A stretch of DNA of 64,000 bases from Mycolicibacterium sp. TY81 (GTDB lineage: Bacteria; Actinomycetota; Actinomycetes; Mycobacteriales; Mycobacteriaceae), in NCBI RefSeq assembly GCF_018326285.1, contig NZ_AP023362.1:3596001-3660000 (forward strand), in the 5' to 3' direction. Below, one piece after another: positions 1 through 64,000 of this stretch (its first letter is position 1; each line of letters begins with the position of its first letter). The notes under the pieces were generated by a model. It did not search any database, was not told the origin of the DNA, and saw only the letters and a list, made by a program, of their open reading frames with translations. The translations under genes and the position numbers were made by a program.

Positions 1-1
1 T

Positions 2-202
2 GACCGCTGGCAGTACATCCCGTTCGGCGGCGGTCCACGCGGCTGTATCGGCGACCATTTCGCGATGCTGGAAGCCACGTTGGCCCTGGCAACCATCGTG
101 CGTTACGCCGAAATCGATTCTCTCGATGACGAATTCCCGATGGTGGCCCCCTTCACGCTCGTGGCCGGAGGACCCATCCGGGCCAGGATCAAGCTGCGCT
201 GA
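2..202 (+). CDS. Cytochrome P450, C-terminal fragment
   Basis: This is the last 66 residues of a cytochrome P450; the rest lies left of the window. The heme-binding signature [14 protein letters not shown] is intact, with the thiolate cysteine in GCIG, followed by the usual helix-L alanine-rich stretch and a C-terminal beta region ending in RARIKLR. P450s bind heme and use electrons from ferredoxin to oxidise small molecules. Family and substrate cannot be assigned from this fragment. It converges on a TetR gene across a strong hairpin. Confidence 0.93.
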
Positions 203-251
203 CCAACCGCCGCCCTTCGGTGAGCGGGCGGTCCTGCGAGCAGTCTGAGTC

Positions 252-287
252 GAGCCGGCCGACAACCCCTCGTATGTCGGCCGGCTC
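252..287. terminator. Hairpin between convergent P450 and TetR genes
   Basis: Perfect 13 bp inverted repeat (GAGCCGGCCGACA at 252-264, its complement at 275-287) with a 10-base loop. There is no T-tract, as is common for mycobacterial terminators. It lies between two convergent genes and could serve both. Confidence 0.7.
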
Positions 288-306
288 AACCCGTTGAATT
301 CGTGGT

Positions 307-939
307 CTACTCCACGGCGCGGAGTTGGCCGTGCCGGATAAGTGCGGTGACAGCTTCGTCCCAGCGGCGCAAGTTCTCAGGTTCGAGGAAAGCACCCGGG
401 ATGTGTCGCTCGATGTGCTTTCGAAACAGGATGGTTCCCGCGCGCACAATCAGCGGAAGCAGCGCACCCCACTCAGGGTCAAGGTCTTCACGGGTCAGCC
501 CCATCTTTTCGAAGTGGACCCGCTGCGCCTCACTGATGGCGAACATGCCGTCGAAGATGGTTTCGCCCACGCCTTCGGGTTCGAGCATCTGCATGCAGAT
601 GTACTCGAGCACGTGTGGCTTCTCCGAGATGACCTCGGTAAAGCGATGCCCCATGGCGACCAGCGATTCCTCTGGTGGAGCGTCGGGGTTCTGAATTTTG
701 GCGGCCAGCGCGTCGATCGCATGATCGTCGACTGCGGCGATCAGATCCTCTTTGGCCTTGAAATGGTGTTGAACACGCCCGACGCTGACGCCCGCCGCGT
801 CGGCGACGTTTTTCAGCGTCGCCGCCTGTGTCCCGCGGTCCGCAAATACGGTCAGCGCAGCCTCGATGATCATCTCGCGGCTGGTGGGTTTGGCCGGTTC
901 GCGTCGACGTGTGAACACGGTCTCCATGCGAGTAGACAA
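307..939 (-). CDS. TetR/AcrR family transcriptional regulator
   Basis: A 210-residue one-component repressor-type protein. The N-terminal helix-turn-helix covers roughly residues 20-66, with recognition-helix region VSVGRVQHHFKAKEDL typical of TetR; the C-terminal part is an all-helical ligand domain. The first ATG is used; a second in-frame ATG four codons later (METVF) is possible. It converges on the P450 fragment and diverges from the hydrolase gene at 1179 across about 240 bases that hold no obvious operator palindrome. Ligand and targets are unknown; the neighbouring hydrolase is the natural candidate. Confidence 0.9.
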   Translation of the reverse strand: MSTRMETVFTRRREPAKPTSREMIIEAALTVFADRGTQAATLKNVADAAGVSVGRVQHHFKAKEDLIAAVDDHAIDALAAKIQNPDAPPEESLVAMGHRFTEVISEKPHVLEYICMQMLEPEGVGETIFDGMFAISEAQRVHFEKMGLTREDLDPEWGALLPLIVRAGTILFRKHIERHIPGAFLEPENLRRWDEAVTALIRHGQLRAVE

Positions 940-1178
940 TACATGGAACTCGTGTCACGATTCGACTGTATCGGCGGTCAATATTGAAAACTTGGTTAAC
1001 GATATAGACATATCGGTACGCCCGGTTGCGTATCGCCACACACTGGAGGGCCAGCGGCCCGCACCGCGACGGCAAACGCCGCAGTCAGGAAGAGATCAGG
1101 AAACATGACCGATTCGGCATTGCGCACGCCAGGCGGCCAGCCGAACGCAGGTGCCACGACACAGCGAACGGGTACCTG

Positions 1179-1886
1179 ATGCCGGCGATCACCTACCCGG
1201 CCCCAGCGGGGCCCGTTCCCGGATATCTCGCGGCTCCCGACGGCGCCGGGCCTTGGCCCGCGGTGGTCGTCATCCAGGACGTCCGCGGACTCACCGCCGA
1301 CATCCGCCGCAGCGCTGACAAATTCGCCGAAGCCGGTTATCTGGCGTTGGCTCCCGACCTCTACGGCGGCCACAAGCCCAAGATCCGATGCGTCGCCAAG
1401 ACCATCCGCTCACACTTCACCGGCGAAGGCCCGGCTTACGACGACATCGAGGCTGCCCGTTCCCACCTACTGGCCGACCCACGCTGCAACGGCAAGGTCG
1501 GGATCGCCGGCTTCTGCATGGGCGGGGGCTTCGCCCTCGTCGTCGCCGCGCGCGGCACATACTCAGCGGCCGCATCCATGTACGGGCTGGCCCCCAAGGA
1601 CATCGACAGCCTGGAGCGATCCTGCCCGGTCGTCGCGAGCTACGGAGCCAAAGACCGCATCGTGAAAAAGGGTGCGGCCCAACAACTTCAAACCGTCCTG
1701 GCGCGCGCGGGCATCGCCCATGACGTCAAGGAGTATCCCCTTGTCGGCCACGCCTTCATGAACGACTTCGGCCTACCCCGCGTTCTCAAACCCGTGGAAA
1801 CCCTTGCCCGAATGGAGTTCTCGGAGTTGGAGGCCGAAGACTCCTGGCAGCGGGTCTTCGCGTTCTTCGAAGAGCATCTCACCTGA
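1179..1886 (+). CDS. Dienelactone hydrolase family protein
   Basis: A 235-residue cytosolic alpha/beta hydrolase of the dienelactone hydrolase family (PF01738). The nucleophile elbow GFCMGGGF places the catalytic Cys at 113, with Asp159 (GAKDR) and His191 (VGHAF), the Cys-Asp-His triad expected. Family members hydrolyse cyclic lactones such as dienelactone in ring-cleavage pathways, but many mycobacterial members have unknown substrates. The reading frame is open upstream to 1026, but that extension is low-complexity and not family-like, so the ATG at 1179 (MPAITYPAP) is preferred. A WhiB gene follows after 13 bases. Confidence 0.88.
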   Translation: MPAITYPAPAGPVPGYLAAPDGAGPWPAVVVIQDVRGLTADIRRSADKFAEAGYLALAPDLYGGHKPKIRCVAKTIRSHFTGEGPAYDDIEAARSHLLADPRCNGKVGIAGFCMGGGFALVVAARGTYSAAASMYGLAPKDIDSLERSCPVVASYGAKDRIVKKGAAQQLQTVLARAGIAHDVKEYPLVGHAFMNDFGLPRVLKPVETLARMEFSELEAEDSWQRVFAFFEEHLT

Positions 1887-1899
1887 CGGGTCACCAAAC

Positions 1900-2178
1900 A
1901 TGACCGCAATACTGCAGAAGTCAGCTATTCCGTCACCGATGCCGCCGTGCACGTTTGATCCGGACCGGTGGGTCAATGCCGGGAACGACGCCGAGGTCAA
2001 GGCGTTGTGCCGCTCATGCCCGCGCCGCCAGCGTTGCGCCATCGAGGCCGTCAACACCCCGGGCATCTCTGGCGTCGTTGCCGGCGTGCATGTACCCGAT
2101 GGGGGCCGCCCCCGCGCTTTCGCCCTGCGTCACCTGCGAGCGGTGGCGGCCCTCACCGGGATGCCTGAAACACCCTGA
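1900..2178 (+). CDS. WhiB-like iron-sulfur transcription factor
   Basis: A 92-residue protein with the four WhiB cysteines C17, C37, C40 and C46 (C-X19-C-X2-C-X5-C), which ligate a redox-sensitive [4Fe-4S] cluster. Next comes a turn GISGVVAGV corresponding to the G[VI]WGG beta-turn, here without the tryptophan, and a basic C-terminus (GGRPRAFALRHLR) suited to DNA contact. WhiB proteins bind sigma factor SigA region 4 and modulate promoters. The divergent turn and lack of tryptophan suggest a lineage-specific paralogue, not one of WhiB1-7. Start at ATG 1900, just after the hydrolase stop; probably co-transcribed. Confidence 0.85.
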   Translation: MTAILQKSAIPSPMPPCTFDPDRWVNAGNDAEVKALCRSCPRRQRCAIEAVNTPGISGVVAGVHVPDGGRPRAFALRHLRAVAALTGMPETP

Positions 2179-2183
2179 CTACC

Positions 2184-3662
2184 TCACGCGAGTTCAGCCG
2201 GCTCGGGCGCCGGCTCCGCATCCACCGACGATTCCCGGGTCTGCCTGCGGGCAATGCGGGCCGGACCAGCGACGTACCACGCGGCCGCGGCGAGCAGCAC
2301 CGCGAGGAAGATCCACGGCATCAAGGCTGCCGGCCAGGCCGGGAGTGGATACACGTTGCGGTAGAAGACGTACCCGAGGCAACCGGTGACAGTCATTCCG
2401 ATGATGACGGCGGCACCGATGCCGGCCTGTGGCGCCAAGCGCCGCACCAGAATCGGGATACCCAGTCCCATCAGCATGTAGGCAACCATGTAGCCGAAGG
2501 TCCCCAGGGTTCCGGTGTAGGAATACACATCCAGTTCGTTGATTCCGCTGAGCCCCAAGCCAAGCGCCGCAACCAGGGCAGCCACACTGAGCAAGATGAT
2601 CGCCACATGCGGGGTCTTGCGGACGGGATGTGTCGCCGCCATCTTGCTGTGCACAAGCTGCGACTCCCCCATCGATCGCAGTACCCGACTTGCCGCTGTC
2701 AGTGAGCCGGTCACGCAGGCGAAGTTCGAGGCCACCGCGCCCAGATCGATGCCCAACGCAAGCCAGTGAAAGCCAAGGCCATCGGCCAACGTGTTCAACG
2801 GCGTTGCATCGGCGGCCAGGTTGTCGGCACCACCGAATCCGACAATCTGAGCGTAAGACGCGTACAGGTAGAGCGCGCCCGCCAGGAGCGCACTGCCCGT
2901 GACGGCCCGCGGGATCGTCCGCTGTGGGTCCTTGGCCTCGACGGACAAACACGCAGCCGACTCGAAGCCGACGAAGCCCAGGGTCGCCAACACCATGCCG
3001 CTGACCACCTGTTGCACCGTGATGCCGGTGGGCATGAGCGGCGCAAGGGTGAAGCCATGATGAAGTAGAACCATGGTGCACACCAACAGAATTGCTCCGA
3101 TTGAGAGCACCTCGAGCACCACGCCGGTCCATGCGGAGATCCGGACGCCGCGGATCATCATCCAGGCCGCGCAGACCACACACAGGATTTCCAAAACCAC
3201 CGTCACCGAAATCGAGGTAGCGGGCGCGCCGGCGCTCACCGGTGGAGCCACTCCGAGAAGGGGTTTGGTGTACTGCGAGAATTGGGCGACGCAGCCGACG
3301 GAGATGAGCAGATACCCGAGAGCGAGACCGGTCGAACCGACGAACCCGACAGCTCTACCGAACGCGGCGGTGATATGTGAGAGCAGGTCCTCCCCCGGCC
3401 GCAGCCGCGCGGCCCGGGACACGCACCAGCCCACCAAGAGCAGCACGCACAAGGAGACGGCGTAGGAATACAAGGTGCCTGCGCTGGCGCTGGCCGCCAC
3501 AAGCGTTGCGCCGGAAACCATCACGGCACTTGGCGCGATACCGGCCGTCGATTGCGCGACGAGCTCGACACCGCTCATACTGGCGGCCGCAAGCCCGGTA
3601 TCCGCATTCTGCTGAGCATCTCTGAGTTCCTCGAGCCGCTCGACATTGGATATAGACGGCAT
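2184..3662 (-). CDS. APC superfamily amino acid/polyamine permease
   Basis: A 492-residue integral membrane protein with about 12 hydrophobic segments, consistent with the amino acid-polyamine-organocation superfamily. The stretch GFVGFESAACLSVEAKDPQRTIPRAV matches the conserved loop after TM6 in APC permeases (GFE...EEAKNPQRTIPRA). The N-terminal tail is hydrophilic (ERLEELRDAQQNADTG) and the C-terminus is acidic and cytosolic. Substrate cannot be fixed from sequence. The nearby aldehyde dehydrogenase and omega-aminotransferase make an amine, GABA or amino acid substrate a reasonable inference. It converges on the WhiB gene with only 5 bases between stops. Confidence 0.88.
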   Translation of the reverse strand: MPSISNVERLEELRDAQQNADTGLAAASMSGVELVAQSTAGIAPSAVMVSGATLVAASASAGTLYSYAVSLCVLLLVGWCVSRAARLRPGEDLLSHITAAFGRAVGFVGSTGLALGYLLISVGCVAQFSQYTKPLLGVAPPVSAGAPATSISVTVVLEILCVVCAAWMMIRGVRISAWTGVVLEVLSIGAILLVCTMVLLHHGFTLAPLMPTGITVQQVVSGMVLATLGFVGFESAACLSVEAKDPQRTIPRAVTGSALLAGALYLYASYAQIVGFGGADNLAADATPLNTLADGLGFHWLALGIDLGAVASNFACVTGSLTAASRVLRSMGESQLVHSKMAATHPVRKTPHVAIILLSVAALVAALGLGLSGINELDVYSYTGTLGTFGYMVAYMLMGLGIPILVRRLAPQAGIGAAVIIGMTVTGCLGYVFYRNVYPLPAWPAALMPWIFLAVLLAAAAWYVAGPARIARRQTRESSVDAEPAPEPAELA

Positions 3663-4197
3663 AGATCGGCCTCCTCATGGTGATTGGTCGGTCCCGAACA
3701 CGGCGCGGACCGCATGCCGGCTGCAGTGCCGACGGCTGGGGTGTAGGCTAAATGACCTAGCGGGGCAACCGCTTTCGGTTCACCAGGCAACTTTAGAGTC
3801 GGGTTGTTACGAGAAGTGACGACGAATGTTAAAAGCGCCGACAAATACATTCGTCATTCACACTGAATGACGCGGCATTGGACAACGGAGACCGGTATCG
3901 CGTAGATGTGTATTCGCGGCGAGTCGGCGCATGTTTTTGCAGATACAGAAAATTCCGACTATCGCCGGTGCTGAAATCAGCGCGCCGGCTGTCGTTCCGG
4001 GCTGTATGCCGAATACCGATGTAACACAGTACATCTGGAGAGTCGGCACAGATTTCGGGCAGATTCATACCACCCGATGAAAGGTGAGCCCGGGCGCGAC
4101 GTTGTGACGCCCATTCGCGAAACTCTGCGTTTCCCTGCAATTCATCGACAAGAAGCTTTCACAGGGCTTTGACAGCTACGGCTGCCGTCAGCGTGAA
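3663..4197. other. Intergenic leader with alternative hairpins
   Basis: About 535 bases between the permease start and the aldehyde dehydrogenase stop, less GC-rich than its surroundings. No protein-like frame was found; the open frames there have arginine/serine-rich, non-family composition. The block ACATTCGTC (3847-3855) can pair with GACGAATGT (3821-3829), while the overlapping CGTCATTC (3852-3859) can pair with GAATGACG (3865-3872). These hairpins are mutually exclusive and lie in what would be the permease 5' leader. Confidence 0.5.
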
Positions 4198-5694
4198 CTA
4201 CTTCCTATTGGCGAAGATGATTCGGTGCCATTCTTTTTCGGCGACCGAGGTGATGTCGCTCATCACGTGCTTGATGGTCAGGTATTCCTCGAACGAATAG
4301 GCACTCATGTCCTTGCCGAACCCGGAAGCACCGAAACCGCCGTGCGGCATTTCGGAGATGATCGGGATGTGGTCGTTGATCCACACGCAGCCCGCCTGGA
4401 TTTCGCGCGATGCCCGCTGGGCTCGGTACACGTCACGAGTCCACGCCGAGGCCGCCAACCCGTACTCGGTGTCGTTGGCCTGCCGCAGCGCGTCGTCATC
4501 GTCGATGAAGGGTCGCACGGTCAGCACGGGACCGAAAATCTCGTCGCGGTAGATCTCGGAGTCTTCCGCAACATCGGCGATCAGGGTCGGCGGGTAGAAC
4601 GTACCGGGACCCTCGGGCATGGTTCCGCCCGTCACGATCCGGCCGCCCTGCTGCTGGGCCCGCTCCACCATGCCGGCGACTTTGGCCCGGTGTGGCGTCG
4701 AGATCACCGGTCCCAGATCGGTATTCGGGTCGTGCGGGTCGCCGGTGACGACCTTGCCGAACAGTTCGGCAACTCCGGCCACAAAGTCGTCGTACAGCGG
4801 TTGCGCCACGATGGCGCGGGTCGCAGCGGTGCAATCCTGGCCCGTGTTGATCAGCGATGCCGCCACCGCACCATGGATCGCGGCATCCAAGTCGGCGTCA
4901 TCGAAGACCACGAACGGAGCCTTGCCGCCGAGTTCGAGCTGGGTGCGGTGGCCATGGACGGCCGCAGCTGCCATCACTCGTCGCCCGACTGCTGTCGAGC
5001 CGGTGAACGTCACCATGTCGACATCGCGATGCCCGGCAAGGGTTGCGCCGACGTCCGCGCCCAGCCCGGTCACGACGTTGAACACGCCTTCGGGCAGCCC
5101 CGCTTCGCCGGCCAGGCGCGCCAGCGTGAGCGTGGTCAGCGGCGTGATCTCGGCAGGCTTGATCACCACGGCACAACCAGCCGCCAACGCGGGCAACGCC
5201 TTCCAGACCGCCATCTGCAGCGGGTAGTTCCACGGCGTGATGGTCGCGACCACCCCGACCGCCTCGCGCCGGATGCTCGACGTGTGATCGGCCGAGTATT
5301 CGGCACTGGCCTTGCCCTCGAGGTGTCGGGCGGCACCGGCGAAAAAGTCGATGTTGTCGACGCTGCCGGGCACGTCGAAGTTCGCCGCCAGCCGGACCGG
5401 TTTACCGGTCTGCCGCACCTCCTGATCCACGAGCTCGTCGGCGTTCTCGGCGGCCAGTTGGGCCAGCCGCGCCAGAACCGTGGCCCGCTCGGCCGGAGTT
5501 GCCCGGGCCCAGCTCGGCTGTGCAGCGCGGGCCGCAGCTACTGCGGTGTCCACATCGGCGGGTGTCGCCAGCGCATATGAGGCCACGACAGCACCTGTCG
5601 CCGGATTGATGATGTCGAACGGATTGCCGTCCGTCGTCACGATCTTTCCGTTGATGAAGCTACCCGCGACGACCTCGCCTCCACCTGCACTCAC
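4198..5694 (-). CDS. Aminobutyraldehyde-type NAD(P)-dependent aldehyde dehydrogenase
   Basis: A full-length 498-residue ALDH. Visible features: Rossmann/cofactor region with PWNYPLQ (Asn156), the FTGSTAVG loop (230-237), general base Glu254 in LELGGK, catalytic Cys288 in NTGQDC, and EIFGPVL plus the C-terminal GFGASGFGKD region. The overall pattern resembles gamma-aminobutyraldehyde / betaine aldehyde dehydrogenases, which oxidise 4-aminobutanal (from putrescine) to GABA. It is divergent from an Lrp regulator and an omega-aminotransferase; together they could run amine to aldehyde to acid. Exact substrate is inferred from context. Confidence 0.88.
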   Translation of the reverse strand: MSAGGGEVVAGSFINGKIVTTDGNPFDIINPATGAVVASYALATPADVDTAVAAARAAQPSWARATPAERATVLARLAQLAAENADELVDQEVRQTGKPVRLAANFDVPGSVDNIDFFAGAARHLEGKASAEYSADHTSSIRREAVGVVATITPWNYPLQMAVWKALPALAAGCAVVIKPAEITPLTTLTLARLAGEAGLPEGVFNVVTGLGADVGATLAGHRDVDMVTFTGSTAVGRRVMAAAAVHGHRTQLELGGKAPFVVFDDADLDAAIHGAVAASLINTGQDCTAATRAIVAQPLYDDFVAGVAELFGKVVTGDPHDPNTDLGPVISTPHRAKVAGMVERAQQQGGRIVTGGTMPEGPGTFYPPTLIADVAEDSEIYRDEIFGPVLTVRPFIDDDDALRQANDTEYGLAASAWTRDVYRAQRASREIQAGCVWINDHIPIISEMPHGGFGASGFGKDMSAYSFEEYLTIKHVMSDITSVAEKEWHRIIFANRK

Positions 5695-5758
5695 GATCTA
5701 GCACGCTACCCCAAGACTGCTGCGGTTTCCACTCGAAATCATGCTTCCTACGACTGAT

Positions 5759-5790
5759 TCCGTCGTGCATGTTGTGCTGAACGACGAAAT
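5759..5790. promoter_or_regulatory. Candidate Lrp operator in divergent promoter
   Basis: Inverted repeat TTCCGTCGT (5759-5767) and ACGACGAAA (5782-5790), 8 of 9 positions complementary, in the 114-base gap between the divergent aldehyde dehydrogenase and Lrp genes. Lrp/AsnC proteins commonly bind such dyads next to their own gene. No experimental consensus was applied, so the assignment is positional. Confidence 0.35.
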
Positions 5791-5808
5791 CCGTGCACAA
5801 TTGACGCC

Positions 5809-6330
5809 ATGGCCATCTCCGATGCACCGCCTGATGCCGCTGCGCTGCCTGCACGAAGTAACCAATCTCGGGGCGGTGCCGCATTCCAGCTCGACGAGCT
5901 CTCGAAAGAGATCATCGAGCAGCTGCAGCAGGATGGCAGGCAGTCCTACGCCGCCATCGGTAAAGCGGTCGAACTATCGGAAGCGGCCGTGCGCCAACGG
6001 GTCCAGCGCATGATCGACTGCGGCGTCATGCAGATCGTCGCCGTGACCGACCCCGTTCAAATGGGCTTCGGACGCCAGGCCTTGATCGGCGTTCGCTGCA
6101 CCGGTGATACCACCAAGGTCGCCGACAAACTCGCCGCCATCGAGTCTGTCGATTACGTAGTGCTGACCGCCGGCACCTTCGACATCATCATCGAAGTCGT
6201 CTGCGAAGACGACGGCCACCTGCTCGACCTGCTCAACAGCAAGATCCGAGCCGTGCCCGGGGTGTTGTCCACCGAAACGCTCGTCTATCTCAAACTCGTC
6301 AAACAGCAATACAACTGGGGCACGCGATGA
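5809..6330 (+). CDS. Lrp/AsnC family transcriptional regulator
   Basis: A 173-residue Lrp/AsnC regulator. A non-conserved N-terminal tail of about 27 residues precedes the winged HTH (LDELSKEIIEQLQQDGRQSY..., SEAAVRQRVQRMID); the C-terminal RAM effector domain runs from about residue 85 (FGRQALIGVR) to STETLVYLKLVKQ. Such proteins sense amino acids and act as octameric regulators. The stop overlaps the aminotransferase start by 4 bases (ATGA), so the two are co-transcribed and translationally coupled. The most likely targets are this operon and the divergent aldehyde dehydrogenase. Confidence 0.92.
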   Translation: MAISDAPPDAAALPARSNQSRGGAAFQLDELSKEIIEQLQQDGRQSYAAIGKAVELSEAAVRQRVQRMIDCGVMQIVAVTDPVQMGFGRQALIGVRCTGDTTKVADKLAAIESVDYVVLTAGTFDIIIEVVCEDDGHLLDLLNSKIRAVPGVLSTETLVYLKLVKQQYNWGTR

Positions 6331-7712
6331 CCACAATCAATGCAGCACAATCACTTTCAACCGACTTGGCAGCCAAGGCCAAGCGGCACCTGTGGGGCCA
6401 TTTCGCCCGCCATGGGGCCGACATCACCCCGCCGATCATCACCCGCGGCGAGGGCGTCACCATCTTCGACGACCGCGGCAAGAGCTACATCGACGGGCTT
6501 TCGGGCCTGTTCGTCGTACAGGTCGGGCACGGCCGCGAAGAACTCGCGGCCGCCGCCGCCCGGCAGGCCGAGCAACTGTCCTTCTTCCCGTTGTGGTCCT
6601 ACGCAACGCCGACCGCGATCGAACTGGCCGAGCGCATCGCCAACTATGCCCCAGGCGACCTGAACCGAGTCTTCTTCACCACCGGCGGCGGCGAAGCGGT
6701 CGAGAGTGCATGGAAGCTGGCCAAGCAGTTTTTCAAGCTGACCGGAAAACCCGGCAAGCACAAGGTGATTTCGCGTTCCATCGCGTACCACGGCACGCCG
6801 CAGGGTGCGCTGGCGATCACCGGCATCCCGGCTTTCAAGGCGCCGTTCGAACCGCTCACCCCCGGCGGCTTTCGCGCGCCGAACACAAACTTCTACCGGG
6901 CGCCCGATGCCTACGCACACGACCCGGAGGCCTTCGGCCGGTACTGCGCCGACCGCATCGCCGAGGCCATCGAATTCGAGGGCCCCGACACCGTCGCCGC
7001 AGTGTTCCTGGAGCCGGTGCAGAACGCGGGCGGCTGCTTCCCGCCGCCACCGGGATACTTCCAACGCGTCCGGGAGATCTGCGACCGGTACGACGTCCTC
7101 CTGGTGTCCGACGAGGTGATCTGCGCCTACGGCCGCATCGGCTCGATGTTCGCCTGCGACGATTTCGGCTACGTCCCCGACATCATCACCAGCGCAAAGG
7201 GTTTGACGTCCGGCTACTCCCCGATCGGCGCGATGATCGCCAGTGACCGCCTGTTCGAACCCTTCAACGACGGCAAGACGATGTTCGCCCACGGCTACAC
7301 CTTCGGCGGACACCCGGTGTCGTCGGCGGTGGCGCTGGCCAACCTCGACATCTTCGAGCGCGAGGGCATCAACGACCATGTCAAAGCGACCGCCCCGGCT
7401 TTCCGGGCAACACTCGAGCAGCTGTACGACCTGCCGATCGTCGGCGACGTCCGTGGCGAGGGATTCTTCTACGGCATCGAGCTCGTGAAAGACAAGGCCA
7501 CCAGGGAGACCTTCAACGGCGAAGAGTCCGAGCGCCTGCTGCGCGGCTTCCTGACCCCAGCGCTGTGGGAGGCAGGTCTGTACTGCCGCGCCGACGATCG
7601 CGGCGACCCAGTGATCCAGCTGGCTCCGCCGCTGATCAGTGGGCAGAAGGAGTTCGACGCGATCTACGACATCCTGCGCACCGTCCTCGACGAAGCGGGG
7701 CGACGCCTCTAG
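6327..7712 (+). CDS. Class III omega-aminotransferase (putrescine/beta-alanine--pyruvate type)
   Basis: A 461-residue PLP fold-type I, class III aminotransferase. The cofactor lysine is K291 (ITSAKGLTSGYSPIGA), with the PLP-ring aspartate D262 in LLVSDEVICAYGRIG and the GGGEAVESAWKLA phosphate-binding region near 120-133. The sequence style matches omega-transaminases that move the terminal amino group of putrescine, cadaverine, GABA or beta-alanine to pyruvate or 2-oxoglutarate. Downstream of an Lrp gene and opposite an aminobutyraldehyde-type dehydrogenase, it most plausibly starts diamine catabolism. The amino acceptor is not predictable here. Confidence 0.92.
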   Translation: MTTINAAQSLSTDLAAKAKRHLWGHFARHGADITPPIITRGEGVTIFDDRGKSYIDGLSGLFVVQVGHGREELAAAAARQAEQLSFFPLWSYATPTAIELAERIANYAPGDLNRVFFTTGGGEAVESAWKLAKQFFKLTGKPGKHKVISRSIAYHGTPQGALAITGIPAFKAPFEPLTPGGFRAPNTNFYRAPDAYAHDPEAFGRYCADRIAEAIEFEGPDTVAAVFLEPVQNAGGCFPPPPGYFQRVREICDRYDVLLVSDEVICAYGRIGSMFACDDFGYVPDIITSAKGLTSGYSPIGAMIASDRLFEPFNDGKTMFAHGYTFGGHPVSSAVALANLDIFEREGINDHVKATAPAFRATLEQLYDLPIVGDVRGEGFFYGIELVKDKATRETFNGEESERLLRGFLTPALWEAGLYCRADDRGDPVIQLAPPLISGQKEFDAIYDILRTVLDEAGRRL

Positions 7713-7757
7713 ACGGCTCTGTCCCGAACTCTTGGCTGCCCGAACAGATTTGGGTGG

Positions 7758-8696
7758 CTACCCGCCGAAATGGGTGCCGGTCAGATCTTCGGAAGCCGTC
7801 CAGACGCGGCGGGCTTCGTCTTGGCTGCGGATTCGGCTGTAGGGCTTCTGTTCGGCGGGTGCACCACCAAGATGCATGAACCCCTTGGGCCCGTACAGCT
7901 TTCCGCCGGCATTCGGTGTGGTGGCGGCCATCAGAGCGGGGAGCTTCGCGGTTTCGACAGTTCCGACGATGAGGCCCACTGCTGAGGCTCGCCGGATGAG
8001 CCTGACACCGAGAGTATCGCCGTTGCGGCCGATCTCGGGGCGCACGGCGAGCAGGCTCGTGGGGGCGACGCCGGGGTGGGCGAGATTGCTGGAGATCCCC
8101 CAGCCGAGCTCGCGGCTGCGCCGATCAAGCTCGAGGCCGAACAATCCGAACGCGATCTTGGACTGGCTGTACGCACCGAAGCCGTTGTAGGACTTCTCCC
8201 AGTTGAGGTCGTCCCAATTGATTGATCCGCGGTTCGCCGCAATGCTGATCTGCGAGGTCACACGGGCTTTCCCGGCGCGCAGAAGCGGCAGTAGGTGCGC
8301 GACGAGGGCGAAGTGTCCCAAGTGATTGGTGCCGAACTGCAGCTCGAACCCGTCGGCCGTCATCTGCCTGGCGGGCGGTGTCATCACGCCGGCGTTGTTG
8401 ACGAGTAGGTGAATCGGCCGGCCGTCGTCAAGCAGGCGCTGGCTCAGGCTCGCAACCGATTTGAGGGATGAGAGGTCGAGTGGCTCGACTGACACTCGAG
8501 CGTTGGGTGTCTCGTTGCAGATCGTGGCAACTGCGGCGTCGGCTTTGACGGGATTGCGCGCGGGGAGGACAACCTCGGCGCCGGCCGCAGCCAGGCGACG
8601 AGCTGTGCCAAGGCCGATGCCGTCGGTACCGCCGGTCACCACGGCGCGGGTGCCGGTGAGGTCGGGCAGGGTGATATCGATCGGGGCGCGATGCAT
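7758..8696 (-). CDS. Short-chain dehydrogenase (retinol-dehydrogenase-like)
   Basis: A 312-residue SDR. Nucleotide-binding TGGTDGIG (21-28), the NNAG motif (100-103), a serine near 151 and the active-site Y176-x3-K180 (YSQSK) are all present, as is the [11 protein letters not shown] stretch of the retinol dehydrogenase / protochlorophyllide reductase-like branch. The ATG at 8696 has a strong GGAGGAA ribosome site. It is divergent from an XRE/MmyB-type regulator across a 35 bp palindrome, so it is almost certainly that regulator's target. Substrate unknown. Confidence 0.92.
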
Positions 8697-8742
8697 GGGG
8701 TTCCTCCATCAGGTGTGAACTCCACAGTCACACCCGCGGGAA

Positions 8743-8777
8743 CCCGTATCCAGGGATCGGCGATCCCTGGATACGGG
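8743..8777. promoter_or_regulatory. 35 bp palindromic operator between SDR and XRE genes
   Basis: Perfect 17 bp arms (CCCGTATCCAGGGATCG at 8743-8759 and its complement at 8761-8777) around one central base. It sits midway in the 120-base divergent promoter region of the SDR and the MmyB-like regulator. The size and perfection argue for a dimer-of-dimers operator, not a terminator, because both genes are transcribed away from it. Confidence 0.75.
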
Positions 8778-8816
8778 ACGGAGTGGTCGTACTGTGATTG
8801 CGGAGAGGAGACGCAA

Positions 8817-9668
8817 GTGATCGACCGGGCCGGACTCGCCGAATTTCTCAGGCGCCGCCGTAGCGCACTCCAGCCGGAAGACGTCGGACTACCGCGAGGG
8901 CAACGTCGGCGCACTCAAGGTCTGCGGCGCGAGGAGGTCGCGGCGCTTTGTCACATGTCCACCGATTACTACACGCGCCTCGAGCGCGAACGAGGTCCAC
9001 ATCCGTCGCCACAGATGATCGCGGCGATAGCCCAAGGCCTACATCTGAGCCTTGACGAGCGCGACCACCTCTTCCGACTGGCAGGCCACCACGCCCCGCC
9101 CCGCGGTGCTACCGGCGACCACATCACCCCGGGGCTGCTGCGAGTGCTGGATCGATTGTCAGACACTGCGGCCGAGATCGTGACCGAACTCGGCGAATCC
9201 CTGCGACAGACACCGCTGGCAGTCGCGCTGACCGGGGACGCGACGAAGTTCACCGGCCCCGAACGCAGCATCATCTACCGATGGTTCACCGACCCCGCGA
9301 GCCGAGAGATCCATCCCGTAGACGACCACGCATTCCTGTCGGCGATGTACGCATCCGGGTTGCGGGCGAGTCTGGCCCTGCGCGGCCCCGATTTCCGTGC
9401 AGCGTGGTATGCCGACATGCTCCTCGCGCGCAGCGAAGAGTTCCGCGGATTGTGGGAAGACCATGCCGTCGGGATTCGGCCCGAGGAGGCAAAACGCTTC
9501 CTTCACCCGCAGGTTGGGCTGCTCGAACTCACCTGCCAATACCTCGTCGACCCCCAACAGTCCCACCTGCTCCTCGTGTACACCGCCCAGCCGGGCTCGG
9601 AGAGTTACGAGAAGCTGCAACTGCTCGCCGTCGTCGGAAACATCGCCATCGACAACCAATTCGGCTGA
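8817..9668 (+). CDS. XRE-family regulator with MmyB-like ligand domain
   Basis: A 283-residue helix-turn-helix protein starting at GTG 8817, chosen because GGAGAGGAG ends 6 bases upstream and the frame before it covers the palindromic operator. The N-terminus (LAEFLRRRRSALQPEDVGLPRGQRRRTQGLRREEVA) and the xenobiotic-response HTH (CHMSTDYYTRLERERGPHPSPQMIAAIAQGL) are characteristic of MmyB-like transcription regulators. The C-terminal about 170 residues form the PAS-like MmyB ligand domain proposed to bind fatty-acid-like molecules. This family is often encoded divergently from an SDR, exactly as here. Confidence 0.9.
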   Translation: MIDRAGLAEFLRRRRSALQPEDVGLPRGQRRRTQGLRREEVAALCHMSTDYYTRLERERGPHPSPQMIAAIAQGLHLSLDERDHLFRLAGHHAPPRGATGDHITPGLLRVLDRLSDTAAEIVTELGESLRQTPLAVALTGDATKFTGPERSIIYRWFTDPASREIHPVDDHAFLSAMYASGLRASLALRGPDFRAAWYADMLLARSEEFRGLWEDHAVGIRPEEAKRFLHPQVGLLELTCQYLVDPQQSHLLLVYTAQPGSESYEKLQLLAVVGNIAIDNQFG

Positions 9669-9766
9669 GCGCACTACCAGGTGGGCCGAAGTCGCCGGTC
9701 GTCGAGACGGCGACTTGCCAAGGCCTGCCCTCGGTAGTGACGAGTTACCATGCAGATTGCGGAGTT

Positions 9767-10873
9767 TCACATCAGTTCGCTGTCACGGGGCTTCGCGCCA
9801 AGCCGGAGTGCGAGGGCCACCAGCAGGACGAGGACCAGACCGGTAGCGGCAGCGTTCATGTCGAACGGTCCGGCGTTGGGCCAACCGGCCTCGGACCGCG
9901 CAGATCCGCGCAGGAAAGGCACAATCGCGAAAACCGCGACCACAATTACGCTTTCGCCGACCACCACTACCGGGAAGTGCTCCACCGCGATCCGCCACGC
10001 GGTGCGATTATCGCAGTCACGCTGCGCGGCGCGGATGCGTGGCAACAGCACACGCACGTTGTAGGCCCCCGCAGCCATCAGCAGCGCAACGCATATCAGT
10101 TTGAGTCCGAGCGCGCGGCCGTACGGTGTGGTCAACAGCTGAGTCGGGGTACCGACGTGGGTCCACGTCATCCAGGTTCCGCTGATGATCAACGCCCCAA
10201 CCGCATACAGCGCAACGACACTGAAACGCTCCCAGAGACGCCGCCATTCATCGGTAAGGGCTGCGGCACTCTCGCGGACATCGCTGTTGCCGGCCGGGCG
10301 TCGCCCCATCACCGCCACCGTGGCCAGCACGATGAGGCCCCCGGCCCACAGCAGGGCGCCAACCACATGGGCGATCGTCAGCACGACGCTGGGCAACGCA
10401 TGCGCCGTCAACGTCCGGCTGATCAGCTGCGGTACGACCGCGGTCAGGACAGCGCAGCCGGCCACACCGATGCCGGCCGAGCGTGACGGATGCCACCGGA
10501 CCCAGAGCAAACCTCCGATGGTCAGCAAGTAGAAAAATGACTGCACGACAGCGATTTCGCCCGACCCGAGCCAACCACCGCGCGCGGGTGGGGCCGTGAT
10601 GAATGCAGATACTGCCTGCCATGAGAGCGCCTGCACGAGTCCGGTTTTCGCGAACGCCGCCACCGCACTCAGGTGATGCAGGACCGACGTCGCAAAAACC
10701 AGGGCCGCCACCGGAAGCGCGAGGCGACCCAGCCGCCGTGCCAGGATGCCGTGGGCAGAGCACGGACTGACCAGCAAGGCCATGCCCACACCGATTCCCG
10801 TGGCACTGGCCAGTCCGATGTCATAGAGGACCTGCGTGACCACGGCCATTGCGCTCGGAGACGGAGGTGTCAT
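9767..10873 (-). CDS. CopD-like multi-spanning membrane protein
   Basis: A 368-residue membrane protein with about 9 hydrophobic helices. The central and C-terminal parts (ALLWAGGLIVLATV, GTWMTWTHVGTPTQLLTTPYGRALGLKLICVALLMAAGAYNVRVLLPR) match the CopD / copper resistance D domain (PF05425), including the TPYGRALGLKL loop. CopD proteins are linked to copper handling across the inner membrane, and mycobacterial homologues are often fused to or near other copper genes. No CopC-like or heme-copper partner is present here, so the copper role is a family inference only. Confidence 0.85.
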   Translation of the reverse strand: MTPPSPSAMAVVTQVLYDIGLASATGIGVGMALLVSPCSAHGILARRLGRLALPVAALVFATSVLHHLSAVAAFAKTGLVQALSWQAVSAFITAPPARGGWLGSGEIAVVQSFFYLLTIGGLLWVRWHPSRSAGIGVAGCAVLTAVVPQLISRTLTAHALPSVVLTIAHVVGALLWAGGLIVLATVAVMGRRPAGNSDVRESAAALTDEWRRLWERFSVVALYAVGALIISGTWMTWTHVGTPTQLLTTPYGRALGLKLICVALLMAAGAYNVRVLLPRIRAAQRDCDNRTAWRIAVEHFPVVVVGESVIVVAVFAIVPFLRGSARSEAGWPNAGPFDMNAAATGLVLVLLVALALRLGAKPRDSELM

Positions 10874-11264
10874 GGCTCAACCCACCACCACGGGAGCGTC
10901 CGAATCGCCGACTCTCATTGTGTTCGTAGCTGATTCCTGAAAACGTGGCACGCGTATGTTTCCTCGATCGACATGTCCTGGGCAGTCTCGTGTGCACCGG
11001 ATCACCCGCCATCGTTGTGCCCGCGCGTGGGTGCACGGTCAGCGCAACATGTCAACAGGCTATGAATCGAGACGTGACGACGTTTCGACCGGGCCGGCGA
11101 GCTCAACGCGCTACACCGGCTACTACACACATGTCGGCGCTGCCGACCTAGTGGCGCATTGATTAAGCCCGTTCCTGCGAAACCAACTACGACCGACGCA
11201 GAGCGGGTCGGCATGATCATTCACACTCAGCGCAGTGAGTCGTTGTATCCGCTTCTGGCGCCGG
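10874..11264. other. Intergenic, no gene recognised
   Basis: A 391-base stretch upstream of the CopD-like gene and downstream of the TetR gene. Short open frames exist but none has a family-like sequence or a convincing ribosome site. I see no strong hairpin. It presumably holds the CopD-like promoter. Confidence 0.4.
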
Positions 11265-11915
11265 TCACGAACGGTCTGCGCCGGAACGCATTCCGGCCAT
11301 GAGCAGACTCAAGCCGTAGTCGAATCGCGCGTCGAAGTCGAGCAGCTGCACGACGGGGCCGGACGCGAGGTGTGGGAAGTCTCCCGAGCGGACGACACCC
11401 TCCAGCGTCTCGGTCTCGCCGCCGGCGGCGCCCTGCTGTTCAAGGACTTCACCAAGGACGTAGCAGAACAGCGAGCTGGCCGCCCACAACGCATGTTCGC
11501 GGGCCAGGCCGCCGGCCCGGACACTGCCGACGAGCGTATCGATGAAGGTCAGGTTGGCCCGCTTGGCAGCATAGTTTCCGCCGACGATCCGCGCCCCGTC
11601 GCGCTGTGACAGCAGTGCCGAACGCAGACCCCCTGCAAGGCTTTTGACGCGATCGACCCAATCCGGGTGGTCCAGGCGCGCATTGTCGAGCGCCTTCGCC
11701 AGGATCGCCTCGGCCATCTCGTCGATGAGGGCGTCCTTGCCGTCGACCAGTCGGTAGATGGTCGGGAGGTGGGCCCGCAGCCGGTCGGCCAGCCGGCGCA
11801 TGGTCAGCGATTCCAGCCCGGACTCGTTTACCAGTGCCAGGGCTTCCCCGACCACTCGGTCCACCGACAGGTTGGCGAGCGCCACACGATCGGGGCCAGT
11901 CGAGGCGGTTGACAC
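11265..11915 (-). CDS. TetR family regulator (TetR_C type)
   Basis: A 216-residue TetR regulator. The HTH (LTMRRLADRLRAHLPTIYRLVDGKDALIDEMAEAIL, about residues 38-72) is of the type found in TetR class proteins with the larger TetR_C ligand domain; the remainder is helical. The GTG start at 11915 abuts the first of two 15 bp palindromic operators, so the protein should repress its own gene and the divergent reductase operon. The operators resemble one another but not known mycobacterial operators I can name. Inducer unknown. Confidence 0.88.
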   Translation of the reverse strand: MSTASTGPDRVALANLSVDRVVGEALALVNESGLESLTMRRLADRLRAHLPTIYRLVDGKDALIDEMAEAILAKALDNARLDHPDWVDRVKSLAGGLRSALLSQRDGARIVGGNYAAKRANLTFIDTLVGSVRAGGLAREHALWAASSLFCYVLGEVLEQQGAAGGETETLEGVVRSGDFPHLASGPVVQLLDFDARFDYGLSLLMAGMRSGADRS

Positions 11916-11963
11916 GTTAACAATGTTAACACTACGCTCCGACCTGCGATTAACATTGTTAAT
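11916..11963. promoter_or_regulatory. Twin TetR operators (GTTAACAATGTTAAC / ATTAACATTGTTAAT)
   Basis: Two perfect 15 bp palindromes, 11916-11930 and 11949-11963, both with core TTAACA-N-TGTTAA and with centres 33 bp apart (about three helical turns). One touches the TetR start codon; the other lies just upstream of the reductase ribosome site (AAGGAGGG). This geometry fits two TetR dimers on the same face of the DNA, controlling both directions. Confidence 0.85.
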
Positions 11964-11980
11964 GCGAAGGAGGGCGTGGC

Positions 11981-12937
11981 GTGGGCAGCGAACTGGGAGC
12001 CGATGGGATTGGCGTCGCGGTCCGGCAACTCCGATGGGAGGCCGACGGTGTGGTGTCCGTGCAATTGCAGCCGCGTTGTGGCGAGCTACTGCCAGCCTGG
12101 GAACCCGGAGCGCACATCGATCTGCTCCTGCCCACCGGCATCCAGCGTCAGTACTCGTTGTGCGGGCCGGTCGGTGAGCGCTCGTACTACCGCATCGGGG
12201 TGCGCCGGGAACGGACCAGCCACGGCGGCTCCGAGTACGTCCACGCGTTTCTGCGTCCAGGACAACAACTTACGGTCGCCGGCCTGCGGAATACATTCGA
12301 GCTGCGTCCGGCCGCCTCGTACATCTTCGTCGCCGGCGGCATCGGCATCACCCCTATCCTCCCGATGCTCCGTCAGGCCGAATCCTGGGGCCTGGACTGG
12401 AAACTGCTCTACGGTGGGCACACCGCCGCCTCGATGCCGTTCGCCGACGAACTCGGCGAATACGGAACGCGGGTGAGCTTCTACGCCTCTGACGCCGACG
12501 GTCGCATCCCTCTCGGCGCGCATTTCGCTCGGGTTCAGCCCGGGGCGCAGATCTATGCCTGCGGCCCTGCAGCACTGCTGTCGGCGCTGCAGGACGCCAC
12601 CGCCCATTGGCCGACGGACAGTCTGCATCTCGAGCGCTTCAAACCAGGCAAGCGGACGGCATCCGCAGACGCTCCGGTCGAAGTGGTGTGTGCAGCGTCA
12701 GACAGGACCGTCAATGTCGAAGCGGGCCAAAGCATTCTCGCCGCACTCGACAATGCCGGGGTCAAGGTGCCGTCGTCGTGCCGATCCGGGATCTGCGGGG
12801 CGTGTGAGACCGCCGTGCTCGAGGGCGTCCCCGACCACCGCGACGACATCCTCTCGGAGTCCGAGCGCGCCGCCAACGACCGCATGTTCATCTGTGTTTC
12901 GCGCGCCCAGACTCCCCGACTCGTTCTCGATGCTTAG
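11981..12937 (+). CDS. PDR/VanB-family ferredoxin reductase (flavin, NAD, 2Fe-2S)
   Basis: A 318-residue reductase of the phthalate dioxygenase reductase type. Order of domains: flavin-binding beta-barrel with RQYSL (56-60), NAD-binding domain with GGIGITP (119-125) and CGP (194-196), and a C-terminal plant-type [2Fe-2S] ferredoxin with C267, C272, C275 and C305. It passes electrons from NAD(P)H to an oxygenase, for example VanA-type demethylases or Rieske dioxygenases. GTG start with a strong AAGGAGGG site. A PPOX-family gene follows after 7 bases; no oxygenase component is adjacent. Confidence 0.93.
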   Translation: MGSELGADGIGVAVRQLRWEADGVVSVQLQPRCGELLPAWEPGAHIDLLLPTGIQRQYSLCGPVGERSYYRIGVRRERTSHGGSEYVHAFLRPGQQLTVAGLRNTFELRPAASYIFVAGGIGITPILPMLRQAESWGLDWKLLYGGHTAASMPFADELGEYGTRVSFYASDADGRIPLGAHFARVQPGAQIYACGPAALLSALQDATAHWPTDSLHLERFKPGKRTASADAPVEVVCAASDRTVNVEAGQSILAALDNAGVKVPSSCRSGICGACETAVLEGVPDHRDDILSESERAANDRMFICVSRAQTPRLVLDA

Positions 12938-12944
12938 GTAATCC

Positions 12945-13616
12945 ATGCTGAAATCAACAGGTACAGCGGCAGATTCGTACTCCCCCATCTCCATGGAGCG
13001 GGTGAGGGAGATCGTCGGATACCCGGAGAGGTTCATCGCCGAGAAGAAGGAGCCGAAACTCGGTGAATTCTCGGCTCGCTTCATCGCGCACAGCCCGTTC
13101 TTCTGCATGGCCACCGTCGGCGCCGACGGTCAGCTGGACACCAGCCCGCGGGGCGACCCACCCGGTTCGGTGCGGATCCTCGACCCGTGGACGCTCGCCA
13201 TCCCCCACCGGCCGGGCAACAAGCTCGCTGATACCCACGAGAACATCACCGAGCATCCCGCGGTGGGACTGGTCTTCTTCGTGCCGGGCATCCGCGAGGT
13301 GATCCGGGTGAACGGGGACGCGTTCGTCACCGATGACCCTGAATTGCTCGAGATGCTCAGCGCCGACGGCAAACCCGCGGTGTTGGCCACCATCGTGCGC
13401 ATCCGCGAGGTGTTCGGGCAATGCGGCAAGGCCGTCATCCGGGCCAAGCTGTGGGAAGGTGACAGCCGCGGACTGGCCGACGCTGTGACATTAGGCGGGG
13501 ACTTCTACACCCTCACGATCACCGAGAGCGCGGCGAAGATGGCTGAGAAACTCGGCGACCTGGCGGGGTCACTCCACGCGGTGATCGACGTTCATTACGA
13601 GAACGAGTTGTACTGA
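12945..13616 (+). CDS. Pyridoxamine 5'-phosphate oxidase-family flavoprotein
   Basis: A 223-residue protein of the PPOX split-barrel superfamily. The segment FFCMATVGADGQLDTSPRGDPPGSVRILDPWTLAIPHRPGNKLADTHENI is the typical FMN-binding core (S/T-PRGD, RPGN). Such proteins of the MSMEG1061 type bind FMN or F420 and reduce or oxidise small molecules; the exact reaction is unknown. It is co-transcribed with the PDR-type reductase under the same TetR operators, suggesting a two-component detoxification or degradation step in which the reductase might supply reducing power. Confidence 0.87.
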   Translation: MLKSTGTAADSYSPISMERVREIVGYPERFIAEKKEPKLGEFSARFIAHSPFFCMATVGADGQLDTSPRGDPPGSVRILDPWTLAIPHRPGNKLADTHENITEHPAVGLVFFVPGIREVIRVNGDAFVTDDPELLEMLSADGKPAVLATIVRIREVFGQCGKAVIRAKLWEGDSRGLADAVTLGGDFYTLTITESAAKMAEKLGDLAGSLHAVIDVHYENELY

Positions 13617-13782
13617 CCTCAGACCGCAACCGGGCAGCTCGGCCACCCGCCGAGAAACCCACGGTGGTGCCCAAGTTGGTCGCACCCAAGCGTCTAGATC
13701 ACCGGCTGGAGCTGGAATCGGGGCGTTGGTGGCCCCGTGAGTGCCTTGCCTCTTCCGGCTGAGGACTTACGACAGGGCACGC

Positions 13783-14097
13783 CTAGTGAAACAGACTGAG
13801 GTTGAGGCTTGGGAGGGATAAGCCAGGCATGCCCAATGACAGCGGGACCGACAGGTTCACGTTGGGCGCCGGCAAACTCGACAGGTTGATCGGCGGAAAG
13901 CCACCCAGGCTCCAATCATCGCCCCAGTCAAGACCGTTGGTGTTGTTACGTGCCGTCTTCCCGGAGCGGGAATGGCCGGCCTGATTGTCCTGGTTGACCG
14001 TATCGGGCGAGGCCTGTGCAATGCCGACACCAGTCAGCGAAATAGCGAGCGCAGCGGCTGAAATGACGGTACTTCGGGTGATCAGTTTGATTCTCAT
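13783..14097 (-). CDS. Small secreted protein, function unknown
   Basis: A 104-residue exported protein. Start at ATG 14097, preceded by GAGGGAGGT at good spacing. The N-terminus has a classical Sec signal peptide (MRIKLITRSTVISAAALAISL...), with a likely cleavage after AQA near residue 29. The mature part is hydrophilic and then leucine/proline/serine-rich with repeated GMPGLSLPSLNLSL-like turns. No domain is recognised and no cysteine is present. It converges on the PPOX-family gene and has a long upstream gap. Confidence 0.72.
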   Translation of the reverse strand: MRIKLITRSTVISAAALAISLTGVGIAQASPDTVNQDNQAGHSRSGKTARNNTNGLDWGDDWSLGGFPPINLSSLPAPNVNLSVPLSLGMPGLSLPSLNLSLFH

Positions 14098-14769
14098 GCG
14101 GCAGGGACCTCCCTCGATTGGCTGCCGTGCTGGGCAAAACGTAGCCGCCGACTCTGGGAAATCCGTATCGACGTCATAGGAGTCGGCTATGCCTACCCCG
14201 GATCCCGAGTTTCCGTATCGTCGCTGTACGGCCGAGGCGCCATACAAAAGCCTCTACCGACTCCAGAAGATACTGTCCAACAACGGTATTCACTGGAATC
14301 TAGCACTCACGGAGTCTTGCCAAGAAGATCGACCACATGCGCACGGACTTTGCGACTCCGCGAGTTTCGTTGCCTGACACCTAGCAGCCTGCGCCAGAGC
14401 TGCTGGACCGCACCAACTTTCGTTCACCCCAAACAACGGTCCCATTATGGCGTGGCGATTCAGCGGCCAGGACAGACTCGCGACATTCGACCGTGACGAT
14501 GGTCATGGGTAGGGCCGGCTGTGACTCAAAACCAGCTGTATTCATACGTTTTCGCAAGCAATGTCCTAGAGGTTTGATGGATTCGGCCGATAGCTTCACG
14601 TCCGTACTGGGCAGCGGGTCGGGGCCGGCGAAGTTCCCGGGCCACACCGGTCGCACCAGGCACCGAGGTCGCTGCATCTCGGCAATCCCACGGCCTGCCT
14701 CACCCGCCATCGGGCCAAATCGCCGCCTGGTTCGGCAAATCGACACCTGGATCGGAGCACATCATCGTC
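14098..14769. other. Intergenic, divergent promoter region
   Basis: About 670 bases between a leftward secreted-protein gene and the rightward acyltransferase. No open frame with family-like sequence, RNA gene or strong dyad could be supported. Base composition is less GC-biased by codon position than neighbouring genes, consistent with non-coding DNA or decayed sequence. Confidence 0.4.
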
Positions 14770-15651
14770 ATGACAATCCACTACACCGCTGAAGAGAACC
14801 TCGGTCAACCAGCGCGGGTACAGCTACTGCGCCGGGTTCTGGGGTCGGTCAGCGATGCCGCCGAACCCATCGTCGACCTGATGCGCCCTTACGTCGAAGG
14901 GCTCGAGAGCCTGCCGGCCGACGGCCGATTTCTGTTGGTGGCGAACCACACTCAGAGCTTCATCGAGGTGCCGCTGATCCTGCACTACGTGCGGCGCGGC
15001 ATCGGGACGCGGGTGCGGCCGCTGGCAGAGCGGGGTATCGGCAAGATGGGCGGCCCCATGGGAGATGTGGTCGCCGCCGTCGGCGCCGTGGTCGGATCTC
15101 CGGAAAACGCCCAGGAATTGATGCGGAACAACGACACAATTCTGGTGTTTCCCGGCGGCGGCCGCGAGCTCGCCAAGTTCAAAGGCGAAGAGAACACCAT
15201 CAACTGGCTCGGCCGAGCGGGCTTCGCCCGCGAAGCCATCATCGGCGGCTACCCGATCGTGCCGGTGACCCTGGTCGGCGGCGACGACATGTACCAGCAT
15301 CTGTTCACCCGCGACAGCATGCTGGGCCGGCTCAGCATGACGATCAGCGAGAAGATCACCGGCCGTCCGAACATGCCGATCCCGCTGATGCGAGGGATCG
15401 GTCCCACTCTCATCCCACGGCCGCAGCGCATGTACCTGAGGTTCGGTGCCCCCATCACCACGACCAAACCCGCCGATGTCTCCGGTGAGACATGGATCGC
15501 CACGGTCAAGGAGACCACCCAGGAAGCGCTGGAAACCAGCTTCGTCGACCTTCTGAGCGTTCGCGCCGCCGACCCCTACCGCGCATTGAATCCGCTGGCG
15601 TGGCCCCGTGCCGCACGCCCGGTCAACATGAGCGACGACGCCCGTGGCTAG
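14770..15651 (+). CDS. Lysophospholipid acyltransferase (PlsC-like) family protein
   Basis: A 293-residue LPLAT-superfamily protein. Block I is VANHTQSFIEVP (His60), which lacks the aspartate of the canonical HX4D. Block III is FPGGGREL (127-134), the variant of FPEGTRS seen in diacylglycerol-acyltransferase-like members. PIVPVTLVGGDDMYQ and FGAPI resemble later blocks. It probably transfers acyl chains to a lipid acceptor at the membrane. The stop overlaps the ECF transporter start by 8 bases, so it is the first gene of that operon; whether the two functions are linked is unclear. Confidence 0.82.
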   Translation: MTIHYTAEENLGQPARVQLLRRVLGSVSDAAEPIVDLMRPYVEGLESLPADGRFLLVANHTQSFIEVPLILHYVRRGIGTRVRPLAERGIGKMGGPMGDVVAAVGAVVGSPENAQELMRNNDTILVFPGGGRELAKFKGEENTINWLGRAGFAREAIIGGYPIVPVTLVGGDDMYQHLFTRDSMLGRLSMTISEKITGRPNMPIPLMRGIGPTLIPRPQRMYLRFGAPITTTKPADVSGETWIATVKETTQEALETSFVDLLSVRAADPYRALNPLAWPRAARPVNMSDDARG

Positions 15652-17698
15652 CCGAGTTCGCACCGAAGGCCGCGCCGGCCTGCTCCCCGGGGAGATGGCA
15701 CACGCCGCGACGGTCGCTGCGGCCTCAGCAGGCCTGGCGATCTCGACAGCCGTGGTGCCGGTGACGGCATTCCTGGCCTTGGCCGCCGTCGTGCCGATCG
15801 GGCTACTCGCTCACCGCCACCGGCTACGGGTATTGATCACCGCTGCCATCGCCGGTGCGATGATCGCATTCCTCATCATTGGTGTGCCCGGCGCCATTAC
15901 CGTGCTGTCCTGCGCCTACATCGGAGGGCTGGCCGGCATCGTCAAACGCCGCGGCGGCGGTATCGTCACCGTCGCCCTCACCGGTCTCACCGCAGGCGCG
16001 GTCCTCGGGACCGTCACAGCCGGCATCTTGCTGGTGCTGACGCCGTTGCGGTCGCTGATCTTCAGCGCCTTGAACGCGACGACGAACGGACTGGTTGCCG
16101 CCCTACACGCCGTTCCCGCCCTACGTGACCTCGGCGACGGCTTGGCGCACCTGACCTCGGCCGGATTCAGAGCCTGGCCACTGCTGCTAACCGGCTGGAT
16201 GGCGGCCGTCGTGACGCTCGTGTCTGTCATCGGCTGGTGGATCATGTCCGGTGTCCTGCGGCGCCTCGGCGGGATCCCCGACGTCCACAACCTCGACCCG
16301 CCCCCGGCCGACCTGGCCGGGGCCGCCCCCGCCCCGCTGCCGATGCATCTGGACCACGTCAGCTTCCGGTATCCCGACGCCGAACACGACGCGCTGGCGC
16401 CGACCAACTTCACCGTCGATGTCGGCGAGCGTCTCGCCGTGGTCGGTGGCAACGGGTCCGGCAAAAGCACACTGGGACGCATTCTCGCCGGCGCCGAACC
16501 CACCACCGGCGCGGTCCACCGGCCCGGTGCAGTCGGCCTGGGCCGCATTGGAGGCACCGCTGTGGTGCTGCAACACCCGGAGACACAGGTGCTGGGTATG
16601 CGGGTTGCTGACGACGTCGTCTGGGGCCTGCCCCCGGACACACCAGTGGACGTTGATGCAATCCTGCACCGGGTAGGTCTGGCCGGGATGCGTGAGCGCG
16701 CGACAAATGGCCTGTCCGGAGGTGAACTGCAGCGCCTGGCCGTGGCCGCTGCGCTGGCCCGCTCGCCGAAACTTCTGGTAGCCGACGAAATCACCTCAAT
16801 GGTGGACCCCGAGGGCCGTGAAGCGCTGCTGGCGGTGGTCGACGGCCTGACCGCACACCAGCAAATGTCAGTCGTCGAGATCACCCACTACCGCGACGAA
16901 GCCGAGAGCGCCGACCGGGTCATCAGCCTGTCCGGAACCGGAAATGACACCGCCATGGTGTCCACCGTCGCGGCACCCGCTTCAGCCCCGGCCGCTGTCG
17001 GTCGCCTGCCCGCGGCAACCGGCGTGCCCGTGCTGCGACTGGACGGCGTCAGCCATCAGTACGCGACGGGCACCCCATGGGCACACACCACGCTGTCCGA
17101 CATCAACCTCACTGTGCACCAGGGCGATGGCATTTTGATCCACGGCGGCAACGGGTCCGGCAAGTCGACGCTGGCATGGATCATGGCCGGCCTGACCGCG
17201 CCCTCCGCAGGATCGGTCCAGATCGATGGCCAACCCGCCGCCGAACAGGTCGGCACGATCGCCATCGCCTTCCAAGCCGCGCGCCTACAACTCATGCGGC
17301 CGCGGGTCGATTTGGAAATCGCATCCGCCGCAGGATTCGATGCAGATGAGACGGATCGCGTGGTGGCCGCGCTGGCCAGTGTCGGCCTGGACGCCGCACT
17401 CGCGCGGCGCCGCGTCGATCAACTCTCCGGCGGACAGCAGCGCCGACTGGTGCTCGCGGGCCTATTGGCCCGCAGGCCCCGGGTGCTGATCCTCGACGAG
17501 CCCCTGGCCGGCCTGGATGCTAGCAGCGCACGCGATCTCGTGCAGCTGCTGACCGACCTGCGCCACACCACCGGATTGACGATCATCATGATCTCGCACG
17601 ACTTCCTCGGCCTGGACCAGTTGTGCCCGCGAGTGCTACGCCTGCGCGGCGGTGCAATCGAGACTCCAGTGTCGCCCGCGACGGGGGCATCGTCATGA
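15644..17698 (+). CDS. ECF transporter: membrane S-like domain fused to two ABC ATPases
   Basis: A 684-residue fusion. Residues about 18-210 hold 6 or so hydrophobic helices resembling the DUF2232/S-component type; two ABC ATPase domains follow (about 228-430 and 460-675). ATPase 1 has GGNGSGKST, LSGGELQR and LLVADE; ATPase 2 has GGNGSGKST, LSGGQQRR and VLILDEPLAGLD with the switch histidine in MISHDF. With the EcfT encoded next door this would form an energy-coupling factor importer for a vitamin-like or metal substrate. Substrate is not deducible; no riboswitch was seen upstream. Confidence 0.9.
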   Translation: MASRVRTEGRAGLLPGEMAHAATVAAASAGLAISTAVVPVTAFLALAAVVPIGLLAHRHRLRVLITAAIAGAMIAFLIIGVPGAITVLSCAYIGGLAGIVKRRGGGIVTVALTGLTAGAVLGTVTAGILLVLTPLRSLIFSALNATTNGLVAALHAVPALRDLGDGLAHLTSAGFRAWPLLLTGWMAAVVTLVSVIGWWIMSGVLRRLGGIPDVHNLDPPPADLAGAAPAPLPMHLDHVSFRYPDAEHDALAPTNFTVDVGERLAVVGGNGSGKSTLGRILAGAEPTTGAVHRPGAVGLGRIGGTAVVLQHPETQVLGMRVADDVVWGLPPDTPVDVDAILHRVGLAGMRERATNGLSGGELQRLAVAAALARSPKLLVADEITSMVDPEGREALLAVVDGLTAHQQMSVVEITHYRDEAESADRVISLSGTGNDTAMVSTVAAPASAPAAVGRLPAATGVPVLRLDGVSHQYATGTPWAHTTLSDINLTVHQGDGILIHGGNGSGKSTLAWIMAGLTAPSAGSVQIDGQPAAEQVGTIAIAFQAARLQLMRPRVDLEIASAAGFDADETDRVVAALASVGLDAALARRRVDQLSGGQQRRLVLAGLLARRPRVLILDEPLAGLDASSARDLVQLLTDLRHTTGLTIIMISHDFLGLDQLCPRVLRLRGGAIETPVSPATGASS

Positions 17699-18549
17699 CA
17701 CCCCGTACGCAAGACAAGTCTCGGGGCCCGAGGCCGTTGGTGCTCATGCGACCCGTCCCGGGAACAAGCCCGGTCCACTCGTTGTGGGCTGGCACCAAGC
17801 TCATCGTCGCCATCGCCGTCGCGGTGATGCTGGCCATCGATCCCAGCCCCGTCCCGATCGCCGCGGTCGGCGTCCTGGACCTGGCGGCGATCCGGCTCGC
17901 ACGCATCCCGAGGACCGCCTTTCCGTCCGTACCGCCGCCGGTATGGGCAGTCGTCTTGATCGGCTCCGCGGTCCTCCTGACCGCAGGCGGGCCCCCGTTC
18001 GTCATCATCGCCGGCCTGCATGTGGGACTCGGTGGCCTGTTTCAGTTCCTGCAACTCTCGGCGTTGACCATCGTCCTGTTGCTCACAGGTGCGGTGCTCT
18101 CCTGGACCACTGACGTCGCCGATGTCGCGCCGGCGATAGCGACACTGGGCCGCCCACTGCGCCGACTGGCGATCCCTGTCGACGACCTCGCGGTGGCCCT
18201 GGCCTTGGCACTGCGGTCTTTTCCCTTGCTGATCGACGAGTTCAGGGTCGTGAACGCGGCCCGCACCTTGCGGCCCGCACCAGAGCTGAGCGGGATACGA
18301 CGGGTGCGACAGCGTATCCGCGACGGTGTCGACCTGATAGCCACCGTCACTGCGATGATGTTTCGCCGCGCCGACGAAATGGGCGATGCGATCGCCGCCC
18401 GAGGTGGAACCGGACAACTCACCGCCGGCCGCACCAAACTCCGCCGGTCCGATTGGGTAGCACTGGCGATCGCCGGCGCCGTCTGCGCCACTGCCCTCGG
18501 TCTCGATGTGACCATGGGCGGCATCGGCGGTCCGCCGAGTCGTCACTAG
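17695..18549 (+). CDS. ecfT: ECF transporter transmembrane protein EcfT
   Basis: A 284-residue EcfT (CbiQ-family) subunit that links the ATPases to the S component. Hydrophobic helices occupy residues about 32-170 and 255-275. The two coupling-helix motifs are visible as NAARTLRPA (first Ala-Arg motif) and AIAARGGTG (canonical A-R-G). Start at ATG 17695, overlapping the ATPase stop by 4 bases; the frame upstream to 17623 lies inside the ATPase gene. Together with the preceding fusion it gives a two-polypeptide ECF transporter. Confidence 0.9.
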   Translation: MTPRTQDKSRGPRPLVLMRPVPGTSPVHSLWAGTKLIVAIAVAVMLAIDPSPVPIAAVGVLDLAAIRLARIPRTAFPSVPPPVWAVVLIGSAVLLTAGGPPFVIIAGLHVGLGGLFQFLQLSALTIVLLLTGAVLSWTTDVADVAPAIATLGRPLRRLAIPVDDLAVALALALRSFPLLIDEFRVVNAARTLRPAPELSGIRRVRQRIRDGVDLIATVTAMMFRRADEMGDAIAARGGTGQLTAGRTKLRRSDWVALAIAGAVCATALGLDVTMGGIGGPPSRH

Positions 18550-18944
18550 GGTTGAGGACCAGCCTGCGCGGGCATCCCTGGATATCACCGGTACTCAGCG
18601 ATCAATGAATCACGTTGTTGCCGAACGTCTTTCGTCTCGATGCGTCTTCTGGCCGCTCGGTGCACCGCCACATCCGCCGGATATCGGCGTATCCAATCGC
18701 GGAAGGTGATCACTCCGCGATTGTCGAAGAGTTTTTATGAATTCCCGGCCGCGATGATTATTCGTTCTCCGATTACGCCGTCGCCGAACGCGCGACGGTC
18801 ACCAATCGCTTTACCCGGTCAGACGGACGGAAGACGACAGCCAAAACTGATACGACGGCCCTAATCGACCGACAGTTTCTGCCTATGTTCGCCGACTACC
18901 GTCGATTCCGTCGCCCACCGAATTTGGCAGAGGAGAAGGACATC
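18550..18944. other. Intergenic, holds one hairpin
   Basis: A 395-base gap after ecfT, relatively AT-rich from about 18600. It contains the hairpin at 18694-18723, and GAGGAGAAGGA at 18930-18940 as ribosome site of the next gene. No gene is recognised. Confidence 0.4.
18694..18723. terminator. Inverted repeat, possible terminator
   Basis: Perfect 10 bp arms (CAATCGCGGA / TCCGCGATTG) around a 10-base loop, itself partly palindromic (GGTGATCAC). It lies 145 bases beyond the ecfT stop. It could end the transporter operon or be a regulator site for the following small gene. Confidence 0.4.
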
Positions 18945-19184
18945 GTGAAGAAGTCACGTCTAGTAGTCGGATCAGTGGCCGTATGTGCCGGATTGGCCTT
19001 CAGCGCAATCGGATTCGAAACGGCAACGGCCGGCGCGATGCCACCGCCCCCACCCGGACCGGGAGCCCCGGGGGCACCGGGAGGGTGTGTTCTGCTGCTG
19101 CCGTGTGTCGGTCCACCTGCGCCCCCGCCTCCAGCGCTTGGAGTACCGAACATTCTCGGGATTCCATTGCTTCCACCGCTATAG
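18945..19184 (+). CDS. Small exported proline-rich protein
   Basis: A 79-residue protein from GTG 18945, behind a strong GAGGAGAAGGA site. Signal peptide VKKSRLVVGSVAVCAGLAFSA... with probable cleavage near TAGA; the mature part is Pro/Gly-rich (PPPPPGPGAPGAPGG, then PPAPPPPALGVP) with two cysteines flanking LLLP and a hydrophobic C-terminus. One of three such proteins in this window (see 24906-25088 and 27055-27303). Function unknown; presumably cell-envelope or extracellular. Confidence 0.78.
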   Translation: MKKSRLVVGSVAVCAGLAFSAIGFETATAGAMPPPPPGPGAPGAPGGCVLLLPCVGPPAPPPPALGVPNILGIPLLPPL

Positions 19185-19199
19185 GCCGACGGTGAAAAT

Positions 19200-19235
19200 G
19201 GGAGGCCTGGATCGATCTCCTGATCCAGGCCTCCC
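19200..19235. terminator. Terminator hairpin
   Basis: Perfect 14 bp stem (GGGAGGCCTGGATC / GATCCAGGCCTCCC) with an 8-base loop, starting 16 bases after the proline-rich protein stop and followed by CGCATTCG. A GC-rich stem without T-tract is typical for mycobacteria. Confidence 0.8.
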
Positions 19236-19425
19236 GCATTCGTTCGACCAAATGAATGGACGACGCGCAGGGGGTTTCATGAACCCGACTGCTGGTACTT
19301 CCTAGAGATGCCCGACGAGATGCGGCGGACCAAGCAAGTACTCCCGGGCCAAGGCGGGACCCGACCGATGTTGGGGAAGTCACGCCAGACAATCAACAAT
19401 CAACTACCACCTGAACGCTGTGTTT

Positions 19426-19456
19426 CATAGGTCATCCATAGGTCAACCACAGATCG
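19426..19456 (+). promoter_or_regulatory. Three 11 bp-spaced direct repeats upstream of response regulator
   Basis: CATAGGTCA at 19426-19434 and again at 19437-19445, with a degenerate third copy CACAGATCG at 19448-19456, all in 11 bp phase. OmpR/PhoB-type regulators bind such tandem direct repeats head to tail. The site lies 30 bases before the response regulator start, so autoregulation is likely. Confidence 0.6.
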
Positions 19457-19485
19457 TCGCTAATCCGGTTGGCAACAATGACGCG

Positions 19486-20259
19486 ATGCGACACTCGCCA
19501 GACGCCTACGAGGCGACCCGTCGGCCACAAGCCACCGGCCCTGCAGCTCCGGCCCCGATGACTCGCCACGACGGCAGCCCGATCGAGGTGCTCGTGGTCG
19601 ACGATGAACCGGCACTCGGCGACCTGGTCGCCATGGCGCTGCGCTACGAGGGCTGGCTCGTCACGGCAGCATGCGACGGTGCATCGGCCATCAAAAAGGC
19701 CGCCGACGAGAAACCCGACATCGTGGTGCTCGACATCATGTTGCCCGACATGAGTGGCCTCGACGTGCTCCACGAACTGCACCGCATCCGCCCAGAACTA
19801 CCAGTGCTGCTGCTCACCGCGAAAGACACCATCGAAGATCGCATCGCTGGATTGTCCGCGGGCGGAGACGATTACGTCACGAAGCCGTTCAACGTCGAAG
19901 AAATGGTCCTCCGCATGCGGGCACTGGTTCGCCGGTCCGGCATCGGGTTTGCCGCCGACAGTGCTCAACTCGTCGTCGGCGATCTGGTGCTGGACGAAGA
20001 CAGCCGCGAAGTAACCCGTGCGGGAGCGGAAATCAATTTGACCGCAACTGAATTCGAAGTTCTTCGGTTGATGATGAACAACCCGAGACGGGTACTTACC
20101 AAAGCCCAGATCCTCCGCGCCGTATGGGACTGGGATTTCGAGGGCCGCTCCAACGTTGTCGAGCTGTACATCTCGTACCTCCGCAAGAAGATCGATGCCG
20201 ACCGCACGCCCATGATCCAAACGGTCCGCGGGATCGGCTATGTCCTCAAACCTCAGTGA
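19486..20259 (+). CDS. OmpR/PhoB-family response regulator
   Basis: A 257-residue two-component regulator. The receiver domain starts near residue 33, with acidic pair D39-D40, phospho-acceptor D83 (VLDIMLPDMSG), T111 and K133 (VTKPFN). The C-terminal winged helix (about 160-257) ends with the usual RGIGYVLK. The ATG at 19486 gives a 30-residue Pro/Ala-rich leader; a second ATG at 19558 (MTRHDGSPIEVLVVDDE) would remove most of it. The gene overlaps its cognate kinase by 20 bases. It resembles the MprA/TrcR/TcrX group of mycobacterial regulators, but I do not assign a specific name. Confidence 0.93.
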   Translation: MRHSPDAYEATRRPQATGPAAPAPMTRHDGSPIEVLVVDDEPALGDLVAMALRYEGWLVTAACDGASAIKKAADEKPDIVVLDIMLPDMSGLDVLHELHRIRPELPVLLLTAKDTIEDRIAGLSAGGDDYVTKPFNVEEMVLRMRALVRRSGIGFAADSAQLVVGDLVLDEDSREVTRAGAEINLTATEFEVLRLMMNNPRRVLTKAQILRAVWDWDFEGRSNVVELYISYLRKKIDADRTPMIQTVRGIGYVLKPQ

Positions 20260-21775
20260 CATCGTGGTGGCGGACCCTGCCCCATCATCGCGATGTCGCT
20301 GGAATTGCGCGCCGCGTACATGGACGTTGCGGAGCCGCCTGATCGTCGTGGTTGCGGTGCTCGGAGCAGGACTGTGCACCGCTGTCGGAGCCGCCACCCT
20401 GGTTGCGCTCCGGCACTTCCTCATCAACCAACTCGACAGCCAGGTTTCCGACGCCGAATCGCGGTCCGTAACGTTCTTTGAGTTCGGACCGCCGCCATTC
20501 CTGCGATTCTCCGGTCCCGGGCCGATGTTTCTCGATGCGCCCGGTCAATCGGCAGGCACCGTGGGCGCCATCATTTCGGGGCCCGGTCAGAGTCAGGCGG
20601 CAGTCATCATGACCAGCGGCGATCGGCGCTCCGTCAGCCCTGCGGCACTGACACAGCTAGAGCGAGTTCCCCAGGGGCACAAGGTGAGTGCCTACCTCGA
20701 CGGTCTGGGCCTTTACCGCCTTACCGCGCAGCAGTCCCGGGATACGGTTGTGGTGGCAGGCCTGCCAGTATCGGGAGTACAACAGACGCTGGGATCGGTC
20801 ACCTGGATGATCGGTGGGTTCTCTGCGGTGGCGCTGGCGGCGGCGATCGCCGCTGGGAGCGCGATGATTCGCCGTGAGCTCGTCCCGCTGTCACGGATGT
20901 CCGAAGCCGCGCAACACGTTGCCGAACTTCCGTTACACGAAGGCGACGTACGACTTCCGTCCCAGATCGAACCGGTCAACGCCGACGCTGCGCATACAGA
21001 GGTGGGCCGGCTGGGCACCGCCCTCAACCGCATGGTCGACCGGGTAGCCGACGGATTGGCCACCCGCCACGCAAGCGAGACCCGCGTACGCCAGTTCGTC
21101 GCCGACGCCAGTCACGAATTGCGTACGCCGCTGGCCTCCATCCAGGGCTACACCGAGGTGGCACGGCGTTTGGTGGCCGAGAGGCCTGATGCGCGACGCG
21201 ACGATCTGGTCTACGCGCTCACCCGGGTCCACGCCGAGTCCCGGCGCATGAGCCAGTTGGTCGAGGACATGCTGCTGCTGGCCCGGCTGGACGCCGGCCG
21301 CCCACTCGAGAACAACGACGTCGACCTATCCCAAATGGTCATCGACGCCGTGAGCGACGCCCACATGGCGGGGCCTGAACATCGTTGGGCCCTAGACCTT
21401 CCAGACCAGCCTGTCGTTGTGGTCGGTGACCGCCAGCGGCTGCACCAGGTACTGGCCAACCTGCTATCGAACGCCCGCGTCCACACCCCCGCCGGCACCA
21501 AGGTGGCCACCACACTCGCCGTGGGCGACGACGGATCAACAACACTGACGGTGGTCGACAGCGGCCCCGGAATTCCGCCCGATCTACTGCCGGAAATCTT
21601 CGAACGCTTCGCCCGCGGCGACGAATCCCGCTCACGAGCGGCAGGCAGCACCGGCCTCGGATTGTCCATCGCCCAGGCGGTAGCTCAAGCCCACGGCGGC
21701 ACAATCTCAGTCAACAGCGGCCCGAACGGGTCTGCGTTCACGGTGACGCTGCCGGCACGCGGCACACAGTCATAG
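20240..21775 (+). CDS. Sensor histidine kinase
   Basis: A 511-residue membrane kinase. TM1 is about 33-57 and TM2 about 187-208, enclosing a roughly 130-residue extracytoplasmic sensor with a Pro/Gly/Phe-rich middle. A HAMP region follows, then the DHp with phospho-acceptor His292 (DASHELRTPLAS), the N-box (LHQVLANLLSNARVHTP), G1 (DSGPGIPP) and G2 (GSTGLGLSI). It phosphorylates the upstream regulator with which it overlaps. A GT39 glycosyltransferase follows after 55 bases and may be part of the regulon. The signal sensed is unknown. Confidence 0.93.
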   Translation: MSSNLSDIVVADPAPSSRCRWNCAPRTWTLRSRLIVVVAVLGAGLCTAVGAATLVALRHFLINQLDSQVSDAESRSVTFFEFGPPPFLRFSGPGPMFLDAPGQSAGTVGAIISGPGQSQAAVIMTSGDRRSVSPAALTQLERVPQGHKVSAYLDGLGLYRLTAQQSRDTVVVAGLPVSGVQQTLGSVTWMIGGFSAVALAAAIAAGSAMIRRELVPLSRMSEAAQHVAELPLHEGDVRLPSQIEPVNADAAHTEVGRLGTALNRMVDRVADGLATRHASETRVRQFVADASHELRTPLASIQGYTEVARRLVAERPDARRDDLVYALTRVHAESRRMSQLVEDMLLLARLDAGRPLENNDVDLSQMVIDAVSDAHMAGPEHRWALDLPDQPVVVVGDRQRLHQVLANLLSNARVHTPAGTKVATTLAVGDDGSTTLTVVDSGPGIPPDLLPEIFERFARGDESRSRAAGSTGLGLSIAQAVAQAHGGTISVNSGPNGSAFTVTLPARGTQS

Positions 21776-21830
21776 CCGCGCCCCACAGTTGCCCAACGAT
21801 CTTCCCAGGTAAGTCACAGAAGATGAGCGC

Positions 21831-23732
21831 ATGCTGCAGAACCCGACGTTGCATCCGGCACGACTGCCGCAGGCCGCTCGTTCACAGTCCGACCCGCGGT
21901 GGGCGCGCACAGCGCTCGCCGGCCTATTGGCGGCCACCGCGGTCTTGTGGACCGTGACTCTCGGCCGAATGGGTTGGGCCAACGCCTTTTACGCCGCGGC
22001 CGTGCAGGCAGGCGCGCAGAGCTGGAAGGCATTCCTGTTCGGCTCGTCGGATGCCGAAAACTCCATCACCGTGGACAAGCCGCCCGCATCGCTGTGGCCG
22101 ATGGAGCTCAGCGCCCGAATCTTCGGCGTCAACACCTGGTCGATACTGCTACCACAAGTGCTGATCGGCCTCGCCTCCGTCGCGCTGCTGTATGTGATCG
22201 TCCGCCGGCAATTCGGTGCGGTCGCGGGCCTGATCGCCGGCGGCGCACTGGCTTTGACGCCTGTGGCCACCCTGATGTTTCGCTACAACAATCCGGATGC
22301 CCTGCTGGTGTTGCTCATGATCGGCGCGGTTGGCGCCCTACTGCGCGCCGTCGAGGACGGCCGCACGCGGTGGCTGGCGTTTTGCGGCGCACTGATCGGA
22401 TTCGGTTTTCTGACAAAGCAATTGCAAGTCATGCTCGTGGTACCCGCGTTGGTCCTCACCTATCTGATCGCCGGGCCGACCCGGCTGCGTACCCGGGGGC
22501 TGCAACTGATCGCAGCGCTGCTGTCGATGGTCGCGGCGGGCGGTTGGTGGGTAGCCCTGGTCGAGTTGATCCCGAGCCGCAGCCGGCCCTACATCGGTGG
22601 TTCGACCGACAACAGCTTCCTGAACCTGACGTTCGGATACAACGGAATATCTCGGCTCAGTGGCAGCCACGGCGGATTACCGGAGCTACCCGCCGGCGCG
22701 GAGTTGCCGCCAGGTAGTAAGCACGGCGGCTTCCCATTCGGTTCCGATCCCAACATCCTGCGGTTGTTCACGGGCGCGTCCGGGGCACAGATATCGTGGC
22801 TTCTGCCGGCCGCTCTGATCTTCCTCGTCGCGGGAATAATCCTGTGCGGCAGGGCGTCCAGAACCGAGCCGCAGCGAGCTCAGTACCTGGTCTGGGGCGG
22901 CTGGCTGCTCGGCACCGGCGTCATCTTCAGCTTCATGTCCGGCCTCTATCACGACTACTACACGATGGCGCTCTCCCCCGCCATTGCCGCACTGGTCGGC
23001 ATCGGAGCCACCGAGCTTTGGCGACGCCGAGCCACCATGTGGATCGGTCTCACCCTGGCAGCGACGATTGCACTGACCACGGGCTGGTCTTGGGTACTGC
23101 TGAACCGCACACCGGATTTCGCGCCGTGGCTGCGTTGGCCGGTGGCGGTGATCGGCGCCGGCGCCGCGCTGATCCTCGTAGCCGATGTACTGCGCGGCAT
23201 CCCGTTCGGATCGTGGGCGGCCCCACTTGCTGTCGTCGCAGTGCTGGCCGGTCCGCTGGCCTACTGTGTAGAGACCGTAGCCACCCCGCACAACGGCGGT
23301 ATCGTGACGGCCGGCCCGCAGCTCAGCAGCCAGCACTTCCCCAGCATGCCACCCGGCTTCGATACCGCATCGAGCACGCGGCTGGAACAGCTGCTCGAAG
23401 CGAACGCAGACAACTACCAGTGGGTGGCGGCCACCAACGGCGCCAATGACGCCGCCACTTACCAGTTGGCGACCGGCCACGCGGTGATGCCGATCGGCGG
23501 TTTTGGGGGCATGGACCCATCACCGACCCTGGCGCAGTTCCAGCAGTACGCCGCCCAGGGGCGGATTCACTACTACATTGCCTCCCGCGGCCCCAGATTT
23601 CCCGGCGGACAAAGCGGGGCGCAGACCGAGGGCGACAAGATCGCCGACTGGGTGAAACAGAGTTTCACCGCCGCCACCGTCGACGGTGTGACCTACTACG
23701 ACCTCACCGCGGACCAACACAGCGCACCCTAG
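21831..23732 (+). CDS. GT39/ArnT-like membrane glycosyltransferase
   Basis: A 633-residue GT-C glycosyltransferase with about 11-12 hydrophobic helices and a soluble C-terminal domain. After TM1 come NAFYAAAVQAG, SWKAFLFGSSDAENSITVDKPPASLW (the conserved acidic loop and the DKPP motif of the PMT_2/YkcB-like family) and FRYNNPDALLVLLM. A central Gly-rich loop (LSGSHGGLPELP...) and a C-terminal extracytoplasmic domain follow. It likely transfers sugar from a polyprenyl-phosphate donor to an envelope acceptor. It lies just downstream of a two-component system, suggesting envelope-stress control. Confidence 0.88.
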   Translation: MLQNPTLHPARLPQAARSQSDPRWARTALAGLLAATAVLWTVTLGRMGWANAFYAAAVQAGAQSWKAFLFGSSDAENSITVDKPPASLWPMELSARIFGVNTWSILLPQVLIGLASVALLYVIVRRQFGAVAGLIAGGALALTPVATLMFRYNNPDALLVLLMIGAVGALLRAVEDGRTRWLAFCGALIGFGFLTKQLQVMLVVPALVLTYLIAGPTRLRTRGLQLIAALLSMVAAGGWWVALVELIPSRSRPYIGGSTDNSFLNLTFGYNGISRLSGSHGGLPELPAGAELPPGSKHGGFPFGSDPNILRLFTGASGAQISWLLPAALIFLVAGIILCGRASRTEPQRAQYLVWGGWLLGTGVIFSFMSGLYHDYYTMALSPAIAALVGIGATELWRRRATMWIGLTLAATIALTTGWSWVLLNRTPDFAPWLRWPVAVIGAGAALILVADVLRGIPFGSWAAPLAVVAVLAGPLAYCVETVATPHNGGIVTAGPQLSSQHFPSMPPGFDTASSTRLEQLLEANADNYQWVAATNGANDAATYQLATGHAVMPIGGFGGMDPSPTLAQFQQYAAQGRIHYYIASRGPRFPGGQSGAQTEGDKIADWVKQSFTAATVDGVTYYDLTADQHSAP

Positions 23733-23795
23733 GCAGGAATTGTCCAATACCGTTGTCGGATAACCGGAGAAATCAGCACCCGTGGTGTGTGCTGA

Positions 23796-23942
23796 CTACG
23801 TCAGGCCGTGTCCGGCCGGATTGGGACCACGCTGACTCAGGACGGCAGCAACCGCCGCACCGACGCCTGCGCCCACACTCACCGACGCGATCACCAATAA
23901 TGCCATCCTGGCCAGGCGATGCATCCTGTACTGCTTGGGCAT
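23796..23942 (-). CDS. Small single-pass membrane protein (tentative)
   Basis: A 48-residue frame starting at ATG 23942 behind a GGGGAG site. It has a short basic N-terminus (MPKQYRMHRLARM) and one glycine/alanine-rich hydrophobic helix (ALLVIASVSVGAGVGAAVAAVL), then a short polar tail. The charge pattern suits a signal anchor. The frame is open further upstream, but that part is not protein-like. No family is recognised; conservation would be needed to prove it is translated. Confidence 0.45.
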   Translation of the reverse strand: MPKQYRMHRLARMALLVIASVSVGAGVGAAVAAVLSQRGPNPAGHGLT

Positions 23943-24905
23943 ATGCGCATCTCCCCACTGTGAAACAAGCTGCCAGGCGCCGACTTTAGCCCACGTCGTT
24001 GGGGCCAGCCGAACTCGCGACATTTGCGAATTCTGTCCTACGCGGGCAATTTCGCGCCTGTACATGACGAAGCGCTCATTACCTAGCGCGTACATAATAC
24101 GTTCTGCGCCAAATGATTACACAACCATGTGCGCCGATTATCCGGTCGGCGCCTGATCCTCAACAATTGGACCAGCAGGGTCATAACCGCCACGCGCGCC
24201 TCAATATCCATATCTGGGTGATACAAGATCCATAGAAATTCCCAAGGTCAAACCTCGCGCACGCTCATGCCGACCTGGACGGCCAAAACAAGCAGCTCCA
24301 CCGGGGAGTGAAGACCGATTGGTCAAAATCAATGCAGCGCAACAGGACTGCACAAGGGGTGCGACACGCGAGAGACCGGGAGGACTGGTCGCTCGCGTGT
24401 CGCACTAATTGAGATGATGCCGGAAGGTCATCACCGATAACCAACAGGCTGTCGCGGGCCCATTGGCGAATCCAGCCTATGACCTCCTGCTATGCACGAG
24501 CTGTCGTGCGCATAGGAAATGACAATCAGAATTGTAGTCACGACAGGAATCCGCGCGATGAACTGCCCGCCACTGCGTGCAGAGAACGCCGGCACGCGCT
24601 CGGTCGCCACTTCCGAGTACGGGGATAAGGGCTGAGCCACTGAAGGTTTCGGAAGGATCGCAGGCCACGTCGATGTTGACGTACCTCGCTGCGGAATTAT
24701 CCGCAGTTGATCTCGGTGTCATGTATGGCGACCTCGGCGGGTCTGTTCCACACGTTGAATCAGACTGTGCATAAACGTGTTTCGAAGTCGCTGCCCATAT
24801 CGGCGACGATGACATGAGGTGTGCATGACACAAAATGGCGGCGGCGCAGCACGCGATTTCACACGCGCTGCGCCGCCTGGACAGTTTGTCAGGGAATCCT
24901 CTTGA
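23943..24905. other. Long gene-poor region
   Basis: About 960 bases without a convincing gene, with lower GC and mixed composition. It holds a large hairpin (24359-24405). A short frame at about 24676-24774 ends in LGVMYGDLGGSVPHVES, faintly reminiscent of the KUP potassium-transporter N-terminal motif but lacking everything downstream. It may be a graveyard of decayed genes. Confidence 0.4.
24359..24405. other. Large imperfect hairpin (terminator or small RNA element)
   Basis: 14 bp perfect stem (GTGCGACACGCGAG / CTCGCGTGTCGCAC) continued, after one mismatch, by 4 bp (GACC/GGTC) around a loop GGGAGGACT. It is isolated from any gene by more than 400 bases on both sides. The loop is Shine-Dalgarno-like on the plus strand and anti-Shine-Dalgarno-like (AGTCCTCCC) on the minus strand. 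Confidence 0.5.
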
Positions 24906-25088
24906 TCACCGAGGTGGCGGAGGCGGCGGCGGGCACGGAGCGGGTGGCGGTGCGCACTGGCTTGGCGGCGGCAGGGGCGGACCGGCATTGGCCACACCTG
25001 CACCGAGCAGGCTGGCGGTCAATCCAAGCCCGGTGATGAATGCGGCGGCGCCGACATACTTGGGCCGACGTGTGATTGAGCTGGACAT
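24906..25088 (-). CDS. Small exported proline-rich protein
   Basis: A 60-residue protein from ATG 25088, with AGGAAGGGA at good spacing. Signal peptide MSSSITRRPKYVGAAAFITGLGL... with likely cleavage after ANA at about residue 35. The mature peptide of only about 25 residues is Pro-rich with two cysteines (PPSQCAPPPAPCPPPPPPPR). Same plan as 18945-19184 and 27055-27303. Function unknown. Confidence 0.75.
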   Translation of the reverse strand: MSSSITRRPKYVGAAAFITGLGLTASLLGAGVANAGPPLPPPSQCAPPPAPCPPPPPPPR

Positions 25089-25272
25089 GTAGCTCCCTTC
25101 CTAGGTGAATCAGTCTGTCCTGCAACGACTGTAGTGCACAAGGTGGTCTGCGGAACGTCATCGGACCTGTGGCATCCATATGCATTTTCAGGCTCACCAC
25201 TGAGATGAATTGATAGAAAACCCACAACGCCAGCGGGGCGCGACAGCCGGTATGCCGACCCATAATGGAGCC

Positions 25273-25902
25273 ATGGCACCGATCGAACGTCTCAAGGCGG
25301 GCCGTCCGTCGGCAGCAACAACCGCCGCCAACCGTCAGCGCATTCTGCGTGCAGCGCGAGAGACGTTCATTGAATTCGGTTATACCACCGCGACATTCGA
25401 TGTCATTGCAACACGGGCTGGCTTGTCCAGACCGGCACTGCACTATCACTTTGCCAACAAATCGGAGTTGTACCGCGACGCCATCGACCGCCCAGCGGTC
25501 GATGTAATGGCGGCAGCGGCCGCTACGGCCCGACGCTCGAAAACGTTGCCCGCACAGCTTGTCAGCTTCTTTTCAACGGCCCTGGGCGCCGACGACCCTG
25601 GCCAGTGCAACGCCCAACTTGTTGCCGCCGCCGTTCGCGAATCGGTTCGCAATGAAACACGAATCGTCACTGACCGCTCGGTGCTTCGTATGGCCCGGGC
25701 GTTCATCTCGTCGGCAATGCGTGAGGCTATCGATCGAGGCGAGCTCAGCGATGAGATCAACATCATCGATGCCGTCGAAACGATGGTCGCGGTTCTTTGC
25801 GGTATCGCCGCTTACCCCTCGGCGGTTGGCCCTGCCGACAACCTTCCGGCCATCGTGAGTACTTTCGAACTGCTGATCACCGACAGACTCCTCGCCGGTT
25901 GA
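25273..25902 (+). CDS. TetR/AcrR family transcriptional regulator
   Basis: A 209-residue TetR protein. HTH about residues 18-65 with TATFDVIATRAGLSRPALHYHFANKSELYRDAI, classical for AcrR-like members; the rest is a helical ligand domain (LVAAAVRESVRNETRIVTDRSVLRMARAF). ATG 25273 is chosen because conserved residues begin right after it; ATG 25252 (MPTHNGAM) would add seven residues. It is divergent from a small proline-rich exported protein and upstream of an MspA-type porin, either of which it might control. No clear palindrome was found in the 184-base divergent region. Confidence 0.88.
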   Translation: MAPIERLKAGRPSAATTAANRQRILRAARETFIEFGYTTATFDVIATRAGLSRPALHYHFANKSELYRDAIDRPAVDVMAAAAATARRSKTLPAQLVSFFSTALGADDPGQCNAQLVAAAVRESVRNETRIVTDRSVLRMARAFISSAMREAIDRGELSDEINIIDAVETMVAVLCGIAAYPSAVGPADNLPAIVSTFELLITDRLLAG

Positions 25903-26106
25903 CACGTCGCACCGGCCTACAGAGCTGCAAACGCCACCTGCGCATGAGCGACGGTCCGGCCGCCAGCCGCAGTTGCGCTTGTGTCACGGTTGACATGATT
26001 CACATACGAAAACCCCACAAGTACAACATCATTCGGCCCTATCCTGCCTAGATCATCATCGGCGCTGAATCAACGACCAAGGCATTACCAGGACGGGAAA
26101 GAACTG

Positions 26107-26751
26107 TTGACAACATTGAAATGCGGCTTCGTGATGAGCATCTGTGCGGTCGTGGCGTTGTCCGTCGGAGCTGCGCCCTCACGCGCGGATCTAGACAACC
26201 AGCTGAGCTTGGTGGACGGCCTCGATCGCACCTTGACGGTGCAGCAGTGGGACACGTTCCTCAACGGTGTATTTCCGTTGGACCGCAACCGGCTGACACG
26301 TGAGTGGTTCCACTCCGGCCGCGCCACCTACAAGTGTGATGGCAACGGCTGCGGCCAGTTCACCGGCACGTTGGAGTTGGGCTATCAGATCGGCTTCCCG
26401 TGGGCCCTGGGCGTAGGCATCAACTTCAGCTACACCACGCCGAACATTCTCCTCGACGATGTCAATCCCGGCACATTCAACAGTAGCGGGAGCGGCGGTG
26501 GCGGCATCATCACACCAAACCTGTTGCCGGGTGTGTCGATCTCCGCCGATCTAGGCAACGGCCCGGGTATCCAGGAAGTCGCGACGTTCTCGGTGGACGT
26601 TTCCGGCCCGACGGGTTCAGTGGCGGTGTCCAACGCGCACGGCACTGTGACCGGTGCAGCCGGCGGCGTGCTCTTGCGGCCCTTTGCTCGCCTGATCGCC
26701 AAGACCGGTGACTCGGTGACCACCTACGGTGAACCCTGGAACATGAACTAA
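26107..26751 (+). CDS. MspA-family octameric outer-membrane porin
   Basis: A 214-residue porin of the mycobacterial MspA family. A TTG start at 26107 gives a good signal peptide (MTTLKCGFVMSICAVVALSV..., cleaved after PSRA, about residue 27). The mature protein is very close to MspA (LSLVD, RTLTVQQWDTFLNGVFPLDR, GLGYQIGFPW-like core, ATFSVDVSG, YGEPWNMN C-terminus). Constriction residues D90 and D91 are kept (mature numbering) but D93 is N. The loop at mature 49-60 reads KCDGNGCGQFTG, introducing C50 and C55 and removing the acidic residues found there in MspA. Other candidate starts: GTG 26131 or ATG 26134. Confidence 0.93.
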   Translation: MTTLKCGFVMSICAVVALSVGAAPSRADLDNQLSLVDGLDRTLTVQQWDTFLNGVFPLDRNRLTREWFHSGRATYKCDGNGCGQFTGTLELGYQIGFPWALGVGINFSYTTPNILLDDVNPGTFNSSGSGGGGIITPNLLPGVSISADLGNGPGIQEVATFSVDVSGPTGSVAVSNAHGTVTGAAGGVLLRPFARLIAKTGDSVTTYGEPWNMN

Positions 26752-27054
26752 CCGGGCAGCCATCGAGGCATGGAGGCGCTGGATGAGGAATACACGGCCC
26801 AGAAGATGCCCGGACGCGCCTTGGCCGCCGAGATGAGTCGGTCGAGGGAACGGGGCGAGTTCGAAGATCAAATGAATCCCCAGCGGAGTAGCGGAGCCGC
26901 CAAACGAGCGGCATTCAGACGGGGTTGTGCGCCGAGATCGCCAGCCCGCCAGCGGGACTCAGTCCGTGACGAGCGGGTCGACCACCCGGCCGCGTCCCGG
27001 TTGCACCTGCGGCAACCGGGCTACGCGCCGGGCGGTCGAGTCGCTGCACCAGGA
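26752..27054. other. Intergenic between convergent genes
   Basis: About 300 bases between the porin and a leftward proline-rich protein gene. Open frames occur on both strands but are shadows of high GC content, without family-like sequence. No perfect long hairpin was found. Confidence 0.4.
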
Positions 27055-27303
27055 TCAGAACGGCGGAGGCGGGAGTAGTGGGCCGCCCGGGGCCGGCGGA
27101 GCCCCTGGACCCGGAGGAGGAGCGAGGCCGGGTCCACCGGGCGGCGGGGGCGCACCGGGCCCCGGCGGCAGGATGCCCGGCCCGGGCGGTGGGGGCGGCT
27201 GCGCGCCGGCCACGGCCGCGGTAAATCCGGCGCCCGTGCCCATCAGCGCGACCGCCAGCAATGCGACCGCTGCACGATGACGTGACTTGTGCTGCTTCGA
27301 CAT
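27055..27303 (-). CDS. Small exported proline-rich protein
   Basis: An 82-residue protein from ATG 27303, with AAGAGGAGGT just upstream. Signal peptide MSKQHKSRHRAAVALLAVALM... cleaved near AGA at about residue 34. The mature part is almost pure Pro/Gly (PPPPPGPGILPPGPGAPPPPG..., PPAPGGPLLPPPPF) with no cysteine. It is the longest and most repetitive of three similar proteins in the window. Such low-complexity exported peptides are common but uncharacterised in mycobacteria. Confidence 0.78.
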   Translation of the reverse strand: MSKQHKSRHRAAVALLAVALMGTGAGFTAAVAGAQPPPPPGPGILPPGPGAPPPPGGPGLAPPPGPGAPPAPGGPLLPPPPF

Positions 27304-28230
27304 TCACATACCTCCTCTTCTGCGGAACTACTTACAGTCGCCGACACTAGCTCATTCAATCGACTGAAATGAATTGTCTAATCGCGGTAACATCGTGCGT
27401 TGAAACGTTATATCGCAAACCGTGCAGCTACTTCTACGATTGCCGGTTCAAGCTCTAATTAGCCTTGCTACCAGTCGATTTGGTCGGACGGTGCCGTAGC
27501 ACAGCAACACAATATTGTTCATCGGAATGGGTAAATATTCGGAGTTCGCGCTTTTCCGACGCTCCTCTCCGCTGCATATTCATATTGTCGCGATACGCGA
27601 TCCATACGAATTCCCCAGGATTGGAATCGCATTTGAGCCGAGTACGACTCAACGTCGTGAGCACAATGCAAGCAGCGTTATTTTTGCCAGACGGAGGTGT
27701 CGGTTGACTGTCAAAGTCGCGCGGCGCCGTGCGGCGTCTGCACTCGCGTACGTCGTGGCACGCGATAGGCACGGTGCACTCCGCAGCGCACGACGGGCGA
27801 CTTCTCGCTTCGAGGCCCTTACGGGTCATCCGAGCGCTCTTCCCGCCAGTTGGAGGGGAAGTCTGGCCAGATGGCGGATAACAGCGGAGCGGCCCGACGC
27901 GGCACACTCGGTCCTGAACAGCCTCACGGCATCTCTGGAGGCAATGGCCGGAGCACGATCGGCGTCGCGTCAAGAACCAGGAGGCCACGGACGCGCCGCG
28001 CGAACCCACGACCTGCCACGCGATTGCTTAGTTGACCTTTTGCAGTGCAAACGGTCGAACCCGGCACCGTTGGAGATTTCGTAATGCGCGTCGCCACGGA
28101 GAAAAGCAACCCCTGCTCCCCTCACTTTCAACATATAGCGCACCCCGGGGCTTGTGGCAAGACCCCCCCTCATGCTCCAGAATCGCTGGGCTGCAACGTA
28201 ACTGCAGCTCGATCGTCTTGAGGGGGACGC
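27304..28230. other. Long intergenic region, nothing assigned
   Basis: About 930 bases between divergent genes, AT-richer from 27340 to 27700. Frames of up to 189 codons are open but have Arg/Ser/His-rich, non-family translations and no codon-position bias. It presumably carries two promoters and possibly decayed sequence. GAGGGGG precedes the monooxygenase start. Confidence 0.4.
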
Positions 28231-29690
28231 ATGACGAACATTGACGTGATCATCGTGGGCGCAGGACCGACCGGTCTGACGCTCGCCACCGAACTCTGCC
28301 TGACCGGGATCAAACCGCTTGTCCTGGAGCGACTCACCGACATTCGCGAGGTCGCCAAAGCCGGCGGCATCGGCGGCCAGATCCTCAACCTGCTGCGCTA
28401 CCGCGAACTCGGTGACCTGCTCAATGACGCGGCCGGCCCGCCCGTCACCGCCAAACTCCCGTTCGGCGGCATCCACGTCGATCTCACCCAGCTCGACGAG
28501 TCGCCGATCAGGTGCAGCGGCTCCCCCAGCCTCGGCTCGAAGCCCTCCTGCAGGACTACGCACGCAGCCTCGGCGTCGAGGTCCGGCGCGGCCAGGAGGT
28601 CGTCGGTCTGCAGCAGGACGACGACGCCGTGCATCTCGAGGTCCGCGGTCCGGATGGTCCGTACCGCATCATCGCGCATTACGTCGTGGGCTGCGACGGG
28701 GTACGGAGCCGGGTGCGGGAACTGGCCGGCATCGGCTTCCCGGGCATCGTCTACCCCGAGATCCACCGGATGGCCACCGTCACGTGGCCGCGCGAGATCA
28801 CCGCCCGCGACGACGGCGACTACGACGTCCCGGGCTATGGCCGCCTGCCGTGGGGCTACAGCCAGACCGAGGGCGGCATCTTCGCCATCGCGTCGTCAGA
28901 GCCCGGATGGTTGGGCCTGTACACCAGCGAGGCTCCCGACCACGACTACGACGATGACGACCCGATGACGCTGGACGAATTCCGCGCCAGCGTCCGTCGC
29001 GTGCTCGGCGTGGACTTCCCGCTCGGCGAGCCAAAGCGGCTGACCCGCTTCACGTACGCGGCCCGGCACACCGAGCGCTACGTGTCGGGCCGGGTGCTGC
29101 TGGCCGGTGACACGGCGCACCAGATTCCGACGGGCGGCGTCGCGGTATCGGCCGGGATGCTCGACGGGGTGAACCTCGCGTGGAAGCTCGCCGCCACGCT
29201 CCATGGCTGGGCACCGCCCGGCCTGCTCGAGACCTACCACTCCGAACGGCACCTCGCCGGCGAACGCCTGCTGCTGCACGCGCAGGCCCAGGTGTCGTTG
29301 CGGCGGGGCCACGACCCGGCCGACGAGGCGCTGCGAAAAGTGTTCACTGAGTTGCTCTCCGACGCGCCCGCGCTTGCGCGCGTCGGCGCGATGATCGCCG
29401 CGTCCGACGTCCGGTATCCGATGCCCGGCGCGCAGCCGCACCCGCTGGCCGGGACGTTCGCGTCGCACCTGCCCGACGACGTCGTGGCGGCCCTGCGCGC
29501 GGCGCGACCTGTCTTCGTCGGACCACCCGAGCTGTGCGACGTCGCGGCACCGTGGGTGGATCGCGTCGACATCCTCAGGGGCCAGGCCGACGCCCTGCTG
29601 ATTCGCCCGGATGCACACATCGCGTGGGCCGGCGCCTCGGATGCGGGGCTGCGGGACGCACTCACGTATTGGTTCGGCGATCCGCGATGA
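28231..29690 (+). pseudogene. FAD-dependent aromatic-ring-hydroxylase-type monooxygenase, frameshifted
   Basis: Two frames together encode one PheA/TfdB-type FAD monooxygenase of about 485 residues. The first part (28231 to about 28508) has the Rossmann motif DVIIVGAGPTGLTLATEL and ends normally at LTQLDESP. The second resumes one frame earlier with VQRLPQPRLEALLQDYA and carries the DG motif (VVGCDGVRSRVRELAG) and the FAD motif (VLLAGDTAHQIPTGGVAVSAGMLDGVNLAWKLA). A missing base near 28500-28511 explains the break; the downstream part is otherwise undamaged, so this is either a recent mutation or a sequence error. Such enzymes hydroxylate phenols or polyketides. DUF899 and SRPBCC genes follow in the same direction. 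Confidence 0.85.
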
Positions 29691-29742
29691 ATATTCGCGC
29701 CCGCACCGGTCTACCCAGTGAACGCAACCATCAGGAGGCAAC

Positions 29743-30450
29743 ATGACCGAGCAGACCGCCCTGCCGCCAGTGGTCGACCAGGACACCTGGCGGGCCGCCC
29801 TCGACGACCTGCGCCGCCGCGAAAAGGCCGCGACGCGCGAATTCGACGCCATCGCCGCACAACGGCGCCGGCTGCCGATGGTCGAGCTGCCCGACTACAC
29901 CCTGATCGGCGCCGAGGGGCCGGTGCGGCTGGCTGACGTCTTCGACGGCAAGTCCCAGCTGATCGTCTACAACCACATGTGGACCGACGGCGCCGAGTGG
30001 CAGTGCTCGGGTTGCACCGGCTTCACCTCGCAGTTCACCCGCCTCGATTTCCTGGCCAATTACGACGCCCGCTTCGTCATCGTCACCAACGGGCCCATCG
30101 AGGAAGCCTTGGCCTACAAGGCCAAAGTGGGCAACAAGATGGAGTGGTACTCGTCGTCGGAGAGCAGCTTCGGGTCGGACATGGGCGCCGCGCCCGGCAC
30201 GGGTTTCGCCGTCAATGTGTTTCTGCGACACGGCGATACGGTGTACCGCACCTGGCACACCGACGGCCGCGGTTGCGAGCAGCTGGGCCACAGTTTCGCG
30301 TTGATCGACGTTCTGCCCTACGGCCGCCAGGAGCAGTGGCAGGATTCGCCCGAAGGCTGGCCCCAGTCGCCGACATACTCCAAATGGGCCAGTTCACAGG
30401 ACATTGCCCGCGCATACGGATCGAACGCAGAGAACGGACAGAACCGATGA
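29743..30450 (+). CDS. DUF899 thioredoxin-like family protein
   Basis: A 235-residue protein of the DUF899 family (PF05988), a thioredoxin-fold group without a known reaction. Typical features: LRRREKAATREFDAIAAQRRRLPMVE near the N-terminus, LADVFDGKSQLIVYNHMW, and the CxxC-like C88-S-G-C91 in WQCSGCTGF. The C-terminal DVLPYGRQE...GWPQ is also family-like. AGGAGG precedes the start, and the stop overlaps the next gene by 4 bases. Membership of a monooxygenase-DUF899-SRPBCC operon suggests a role in modifying or detoxifying a small organic compound. Confidence 0.9.
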   Translation: MTEQTALPPVVDQDTWRAALDDLRRREKAATREFDAIAAQRRRLPMVELPDYTLIGAEGPVRLADVFDGKSQLIVYNHMWTDGAEWQCSGCTGFTSQFTRLDFLANYDARFVIVTNGPIEEALAYKAKVGNKMEWYSSSESSFGSDMGAAPGTGFAVNVFLRHGDTVYRTWHTDGRGCEQLGHSFALIDVLPYGRQEQWQDSPEGWPQSPTYSKWASSQDIARAYGSNAENGQNR

Positions 30451-30932
30451 CCAGCAGCTCGACGACCCAGGAACGCTTCGTCGCCACCCGCACCATCGCC
30501 GCACCGCCCGCGGCGGTGTTCGCGGTGCTGGCCAACCCGGCGCGGCACAAGGAGACCGAACCGGGCGACTGGGTCCGCGACGCCGTCGACGCCGCACCGA
30601 TCACCGGTACCGGCCAGGTCTTCGCCATGAACATGTACCTGGACCAGGCCGGCGGGGACTACGTCACGTACAACCTGGTGACGGATTTCGAGCCCGACAG
30701 GACCGTCGGCTGGGCGACCGGCAGTCTGGACGAGTCGGGACAGCACGTCCCGGGCGGTTGGTGGTGGCGCTACGACCTGACCCCGAATGGCGACGGCACC
30801 GATGTCACCCTCACGTACGACTGGACCGAGACACCGCAGGCCTTCCGCGACCAGATCGGCGGCATGCCGCCGTTCCCGCTCGGGTTCATCGAGGAGTCGC
30901 TCGCCGCACTCGACCGCGCCGTCACCGGGTAG
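30447..30932 (+). CDS. SRPBCC (START-like/polyketide cyclase) family protein
   Basis: A 161-residue single-domain SRPBCC protein. RTIAAPPAAVFAVLANPARHKETEPGDWV is the typical first strand and helix, and the C-terminal amphipathic helix (FIEESLAALDRAVTG) closes the hydrophobic cavity. Family members bind hydrophobic ligands or act as cyclases/dehydratases; no catalytic residue can be named. Start ATG 30447 overlaps the DUF899 stop by 4 bases. Confidence 0.88.
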   Translation: MTSSSTTQERFVATRTIAAPPAAVFAVLANPARHKETEPGDWVRDAVDAAPITGTGQVFAMNMYLDQAGGDYVTYNLVTDFEPDRTVGWATGSLDESGQHVPGGWWWRYDLTPNGDGTDVTLTYDWTETPQAFRDQIGGMPPFPLGFIEESLAALDRAVTG

Positions 30933-31211
30933 GGGCCGCCTCGCCCGCGCTGCGCGACAACGCTTGCACGACAACGGATTGTCACACATGCACGGGCGAG
31001 GCGGTGCCCTCACCGAACCGAGGGTACGGGCAAAAGCGTCGGCCGTTCACCGAGTCGACTCCGAATGGCCAGGCGAGAACCGTTTTGGTCCTGCGCGTTT
31101 CCCGCGTACGCTTGGTCCATCGGCGGTACTTCGTCGCGTGGCGGGTCAAAGCCACGCCGTCGCCGATTCGAAGTAGTTTGACCGATTCGCGGTCAAGGCA
31201 GGAGCGTCGAA

Positions 31212-31667
31212 ATGACGCCGCAACATGACCGCACGACCCACGCTCAGCGCACGTCGCCGAAGCAGACTCCACGATTGCGGTTGAAGCCCAAGGCTCCCCA
31301 CAGTGGATATGTCGACGGGGCGTGGTGGCCGCACACCCGCAACCTGAGCACCGAGCTGCCCGACCTGCTGGCCGTCTTGTCGGTGCGCCTCGGACAGATC
31401 GACCGGGTGCTCTACAACGTCGGCGAGTGGTCGGCCGCCCCCACCAAACTCGCGGCAGGCGGGCGGCGGGTGCGCCTCGACGGCTATCAGCGCCAGCCGA
31501 TCAACACCGTTGAGGTGGTTGGTCTCGATCGCAACCGGATCGTGCTCCTGACCGTGCCCGTCGATACGGCTCCGGCAGAAGCCCATTGCGCGCTTATGAG
31601 TGCCGCGCAGCCCAATGACCACACGACGGTGTCGGGCATTTTCGCAGCCGCGCAGCACGCGGACTAG
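31212..31667 (+). CDS. DUF5994 family protein
   Basis: A 151-residue actinobacterial protein. The core GYVDGAWWPHTRNLSTELPDLLAVLSVRLGQIDRVLYNVGEW is the signature of the DUF5994 family, whose function is unknown. The N-terminal 30 residues are basic and low-complexity. GGAG lies 9 bases upstream of ATG 31212. A second, more divergent member lies 320 bases downstream on the other strand, with a cspA-like gene between them. Mycobacteria often carry several copies near stress genes. Confidence 0.8.
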   Translation: MTPQHDRTTHAQRTSPKQTPRLRLKPKAPHSGYVDGAWWPHTRNLSTELPDLLAVLSVRLGQIDRVLYNVGEWSAAPTKLAAGGRRVRLDGYQRQPINTVEVVGLDRNRIVLLTVPVDTAPAEAHCALMSAAQPNDHTTVSGIFAAAQHAD

Positions 31668-31703
31668 CGGTTCATCGCTTCTTGCGCTGAATCACAACAG
31701 ATT

Positions 31704-31725
31704 TGGATGCGGACGTTCGCATCCA
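31704..31725 (+). promoter_or_regulatory. Hairpin in cold-shock gene leader
   Basis: Perfect 8 bp stem TGGATGCG / CGCATCCA with loop GACGTT, ending 25 bases before the cspA-like start codon. Structured 5' leaders are common in cold-shock mRNAs; here it would lie just upstream of the AGAAAG ribosome site. Confidence 0.45.
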
Positions 31726-31750
31726 TGTTCAAAAAGAAAGTAGTAGTCAC

Positions 31751-31953
31751 ATGACCGAAGGAACCGTGAAGTGGTTCAACGACGCTAAAGGCTTCGGCTT
31801 CATCTCCCCGACGGCGGTGCACCCGATGTTTTCGTACATCACACCGAAATCCTGGGCGCCGGCTTCCGCTCACTGGAGGAGAACCAGCGAGTGAAGTTCG
31901 ATGTCACCCAGGGCAATAAGGGCCCGCAGGCCGTCGGCGTCACCACGCTCTGA
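31751..31953 (+). pseudogene. CspA-like cold-shock protein gene with -1 frameshift
   Basis: The DNA encodes a complete 67-residue cold-shock protein if one base is added. Frame one gives [20 protein letters not shown] (RNP1 motif KGFGFI), then runs out of frame and stops after 47 codons. The next frame continues exactly with [14 protein letters not shown] (RNP2 VFVHH), [13 protein letters not shown] and [10 protein letters not shown]. The break lies in a run of four C at 31806-31809, where five are expected. All else is intact, so this may be a homopolymer sequencing error. CspA proteins are small OB-fold RNA chaperones. Confidence 0.9.
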
Positions 31954-31965
31954 TTCCCGCGGAAA

Positions 31966-31998
31966 TTCTGGACTGACGCACCACGCGTCAGTCCAGAA
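31966..31998. terminator. Bidirectional terminator hairpin
   Basis: Perfect 14 bp stem (TTCTGGACTGACGC / GCGTCAGTCCAGAA) with a 5-base loop, directly after the cspA-like stop and overlapping the last codons of the convergent DUF5994 gene. Confidence 0.8.
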
Positions 31999-32479
31999 CC
32001 TTTCCCGAAACACGTTGCCGCCGTGCGGCTGTCAGGATTTCCTCGGCGGTCTCCAGCATCGCGTCCTCACCGCGACGCGGGTCTACCGGCTGACCGGCAG
32101 CGCGGCGCAGCACCATGCCGGCGAGCGTGTTGTTGGTCGTGCTGGGCACGATCAACAGGGTGGCGGTGGCTTCGCACCCTTCCACGGTCATGATGTGCTG
32201 CGCGCGTCCACGCCAGGCCTGCCAATTGAGGTTCGGCGGATTGTGCAGGGGCGACCAGTTGATGCCGACCTCCGCGATCTTCCCGAGACGGTCATCGAGA
32301 ACCGCCATCAGGCCCCCGAATTCGTCGGCCAGGACTCCCGTGTACGGCCACCAGGCCCCGTCGATCCGACGACCGAGCTTGTCGGACAGGCACAGCCGGA
32401 CGGGCTTGTCGGCGCGGATCCGTTGCGCGACGTACGCCATCAGGTCACCACCGCATGCTGAAGCCCACTGGTGCGCCAT
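31988..32479 (-). CDS. DUF5994-like family protein
   Basis: A 163-residue protein with the DUF5994 core LGRRIDGAWWPYTGVLADEFGGLMAVLDDRLGKIAEVGINWSPL. It is clearly related to 31212-31667 but more divergent, with a longer C-terminus (TAEEILTAARRQRVSGKVLD). ATG 32479 (MAHQWASACGG) is preferred, though GTG 32515 or the internal ATG at MAYVAQ are possible because no start has a strong ribosome site. Function unknown. Confidence 0.72.
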   Translation of the reverse strand: MAHQWASACGGDLMAYVAQRIRADKPVRLCLSDKLGRRIDGAWWPYTGVLADEFGGLMAVLDDRLGKIAEVGINWSPLHNPPNLNWQAWRGRAQHIMTVEGCEATATLLIVPSTTNNTLAGMVLRRAAGQPVDPRRGEDAMLETAEEILTAARRQRVSGKVLD

Positions 32480-32638
32480 CCCATGAAAAGTCCTAACGGT
32501 CGGTGCCGCGATCACCCACCGGCAGAATCACGTAGAGACCACGCTGCCAATGACTTCGAGCGGAGCCGCCAAGCAACATCTGACGCGGCTCTACCTATGA
32601 CGCTACGCCGCATGCGCGGCCGCCGCGCCGCGCAACCG

Positions 32639-33505
32639 TCAGTCGCTGTACTCCGCGGTCCCGTCTTCGAGCACCAGCCGGGCGTTGCTGCCGTCGGCCG
32701 CAGCGGCCTCGGTACGGAACACCGCGTGCCCAGGCTCGGTGCGCCACACCGATGTCGTCAACGTCTCGCCGGGGAACACCGGGGATGTGAAGCGCGCGCC
32801 GACGGCCTTGATCTTGGCGGCGTCACCGCCGGCGAGCTCGGTGACCAGGACGCGGCCGGCGACGCCGTAGGTGCACAGGCCGTGCAGGATCGGCTTCGGG
32901 AAGCCGGCGAGGGTCTGCGCGAACCACGGGTCGCTGTGCAGCGGGTTCCGGTCGCCGGAGAGCCGGTAGATCAGCGGCTGATCCTCGGTGGTGGGCAGCG
33001 CCACGACGGCGTCGGCCGGGCGATCCGGGATCTCCGGCGCGGCGGCCCGCTCCCCTGGCTGCCCGCCGAATCCACCCTCACCGCGGATCACCGCGGTCGA
33101 CCAGGATTCGGCGATCACATTCCCGCTGTCGTCCGTGGCGGTGCCCTTGAACGTCAGGATGGCGTTCTTGCCCTCGCCCTTGTCCTGGATGTCGACCACC
33201 TCGGAGCTGACGTTGAATCGGCCCGACGGCGGCAGCGGCGCGTGCAGCCGAATCTGCTGGCTGCCGTGCAGCAGCTTGCCGAAGTTGAAGCTGCCGACCT
33301 CCCCGACAGCGCCCCAGGCCGGGCAGCAGATCACCGCGTAGGTGGGCAGCACCTGCTGGTCGATGCCATGGCTGTTCTCCGTGGTGAACGCCAAATCCTT
33401 CGTCCCGCAACCCACTCCGAGTGCGTAGAGCAGGGTGTCGCGCTCGGTCCACTCGAAAGGCTGCGGTGCGGTCTTGGCTCCGATGGCATTGGGGTTGATC
33501 GGCAT
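32639..33505 (-). CDS. htdY: MaoC-family 3-hydroxyacyl-thioester dehydratase
   Basis: A 288-residue double hot-dog (R)-specific enoyl hydratase / 3-hydroxyacyl-thioester dehydratase. The hydratase-2 motif is YRLSGDRNPLHSDPWFA with catalytic D185 and H190 (N187 between), followed by GFPKPILHGLCTYG. The N-terminal half is the degenerate hot-dog. It matches the HtdY (Rv3389c) position and size. ATG 33505 has a GGGAGAA site; the frame upstream lacks family sequence. It is divergent from acrA1 by 79 bases, consistent with a lipid or sterol beta-oxidation role. Confidence 0.92.
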   Translation of the reverse strand: MPINPNAIGAKTAPQPFEWTERDTLLYALGVGCGTKDLAFTTENSHGIDQQVLPTYAVICCPAWGAVGEVGSFNFGKLLHGSQQIRLHAPLPPSGRFNVSSEVVDIQDKGEGKNAILTFKGTATDDSGNVIAESWSTAVIRGEGGFGGQPGERAAAPEIPDRPADAVVALPTTEDQPLIYRLSGDRNPLHSDPWFAQTLAGFPKPILHGLCTYGVAGRVLVTELAGGDAAKIKAVGARFTSPVFPGETLTTSVWRTEPGHAVFRTEAAAADGSNARLVLEDGTAEYSD

Positions 33506-33584
33506 TCGGCGGTTCTCCCTCAGAAGTCGGTGTGACAAATTCGGACCATACGCGCTATTGACCTGAACCCGCGACAGGTTCACG

Positions 33585-35606
33585 ATGACTCGCATGCGAT
33601 ATGTCGTTACCGGCGGTACCGGGTTTATTGGCCGCCGCGTCGTCAGCCGGATTCTGGCTCAGTACGACGAAGCCGAAGTGTTCGTTCTCGTTCGTCGGGC
33701 CTCGTTGGCTCGCTTCGAAGAACTGGCCGCGGACTGGGGTGACCGGGCGAAACCCCTGGTCGGCGACCTCACCTCCGCAGGTCTGGGCCTGGCCGATCTG
33801 GCTGATCTGGGTCCGATCGATCATGTGGTGCACTGCGCCGCGATCTATGACATGACCGTCGACGCCGCTACTCAGCAGGCCGCCAACGTCGAAGGGACTC
33901 GCGCGGTGATCGAGTTGACGCGCGGCCTCGGTGCGACGCTGCACCACGTGTCGTCGATCGCGGTGGCCGGCAATTACCGGGGCGTTTTCACGGAGGACGA
34001 CTTCGATGTCTCCCAGGAGCTGCCGACGCCGTACCACCAGACCAAGTTCGAAGCCGAGCAACTGGTGCGCGCCACCGCGGGTCTGCGGCACCGGATCTAC
34101 CGGCCTGCCGTCGTCGTCGGCGACTCCCGGACCGGCGAGATGGACAAGGTCGACGGGCCGTATTACTTCTTCGGGGTGCTGTCGCGACTGGCAGCACTGC
34201 CGAAATTCACGCCGATGATGGTGCCCGACACCGGCCGTACCAACATCGTGCCGGTGGACTACGTGGTCGACGCGCTGGTGGCGCTGATGCATGCCGAGGG
34301 ACGCGACGGCCAGACCTTCCATCTGACCTCGCCGAATCCCATTGGGCTCAAGGACATCTACCGCGGCGTCGCGCAGGAAGCCGGCTTGCCGCCACTGCGT
34401 GGCACCTTGCCGAAGGCCACTGCGGCTCCGGTGCTCAAGGCCACCGGGCGGGCCAAGGTCCTGCGCAACATGGCGGCCATCCAGTTGGGCATCCCCGGTG
34501 AGGTGCTCGATGTCGTCGACCTGGCGCCGTCGTTCGCCTCCGAGGCCACTGTCGCAGCATTGCAGGGCACCGGCATCGTCTTACCCGAATTCGCTTCCTA
34601 CGCACCGAAACTCTGGCGGTACTGGGCCGAACACCTGGACCCGGACCGGGCCCGCCGTGATGATCCGCGCGGTCCGCTGGTCGGGCGCAACGTGATCATC
34701 ACGGGTGCCTCGAGCGGTATCGGCCGGGCCTCGGCCATCGCCGTCGCCGAGCGCGGCGGGCGGGTGTTCGCGCTGGCGCGCAGCGCCGACGCCCTCGATG
34801 AGCTGGTGGCGGAGATTCGCCAATTCGGCGGCGAGGCCTACGCTTTCACGTGCGATGTCGCCGACGGCAGTTCGGTGGAACACACCGTCAAGGACATCCT
34901 CGGCCAGTTCGATCACGTCGACTATCTGGTGAACAACGCCGGCCGCTCGATCCGCCGGTCGGTCGTCAACTCGACCGACCGCTTCCACGACTATGAGCGC
35001 GTGATGGCGGTCAACTACTTCGGCGCCGTGCGAATGACCCTGGCGCTGCTGCCACACTGGCGCGAACGCCGGTTCGGTCACGTGGTCAACGTGTCGAGCG
35101 CCGGGGTGCAGGCCAACAGCCCGAAGTACAGCGCCTATCTGCCGAGCAAGGCCGCGCTGGACGCGTTCTCGGAAGTGGTTGGCACCGAGACCCTTTCGGA
35201 CCACATCACGTTCACCAACATCCACATGCCGTTGGTGGAGACCCCCATGATCGCGCCGTCGAAGCGGTTGAACCCCATGCCGCCGATCACCGCGGAGCAC
35301 GCCGCGGCAATGGTGGTGCGCGGCCTGGTCGAGAAGCCGGCCCGGATCGACACCCCGATGGGCACGCTGGGTGATCTCGGAAACTACTTCACACCCAAGC
35401 TGTCTCGCCGCGTGCTGCACCAGTTGTACCTCGGCTACCCGGATTCGGCAGCGGCCCGCGGTGTCGCCGAAACCCAGCCGCCGGTTGATCGTCCGGATCG
35501 CCCGCGCACACCGCGTCGACCCAAGCGGCCCCTCGCAGCCGGCAAGGTCCGGGTGCCCCGTCCGGTCAAGACCGCGGTACGGCTGATCCCCGGCGTGCAC
35601 TGGTAG
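33585..35606 (+). CDS. acrA1: Fatty acyl-CoA reductase / SDR fusion
   Basis: A 673-residue two-domain enzyme. Residues 1-355 form an extended SDR of the NAD-binding-4 / acyl-CoA reductase type (VVTGGTGFIGRRVV at 7-20, TPYHQTKFEAEQLV active site). Residues about 362-600 form a classical SDR (NVIITGASSGIGRASA, NNAGRS, catalytic Y518-x3-K522). A basic Pro/Arg-rich tail follows. Homologous to AcrA1 (Rv3391), thought to reduce acyl-CoA to aldehyde or alcohol for wax ester or related lipids. The divergent htdY supports a lipid role. Confidence 0.92.
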   Translation: MTRMRYVVTGGTGFIGRRVVSRILAQYDEAEVFVLVRRASLARFEELAADWGDRAKPLVGDLTSAGLGLADLADLGPIDHVVHCAAIYDMTVDAATQQAANVEGTRAVIELTRGLGATLHHVSSIAVAGNYRGVFTEDDFDVSQELPTPYHQTKFEAEQLVRATAGLRHRIYRPAVVVGDSRTGEMDKVDGPYYFFGVLSRLAALPKFTPMMVPDTGRTNIVPVDYVVDALVALMHAEGRDGQTFHLTSPNPIGLKDIYRGVAQEAGLPPLRGTLPKATAAPVLKATGRAKVLRNMAAIQLGIPGEVLDVVDLAPSFASEATVAALQGTGIVLPEFASYAPKLWRYWAEHLDPDRARRDDPRGPLVGRNVIITGASSGIGRASAIAVAERGGRVFALARSADALDELVAEIRQFGGEAYAFTCDVADGSSVEHTVKDILGQFDHVDYLVNNAGRSIRRSVVNSTDRFHDYERVMAVNYFGAVRMTLALLPHWRERRFGHVVNVSSAGVQANSPKYSAYLPSKAALDAFSEVVGTETLSDHITFTNIHMPLVETPMIAPSKRLNPMPPITAEHAAAMVVRGLVEKPARIDTPMGTLGDLGNYFTPKLSRRVLHQLYLGYPDSAAARGVAETQPPVDRPDRPRTPRRPKRPLAAGKVRVPRPVKTAVRLIPGVHW

Positions 35607-35622
35607 ACACCGATACAGACGG

Positions 35623-35664
35623 CGACACCTGGTCCCAGCAATGGGGCTCGGACCAGGTGTCGCG
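35623..35664. terminator. Bidirectional terminator hairpin
   Basis: Perfect 14 bp stem (GCGACACCTGGTCC / GGACCAGGTGTCGC) with a 14-base loop, in the 67-base gap between convergent acrA1 and amt. Confidence 0.85.
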
Positions 35665-35673
35665 GTGTCGAGG

Positions 35674-36918
35674 TCAGACCAATTCGTACGCCGGGTCCCG
35701 GTGCAGGGTCGAGTCGATGCCCTCTTCCTCCTCTTCCGCCGAGATCCGCAGCCCCATCATCTTCTTGATGACAAGCGCGATGACGAGGGCCACCGTGAAC
35801 GAGTAGGCCAGGACCGACCCCGCGGCGACGGCCTGCTTGAGCAGCAGGTCTGCGCCGCCGCCGTACAGCAGTCCGTTGACGCCGTTGGGCATGCCCGAGC
35901 TGGCGAAGAAACCGATCAGCAGGGTGCCGACGATGCCGCCGACGAGGTGGACGCCGACGACGTCGGTCGAGTCGTCATAGCCGAACTTGTGCTTGAGCCC
36001 GATGGCGAACGGGCAGATCACCGCCGGGATGAAGCCGACGAAGATGGCGCCGACCGGGGTGACGGCACCACACGCGGGAGTGATGGCGACCAGACCGGTG
36101 ATGGCGCCCGAGGCGGCGCCGATGCCGGTGACGTGGCCGTCCTTGAACTTCTCCACCAGGAGCCAGCCCAGCGTGGCCGCACACGTCGCGACGAACGACG
36201 TGACCATGACGATCGCCGCCGGCTTGCCGGCGGACAGCGCCGAGCCACCGTTGAACGCGTACCAACCGGCCCACAGCAGACCGGCGCCGAGCAGGATGAG
36301 CGGCACGTTGTGCGGCTTACGTGACGACCAGGTCGCCGAGCGGCCGAGCACCAGCGCCACCGCGAGCGCAGCCGCGCCCGCGTTGATGTGGACCGCCGTG
36401 CCACCGGCGAAGTCGATGGCGTGCAGCTTGTTGGCGATCCAGCCGCCCTTGGCGTCACTCGTGACGACGCCGTCGACCGCGAAAACCCAATGGGCGACCG
36501 GGAAGTAGACCAGAATTGCCCACGCCGTCGCGAACGTCATCCAGGCCGCGAACTTCATCCGGTCCGCGGCGGCACCCGAGACGATCGCCACGGTCAGCGC
36601 CGCGAAGAGCGCCTGGAACAGCGCGAACAAGCTGACCGGCAGGCCGTTGATGGTGGTCATCGGGTCCAGGAGGTTCTTCATCCCCGCGAACTCGGTGAAG
36701 CTCCCGACGAATCCGCCATAGGAAGTGCCGAACGCCATGGAGAAGCCGAACAGCACCCACAGCACTCCGACGACCGCCACGGCGCCGTACGTCATCATCA
36801 TCATGTTGGTCGAACTCTTCACACTGACCATGCCGCCGTAGAACAGGGCCAGCCCCGGGATCATGATGGTGAGCCCAATGATGCAACAGAGCATGAATGC
36901 TGTTGTTCCGGTATCCAT
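35674..36918 (-). CDS. amt: Ammonium transporter Amt
   Basis: A 414-residue ammonium channel with 11 hydrophobic helices. ATG 36918 (MDTGTTAFMLCC) is chosen because GAGGAGGCG precedes it and family homology starts here. Typical segments: PGLALFYGGMV, DFAGGTAVHINAGAAALA with a pore histidine, the second conserved histidine in VGVHLVGGIVGTLLIGFF, and a short cytosolic C-terminus (RISAEEEEEGIDSTLHRDPAYELV). It is divergent from glnT over GlnR-like repeats and so should be induced under nitrogen limitation. No PII (glnK) gene is adjacent. Confidence 0.95.
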   Translation of the reverse strand: MDTGTTAFMLCCIIGLTIMIPGLALFYGGMVSVKSSTNMMMMTYGAVAVVGVLWVLFGFSMAFGTSYGGFVGSFTEFAGMKNLLDPMTTINGLPVSLFALFQALFAALTVAIVSGAAADRMKFAAWMTFATAWAILVYFPVAHWVFAVDGVVTSDAKGGWIANKLHAIDFAGGTAVHINAGAAALAVALVLGRSATWSSRKPHNVPLILLGAGLLWAGWYAFNGGSALSAGKPAAIVMVTSFVATCAATLGWLLVEKFKDGHVTGIGAASGAITGLVAITPACGAVTPVGAIFVGFIPAVICPFAIGLKHKFGYDDSTDVVGVHLVGGIVGTLLIGFFASSGMPNGVNGLLYGGGADLLLKQAVAAGSVLAYSFTVALVIALVIKKMMGLRISAEEEEEGIDSTLHRDPAYELV

Positions 36919-37004
36919 TTCGCCTCCTCGCAAGTTCGGGGCACAGGCTATGCCCGTCTCGGGACAGTAGACATCGTTTTCTTTGCGTAGACGAGATGGT
37001 GCGC

Positions 37005-37043
37005 GTAACAAGCTTGTGAACGACCTCGTAACGCCGAAGTTAC
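37005..37043. promoter_or_regulatory. GlnR-like box between amt and glnT
   Basis: The spacing series GTGAAC (37016-37021), GTAAC (37028-37032), GTTAC (37039-37043) gives two consecutive AC-n9-AC steps. A further GTAAC lies at 37005-37009 one base out of phase. Actinobacterial GlnR binds such AC-n9-AC a/b-site tandem repeats at ammonium-assimilation promoters. The position, 79-118 bases before glnT and about 87-125 bases before amt, suits control of both. Confidence 0.65.
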
Positions 37044-37122
37044 GTAGCTGCTGTTGCAATCCCCAAGTCGCCCATGTCTACTATTGAGAAACGATGATTC
37101 CTATCAGTAGTCGGGAGTTGGC

Positions 37123-38460
37123 ATGACGAAGCCCACCACACTTGCGGAGTTGGCCGCCCAGGCGGGAACCAAGTTCATCCTCGCGCTCTTCGTCGACCTG
37201 AACGGCAAGCCGTGCGCGAAGCTGGTGCCAGTCGAAGCGGTCGACGAACTCGCCACCGACGGAGTCGGGTTCGCCGGCTACGCGGTCGGCGCGATCGGCC
37301 AGGAACCGAAAGACCCCGATCTGGTCGCCATGCCCGATCCTGCGTCGTTCACACCGATCCCCTTCGTCAAAGAGGGCCTGGCCCTCGTCCATTGCGATCC
37401 GCACGTGAACGGTGAGCCGTGGCCGTTCGCGCCGCGCAACATCCTCAAGGCCATGATCCAGCAGGCCGCCGACGCCGGATTCGAACCGTGGATCGGCGCC
37501 GAGGTCGAGTACTTCCTACTCAAGCGGGACGCCGACGGCGCATTGGTGCCTGCGGACGACCAGGACACCGCGGCCCAACCGTGTTACGACGCCCGCAGTG
37601 TCACCCGGATGTACGACCACCTGTCGTCGATCAGCACCGCGATCAACGGTCTGGGCTGGGGCAACTATGCCAACGATCACGAGGACGGGTCCGGCCAGTT
37701 CGAACAGAACTTCAATTACGCCGAGGCGCTGACCACCTGTGACCGCGTCATCACCCTGCGTTACCTGCTCAACGTGATGGCCGCTGAGCGGGGCATGATC
37801 GCCACGTTCATGCCGAAGCCGTTCGCGAACAAGACCGGATCCGGCCTGCACATGCACATGTCACTCACCAGTGGCGGCGCCCCGGTGTTCCCGACCGAGC
37901 CCCACGAGGACGACCGCGGCCTCGCGATGTCCGCGACGGCGTACTCGTTCATCGCCGGCATCCTCGATCACGCGTGCGCCATGCAGGCGGTGATCGCGCC
38001 AACGGTCAACTCCTACAAGCGAACCGGCGCCATCTCGACGGCGTCGGGCGCCTCATGGGCGCCGCGCTTTCCGACCTATGGCGGCAACGACCGCACCCAC
38101 TACGTGCGCGTCCCGGACAGCAGTCGCATCGAAATGCGCGGCGCCGACGGTTCGGCCAACCCGTACCTGGCGGCGGCCGTCGCACTCGCCGCCGGACTGG
38201 ACGGCATCAAGCGGGCTGCTGACCCCGGCGCCCTGGGCACGGGACCGAAACAGGAACGCCTCCCCGCCACGCTGTTGCACGCCATCGAACGGCTGGAGAC
38301 CGACGAGGTGATGACCGGCGCCCTGGATGCCGCCATCCCGCCCAACACCGATATCCCCAGTGTCGCCGCCTATTTCGCCCGTCTGAAGAAGACCGAGTTC
38401 TGGGACTGGCATTCCGCGGTCGGCGCCTGGGAACACGAGCGCTACCTCACCGCTTTCTGA
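37123..38460 (+). CDS. glnT: Type III glutamine synthetase-like ligase (GlnT / gamma-glutamylmethylamide synthetase-like)
   Basis: A 445-residue GlnA-fold amine ligase. ATP-grasp-unrelated GS motifs visible: WIGAEVEYFLL, NDHEDGSGQFEQNF, GSGLHMHMSL (ATP/metal loop), TVNSYKRTG and the SRIEMRGADGSANPYL Arg/Asp region. The N-terminal FILALFVDLNGKPCAKLVP fits the GlnT/GMAS branch, not GlnA1. Enzymes here make glutamine or gamma-glutamyl-alkylamides from glutamate, ATP and ammonia or an amine. Followed by glxBCD, so the amide product may feed a split glutamate-synthase-like enzyme. GGGAG precedes the ATG. Confidence 0.9.
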   Translation: MTKPTTLAELAAQAGTKFILALFVDLNGKPCAKLVPVEAVDELATDGVGFAGYAVGAIGQEPKDPDLVAMPDPASFTPIPFVKEGLALVHCDPHVNGEPWPFAPRNILKAMIQQAADAGFEPWIGAEVEYFLLKRDADGALVPADDQDTAAQPCYDARSVTRMYDHLSSISTAINGLGWGNYANDHEDGSGQFEQNFNYAEALTTCDRVITLRYLLNVMAAERGMIATFMPKPFANKTGSGLHMHMSLTSGGAPVFPTEPHEDDRGLAMSATAYSFIAGILDHACAMQAVIAPTVNSYKRTGAISTASGASWAPRFPTYGGNDRTHYVRVPDSSRIEMRGADGSANPYLAAAVALAAGLDGIKRAADPGALGTGPKQERLPATLLHAIERLETDEVMTGALDAAIPPNTDIPSVAAYFARLKKTEFWDWHSAVGAWEHERYLTAF

Positions 38461-38525
38461 GCACTGCAGCAAAACCGCTGTCGGCCAACAACATCGGGCC
38501 GCGACGAGAAAGGACCAGTACAACC

Positions 38526-39437
38526 ATGTGCGGAATCGTCGGGTTGCACCTGCGCAACCCCGAGCTCTATCCCAGGCTGGGTGAACTGTTGGCCGGCATG
38601 CTGACCGCCATGGAGGCGCGCGGCGCCGACTCCGCCGGCATCGCCGTGTATGGCGACCCCGAGTGGTCACCGCCGGGACAGAGCACCATCTCGCTGATCG
38701 AAGTCGGCGAGTCCCCCGAACAGGTCGCGGAAGCACTCGGCGCCCGCCTGAGCGCCGAAATCACGGTCATCGCGCGCGATGTGACCTATCTGGTGTCGGC
38801 GTCCACGACGCCCGAGGCACTGCTCGCCGCGGCCAAGGCGGTGTACCCGCACGCTCTCGTCGGCGGATTCGGCACCGATGTGGCGGTGCTCAAGGGCGTC
38901 GGCACGCCCACGTCGCTGGTCGAGAACTGGGGCTTGGCCGGCGCACAGGGCTGGCAGGGCGTCGGCCATACCCGGATGGCCACCGAATCGGCGGTGACGC
39001 CCAGCGGCGCACATCCGTATGCGGTGGGCCCGGATCAGTGTCTGGTGCACAACGGTTCGTTCGCCAACCACGCCGGCATCCGACGTAACCTACGCGCGGC
39101 CGGTGTCGAATTCGATTCCGAGAACGACACCGAGGTCGGTGCCCGCTTCGTGGCCCACGAGCTGGCGGCGGGATCCGACGTCGAGCAGGCCCTGACCGAT
39201 CTGACGACAACATTCGACGGCTTCTACACCCTGCTGGTCTCCAACAGCGACAGCTTCGCCATCGTCCGCGACGCCATCGCGTGCAAACCGGCGGTCATCG
39301 CCGAGACCACGGACTGGGTGGCCATGGCATCGGAGTTCCGCGCCCTGGCGCACCTGCCGGGGATCGAGGACGCCCGCATCTGGGAGCCCGAACCCGAAGT
39401 GGTCTACGCCTGGAGCCGAGAGGCGGTGCCGGCATGA
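38526..39437 (+). CDS. glxB: Class II glutamine amidotransferase subunit (GlxB/MgsA-like)
   Basis: A 303-residue class II (Ntn-type) glutaminase domain protein. Cys2 becomes the N-terminal nucleophile (MCGIVGLHLRN), and GARGADSAGIAVYG, GWQGVGHTRMATES (ammonia-site Arg), NGSFANHAGIR are family hallmarks. It releases ammonia from glutamine, or amine from a gamma-glutamylamide, for the GlxC/GlxD partners. Its stop overlaps glxC by 4 bases. Confidence 0.92.
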   Translation: MCGIVGLHLRNPELYPRLGELLAGMLTAMEARGADSAGIAVYGDPEWSPPGQSTISLIEVGESPEQVAEALGARLSAEITVIARDVTYLVSASTTPEALLAAAKAVYPHALVGGFGTDVAVLKGVGTPTSLVENWGLAGAQGWQGVGHTRMATESAVTPSGAHPYAVGPDQCLVHNGSFANHAGIRRNLRAAGVEFDSENDTEVGARFVAHELAAGSDVEQALTDLTTTFDGFYTLLVSNSDSFAIVRDAIACKPAVIAETTDWVAMASEFRALAHLPGIEDARIWEPEPEVVYAWSREAVPA

Positions 39438-40114
39438 GCGACGCGCCAACGACTTTCGACCTGTCGACGGTGAGTCTGCGTGACGTCAATGCGGCCCTGC
39501 ACGCCGACGGCATCGACGGCCAGTTCGTCATCACCAATCCCCAAGGCGCGCACAACGTGGCCGTCGGAGTCAACTCGCCGGTCGAGATCACGGTGCACGG
39601 CCACGTCGGCTACTACGCCGCCGGCATGAACCAGAAGGCCGAGATCACCGTCAACGGCAACGCCGGACAAGGTCTGGCGGAGAACATGATGAGCGGTGTC
39701 GTCCATGTCACCGGCGACGCATCGCAATCGGCGGGCGCCACGGGGCGCGGCGGACTGCTCGTCATCGACGGCAACGCCGCCGCCCGGTGTGGCATCTCGC
39801 TGAAAGGGCTGGACATCGTCATCGGAGGCTCAGTGGGCCACATGAGCGCCTTCATGGCACAGAAGGGCCGCATCGTCATCCGCGGTGACGCCGGCGACGC
39901 CCTCGGCGACTCGATCTACGAGGCCCGGCTGTACGTCCGAGGCGAAGTGAAATCCCTTGGTGCGGACTGCATCGAGAAACCGATGGAGGCCGAACACCTC
40001 GAGGAGCTCGCGGGCCTGCTCAAGGCGGCGGGCTACGACGACGACCCGGCCACGTACCGGCGCTACGGCTCGGCCCGCAACCTCTATCACTTCCAAGCAC
40101 ACAACTCCTACTGA
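39434..40114 (+). CDS. glxC: GXGXG-domain glutamate-synthase-like subunit (GlxC/MgsB-like)
   Basis: A 226-residue right-handed beta-helix protein matching the C-terminal GXGXG domain of glutamate synthase. Repeats such as VHGHVGYYAAGMNQKAEITVNGNAGQGLAENM and GDAGDALGDSIYEARLYVRGEVKSLG give the periodic Gly pattern. In GltB this domain is structural and helps hold the ammonia tunnel; here it is a free subunit between the amidotransferase and synthase subunits. ATG 39434 overlaps the glxB stop. Confidence 0.9.
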   Translation: MSDAPTTFDLSTVSLRDVNAALHADGIDGQFVITNPQGAHNVAVGVNSPVEITVHGHVGYYAAGMNQKAEITVNGNAGQGLAENMMSGVVHVTGDASQSAGATGRGGLLVIDGNAAARCGISLKGLDIVIGGSVGHMSAFMAQKGRIVIRGDAGDALGDSIYEARLYVRGEVKSLGADCIEKPMEAEHLEELAGLLKAAGYDDDPATYRRYGSARNLYHFQAHNSY

Positions 40115-40128
40115 TTGGAGGCCAGCTC

Positions 40129-41484
40129 ATGACCTTCTCGGCAGACGACCGCGCCAACCGCGGTCTACGCGAGTCCGCCACCTTCGACCGCACGACCATC
40201 GCCGCCATCCACCGGGCGGCGGAGACCGGCATCTACGACATCCGCGGCTGGGGCGCCAAGCGCGCACTCCCCCATTTCGACGACCTCCTCTTCCTCGGCG
40301 CGTCGATGTCGCGCTACCCTCTGGAGGGCTACCGCGAGAAGTGCGGCACCGATGTGGTGTTGGGCGCACGGAACGCCAAATACCCACTGCACCTGGATAT
40401 CCCGGTCACCATCGCCGGCATGTCGTTCGGGGCGCTGTCCGGCCGCGCCAAGGAGGCGCTCGGACGCGGCGCCTCAGAAGTGGGTACGTCGACCACCACG
40501 GGAGACGGCGGCATGACGCCCGAGGAACGTGGCCACTCCAAACACCTTGTCTACCAATACCTGCCGAACCGGTACGGAATGAACCCGGACGACCTACGCC
40601 GCGCCGACGCCATCGAGGTGGTACTCGGCCAGGGCGCCAAGCCCGGTGGTGGCGGAATGCTGCTGGGCCAGAAGGTCTCCGAACGGGTCGCCGGGATGCG
40701 CGACCTGCCACAGGGCATCGACCAGCGCTCGGCGTCGCGGCACCCCGACTGGACCGGCCCTGACGACCTGACCATCAAGATCAACGAGCTCCGTGAGATC
40801 ACCGATTGGGAGAAGCCGATCTACGTCAAGGTCGGCGCATCGCGCACGTACTACGACGTCAAACTCGCGGTCCACGCCGGCGCCGACGTCGTCGTGGTCG
40901 ACGGCATGCAGGGCGGCACCGCGGCCACCCAAGAGGTGTTCATCGAGCACGTCGGCATCCCCACCCTGGCCGCAGTACCGCAAGCCGTGCAGGCCCTGCA
41001 GGAACTCGGCGTACACCGCAAGCCCGACGGCGTGCAATTGATCGTGTCCGGCGGCATCCGCACCGGCGCCGACGTCGCGAAAGCACTGGCGCTGGGAGCC
41101 GACGCCGTCGCGATCGGCACCGCTGCATTGATCGCGCTCGGCGACAACCACCCGAAGTACGAGGCCGAGTACGCCCAACTCGGCTCGGCAGCAGGGTTTT
41201 TCGACGACTTCCAGGACGGCCAGGACCCAGCAGGCATCACCACGCAGGATCCGGTGTTGCAGCAGGCGCTGGACCCGGTCGACGGCGGCCGCCGCGTCGC
41301 CAACTACCTGCGCGTCTTGACGATGGAGGCACAGACCATCGCACGCGCCTGCGGCAAGGCACACGTCACGCACCTGGAGCCTGAGGACATGGTTGCCGTG
41401 TCCATCGAAGCCGCCGCCATGGCGCGGGTGCCGTTGGCCGGCACGTCGTGGATCCCGGGCCACTCCGCGGCAGGTGGTTTCTGA
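40129..41484 (+). CDS. glxD: FMN-binding glutamate-synthase-like subunit (GlxD/MgsC-like)
   Basis: A 451-residue FMN TIM-barrel of the glutamate synthase central/synthase type. PVTIAGMSFGALSGRAKEALGRGA, EVGTSTTTGDGGMTPEE, GQGAKPGGGGMLLGQKV, VVVDGMQGGTAATQ and LIVSGGIRTGADVAKALALGADAVAIGTA are the flavin and substrate loops. The stretch that in relatives carries the Fe-S cysteines before PVGITTQDP reads GFFDDFQDGQDPAGITTQDP, without any cysteine; only two cysteines remain in the whole protein. GTGG-type ribosome site GGAGG precedes ATG 40129. The stop/start TGATG couples it to the flavoprotein gene. Confidence 0.92.
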   Translation: MTFSADDRANRGLRESATFDRTTIAAIHRAAETGIYDIRGWGAKRALPHFDDLLFLGASMSRYPLEGYREKCGTDVVLGARNAKYPLHLDIPVTIAGMSFGALSGRAKEALGRGASEVGTSTTTGDGGMTPEERGHSKHLVYQYLPNRYGMNPDDLRRADAIEVVLGQGAKPGGGGMLLGQKVSERVAGMRDLPQGIDQRSASRHPDWTGPDDLTIKINELREITDWEKPIYVKVGASRTYYDVKLAVHAGADVVVVDGMQGGTAATQEVFIEHVGIPTLAAVPQAVQALQELGVHRKPDGVQLIVSGGIRTGADVAKALALGADAVAIGTAALIALGDNHPKYEAEYAQLGSAAGFFDDFQDGQDPAGITTQDPVLQQALDPVDGGRRVANYLRVLTMEAQTIARACGKAHVTHLEPEDMVAVSIEAAAMARVPLAGTSWIPGHSAAGGF

Positions 41485-42662
41485 TGGCGTCGAAAGCCGT
41501 GATCATCGGTGGCGGCCTCATCGGACTGTCCATCGCACACTCCCTGACTCAGCGCGGGCTCACGGATATCCTTGTCCTGGAACGGCATCAGCTGGCCAGC
41601 GGCGGCACCGGAAAATCATCGGGCATCGTCCGCGCCCACTACGGTGTGCCGTCGATCGCCGCGATGGCCTGGCGCAGCCTGCCGGTGATCGAACAGCTGG
41701 GAGACGCCGTCGGCTTCCGCCAGGTCGGCTACACCGTGCTCGTCGGTGACGAGAACGTCGACGCCCTGAGCGCGAACACGGCCATGCATCAATCGCTCGG
41801 CGTCGAGGTCGAACTGATCGACACCGACACCCTGCAGAAACTGTGGCCGATGCTCGAAACCTCCGATGTGGCACTGGCTTCCTACGAACCACGCGGCGGA
41901 TTCGCCGACGCCACCCAGCTGGCACTGCACTTCGGGCAGGCAGCCCGGGCGGCGGGGGCCAGGATCCGGCAGAACACGCCCGTCGCCCGCGTCGTGACAG
42001 CCGGCGACAAGGTCACCGGGGTCATGCTGGAGAACGGTGACCTCATCGACGCCGATCTGGTGATCGTGGCCAACGGCTGGTGGTCGGCAAAGTTGTTGGC
42101 CGCCATGGGCATCGACTTTCCCATCGAGGCGTATCGATCGGAACTGCTGATCGTCGACGCCGGCACACCGCTGCCGGACCTGCCGGTGATCTCCGACTTG
42201 ATCAGCCTGCAGTACTGCCGCGTCGAAGGCTCCGGCCAGTTTCTGGTCGGCAACAGCGACCACGCCGACTTCCAGAAGAAGTTCGTCGACCCGGACAACT
42301 ACTCGAATGTCGCGGCGGAGGCATCCGTCCTGGCCTACGGCGAAAAGGTGATGCACCGGTTCCCCGGCTTCCCCGAGCCGGCGGTGACCCACACCTACGC
42401 CGGCGTGTATGACGTTCCGCCGGACTGGAATCCGGTGATCGCGCCGGTCGGTGGGGTCGACGGGTTGATCCTGGCGGCCGGGTTCGCCGGTCACGGATTC
42501 AAGATCAGCCCCGCGGTCGGTGAGCTGGTCGCGGATCTGGTATTCGAGGGCGACAGCACCGATCCGGATATCCCGGCCACGGACTTCCGGCTGGAACGGT
42601 TCGCCGAAGGCAAGCCGCTCAACAGCCTGCACCCGTACGCCGGTGCGGGCGAGATGCGCTGA
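41484..42662 (+). CDS. FAD-dependent amine/amino acid oxidoreductase (SoxB/DAO-like)
   Basis: A 392-residue D-amino-acid-oxidase-family flavoprotein. The N-terminal Rossmann motif is VIIGGGLIGLSIAHSL, followed by TGKSSGIVRAHYG (a SoxB/MgdA-like FAD-binding segment) and the C-terminal GLILAAGFAGHGFKISPAVGELVADL. Relatives oxidise N-methyl amino acids such as sarcosine or N-methylglutamate, or glycine-like amines. Its translation is coupled to glxD. The other three subunits of a heterotetrameric N-methylglutamate or sarcosine dehydrogenase are not in the window, so this looks like a monomeric oxidase/dehydrogenase. Confidence 0.9.
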   Translation: MASKAVIIGGGLIGLSIAHSLTQRGLTDILVLERHQLASGGTGKSSGIVRAHYGVPSIAAMAWRSLPVIEQLGDAVGFRQVGYTVLVGDENVDALSANTAMHQSLGVEVELIDTDTLQKLWPMLETSDVALASYEPRGGFADATQLALHFGQAARAAGARIRQNTPVARVVTAGDKVTGVMLENGDLIDADLVIVANGWWSAKLLAAMGIDFPIEAYRSELLIVDAGTPLPDLPVISDLISLQYCRVEGSGQFLVGNSDHADFQKKFVDPDNYSNVAAEASVLAYGEKVMHRFPGFPEPAVTHTYAGVYDVPPDWNPVIAPVGGVDGLILAAGFAGHGFKISPAVGELVADLVFEGDSTDPDIPATDFRLERFAEGKPLNSLHPYAGAGEMR

Positions 42663-42701
42663 TCACGTCACCCTGAATCTCTCTGCCAAGAAGGATCTTT
42701 C

Positions 42702-44018
42702 ATGCCTGACACCGTCACCTCGTTGCTTGCCGAGATCGCCGGCACCGGCGTCGACAACCAGCGCGGCGGCTACACCCGGCCCGTCTATTCGACCGCCGAG
42801 CTCGACCTGCGGTCGTGGTTCGTCGCGCACGCGGCAAAGCGCGGCCTGGACATCGAGACCGACCGCAACGGGATCATCTGGGCCTGGTCGGGCGGAGTCG
42901 GCGACGACGCCGTCGTCACCGGCAGTCACCTGGATTCCGTGCCCGGCGGCGGCGCCTACGACGGGCCGCTCGGGGTGGCGTCGGCGTTGGTCGCTTTCGA
43001 TCTACTGGCCGCCCGCGGTGTCGGCGGGCGGCGGGCCATCGCGGTGTTCCCCGAGGAGGAGGGCTCACGTTTCGGGGTCGCGTGCCTGGGCTCGCGGCTG
43101 CTGACCGGAGCGATCGACCCGGACCGGGCCCGATCACTGACCGACAGCAGCGGAACCACATTCGCCGAGGCAAGTCGTTGTGCCGGAATCGATCCCGCTC
43201 ATCTGGGGCCCGATCCAGACATGGTGCGGCGGATCGGGACGTTCGTGGAACTCCATGTCGAACAGGGCCGCGGGCTGATCGATCTGGGCAGGCCGGTGGC
43301 TGTCGCGTCGTCCATCCTCGGCCACGGCCGGTGGCGGTTGTCCTTCACCGGTGCGGGCAACCACGCCGGCACCACGCTCATGACGGACCGGGCCGATCCC
43401 ATGGTGGCCGCCGCCCGGCTGATCACCGCCGTCCAGTCACAGGCGCGGGCCATCAGCGGCGCACGCGCCACCGTCGGCCGGATCGTCCCGGTGCCCGGCG
43501 GCACCAACGTCATCGCCTCGCGTGTGGATCTCTGGCTGGACGTACGTCACCCCGAGGACGCGGTGACCAAGTTCCTGGTGCACGAGATCGCGGAGGCCGC
43601 CAATGCCGCTGCCGCCGGCGAGGGCTGTGGTGTCACGATGACCGAGGAATCATTCAGCGCCACCGTCGATTTCGATTCGTCGTTGCGTGACGGGCTGAGC
43701 GCTACGCTCGATGACGCGCCGATACTGGGCACCGGCGCGGGGCATGATGCCGGAGTCTTGAAGGATCACGTGCCCACCGCAATGTTGTTCGTGCGCAACC
43801 CCACCGGCGTCTCCCACGCGCCGTCCGAAGCGGTCGAGAACGCGGATGCCGAAGCCGGCTCGGTCGCTCTGGCCGACAGCCTGCAGCACCTCATCGAGGC
43901 CCAGTCGGCCCGTACCGACCCCGACGCGCGTCGTCTACTGACAGTGGACGTTGATGCGTTACGGTTGACAAGTGGAGAACGACGAAACGCTACTTCGCAA
44001 TGCGGGCACCACCCGTAA
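42702..44018 (+). CDS. M20-family amidohydrolase (allantoate / N-carbamoyl amino acid type)
   Basis: A 438-residue dinuclear metallo-amidase. Metal ligands fit H76 (GSHLDSV), D87 (GGAYDGPLGV), E119 region (FPEEEGSRFG), the His in VELHVEQG, and a C-terminal His in SHAPSEAVE. The dimerisation segment TGAGNHAGTTLM is present. Family members (AllC, N-carbamoyl-L-amino-acid hydrolase) open ureido compounds, releasing ammonia, CO2 and an amino acid. The C-terminal about 30 residues run past the usual end and overlap the next gene by 47 bases. This would supply nitrogen to the glnT-glx enzymes. Confidence 0.9.
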   Translation: MPDTVTSLLAEIAGTGVDNQRGGYTRPVYSTAELDLRSWFVAHAAKRGLDIETDRNGIIWAWSGGVGDDAVVTGSHLDSVPGGGAYDGPLGVASALVAFDLLAARGVGGRRAIAVFPEEEGSRFGVACLGSRLLTGAIDPDRARSLTDSSGTTFAEASRCAGIDPAHLGPDPDMVRRIGTFVELHVEQGRGLIDLGRPVAVASSILGHGRWRLSFTGAGNHAGTTLMTDRADPMVAAARLITAVQSQARAISGARATVGRIVPVPGGTNVIASRVDLWLDVRHPEDAVTKFLVHEIAEAANAAAAGEGCGVTMTEESFSATVDFDSSLRDGLSATLDDAPILGTGAGHDAGVLKDHVPTAMLFVRNPTGVSHAPSEAVENADAEAGSVALADSLQHLIEAQSARTDPDARRLLTVDVDALRLTSGERRNATSQCGHHP

Positions 44019-44619
44019 CCGACGGCCCGACGACAAGGTCGAAGAACTCGAGCTCGAGGTCGCCATCGCGCGCAATGTTCGTCAGCTGCGCCACAATTCG
44101 GGTCTGTCGGTCGGAGAGATGGCCGCCCGCATCGGCATCTCCAAGGCCATGCTGTCCAAGGTCGAGAATGCCCAGACGTCCTGCTCGCTGAGCACCCTCG
44201 CGCTGCTGTCCAAAGGTTTCGACGTACCGGTGACCTACCTGTTCCGCGGCGCCGACACCGAACGGCCCGCGTCGTTCGTCAAAGCCGGCAAGGGCACCCC
44301 GATCGTCCGCAGCGGCTCGCAGGCCGGCCACGAATACGAACTACTGGGTGGGCTCCGCGGCGAGCACAAACGCCTGGAATGCCTGATGGTGACGCTCAAC
44401 GAGGACAGTGAGGTCTATCCACTGTTCCAGCATCCCGGGACCGAATTCATCTACATGCTCGACGGCGTCATGGACTACGGCCACGGCCGGTCCGAGTATC
44501 GACTCGAGCCCGGCGACTCACTGCAGTTCGACGGTGAGGGCGTCCACGGGCCCACCCGGCTCATCCGTCTGCCGATCCGTTTTGTGTCGGTCATCGCATT
44601 CCCCGACGGCGCGATATAG
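43972..44619 (+). CDS. XRE-family regulator with cupin sensor domain
   Basis: A 215-residue two-domain regulator. The HTH (NVRQLRHNSGLSVGEMAARIGISKAMLSKVENAQTSCSLSTLALLSKGF) covers about residues 33-82; the cupin-2 barrel (QHPGTEFIYMLDGVMDYGHGRSEYRLEPGDSLQFDGEGVHGPTRL) fills the C-terminus. GTG 43972 lies inside the M20 gene. Such proteins commonly regulate the adjoining amino acid or amine operon, with the cupin binding the inducer. It closes the nitrogen cluster. Confidence 0.9.
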   Translation: MENDETLLRNAGTTRNRRPDDKVEELELEVAIARNVRQLRHNSGLSVGEMAARIGISKAMLSKVENAQTSCSLSTLALLSKGFDVPVTYLFRGADTERPASFVKAGKGTPIVRSGSQAGHEYELLGGLRGEHKRLECLMVTLNEDSEVYPLFQHPGTEFIYMLDGVMDYGHGRSEYRLEPGDSLQFDGEGVHGPTRLIRLPIRFVSVIAFPDGAI

Positions 44620-44682
44620 GTAACAGGCCCAGAGCCCGCGATCGGACTGCCCGTTGCCCCGCGGCCCTTTAGGGTTGGCGAC

Positions 44683-45768
44683 ATGACAGGGGGCCTACTA
44701 CCCGTCGGACAGACCAGGGTGCAGCCGGTTTTTGCCGACGTCGACACCGGCGTAGACGACGCGATGGCACTGGCCTACCTGCTGGCCAGCGCCGACGCCG
44801 AACTGGTGGGCATCGCGTCCACCGCGGGCAACGTCCCGGTCGACCAGGTATGCGTCAACAATCTGGGGCTGCTGCAGTTGTGCGGCGTCGGCCCCATCCC
44901 GGTGTCCAGGGGCTCGAGCGTCCCGCTGGTCGCGCCGTTGCGCACCGCCGAGGACACACACGGCCCGCAGGGACTCGGTTATGCGGAACTGCCCGAGCCC
45001 GACGCCGAGTCCGAAATCGGCGGCGTGCTCACCGACTACGACGCCGCCGAGGCCTGGATCCAGGCCGCACGCGAGTACCCCGGCGAGTTGATCGGTCTCG
45101 TCACCGGCCCGCTGACCAACTTCGCGCTGGCGCTGCGGCAGGAGCCGTCGCTCCCCCGGCTGCTGCGACGCCTGGTGATCATGGGCGGCGCCTTCGACTA
45201 CCGGGGCAACACCACGCCGGTGTCCGAATGGAACATCAGCGTCGACCCGGAGGCCGCCGCCGAGGTGTTCTCGGTGTGGGGCGCGGCGTGGGGTCTGGAG
45301 GACCCCACGCATCTGCCAATAGTGCTGGGGCTCAACCTGACCGAGAACGTCGCGATGACACCGTCGCTGTTGAGCCGGCTGGCTACCGCAGCGGGTGGAC
45401 CGTCGTCGCCGATGAGTGTGCTGGACGATCGCGGGACACGGTCGACGTCATCCAACCCGCTGATCCGGGTGCTGGAAGACGCCATGCGGTTCTACTTCGA
45501 GTTCCATTTCGACCAGGGCGAGGGCTACCTGGCGCACCTGCACGACCCGCTCGCGGCGGCGGTGGCGCTCGACCCGGACATCGTCCGGTACCAGCAGGCG
45601 ACGGTCGACGTGGAACTGCTGGGCACGTTGACGCGCGGCATGACGGTCGCCGACTGGCGCGGACACTGGGGACGCCAGCCCAATGCCCACATCGGCATCG
45701 AGGTCGACCCGGTGGCGTTCTTCGATCGGTTCATCGAGCGCGTCGGGGCCTTCGCATCCAAGTTGTGA
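44683..45768 (+). CDS. iunH: Inosine-uridine-preferring nucleoside hydrolase
   Basis: A 361-residue nucleoside hydrolase. The N-terminal Ca-binding signature FADVDTGVDDAMALAYLL is intact, as are GLVTGPLTNFALAL, LVIMGGAFDYRGNTTPVSEWNISVDPEAA and the C-terminal HDPLAAAVALDP. It cleaves the N-glycosidic bond of ribonucleosides for base salvage. Corresponds in position to M. tuberculosis Rv3393. A weak TAGGGT -10 lies 17 bases before the ATG. It converges on ohr across a hairpin. Confidence 0.93.
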   Translation: MTGGLLPVGQTRVQPVFADVDTGVDDAMALAYLLASADAELVGIASTAGNVPVDQVCVNNLGLLQLCGVGPIPVSRGSSVPLVAPLRTAEDTHGPQGLGYAELPEPDAESEIGGVLTDYDAAEAWIQAAREYPGELIGLVTGPLTNFALALRQEPSLPRLLRRLVIMGGAFDYRGNTTPVSEWNISVDPEAAAEVFSVWGAAWGLEDPTHLPIVLGLNLTENVAMTPSLLSRLATAAGGPSSPMSVLDDRGTRSTSSNPLIRVLEDAMRFYFEFHFDQGEGYLAHLHDPLAAAVALDPDIVRYQQATVDVELLGTLTRGMTVADWRGHWGRQPNAHIGIEVDPVAFFDRFIERVGAFASKL

Positions 45769-45796
45769 GGGGTGTTCCGACGACTCCGCGAGCAGG

Positions 45797-45837
45797 CGCA
45801 AAACTGTCTTTTCCGAACGGAATTCGACAGTTTTGCG
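45797..45837. terminator. Bidirectional terminator hairpin (iunH / ohr)
   Basis: 12 bp perfect stem (CGCAAAACTGTC / GACAGTTTTGCG) enclosing a second 5 bp stem (TTCCG-AA-CGGAA), between convergent iunH and ohr. Confidence 0.8.
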
Positions 45838-45879
45838 TTCCCCCGCAAGCGGGAGGTGCCCCCAGCTCGCGGCGGGAGC

Positions 45880-46302
45880 TCAGTCGTCGGTGACGGTGAT
45901 CTTGACGTCGATGTTGCCGCGGGTGGCGTTGGAGTAGGGGCAGACCTGGTGGGCCTTGTCCGCCAGCTCCTGCGCAGCGTCGTGCTCCAGGTTGGGCAGG
46001 GTGATCTCCAGCTCGACCGCCAGGCCGAATCCGCCGTTGTCCAGCTGGCCGAGCGAAACCCGAGCTCCCACAGACGAATCGGTGACATCAGCCTTGGCTT
46101 CGCGGGCCACCAGGCGCAGCGCCGAGTGGTAGCAGGCGGCGTAGCCGATGGCGAAAAGCTGCTCGGGGTTGGTGCCGTTGCCGCTGCCACCCATCTCCTT
46201 CGGGATGGCCAGATCCAGGTCCAGCTTGCCGTCGGAAGTGCGGCCGTGGCCGTCGCGACCTTCGCCGGTGGCCAGGGCTTCTGCGGTGTACAGCGTCTTC
46301 AT
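45880..46302 (-). CDS. ohr: Organic hydroperoxide resistance protein
   Basis: A 140-residue Ohr/OsmC-family thiol peroxidase. The redox pair is C57 (YAACYHSAL) and C121 (HQVCPYSNA), with R21 and E47 as the usual active-site partners. It reduces fatty-acid and other organic peroxides, typically with a lipoylated reductant. It lies 51 bases downstream of ohrR on the same strand, with GGAG before the ATG, so the two form an operon. Confidence 0.95.
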   Translation of the reverse strand: MKTLYTAEALATGEGRDGHGRTSDGKLDLDLAIPKEMGGSGNGTNPEQLFAIGYAACYHSALRLVAREAKADVTDSSVGARVSLGQLDNGGFGLAVELEITLPNLEHDAAQELADKAHQVCPYSNATRGNIDVKITVTDD

Positions 46303-46353
46303 GTCGATCTCCTTGTGGTGGTTGGTGCCAGTGACGCGGGTTGCGTCGGTAAA

Positions 46354-46785
46354 TCAGTGCGATGCGGTGAGCGCATCGGTCAATCGGTGAATCGCGTCGC
46401 GCAGATCCGCGGCTTCCTGCTCGGTGATGCCGGTCTGGGCGCCCAGCTTCTCGGGGATGCACTGGGCCTTTCCCTCGAGCTTGCGGCCGGCCGGGGTGAG
46501 GGTCACCTCGACCTGGCGCTCGTCCTGCAACGACCGTTCACGACGGATGAATCCATTGGCTTCCAACCGTTTCAGTAGCGGTGAGAGAGTGCCCGAATCC
46601 AGCTGCAGCCGCTCACCCAGGCGCCCGACCGTGACCCGATCCTCTTCCCACAGCACCAGCAGCACGAGGTACTGCGGGTAGGTGAGGTTCAGCTCGGCCA
46701 GGATCGGCCGGTAGGCCGCTGTCATCGCCCGCGACGCCGAGTACAAGGCGAAGCAGAGCTGACGGTCCAAGGTGAGTGCGTCCAC
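46354..46785 (-). CDS. ohrR: MarR-family peroxide sensor OhrR
   Basis: A 143-residue MarR protein. The reactive cysteine is C11 in LDRQLCFALYSASRA, the hallmark of OhrR; the winged HTH is VTVGRLGERLQLDSGTLSPLLKRLEANGFIRRERSLQDERQVEVTLT. Peroxide oxidation of the cysteine releases it from DNA and induces ohr. GTG 46785 is chosen because the family begins with the short helix before the cysteine; the open frame before it is not family-like. A palindromic operator lies 17 bases upstream. Confidence 0.93.
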   Translation of the reverse strand: MDALTLDRQLCFALYSASRAMTAAYRPILAELNLTYPQYLVLLVLWEEDRVTVGRLGERLQLDSGTLSPLLKRLEANGFIRRERSLQDERQVEVTLTPAGRKLEGKAQCIPEKLGAQTGITEQEAADLRDAIHRLTDALTASH

Positions 46786-46801
46786 ACGAAGAACTGTAGC
46801 C

Positions 46802-46821
46802 CACAATTCAGTTGTGCACAA
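46802..46821. promoter_or_regulatory. Candidate OhrR operator
   Basis: CACAATTCAGTTGTG with arms CACAA-n5-TTGTG at 46802-46816, running into a second arm CACAA to form TTGTGCACAA (46812-46821). AT-rich dyads of the type ACAATT...AATTGT are typical OhrR sites, and this one directly precedes ohrR. Confidence 0.55.
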
Positions 46822-47051
46822 CCATAATTTTGTCGTGCTGCCGGCAGGCCTCGAAGATGTCGCTGGTTCGGGTACTTCCGGCGGTGCCACAGTCCGCCCA
46901 TCCCCGAGGGGTGCTACGGCGAATGTGCAGTTTCGGACGGTGAATCTGCGAAATGTCGAACGAAACCTGCACATTCGTCATAGGAAGCGATGGGGCAACC
47001 ATTGGGTGCCGCCCCGCCCAGGAACTCCACGGTTCGAACTACAGCGCCGGC

Positions 47052-48620
47052 CTATTCATAAACCCCCTCCACATACCACCGCCGCTGTCGATAGCAGAGG
47101 AGCAGCGCACGGCTCTCCCCTTCATCTCCGAGCAGCACCTGAACCCGGGCCGTGCGGCCCTTCCCCCGCTCCGGATCCCACCAGCGTTCGTCGACCGGCC
47201 ACGGCCCCGCCCACCAGCGCAACGCCCCGCGGTAACCCGAACCCGTCAGCCCCACCGGATCGGTGGAGAACATGCCCCGGTCCGTCACCCGAACCGAATC
47301 ACCGCGTACGTCAACAAGTTCCACCGGGTCATCCAGCAGGACCACCGGAGCCGGCTCCGGCAGGCGCCCGGGCCACGGCTGGGTCGGATCATTCAACGGC
47401 ACCACCTCATCACCCAGCGGCGTGAGTGTGATGCGCTCGGCGGGCCCCCGTCCACCACTGAGCACCGGCACCTGCACCGCCTCCGGCCCGAGCAGACCCT
47501 GGACCCGCACCAGCGCCCGCCGGGCGCGCATCCGGTCGTCATCTCCGGAAGATCCCCACAACGGCAACTGCAATGCCGCGGCCGAGACGACCTCGACCGG
47601 ATGCAGCCGCAACACCGTGATGGGTCCGGTGGGCCCGGCGCCGCCCAGTCCCCGCCTGGTCAGCCAACCGTCCAGCTGCCACCGCACCCGGTCCGCGGTG
47701 GCATCCTCGGTCAGCGGCTCGGCACACCGCCAAACCCGTTGCAGTTCCTCACCGTTGGCGGTCACCGCATCGATGGCCAGCCGAGTGCACCCCACCCCGG
47801 CGGACTCCAGGCTGCGGTGCAACTGGCTTGCCAGCGAGCGTCCGGCGAATGCCGCCGCGTCCACCCGGTCGATCGGCGGGTCGCAGTCCATCACGGCGTC
47901 GAGGTCCGCCGGCGTCTCCGGTCCCGACGGGCGGCGCGCCGGTTCACCCCGCGAAAACCGGTGCGCGACCACGGCATCGGTACCGAACCGGGACGCCACG
48001 TCGGTCCGGGACAACGCGGCGAACTGCCCAATGGTTCGGATACCCATGCGCCACAACAAGTCCGCCAGTTCTTCCCGGCCCTCACCGGACAGGCTCGGTT
48101 CGGTGGCCAACTGCCGGATGGACAATTCTGCGAGAAACTGCGCATCCTCACCCGGCGCGAGGATGCGCCCCGCCCGGGCCGCGAAGACCGCCGTGGGCAG
48201 CTGGTCGGCGATGCCCACCTGGCATTCGACCCCGGCCGCACCCACCGCGTCGACCAATCGTTCAGCCGCGGTCTGCTCCGACCCGAAATACCGGGCCGCG
48301 CCACGCACCGGCAATACCAGCAGCCCCGGCCGCAGGACCTCTGCGCGCGGCACGACCTCGTCGACCGCAGCCGTCACCCCCTCGAAATGACGGGCATCCC
48401 GCGCCGGATCGGCGGTGGCGACGTGCAATTGCGGACAGCGTGCCTGAGCTTCCCTGCGCCGCAACCCCCTTCGGACGCCCGATGCCCGCGCCGACGCCGA
48501 ACAGGCCGCCACCCGGTTCGCCAGAGTGACCGCCACCGGTTCGGTCACCGGCAGCCCGGCCGCCACCGCCGCCGCCACCGCGGGCCAGTCCATGCACCAG
48601 ATGGCCAACACCCGGGACAT
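47052..48620 (-). CDS. imuB: Y-family polymerase-like mutasome adaptor ImuB
   Basis: A 522-residue ImuB homologue (Rv3394c position). It begins MSRVLAIWCMDWPAVAA in place of the catalytic aspartate-containing motif of active Y-family polymerases. Palm/finger and helix-hairpin-helix regions follow (ELADLLWRMGIRTIGQFAALS), then a little-finger-like region and a long C-terminal tail ending RWYVEGVYE. Known mycobacterial ImuB is catalytically inactive and bridges the beta clamp, ImuA' and DnaE2 during damage-induced mutagenesis. Start ATG 48620 lies 1 base after the imuA' stop; the same frame stays open upstream to 49040 only because of high GC. Confidence 0.92.
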   Translation of the reverse strand: MSRVLAIWCMDWPAVAAAVAAGLPVTEPVAVTLANRVAACSASARASGVRRGLRRREAQARCPQLHVATADPARDARHFEGVTAAVDEVVPRAEVLRPGLLVLPVRGAARYFGSEQTAAERLVDAVGAAGVECQVGIADQLPTAVFAARAGRILAPGEDAQFLAELSIRQLATEPSLSGEGREELADLLWRMGIRTIGQFAALSRTDVASRFGTDAVVAHRFSRGEPARRPSGPETPADLDAVMDCDPPIDRVDAAAFAGRSLASQLHRSLESAGVGCTRLAIDAVTANGEELQRVWRCAEPLTEDATADRVRWQLDGWLTRRGLGGAGPTGPITVLRLHPVEVVSAAALQLPLWGSSGDDDRMRARRALVRVQGLLGPEAVQVPVLSGGRGPAERITLTPLGDEVVPLNDPTQPWPGRLPEPAPVVLLDDPVELVDVRGDSVRVTDRGMFSTDPVGLTGSGYRGALRWWAGPWPVDERWWDPERGKGRTARVQVLLGDEGESRALLLCYRQRRWYVEGVYE

Positions 48621-48621
48621 C

Positions 48622-49317
48622 TCAGCCACCCACCGCTCGCAGCGGACGCATCGAGCGGCCGCGGGCCCGCGTGTCCAGCCGCACCCGGCCGATCCGCCCG
48701 CACCCCGGCACCGGGTCCCCGTCGCCCGCTCCGACCACCTCGTACCCGCGGACCCTGGCCTCCAGCCGGGCCGTCGCCCCGGGCCAGTCGCCGTCGGTGA
48801 CCAGCAGGGTGCACTCGCGCTGCCGGGCCCGGGACGCCACCACCCGCGCCCGGCCGGCCGGAACGGACTTGCCACCCAGCCCGAGCAGCACCAGGTCGAG
48901 CCCGTCCATGAGCACCGCGGCCACCTCCACCGGGTCCGGCCCCGGGTCCGGGATGAGCGCGATGCGTTCCAGGTCGGCCCCCATCTCCACCGCGGCCAGC
49001 AGCCCGACCTTGGGCTGACCGACGATGGCCGCATACCCACCGGCCGCCGTCACCGCGGCCACCATTCGCAACGGCAGCGAGCGGGCCCCCGAGAGCACCG
49101 CGACCGTGCCGCGGGGCAACACGTCAGGCAGCAGCTCAGACTGCAGATCCGACGGTTCCAGCAAACTTTCGGCAACCTTCGGGGCAGGCTCGGACCGTCC
49201 CCGGTCCCGGCCGCGCAAACCCGCGGGTCCCGACATCTCGGCGATCTTGCGCCGGAGTTGTTCCAGCTGGTCAGCGCGGTCAATCTGGCTATTCGCCAGA
49301 CTGGTCACAGCCGCCAC
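48622..49317 (-). CDS. imuA': ImuA' mutasome protein
   Basis: A 231-residue RecA-fold-related ImuA' (Rv3395c position). [15 protein letters not shown] is followed by [39 protein letters not shown], a degenerate nucleotide-binding region, and [21 protein letters not shown]. With ImuB and DnaE2 it forms the SOS mutasome. GTG 49317 is preferred because GGGAGG lies 7 bases upstream; the frame is open for another 24 codons but that would run through the LexA box. Confidence 0.9.
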
Positions 49318-49353
49318 AACAACACCTCCCGCACCATCAGACACTGTCAATAT

Positions 49354-49369
49354 TCGAATATTTGTTCGA
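49354..49369. promoter_or_regulatory. LexA (SOS) box upstream of imuA'-imuB
   Basis: TCGAATATTTGTTCGA matches the mycobacterial SOS box TCGAAC-N4-GTTCGA with one mismatch. It lies 37 bases before the chosen imuA' start, the expected place for a DNA-damage-inducible promoter. Confidence 0.88.
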
Positions 49370-49527
49370 TATCGTGAGTAAACACCCACCCACCGACACG
49401 GTCAAGCCGCCGGTGACCCACAACACCGCCATCGCAGCGTTCTGACCTGTACGCTCATAACTGGAATAGGTCCGGAAATCCCGCTCGGGGCTTGGTGGAC
49501 CGCTGCGCTAGTGGAAGGGCATGCATC

Positions 49528-49785
49528 ATGCGTTCGAATCGTCTGGTCCACCGCGTCGCCGCCGCAGCGGGAGGCACCGCACTCATCGCGATGATCGGCC
49601 TCACCGCCGGCTGCGGCGAGGAGAAGAAGACCCCCGAGGCGCCGTCGACCACCACCACGACCACGACCACATCGGCGGTCACCCCGACCGAGAAGTCGCT
49701 CAGCCCGAACGGCGGCAACCTGTTCACCCCGTCGGTCACCGCCAACCCGGCGCCCACCGCCACACCGGGCACGCACCGCAACTGA
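49528..49785 (+). CDS. Small Thr/Pro-rich lipoprotein
   Basis: An 85-residue lipoprotein. Signal MRSNRLVHRVAAAAGGTALIAMIGLTAGC with lipobox LTAGC and lipid-acceptor Cys29. The mature part is short, acidic then threonine-rich (TTTTTTTTS) and Pro-rich at the end, possibly O-mannosylated. ATG 49528 has GGAAGGG 7 bases upstream. It precedes the sedolisin gene by 59 bases in the same direction. Function unknown; it may be an anchored partner of the protease or of the zinc-ribbon protein. Confidence 0.8.
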   Translation: MRSNRLVHRVAAAAGGTALIAMIGLTAGCGEEKKTPEAPSTTTTTTTTSAVTPTEKSLSPNGGNLFTPSVTANPAPTATPGTHRN

Positions 49786-49844
49786 CAACCAACCCGGGTT
49801 GCCTACCGGCCCAGCAGAATCCGGGTTCGCGCTACCGTTGGTAC

Positions 49845-51479
49845 ATGCCATCGCCGAATCGGACACCACCCCGGCGATGGCTGGTTGGCCTGGCGCTTGC
49901 CGCCACGCTGACGATGGTGGTCGTCAACCTGCCCACCCCGGGTCGGCCGACCACGGCGTCAGACCAGCCGTCGGGCACCATCGACGGTCCCTTCGCGTCG
50001 CTACTCGCCTCCTCGACCGATCTCGGGCCCGCTCATCCGCAGCGCGTCCAGCTCACCGCCACGCTCGATGCGAACCATCGACCGGACGCGCTGATCAATT
50101 GGGCTGAGCTGCAACGCCTTTCGGTGCGCTGGCGCCCCGGCGACAACTGGGCCGTCGTCGAAGGCGACCCCGACCGGATGGGCGCCGCCTTCGGCGTCGA
50201 GGTGCACGACTATCGCGGCCGGCGTGGACAGGAGTTCTACGCCGCGCCGCAGCAACCCCAGCTCCCCACCGAACTACAAGGCACGGTCGCCGAATTGGGC
50301 CGGATCCTCAGCTACACCCCGCACCACGATTCGGCACCGCAGGACCCGCCGCAGGGTGTCCCGGAACGCGGACTGACCCCGAGCCACCTGCTCAGCGCCT
50401 ACCACGCCGACAAGTTGAGCGCCGCCGGCCACACGGGCAAGGGCACCACGGTGGTGGTCTTCGCTTTCAACGGTTACGACCAAGCCGACCTGGACCAGTT
50501 CTCGACCACCTTCGGCCTGCCCAAGTTCACCCCGACCCTCATCGGCGGGCAGCCCGGCGACGAGCGCGGCGAGACCACCATGGACCTCGAGGTGATCCAT
50601 GCCATCGCCCCCGACGCCCGGCTGGTCGTGGTCAACGCCCGTCCGACCGTCACCGGCGACGGCGCCTACGTGAAGATCGGCGAGATGTTCGAGCGGACCG
50701 ACCGTGATTTCCCCGGCGCGATCTGGAGCCTGTCGATCGGCTGGGGCTGCGACAAACTGACCACCGCGGCCGACCTCACTCCCGTCCGCTCGGCGTTGGC
50801 CGCCGCAGAAGCGCACGGCACCACGGCATTTGACGCCAGCGGCGACCTGGCCGGACTGGAATGCAAGGGCGGCGACGACTGGGACTCCCCTCCCGGCCCC
50901 GCCGACATCGGGCTGGATTCGGTGGCGTCGCTGCCCGAGATGACCAACGTCGGCGGCAGCACCCTGTCCACCGATGCCGAGGGCAGGTGGGTGGACGAAC
51001 AGGCCTGGTTCAACGTCCCGCTCTCCCAGGGCACCGGCGGCGGCGTCTCCGCACTGTTCGACCAGCCACGCTGGCAGGCGGCCGCGGCGAACCAGGTCGA
51101 CCCGAAACGCAGCGCCGGCAAGCGCATGACGCCGGACATCTCGGCCGTCGCCGATCCCTACACCGGCGTGCGGATCGTGGTGGACAAGGAGGTGGTCGTC
51201 GGCGGCGGCACCTCGCAGTCCGCACCGATCTGGGCCGGCCTGACCGCCGTCATGACGCAATACCTCACCGCCAACGGCGGACGGCCGATCGGCGCGCTCA
51301 ACCCGCTGCTGTATCGGATTGCCACCGGCGCCCCGCGACCGGCATTCCGCGATATCACCTTGGGCGGCAACGCCGTTGACACGGCGGGCCCGGGCTACGA
51401 CCTGGTCAGCGGGCTCGGCACCCCGAACGTGGAGAACCTGGCGGAAAACCTGTTGTTGCTGCAGAAGGTGACGCAATGA
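49845..51479 (+). CDS. Sedolisin (S53) family serine-carboxyl peptidase, exported
   Basis: A 544-residue secreted or membrane-anchored sedolisin. N-terminal signal/anchor WLVGLALAATLTMVVVNLP, an inhibitory pro-domain (about 45-165, ending near the polar Pro-rich linker), then the catalytic domain. The triad is E243-x3-D247 (GETTMDLEVIHA) and S457 (GGGTSQSAPIWAG), with the oxyanion Asp in FDASGDLAG. The calcium site DITLGGN...AGPGYDLVSGLGTP is complete. Sedolisins act at acidic pH outside the cell. Its stop overlaps the next gene by 4 bases, tying it to a zinc-ribbon membrane protein. Confidence 0.92.
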   Translation: MPSPNRTPPRRWLVGLALAATLTMVVVNLPTPGRPTTASDQPSGTIDGPFASLLASSTDLGPAHPQRVQLTATLDANHRPDALINWAELQRLSVRWRPGDNWAVVEGDPDRMGAAFGVEVHDYRGRRGQEFYAAPQQPQLPTELQGTVAELGRILSYTPHHDSAPQDPPQGVPERGLTPSHLLSAYHADKLSAAGHTGKGTTVVVFAFNGYDQADLDQFSTTFGLPKFTPTLIGGQPGDERGETTMDLEVIHAIAPDARLVVVNARPTVTGDGAYVKIGEMFERTDRDFPGAIWSLSIGWGCDKLTTAADLTPVRSALAAAEAHGTTAFDASGDLAGLECKGGDDWDSPPGPADIGLDSVASLPEMTNVGGSTLSTDAEGRWVDEQAWFNVPLSQGTGGGVSALFDQPRWQAAAANQVDPKRSAGKRMTPDISAVADPYTGVRIVVDKEVVVGGGTSQSAPIWAGLTAVMTQYLTANGGRPIGALNPLLYRIATGAPRPAFRDITLGGNAVDTAGPGYDLVSGLGTPNVENLAENLLLLQKVTQ

Positions 51480-53386
51480 GCACCCAGCTCGAAGACCGGC
51501 CGATGATGGAGTGCGAGGTCTGCCAGCTGGACGTCCCGGCGGGCGAGTACTGCGGGCTGTGCGGCGCGCCGCTGAGCGAACACCGTCACGACGGACCGCA
51601 TTGGTTGCGGGCGCGGTCGTTCAGCGCCGCACCCGGCCAGCATCTGCTTCGCCTGTCGATCACCAGCTCGCTGTTCCCCCACCTGTCCCCGCGGTCGCGC
51701 ACGTCGTTCATGCTCGGGCTCGTCGCCCTGGTGCTGGCCCTGGTCGCCACCGCGATGCTTCGCCTGCCCGGCGCGCTCGTCGCCGTCGCCGTCCTCGGGC
51801 TGCCCGTGATCTTCGGAATCTATCTCCGGGAATCGGAATTCAACCAGGACGCACCGCGGGGCAACCTCTGGCTGACCGCCGGTCTCGCCGTCGCGCTGGG
51901 CGTCGGGTGGGCGCTGCTCACCGGAGCGGTGGCCGCCCGGTCTTACGGCATCCCGCTCGGTGCGGGCATCGCGGCGGCCCGCATGCTGCGCACCGGCCTC
52001 GGCGCCACGCTCGGTGGCCTCCTGCTGATGCAGGTGCCCACACTGGTGATCCGTCTGGTCCGGCCCGGCCATCGAGAAGCCTTGCACGGCTACGCCATCG
52101 GCGCCCACGCCGCCATCTATTTCACCGCGGCGGCAACCCTGACCCGGCTGGCCCCGCAGTTCGGCACCGGCATGGTCAACCGCGACCGCCCGCTGCAAGG
52201 CCTGTTGGTCGAGGCCGGTATCCGCGGCCTGGCCACTCCCATCATCGCGGCCACCGTCGGCGGCCTGATCGGTGCGGCGCTGTGGTTCACCCGGCCACCG
52301 AACAAGGCGCACCAACATCGAGGCTACGTCCGGCTGACGCTGACCCTGATCGCGGTGATCGTCGCCGTGGTCTACGCCCTGCTCGGCCTGATCGACGCGG
52401 TCCAGCTGCCCCAGTTCGTCCAGCTGGCAATGTATTTCGCGCTCACCCTCGTCGCACTGCTGGCATTGCGCGTCGGACTGCACCTGGCGCTGCTGCACGA
52501 GGCCCACGACGACTACAACATGGACGAGCCGCTGCTGTGTCCCCAGTGCGGCCACGTCGTGCCCGACGCCCCGTTCTGCGCGGCCTGCGGCGCCGCCACC
52601 CGGGCGTCGTCACGGGCCGCACGGCACAGCCAGCGCACCGACCGCCCGGCACCCGCCGACAGCTTGACGGTGGGGCTCCTCCCCGGCTACTCGCTGCACG
52701 CGCCTGCCTACGCGACGACGCCGACCCGGACCACGAAACGCGTTCAGGTGACACTGATCTTCGTCCTCGCCGCGGTGGTGCTGGCCGCGCTCCTGGTCGG
52801 GGTGTCCGGACTTCTGGAGAAGCCGGCCGTGCGGTACGTGTGCCCGCCGGAATGCGGCCATCCGCCCATGGGTCAGCCGGTGACCATCAACCCCCGGTTC
52901 ACCGCACCCGACGGCTCGTTCAGCGTCGCCTACCCGGCGACCGGATCGGCGTACGAGGTGACCAAGGACGACCACGGCGTGCTGGCCAAACTGCTCGCCG
53001 GCGACGGCGGGATGCTGCAGCTGTTCAGCCGGCCCGCGACCGGACGCCAGCCGAAAGACATTGCGGCCGAACTGGTCAAGTCGACCTATCCGGATGCCAA
53101 GACCGCGTACGAAATTCCGAACGCCATGGTCGGCTACCAGACGGGCTACGGCGTCGTCGCCGACTGGTATCCGCAGGGCGCGAGCCGCCAGTACTCCCGG
53201 ATGCGGCTGTTGGTGCTCGTCGCCGTCAAGAACGACCTGGCACTGATCGCCGCGGCCTCGGGTCCGTACCACCGTTTCGGGCCCGACTTCGGCTCCGGGA
53301 AACCGTCCGCGGTCGGCCTGCAACTCGCCCTGGACATGGGCCAGTACGTCAACAGCTTCGCGTGGCGGGGCGACCCGGCGCGCTGA
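51476..53386 (+). CDS. Zinc-ribbon multi-spanning membrane protein, unknown function
   Basis: A 636-residue protein not recognised as a named family. Order: cytosolic zinc ribbon (C13, C16, C26, C29: ECEVCQLD...YCGLCG); about 8 hydrophobic helices (residues 80-345); a second zinc ribbon (C355, C358, C368, C371: CPQCGHVV...FCAACG); a Pro/Thr linker; one more helix (about 423-445, VTLIFVLAAVVLAALLVG); and an extracytoplasmic domain of about 190 residues with a VCPPECGHPP cysteine pair. Four-base overlap with the sedolisin gene means coupled expression. It could be a substrate, anchor or regulator of the protease. Confidence 0.75.
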   Translation: MSTQLEDRPMMECEVCQLDVPAGEYCGLCGAPLSEHRHDGPHWLRARSFSAAPGQHLLRLSITSSLFPHLSPRSRTSFMLGLVALVLALVATAMLRLPGALVAVAVLGLPVIFGIYLRESEFNQDAPRGNLWLTAGLAVALGVGWALLTGAVAARSYGIPLGAGIAAARMLRTGLGATLGGLLLMQVPTLVIRLVRPGHREALHGYAIGAHAAIYFTAAATLTRLAPQFGTGMVNRDRPLQGLLVEAGIRGLATPIIAATVGGLIGAALWFTRPPNKAHQHRGYVRLTLTLIAVIVAVVYALLGLIDAVQLPQFVQLAMYFALTLVALLALRVGLHLALLHEAHDDYNMDEPLLCPQCGHVVPDAPFCAACGAATRASSRAARHSQRTDRPAPADSLTVGLLPGYSLHAPAYATTPTRTTKRVQVTLIFVLAAVVLAALLVGVSGLLEKPAVRYVCPPECGHPPMGQPVTINPRFTAPDGSFSVAYPATGSAYEVTKDDHGVLAKLLAGDGGMLQLFSRPATGRQPKDIAAELVKSTYPDAKTAYEIPNAMVGYQTGYGVVADWYPQGASRQYSRMRLLVLVAVKNDLALIAAASGPYHRFGPDFGSGKPSAVGLQLALDMGQYVNSFAWRGDPAR

Positions 53387-53411
53387 GCCTCACCCGTCAG
53401 CCGGAGGGGGA

Positions 53412-54971
<1,560 letters not shown>

Positions 54972-54980
54972 CCGCCCAGT

Positions 54981-55538
54981 CTAGTGGTGGGCAGCCGGCG
55001 GCTCTGCCAACCGCTCGGCTGCGGCGCCCACGGCGGCGCGGACGTCGTCATCGGTCATCTCGCCGAGCCCCAGCGCGGGCCGCAGGAATGGCCCCAGCAG
55101 TCGCCAGCCGAGTTGCAGCGCGATGATGTTGCCCACCGCGAGCCGGGCCTGATTCTCGTCGGCGTACCGGGGCAGGAATTCGTCGAGCAGGCGCGCCATG
55201 TTGGGAAATGTGGTCTGCAACTCCCCGACCGGGTAGCCGTCGAGCGCGGCCCGGGCGATCACCCGGAGCTGTCGGTCGACTGCCGCGTCGATCACGTCGG
55301 CCGGCGCATCGGTGTCGATCAGGCCCTTGAGCCGTTGCCCGAGATGGTCCAGCACCGCTCCGACCAGCTGATCCTTGGAGCCGAGGTGCCGGAACACCAG
55401 ACCGTGGTTGACGTTCGACTTCGCGGCGATGTCCCGGATCGACGTGGCGGCGGGACCGCGTGCGGCGAACAGCTCCGATGCGGCCTCGAGGACGGCCGCG
55501 ACGACCTCGTCCCGGCCCACTGGCACGCCTGTAGTCAT
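54981..55538 (-). CDS. TetR family transcriptional regulator
   Basis: A 185-residue TetR regulator. HTH region about 12-55 with [32 protein letters not shown]; the C-terminal domain is short. ATG 55538 overlaps the first of two 18 bp operators, so it should repress itself and the divergent dioxygenase. Its stop lies 9 bases from guaA's start, so read-through into guaA is possible. Confidence 0.9.
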
Positions 55539-55580
55539 GTGGCTACACTAGCGCCCACGTGCTGTAGTCAATTGACTACA
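55530..55580. promoter_or_regulatory. Twin TetR operators (TGTAGTCAATTGACTACA type)
   Basis: A perfect 18 bp palindrome TGTAGTCAATTGACTACA at 55563-55580 and a near copy TGTAGTCATGTGGCTACA at 55530-55547, 15 of 18 identical, with centres 33 bp apart. The first-listed site lies just upstream of the dioxygenase gene; the second covers the TetR start codon. Confidence 0.88.
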
Positions 55581-55604
55581 GTCGCCTTGGCCGAAAGGAA
55601 CGTC

Positions 55605-56474
55605 ATGCTCAACGCCACGAAACTGACCAGCAAGATCGGTGCCGTCATCGACGGCGTCCGACTGGGCGGTGACCTCTCCCCCGAGACCATCGCCGAGATT
55701 CGCGCCGCGCTGCTGGAGCACAAGGTCATCTTCTTCCGCGGTCAGAACCACCTCGACGACGCGCAACAGCAGGCGTTCGGGGAACTGATGGGTGATCTCG
55801 TCGGCCATCACTCGATGAAGCGCGCCGACGCACCGAAGATCACCCCGATCGACTCCGAGTACGGCAAGGCCAACCGCTGGCACACCGACGTGACGTTCAT
55901 GCCCGACTACCCCTCGGCGTCGGTGCTCCGGGCCGTCACCCTGCCGACCTACGGCGGTTCCACACTGTGGGCGTCCACCGTCGCGGCCTACGACGGGTTG
56001 CCCGCGCCGCTCAAGGCATTGGTGGAGAACCTGCGGGCCGTGCACTCCAACCGGTTCGACTACCTCAAGGACGTCACCGTGGACACGACGCACCTGACCG
56101 ACGAGCAGAAGGGCTACCAGGCCGAATTCCAGAAGCCCGATTTCCGCACCGAGCACCCCGTGGTGCGGGTCCACCCGGAAACCGGCGAGCGCGCGCTGGT
56201 CGCCGGACAGTTCGTCCGCGGCTTCGTCGGGCTGGACAGCTACGAGTCGGCCGCCTTGCTGGAACTGCTGCAGCGCCGAATCACCTTGACGGAGAACACT
56301 GTTCGCTGGGACTGGCAGCCCGGCGACGTCGCGATGTGGGACAACCGGGCCACCCAGCACCGCGCCGTCGACGACTACGACGGCCAGCACCGGCTGATGC
56401 ACCGCGTCACGCTGACCGGCGACGTCCCGGTCGACGTGCACGGAGAACCGAGCCGCGTGATCAGCGCGGCGTAG
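55605..56474 (+). CDS. TauD/TfdA-family Fe(II)/2-oxoglutarate dioxygenase
   Basis: A 289-residue dioxygenase. Iron ligands H93 and D95 (NRWHTDVTF) and the distal His in [13 protein letters not shown], with the 2-oxoglutarate Arg in [27 protein letters not shown] is the usual N-terminal segment. Members oxidise taurine, alkyl sulfates or phenoxyacetates; which one applies is unclear. ATG 55605 has AAAGGAA upstream. Controlled by the divergent TetR through twin operators. Upstream frame extensions are not family-like. Confidence 0.9.
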
Positions 56475-56544
56475 CGTCAACGAATAAGCGAGCCGAAAAG
56501 CGGGAAAGGACACAGCAGGACAATCCCCGACCGAAAGAGCGACC

Positions 56545-57279
56545 ATGCTGGGTCTCCCCAAAGCCGTGCACGCCTGCCTGTTCGACCTCGACGGCGTCCT
56601 GACCGACACCGCGAGCGTGCACAAGAAGGCCTGGAAGGCGATGTTCGACGACTATCTGCGGCAACGCGCCGAACGTGACGGCGAACCGTTCGTCGCGTTC
56701 GACAGCCACGACGACTACCTGCAGTACGTGGACGGCAAGCCGCGCCAGGACGGCGTCCGCTCGTTTCTGCGCAGCCGTGGCATCGACCTCCCCGACGGCA
56801 ACCCGGACGACCCGCCGGACGCCGAGACCGTCGCCGGCCTGGGCAACCGCAAGAACGAGATGTTCCAGAAGGTGCTGCACGACGACGGCATCGAAGCGTT
56901 CAGCGGGTCCCGGCGATACCTGGAGGCCGTCGCCGCCGCCGGGCTCGGCATCGCGGTCGTGTCGTCGAGCGCCAACACCCGTCAGGTACTCGACGTCACC
57001 GGGTTGTCCCACTTCGTCCAGCAGCGGGTCGACGGCCTGACGCTGCGGGACGAGCACATCGCGGGCAAACCGGCACCGGATTCATTCCTGCGGGCGGCGC
57101 AATTGCTGGGTGTCGAACCGGCGGCGGCCGCCGTCTTCGAAGACGCGTTGGCAGGTGTCGCGGCGGGCCGAAACGGCCACTTCGGATACGTCGTCGGCGT
57201 CGACAGGGCCGATCAGGCCGCGCAGCTACGCGACAGCGGCGCCGACGTCGTCGTCAGTGACCTGGCCGAGCTGCTGTAG
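56545..57279 (+). CDS. HAD hydrolase, beta-phosphoglucomutase-like
   Basis: A 244-residue HAD-superfamily protein matching Rv3400. Nucleophile D14 and acid/base D16 ([11 protein letters not shown]), with [12 protein letters not shown] as motif II and [23 protein letters not shown] as motif IV. The cap domain (about 30-105) is of the beta-PGM type. Next to a GH65 phosphorylase, it would convert beta-glucose-1-phosphate to glucose-6-phosphate. Seven bases separate the two genes. Confidence 0.9.
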
Positions 57280-57286
57280 GCCGACG

Positions 57287-59647
57287 ATGATCACCCAGGA
57301 ATCATTTCCGGTCGAACCCTGGCAGGTGCGCGAGTCGCAGCTGGACCTGGACCTGTTGGCGCAGTCGGAGTCGGTGTTCGCGTTGTCCAACGGGCACATC
57401 GGCTTTCGCGGCAATCTCGATGAAGGGGAACCGCACGGCCTGCCCGGCACCTATCTCAACTCGTTCTACGAGACCCGGCCATTGCCTTATGCCGAAAGTG
57501 GATTCGGCTACCCCCAGGGTGGCGAGACCATCGTCGACGTCACCAACGGCAAGATCATCCGCCTGCTGGTCGACGACGAGCCCTTCGACGTCCGGTACGG
57601 CGAACTCATCGACCACGAGAGAATTCTGGATCTGCGCGCCGGAACCCTTTCGCGCACAGTGCACTGGCGGTCACCGGCGGGAAAGCAGGTGCGGGTCAAG
57701 TCGACTCGGCTGGTCTCACTGGCCCAGCGGAGCGTCGCGGCCATCGAGTACACCGTCGAGGCCATCGATGAATTCGCCCGTGTCACAGTGCAATCGGAGT
57801 TGGTCGCCAATGAGGATCAGCCGAAAACCTCATCGGATCCGCGCGTTGCGGCGGCCCTCGCCAATCCGCTGCAGGCGATCCACCACGAACACAACCAACA
57901 CAGCGGGCTGCTGATCCACCAGACCAAGCGCAGTGGCCTGATGATGGCCGCCGCGATGGACCACGAGATCGAGGTCCCGGGCCGCGTGGAGGTGACCACC
58001 GACGCCCGCCCAGATCTGGCGCGCACCACCGTGATCTGCGGGCTGCGCCCGGGCCAGCAACTGCGCATCGTGAAGTATCTGGCCTACGGCTGGTCGAGCC
58101 TGAGGTCCCGGCCCGCGCTGCGCGACCAGGTCGCCGGCGCGCTGGCCGGCGCGCACTACAGCGGCTGGCAGGGGCTGCTGGACCTGCAGCGCGACTATCT
58201 CGACGACTTCTGGGACAGTGCCGACGTCGAGGTCGACGGTGACCCGGACTGCCAGCAGGCCGTGCGGTTCGGGCTGTTCCACGTGCTGCAGGCCAGCGCC
58301 CGCGCGGAATGCCGCGGCATCGCCGGCAAGGGGCTGACCGGAACCGGCTACGACGGTCACGCCTTCTGGGACACCGAGGGTTTCGTCCTCCCCGTGCTGA
58401 CCTACACGAAACCGCATACCGTCGCAGACGCCCTGAGGTGGCGCGCCTCTACGCTGGAATTGGCGAAAAGCCGTGCGGCCGAACTGGGTTTGCGGGGCGC
58501 GAGCTTCCCGTGGCGCACCATATCCGGACCCGAATGCTCGGCGTACTGGCCGGCCGGCACCGCGGCGTGGCACGTCAACGCCGACATCGCGATGGCGTTC
58601 GAGCGCTACCGCAACGCCACCGGCGACCAATCCCTGGAAGTCGACTGCGGCCTGACCGTACTGGTGGAGACGGCGCGGTTGTGGATGTCGTTGGGACACC
58701 ACGACCGGCACGGTGTCTGGCACCTCGACGGCGTCACCGGTCCCGACGAGTACACCGCAATGGTGCGTGACAACGTCTTCACCAATCTGATGGCGGCACA
58801 CAACCTGCGCGTCGCCGCCGACGCGTGTACGCGGCACCCCGACAACGCCTATGCCATGGGCGTGACCAACGAGGAGACAGCCGCGTGGCGTGATGCCGCG
58901 GCCGCTGCGCACATCCCGTACGACGAGGAGCTCGCGGTGCACCCGCAGTGCGAGGGCTTCACCACCTTTGCGGAATGGAAGTTCACGCCCGACACCGCCT
59001 ATCCCCTGTTTCTGAACCACCCATACGTGCGGCTGTATCCGGCGCAGGTGATCAAGCAGGCCGACCTGGTGCTGGCCATGCAGTGGCAGGGCCACGCCTT
59101 CACCGCCCAGCAGAAGGCACACAACGTCGACTACTACGAGCGGCGCACGGTCCGGGACTCGTCGCTGTCGGCGTGCACGCAGGCGGTGATGTGCGCCGAG
59201 GTCGGTCACCTCGAACTGGCGCACGACTATGCCTACGAAGCGGCCTTGATCGACCTACGCGATCTGCACCACAACACCCGCGACGGACTGCACATGGCGT
59301 CCCTCGCGGGTGCCTGGATCGCTCTGGTCGCCGGTTTCGGTGGTCTACGCGACGACGAAGGCTTCCTCGCACTCGACCCGCAGCTGCCGGACAGTCTGTC
59401 CCGGCTCCGATTTCGGTTGCGGTGGCGGGAATTTCGGGTCACCGTCGATGCGACGCACAGCGAGGTGACGTACACCCTGCGCGACGGACCCGACTCCACC
59501 CTGGTGATCCGGCACGCCGGCGACGAACTGACGCTGAGTACCCGCGAGCCGACCGTCGTCGACGTCAAACCGCGGCCGTCGATACTTCCCCCGCCGCCGC
59601 AACCACCGGGCCGCGCGCCCACACACCGGCGGTTCAACTCGGCCTGA
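57287..59647 (+). CDS. Glycoside hydrolase family 65 phosphorylase
   Basis: A 786-residue GH65 enzyme matching Rv3401. Visible: N-terminal beta-sandwich (ESVFALSNGHIGFRGNLDEGEPHGLPGTYLNSFYE), the (alpha/alpha)6 barrel with general acid E488 in GVTGPDEYTAMV, WDTEGFVLPVL, and a C-terminal beta domain. Family members phosphorolyse trehalose, maltose or kojibiose, or hydrolyse them. The adjacent beta-PGM-like HAD favours a phosphorylase. ATG 57287 (MITQESFPVEPWQV) is chosen by homology. It converges on choD. Confidence 0.92.
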   Translation: MITQESFPVEPWQVRESQLDLDLLAQSESVFALSNGHIGFRGNLDEGEPHGLPGTYLNSFYETRPLPYAESGFGYPQGGETIVDVTNGKIIRLLVDDEPFDVRYGELIDHERILDLRAGTLSRTVHWRSPAGKQVRVKSTRLVSLAQRSVAAIEYTVEAIDEFARVTVQSELVANEDQPKTSSDPRVAAALANPLQAIHHEHNQHSGLLIHQTKRSGLMMAAAMDHEIEVPGRVEVTTDARPDLARTTVICGLRPGQQLRIVKYLAYGWSSLRSRPALRDQVAGALAGAHYSGWQGLLDLQRDYLDDFWDSADVEVDGDPDCQQAVRFGLFHVLQASARAECRGIAGKGLTGTGYDGHAFWDTEGFVLPVLTYTKPHTVADALRWRASTLELAKSRAAELGLRGASFPWRTISGPECSAYWPAGTAAWHVNADIAMAFERYRNATGDQSLEVDCGLTVLVETARLWMSLGHHDRHGVWHLDGVTGPDEYTAMVRDNVFTNLMAAHNLRVAADACTRHPDNAYAMGVTNEETAAWRDAAAAAHIPYDEELAVHPQCEGFTTFAEWKFTPDTAYPLFLNHPYVRLYPAQVIKQADLVLAMQWQGHAFTAQQKAHNVDYYERRTVRDSSLSACTQAVMCAEVGHLELAHDYAYEAALIDLRDLHHNTRDGLHMASLAGAWIALVAGFGGLRDDEGFLALDPQLPDSLSRLRFRLRWREFRVTVDATHSEVTYTLRDGPDSTLVIRHAGDELTLSTREPTVVDVKPRPSILPPPPQPPGRAPTHRRFNSA

Positions 59648-59651
59648 CCCC

Positions 59652-59706
59652 AGGGATTTGTGCACGATTTTCCGCGCTGACCGCGGAAAATCGTGCACAA
59701 ATCCCT
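59652..59706. terminator. 25 bp perfect-stem bidirectional terminator
   Basis: Perfectly paired arms (59652-59676 and 59682-59706, beginning AGGGATTTGTGCACG) with loop CTGAC, between convergent GH65 and choD genes, ending one base before the choD stop. It is the longest perfect hairpin seen in the window. Confidence 0.9.
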
Positions 59707-59707
59707 A

Positions 59708-61432
59708 CTAGACCGGGGTGATCGGCAGCCGGCGCAGCGCGCCCGGGGCGTCGGCCGGCACGACGGGACGGTCCGGTGCGATCGGTTCGATCCGGCGGTA
59801 GGGCTCACCCTGGGCCGGCCGCGCGTCGTCCTGTCCCTTGTTCGGCCACAATGACGCCGCTCGTTCGGCCTGCGCTGCGATCGAAAGTGACGGATTCACA
59901 CCGAGATTCGCCGAGATCGCGGCACCGTCGGTGACGAACAGCGTCGGGTAGTTGTAGACGCGGTGATAGGGGTCGATGACGCCCGTCTGGGCGCTGTCAC
60001 CGATCGCCGCACCGCCCAGGAAGTGGGCGGTCAGCGGGATGTTGAACAGCTCGCCCCAGGTGCCGCCGGCGATACCGCCGACCTTCTCGGCCATCCGTCG
60101 GGTCGCCTCGTTGCCGACCGGGATCCAGGTCGGGTTGGGCTCGCCGTGGCCCTGCTTGGACGACATGATCCGGATACCACCGGGCCCACGCTTGGTGAAC
60201 GTGGTGATCGAGTTGTCGAGGTGCTGCATGACCAGTGCGATCACGGTGCGCTCGCTCCACCGCTGCGGGTTGAGCAGGCGGATCAGCTCACGCGGGTCCT
60301 CACCGGCCTGGTTGAGGAACTGCTTCCACCGCGGCACGTCGGTGCCCTGCGGGCCGGCGCCGTCCGTCATCAGCGTCTGCAGCATGCCCATGGCGTTGGA
60401 GCCCTTGCCGTACCGCACCGGTTCGATGTGGGTGTCCGGGGTCGGGTGGATCGACGACGTGATGGCCACACCGTGCGTCAGATCCATGTCCGTGGGCACT
60501 TCGCGGGTCTGGGCACCCACGATGGACTCGGAGTTGGTGCGGGTCAGCACGCCCAGCTTGTCCGACAGCTTGGTCAGCTTGCCGGTGTCGCGCACCTTGA
60601 ACAGCAGCTTCTGGGTGTTGTACGTACCGGCCGCGACGATGAGGTACTTGGCGGTGAAGGTCCGCTTGCCGCGGCGCACCCGGCCGTTGGTCCGGCGGGT
60701 CGCCACCTCCCACAGCCCGTCGCCGCGCTGCTGGAAGCTGGTGACGGTGGTCAGCGGATGTACTTGCGCCCCAGCCTTTTCCGCCAGGCCGAGGTAGTTC
60801 TTCACCAAGGTGTTCTTGGCGCCGTGGCGGCAGCCGGTCATGCACTCACCGCACTCGATGCAACCGGTGCGGGCCGGGCCGGCCCCGCCGAAGTACGGGT
60901 CGGGCACGGTCTTGCCCGGGGTCTTCTCGCCGTCCGGTCCGAAGAACACCCCGACGGGCGTCGCGACGAAGGTGTCGGCGCAGCCCATGTCCTCGGCGAC
61001 CTCTTTGATGATCTTGTCGGCGTCGGTGAACGTCGGGTTCTTGACCACACCGAGCATGCGCTGCGCCTGCTCGTAGTGCGGCATCAGTTCGGCGCGCCAG
61101 TCGGTGATGTTCTTCCACTGCGGATCGTTGAAGAACGGGTCCGGAGGGATGTAGAGGGTGTTGGCGTAGTTCAACGAACCACCGCCGACACCCGCGCCGG
61201 CCAGGATCATCACGTTGCGGAGCAGGTGGATCCGCTGGATGCCGTACATGCCGAACTTGGGTGCCCACAAGAACTTTCGTAGGTCCCATGAAGTCTTTGC
61301 GAAGTCGGCGTCGGAATACCGGGGGCCGGCTTCCAACACTCCAACGCGGTAACCCTTCTCGGTGAGCCGGAGAGCGCTGACGCTGCCTCCGAAACCCGAG
61401 CCGATGATCAAGACGTCGTAGTCAGGCTCCAT
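59708..61432 (-). CDS. choD: Cholesterol oxidase / GMC-family oxidoreductase ChoD
   Basis: A 574-residue GMC flavoprotein matching ChoD (Rv3409c). N-terminal FAD motif DVLIIGSGFGGSVSALRLTEKGYRVGVLEAG; GAGVGGGSLNYANTLY is the second FAD segment; the C-terminus has LFVTDGAAISANLGVNPSLSIAAQAERAA. Cysteine cluster CIECGECMTGCRHGAKN near residue 195 is typical of this branch. Assigned as cholesterol oxidase, though activity of the mycobacterial protein is debated. ATG 61432. Confidence 0.93.
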   Translation of the reverse strand: MEPDYDVLIIGSGFGGSVSALRLTEKGYRVGVLEAGPRYSDADFAKTSWDLRKFLWAPKFGMYGIQRIHLLRNVMILAGAGVGGGSLNYANTLYIPPDPFFNDPQWKNITDWRAELMPHYEQAQRMLGVVKNPTFTDADKIIKEVAEDMGCADTFVATPVGVFFGPDGEKTPGKTVPDPYFGGAGPARTGCIECGECMTGCRHGAKNTLVKNYLGLAEKAGAQVHPLTTVTSFQQRGDGLWEVATRRTNGRVRRGKRTFTAKYLIVAAGTYNTQKLLFKVRDTGKLTKLSDKLGVLTRTNSESIVGAQTREVPTDMDLTHGVAITSSIHPTPDTHIEPVRYGKGSNAMGMLQTLMTDGAGPQGTDVPRWKQFLNQAGEDPRELIRLLNPQRWSERTVIALVMQHLDNSITTFTKRGPGGIRIMSSKQGHGEPNPTWIPVGNEATRRMAEKVGGIAGGTWGELFNIPLTAHFLGGAAIGDSAQTGVIDPYHRVYNYPTLFVTDGAAISANLGVNPSLSIAAQAERAASLWPNKGQDDARPAQGEPYRRIEPIAPDRPVVPADAPGALRRLPITPV

Positions 61433-61469
61433 GGCAGAAGTATGGACCTACCGCTCGGTAACCAGCTAC

Positions 61470-61488
61470 CAAGGTAAACCTAACTTGC
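61470..61488 (-). promoter_or_regulatory. IdeR-like dyad upstream of choD
   Basis: AAGGTAAACCTAACTT (inside 61470-61488) matches the iron-box consensus TWAGGTWAGSCTWACCTWA at about 14 of 19 positions by eye. It lies 38 bases upstream of choD, in the only gap between choD and guaB3. It could also simply be an AT-rich promoter element. Confidence 0.3.
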
Positions 61489-61499
61489 TACCGCCGGTA

Positions 61500-62636
61500 C
61501 TAGGAACCGACGGTGAGGCCGACCTTCTGGAACTCCTTGAGGTCGCAGTACCCGGCCTTGGCCATCGACCGGCGCAGACCACCGACCAGGTTGACCGAAC
61601 CGAACGGATCGTCGGACGGGCCGTTGAGAACCTGATCGAGCGACGGCCGCTCACCCAGCGCGACCTGCAGCAGCGCGCCGCGCGGCAACGACGGGTGCGC
61701 CGCGGCGGCCGGCCAGAACCAGCCGTCACCAGGCGCCTCTGCCGCAGCGGCCAAGGGGGTGCCCAGCACCACCGCGTCGGCGCCGCACGCGATGGCCTTG
61801 GCCAGGTCGCCCGAGGTGTGGATGTCACCGTCGGCCAGCACGTGCACGTAGCGGCCGCCGGTCTCGTCGAGGTATTCGCGCCGCGCGGCGGCGGCGTCGG
61901 CGATCGCGGTGGCCATCGGCACGCTGATGCCCAGGACCTCGTCGCTGGTGGTGGCGCCGTAGGTGGAGCCGTAGCCGACGATGACGCCGGCCGCGCCGGT
62001 ACGCATGAGGTGCAGCGCGGTGCGGTGATCCTGCACGCCGCCGGCGACCACCGGCACGTCCAGCTCGGAGATGAAGGTCTTCAGGTTGAGCGGTTCACCG
62101 TCCTGCGCCACCCGCTCGGCCGAGATGATGGTGCCCTGGATGACCAGCAGGTCGATCCCGGCCGCAACCAGCGTCGGTGTCAGGGCCTGGGCGTTCTGCG
62201 GGCTGACGCGCACCGCGGTGGTGACGCCGGCCTCACGCACGCGCGCGACGGCGGCGCCGAGCAGCTCCGGATCCAGCGGCGCCGCGTGAAGCTGCTGCAG
62301 CAGCCGGACCGCCGCCGACGGATCGTCTTCCTTGGCCGCGAGCTCGACCACCTGGGCGAGCTTGTCCACGACATCGCGGTGCCGGCCGATCAGGCCCTCA
62401 CCGTTGAGCACACCGAGGCCGCCGAGGCGGCCCATTTCGATGGCGAACTCGGGCGACACCAACGAGTCGGTCGGGTGCGCCAGGACCGGAATCTCGAACC
62501 GGTAGGCGTCCAGCTGCCAGGCCGTGGAAACGTCCTGGCTGGAGCGGGTGCGCCGAGACGGCACGATGTTGATGTCGTCGAGTTCGTAGGTACGACGAGC
62601 GGTCCGGCCCATGCCGATTTCAACCATGTCACGCAT
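61500..62636 (-). CDS. guaB3: IMP dehydrogenase-family protein GuaB3
   Basis: A 378-residue GuaB3. (beta/alpha)8 barrel: MGRTARRTYELDDINIVPSRRTRSSQDV, PVLAHPTDSLVSPEFAIEM, VPVVAGGVQDHRTALHLMRTGAAGVIVGYGS, DLAKAIACGADAVVLGTPLA. It lacks CBS domains, as the actinobacterial GuaB3 group does; this group has been described as GMP reductase-like or IMPDH-like and its role differs from GuaB2. ATG 62636 (MRDMVEIGMG) is chosen because the family starts here; the frame is open far upstream, antisense-like within guaB2. It lies 35 bases after the guaB2 stop. Confidence 0.95.
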   Translation of the reverse strand: MRDMVEIGMGRTARRTYELDDINIVPSRRTRSSQDVSTAWQLDAYRFEIPVLAHPTDSLVSPEFAIEMGRLGGLGVLNGEGLIGRHRDVVDKLAQVVELAAKEDDPSAAVRLLQQLHAAPLDPELLGAAVARVREAGVTTAVRVSPQNAQALTPTLVAAGIDLLVIQGTIISAERVAQDGEPLNLKTFISELDVPVVAGGVQDHRTALHLMRTGAAGVIVGYGSTYGATTSDEVLGISVPMATAIADAAAARREYLDETGGRYVHVLADGDIHTSGDLAKAIACGADAVVLGTPLAAAAEAPGDGWFWPAAAAHPSLPRGALLQVALGERPSLDQVLNGPSDDPFGSVNLVGGLRRSMAKAGYCDLKEFQKVGLTVGS

Positions 62637-62671
62637 GTGTGTTGACTTCCCTGTCAGATGGCGCGTGTCAG

Positions 62672-64000
<1,329 letters not shown>

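What the first reader, a model, noticed from the sequence alone, without database searches (positions are those of the whole stretch)
35674..44619. GlnR-associated glnT-glxBCD-flavoprotein-amidohydrolase nitrogen cluster
The sequence shows amt divergent from a GlnT/GMAS-like ligase, then three separate glutamate-synthase-like domains (amidotransferase, GXGXG, FMN synthase), a SoxB-like flavoprotein, an AllC-like amidohydrolase and an XRE-cupin regulator, with stop/start overlaps at glxB-glxC, glxD-flavoprotein and amidohydrolase-regulator. The set resembles gmaS-mgsABC of the N-methylglutamate methylamine pathway but lacks mgdBCD. A single flavoprotein replaces the heterotetramer, and a ureido-hydrolysing enzyme is added. 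Inference: a scavenging route for an N-alkyl or ureido nitrogen compound that may use a gamma-glutamyl amide intermediate.
Basis: partly seen in the sequence, partly recalled or inferred. Interest (0 to 1): 0.75.

Follow-up and report, generated by a model that had tools for sequence, protein, structure and literature searches.

The report
Variant methylamine-use gene cluster
A mycobacterial gene cluster looks like a remodelled version of a known methylamine-to-nitrogen pathway, in which one small flavin enzyme replaces a four-part one and is paired with an enzyme type borrowed from histidine breakdown, perhaps so that the carbon leaves as formate instead of toxic formaldehyde.

Summary
The genes are as described: amt, glnT, glxB, glxC, glxD, a flavoprotein ('fox'), an M20 amidohydrolase and an XRE-cupin regulator. 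GlnT carries nine of ten published active-site residues of gamma-glutamylmethylamide synthetase and lacks the glutamine synthetase ones. In 39 of 43 named actinobacterial glxD loci a DAO flavoprotein lies within the fetched flanks, and alpha or delta subunits of the heterotetramer in none. Eight of the 43 also carry dimethylamine-monooxygenase genes, so methylamine is the best-supported substrate. The 'AllC-like' enzyme is not a ureide enzyme by context: 85 of 113 placeable relatives lie by hutU, so an N-formyl- or other N-C1-acylglutamate is likelier. Within the SoxB-like flavoprotein class a cysteine near the flavin-attachment position is absent in 34 of 34 loci with a linked amidohydrolase and present in 57 of 57 without (three rows set aside; only two changes on the tree). 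HutD genes go with the former. This suggests, unproven, N-methylglutamate to N-formylglutamate to glutamate plus formate. Against: a predicted Streptomyces avermitilis counterpart showed no deformylase activity, M. smegmatis did not grow on methylamine, and one methylamine-pocket residue differs. New variant of a known kind.

The parts
35674..36918 (-). amt, ammonium/methylammonium transporter, divergent from glnT here (same strand as glnT in the mycobacterial loci that hold both)
   Evidence: TIGR00836 404.6 bits; orientation in relatives
37028..37043 (.). palindromic GlnR-like box GTAAC-N6-GTTAC in the amt/glnT intergenic region
   Evidence: 0.31 expected in the window at up to 1 mismatch; loose pattern not enriched; binding not tested here
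37123..38460 (+). glnT, gamma-glutamylmethylamide synthetase-type ligase
   Evidence: TIGR03105; best solved relatives 7cql and 9qur, a GmaS and a glutamate--methylamine ligase; 9 of 10 GmaS residues kept, Q175 to A
38526..39437 (+). glxB, class II glutamine amidotransferase subunit (MgsA-like), starts MCGI
   Evidence: PF13522, PF13537; first residues MCGI (99) or VCGI (5) in 104 of 104 homologues
39434..40114 (+). glxC, GXGXG subunit (MgsB-like), 4-bp overlap with glxB
   Evidence: PF01493, overlap
40129..41484 (+). glxD, FMN glutamate-synthase-like subunit (MgsC-like)
   Evidence: PF01645; only Cys72 and Cys408; the Cys-rich stretch of own GltB is not kept in the alignment
41484..42662 (+). 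fox, single-subunit DAO flavoprotein (SoxB-like class), Val308 where the amidohydrolase-free clusters have Cys
   Evidence: PF01266; residue survey; tree
42702..44018 (+). M20 amidohydrolase ('AllC-like'), predicted N-C1-acylglutamate (N-formylglutamate) amidohydrolase, metal-site motifs intact
   Evidence: NF006770, motifs, hut-operon kinship, tree
43972..44619 (+). XRE-cupin regulator, overlaps the amidohydrolase by 47 bp
   Evidence: PF01381 + PF07883; a homologue in 36 of 43 named actinobacterial loci

Best explanation
A nitrogen-limitation operon that takes nitrogen from methylamine through N-methylglutamate. Amt admits methylammonium or ammonium (inferred). GlnT joins methylamine to glutamate with ATP to give gamma-glutamylmethylamide (inferred from residues and nearest solved enzymes). 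GlxBCD release the amine from that amide and place it on the alpha position, giving N-methylglutamate (inferred from family). Fox, a single DAO flavoprotein, oxidises N-methylglutamate in place of the four-subunit MgdABCD (inferred from position and mutual exclusion). In the subtype seen in this window the oxidation is coupled to an M20 amidohydrolase of hut type acting on an N-C1-acylglutamate, most likely N-formylglutamate, so glutamate is recovered with formate (hypothesis, about 0.33 on its own). In the subtype without it the expected products are glutamate and formaldehyde.
For: GlnT: closest solved structures are GmaS 7cql (362 bits) and glutamate--methylamine ligase 9qur (326) against 188 for the best glutamine synthetase. 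Against residues published for RhGmaS (PMC7948447, passages), K30, A48 (in place of the GS Asp), Y147, D177, E179, E186, N188, W300 (in place of the GS Glu) and R312 are the same in 65 of 65 actinobacterial and 37 of 37 proteobacterial rows. Own genome has other glutamine synthetase genes, two over the GlnA cut-off. Single flavoprotein: in 39 of 43 named actinobacterial glxD loci, soxA or soxD in 0 of 43; soxA or soxB in 29 of 37 proteobacterial loci and a fox-like DAO over 150 bits in 0 of 37. Methylamine: dimethylamine-monooxygenase/HODM genes in 8 of 43 and in the loci of 21 of 94 SoxB-like flavoproteins; S-(hydroxymethyl)mycothiol dehydrogenase beside fox in L043 and L044. Amidohydrolase: 85 of 113 placeable homologues within 20 kb of hutU; Cys absence and amidohydrolase presence go together, HutD likewise.
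Against: M. smegmatis, whose annotated gene set matches the amidohydrolase-free cluster, did not grow on methylamine as nitrogen source (PMC4222082). Methylamine-pocket residue Q175 is Ala in 65 of 65 actinobacterial rows and Gln in 37 of 37 proteobacterial ones, so a larger amine is possible. Own genome has no HODM gene. A predicted alternative N-formylglutamate deformylase (COG0624) from Streptomyces avermitilis showed no deformylase activity (PMC3223725 Table 3). Some fox genes lie without glxD in the fetched stretch, with the amidohydrolase (L212, L219, L221, L223, L224) or without it (L033, L203, L208, L215). MSOX-like flavoproteins keep their Cys with or without the amidohydrolase. No HutD match in this window. 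The Cys trait needs only 2 changes on the tree, so the count is not of independent events.
Confidence: 0.6

Rival explanations
1. The same route but for a larger amine (ethylamine, ethanolamine or similar): GlnT makes another gamma-glutamylamide, GlxBCD another N-alkylglutamate, and fox releases the matching aldehyde.
For: Q175 to Ala in 65 of 65 actinobacterial GlnT rows; M. smegmatis grew GlnR-dependently on ethanolamine but not on methylamine (PMC4222082).
Against: Dimethylamine-monooxygenase neighbours and the formaldehyde-type dehydrogenase beside fox point to N-methyl chemistry; a hut-type acylglutamate hydrolase fits a one-carbon remainder best.
Confidence: 0.2
2. One reading: the amidohydrolase hydrolyses an ureido compound such as allantoate and the cluster pools the ammonia.
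For: Named 'allantoate amidohydrolase' by NF006770 at 583 bits, cut-off 372; metal-site motifs shared with E. coli AllC.
Against: 31% identity to E. coli AllC, AllC model TIGR03176 not met, hut-operon context of the subfamily, HutD and glutamate dehydrogenase neighbours in related loci.
Confidence: 0.1
3. The distant soxBDAG is the real N-methylglutamate dehydrogenase and fox does something else.
For: soxBDAG is present at G000:C1:3735-3740 kb; PMC5023230 assigns genes away from the gma-mgs cluster as mgdA-D in two Mycobacterium strains (passages).
Against: Alpha subunit 994 bits to solved sarcosine oxidase against 401 for a Methylophaga gmaS-linked alpha; glyA lies directly upstream; the fox gene overlaps glxD.
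Confidence: 0.1
4. A back-up ammonium assimilation set: GlnT as glutamine synthetase and GlxBCD as a small glutamate synthase.
For: Amt neighbour and GlnR control of the M. smegmatis counterpart; family name 'type III glutamate--ammonia ligase'.
Against: The glutamine synthetase Asp and Glu positions are Ala and Trp in all rows; no beta subunit among the cluster genes and the Cys-rich stretch of GltB is not kept in GlxD; a flavoprotein lies in 39 of 43 named loci.
Confidence: 0.07

Closest known systems
N-methylglutamate pathway of proteobacteria (gmaS-mgsABC-mgdABCD; Methylophaga loci L131, L137)
   Same: Same ligase type with the same catalytic residues, same three synthase subunits in the same order
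   Different: One DAO flavoprotein replaces MgdABCD; Q175 is Ala; Amt, XRE-cupin and here an M20 amidohydrolase are added; actinobacterial
M. smegmatis msmeg_6259-6264 (amt1, glnT, amidotransferase, FwdC-like, glutamate synthase family, oxidoreductase), GlnR regulon
   Same: Same gene set by annotation, GlnR-dependent expression (PMC4222082, passages read)
   Different: No amidohydrolase of this cluster named in the passages I read; fetched mycobacterial loci other than the window and L034 have the Cys-type flavoprotein; no substrate assigned in those passages
Gma and MgsA-C of Mycobacterium sp. 141 and 155 (PMC5023230, passages read)
   Same: Published hypothesis of the N-methylglutamate pathway in mycobacteria
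   Different: There the dehydrogenase is assigned to mgdA-D genes elsewhere; in the passages I read, no adjacent flavoprotein is named
Actinobacterial hut operons with hutH, hutU, an M20 amidohydrolase, hutF and hutI (L158, L169, L170; L161 with hutU further off)
   Same: Amidohydrolase of the same family; HutD, found in related clusters, is a hut-named gene family too
   Different: There the acylglutamate comes from histidine; own genome has no hutU
Monomeric and heterotetrameric sarcosine oxidases, and 1y56_B (deposited as sarcosine oxidase)
   Same: Family of fox
   Different: Fox is far from each (best 140 bits) and has Gly in the column of the MSOX flavin-linking cysteine

Membership tests
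N-methylglutamate pathway | gamma-glutamylmethylamide synthetase with GmaS residues instead of GS residues | tested here: met
   9 of 10 residues; Q175 is Ala
N-methylglutamate pathway | mgsABC synthase subunits next to it | tested here: met
   glxBCD, order kept
N-methylglutamate pathway | heterotetrameric MgdABCD dehydrogenase | tested here: not met
   None in the locus; the soxBDAG elsewhere reads as sarcosine oxidase
N-methylglutamate pathway | growth on methylamine / enzyme activity | not testable with these tools
   M. smegmatis negative in PMC4222082; no assay for this organism
Allantoate amidohydrolase (AllC) | AllC equivalog score TIGR03176 | tested here: not met
   196.5 bits, cut-off 597.75
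Allantoate amidohydrolase (AllC) | NCBIfam NF006770, named allantoate amidohydrolase | tested here: met
   583.1 bits, cut-off 372; the name is not evidence of activity
Allantoate amidohydrolase (AllC) | purine/allantoin gene neighbourhood | tested here: not met
   No allantoin gene among the ten window genes annotated (a nucleoside hydrolase is the nearest to purines); homologues lie near hutU in 85 of 113 placeable cases
N-formylglutamate amidohydrolase by function | hut-operon position and intact metal site | tested here: inconclusive
   Family in hut operons beside hutF, motifs kept; but the Streptomyces avermitilis test was negative and the window gene is not in a hut operon
HutG family (PF05013, accession recalled) | Pfam match | tested here: not met
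   Only M20 and M28 matches at E up to 0.001
Type III glutamine synthetase | TIGR03105 score and GS ammonium-site residues | tested here: inconclusive
   Score met, ammonium-site Asp and flap Glu absent; GmaS 7cql is deposited under the same family name

The most novel reading that the evidence does not exclude
A formaldehyde-sparing N-methylglutamate pathway: in two actinobacterial lineages a SoxB-like flavoprotein without the flavin-side cysteine oxidises N-methylglutamate twice, through the carbinolamine, to N-formylglutamate, which a hut-type M20 amidohydrolase, often with HutD, splits into glutamate and formate.
Probability: 0.33. Interest if true: 0.85.

Novelty: new variant of a known kind. 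Interest (0 to 1): 0.62.

Why it matters
It gives a GlnR-controlled actinobacterial glnT-glxBCD cluster, for which the papers I read assign no tested substrate, a testable substrate and order of steps, names a candidate for the missing N-methylglutamate dehydrogenase, and replaces the 'allantoate amidohydrolase' label by a testable one. If the formyl route holds, it is a way to use methylamine nitrogen with less free formaldehyde.

Tried and rejected
Rejected: soxBDAG as hidden MgdABCD. Looked for and not found: HODM in the own genome. Weak: the loose GlnR pattern. An ornithine-cyclodeaminase-like gene as a general substitute for GlxBCD was looked for in the fetched loci: next to fox and the amidohydrolase only in L159 and L160, with a weak 29% match in L104, so it stays an idea. 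Formaldehyde dehydrogenase as a mark of amidohydrolase-free loci: 5 of 58 Cys loci against 1 of 35 Cys-less loci, too few to use. Fisher tests were run but are not used as evidence because the loci are related. Cys position: by the alignment it is one residue after the MSOX flavin-linking Cys, so I do not claim that it binds FAD. No structure was predicted. A HutG gene was looked for by Pfam in ten frames of L158, L161, L169 and L170 and not seen; not every frame there was scanned.

Literature: searches (N-formylglutamate with allantoate amidohydrolase; with N-methylglutamate) gave 0 papers; one gave 8 and 80 gave 5, none opened; one gave 531, first 15 listed, none opened; others gave 6, 21, 3, 9 and 1. 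Opened, passages only: PMC4222082, PMC4617892, PMC5023230, PMC7948447, PMC3223725. The claim that the coupling is unpublished rests on these searches only, in an open-licence library.

Limits of counts: the named loci are the best 80 of 588 with flanks of up to 9 kb; hutU places were not listed for 25 of 138 amidohydrolase matches; 6 duplicate flavoproteins were dropped, but the GlnT rows hold some duplicate genomes. Set aside from the Cys count: L235_1356 (34% identity, residue P) and L249 (residue V, contig ends 588 bp past fox) from the no-amidohydrolase group, and L167 (Cys; amidohydrolase 11 kb away beside hutF) from the other. Of the 34, five (L212, L219, L221, L223, L224) have no glxD in the fetched stretch; of the 57, four do not (L033, L203, L208, L215). 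HutD was sought with two query proteins at 60 bits in the whole fetched stretch.
Full report
WHAT IS THERE. Nine frames were read: amt (minus strand), then glnT, glxB, glxC, glxD, fox, an M20 amidohydrolase, an XRE-cupin regulator and, after 63 bp, a nucleoside hydrolase. The genome is 6.47 Mb in 4 contigs. It is a mycobacterium by inference: the best named flavoprotein hit is from Mycobacterium sp. MAA66, 91%, and a same-genus genome carries the identical flavoprotein segment of a named Mycolicibacterium parafortuitum locus. The nucleoside hydrolase had no match at 60 bits or more in the other fetched loci, so I leave it out of the system.

GLNT IS OF THE METHYLAMINE-LIGASE TYPE. Best solved matches are GmaS 7cql, 362 bits, and glutamate--methylamine ligase 9qur, 326 bits; the best glutamine synthetase scores 188. 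PMC7948447 (passages read) lists the residues of Rhodovulum GmaS; I mapped them through the printed alignment. Nine of ten are the same in 65 of 65 actinobacterial and 37 of 37 proteobacterial rows, among them Ala in place of the GS Asp and Trp in place of the GS Glu. The tenth, Q175 of the methylamine pocket, is Ala in all 65 actinobacterial rows and Gln in all 37 others. That is a real difference and leaves room for a larger amine. The rows include a few duplicate genomes.

GLXBCD. GlxB and its homologues begin with MCGI or VCGI in 104 of 104 rows. GlxD has only two cysteines, 72 and 408; a third Cys column is Cys in 95 of 106 rows but Ser here, and the Cys-rich stretch of the own GltB, which in glutamate synthase carries the iron-sulphur cluster (recalled), is not kept in the alignment. 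With no beta subunit among the cluster genes, a redox-neutral exchange on FMN is my inference.

ONE FLAVOPROTEIN IN PLACE OF FOUR SUBUNITS. The scan returned 80 named loci, 43 actinobacterial and 37 proteobacterial. A DAO flavoprotein lies in 39 of the 43 (not in L077, L102, L117, L122); soxA or soxD in 0 of 43. Of the 37 proteobacterial loci, 29 hold soxA or soxB within the fetched flank, 8 do not, and none holds a fox-like DAO over 150 bits. The XRE-cupin regulator is in 36 of 43, amt in 20, the amidohydrolase in 11, dimethylamine-monooxygenase/HODM genes in 8 (Pfam names). There are two flavoprotein classes: a SoxB-like one (window, mycobacteria, Nocardia, Nocardioides) and an MSOX-like one (Streptomyces, Sinomonas and others). 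Spread of the SoxB-like one: 16 of 61 relatives (E up to 1e-60), 32 of 397 in the order and 28 of 341 in the family of G274, both at E up to 1e-90. In G060 the parts are split: glnT-glxBCD on one contig (L067) and fox beside dimethylamine-monooxygenase genes on another (L033).

WHY METHYLAMINE. Dimethylamine monooxygenase produces methylamine (established knowledge of that enzyme). HODM lies in the locus of 21 of 94 SoxB-like flavoproteins. S-(hydroxymethyl)mycothiol dehydrogenase, the mycothiol-dependent formaldehyde enzyme, sits next to fox in L043 and L044. PMC5023230 (passages) already proposed the N-methylglutamate pathway for two Mycobacterium strains, with mgdA-D genes elsewhere. Against: in PMC4222082 (passages) methylamine did not support growth of M. 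smegmatis, although msmeg_6259-6264 are 5- to 16-fold higher with GlnR than without; PMC4617892 (passages) shows 2- to 3-fold induction of four of these genes under nitrogen limitation. The own genome has no HODM.

THE AMIDOHYDROLASE. In 296 genomes of the class it has 138 matches at E up to 1e-90 in 135 genomes. For 25 the genome has hutU but its place was not listed; of the other 113, 85 lie within 20 kb of hutU. Four such operons were looked at (L158, L161, L169, L170): hutH, hutI and hutF, with the amidohydrolase beside hutF; hutU is there too except in L161, where it lies outside the fetched stretch. No HutG was seen in the ten further frames scanned. Own genome: no hutU. The closest relatives (66-71% identity, five besides the own) sit near glxD in four cases, and the fifth, G250, sits beside a flavoprotein. 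The protein is 31% identical to E. coli AllC. On a tree of 26 rows the glx label needs at least four changes among hut- and fox-linked rows, so recruitment more than once is likely. A direct test stands against the formyl reading: PMC3223725 Table 3 (passage) reports no deformylase activity for a Streptomyces avermitilis protein predicted as an alternative N-formylglutamate deformylase (COG0624).

THE LINKED CYSTEINE. I collected 116 unique DAO proteins, 94 of them SoxB-like. Where the amidohydrolase-free ones read GCYD, the window reads GVYD (Val308). With an amidohydrolase in the fetched stretch: 35, of which 23 Val, 11 Ala and one Cys; the Cys one (L167) has its amidohydrolase 11 kb away beside hutF. 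Without: 59, of which 57 Cys, one Pro (a divergent 34% protein) and one Val whose contig ends 588 bp on. Setting those three aside with reasons gives 34 of 34 against 57 of 57. The tree needs two changes, both forced by supported branches; the Ala clade (Nocardia, Rhodococcus, Gordonia, Williamsia and others) has a Cys-bearing sister. So there are two events, not 34. Both clades use amidohydrolases of different subtypes (48-52% and 64-77% identity to the window's), so the partner is kept although its version changes. HutD-family genes occur in 15 of 35 Cys-less loci and 0 of 58 Cys loci; 10 of those 15 are confirmed by Pfam, all 10 frames sent matched, and L218 adds one more. The window itself has no HutD match. 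L212 reads glutamate dehydrogenase - HutD - amidohydrolase - fox, and L219 has a large glutamate dehydrogenase before fox: glutamate is the plausible end product. Against a strict rule: the 22 MSOX-like proteins all keep their Cys, seven of them in loci with an amidohydrolase, and one of these, L165, has HutD as well.

MECHANISM AND STATUS. Shown by sequence: gene content, residues, co-occurrence. Inferred: methylamine as substrate, N-methylglutamate as intermediate, fox as its oxidising enzyme. Hypothesis: oxidation to N-formylglutamate and hydrolysis to glutamate and formate. By the alignment the cysteine is one residue after the MSOX flavin-linking one, so its role is unknown. L159 and L160 show flavoprotein, amidohydrolase, amt and an ornithine-cyclodeaminase-like gene without glnT or glxBCD in the stretch, which may be another way to make an N-alkylglutamate; this is a guess.

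VERDICT. New variant of a known kind.

Noticed in passing
L010 5770-13840 (G000:C1:3733-3742 kb): Own genome has glyA-soxBDAG with an S-(hydroxymethyl)mycothiol dehydrogenase on the opposite strand beside it: a sarcosine oxidase locus.
   Followed up: yes
L159 917-5943, L160 6061-11889: Ornithine-cyclodeaminase-like gene, flavoprotein, amidohydrolase and amt in a row, with a divergent LysR gene (Pfam in L159) and no glnT or glxBCD in the stretch; may make an N-alkylglutamate by another route.
   Followed up: partly
L212 5437-10148: Glutamate dehydrogenase, HutD and amidohydrolase with overlapping ends, then fox; no glxD in the fetched stretch.
   Followed up: partly
L223 7891-12080: Acyl-CoA-dehydrogenase-like protein plus flavin reductase next to fox and the amidohydrolase: a possible two-component monooxygenase in the same pathway.
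   Followed up: no
L033 7168-9741, L208 371-6031, L215 7291-9974: Cys-type fox beside dimethylamine-monooxygenase genes without glxD in the stretch; in G060 (L033) the glnT-glxBCD set lies on another contig (L067).
   Followed up: partly
window 44683-45768: Nucleoside hydrolase 63 bp after the regulator; no match at 60 bits or more in the other fetched loci.
   Followed up: partly
GlxD homologues, alignment column 202: A column that is Cys in 95 of 106 GlxD homologues is Ser in the window and nine others and Ala in one; its role is unknown.
   Followed up: no
L074 13646-14959, L075 4035-5447, L105 4125-5456: A very divergent amt-like protein (26-28% identity) beside the cluster in Nocardioidaceae, possibly a methylammonium-type transporter.
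   Followed up: no
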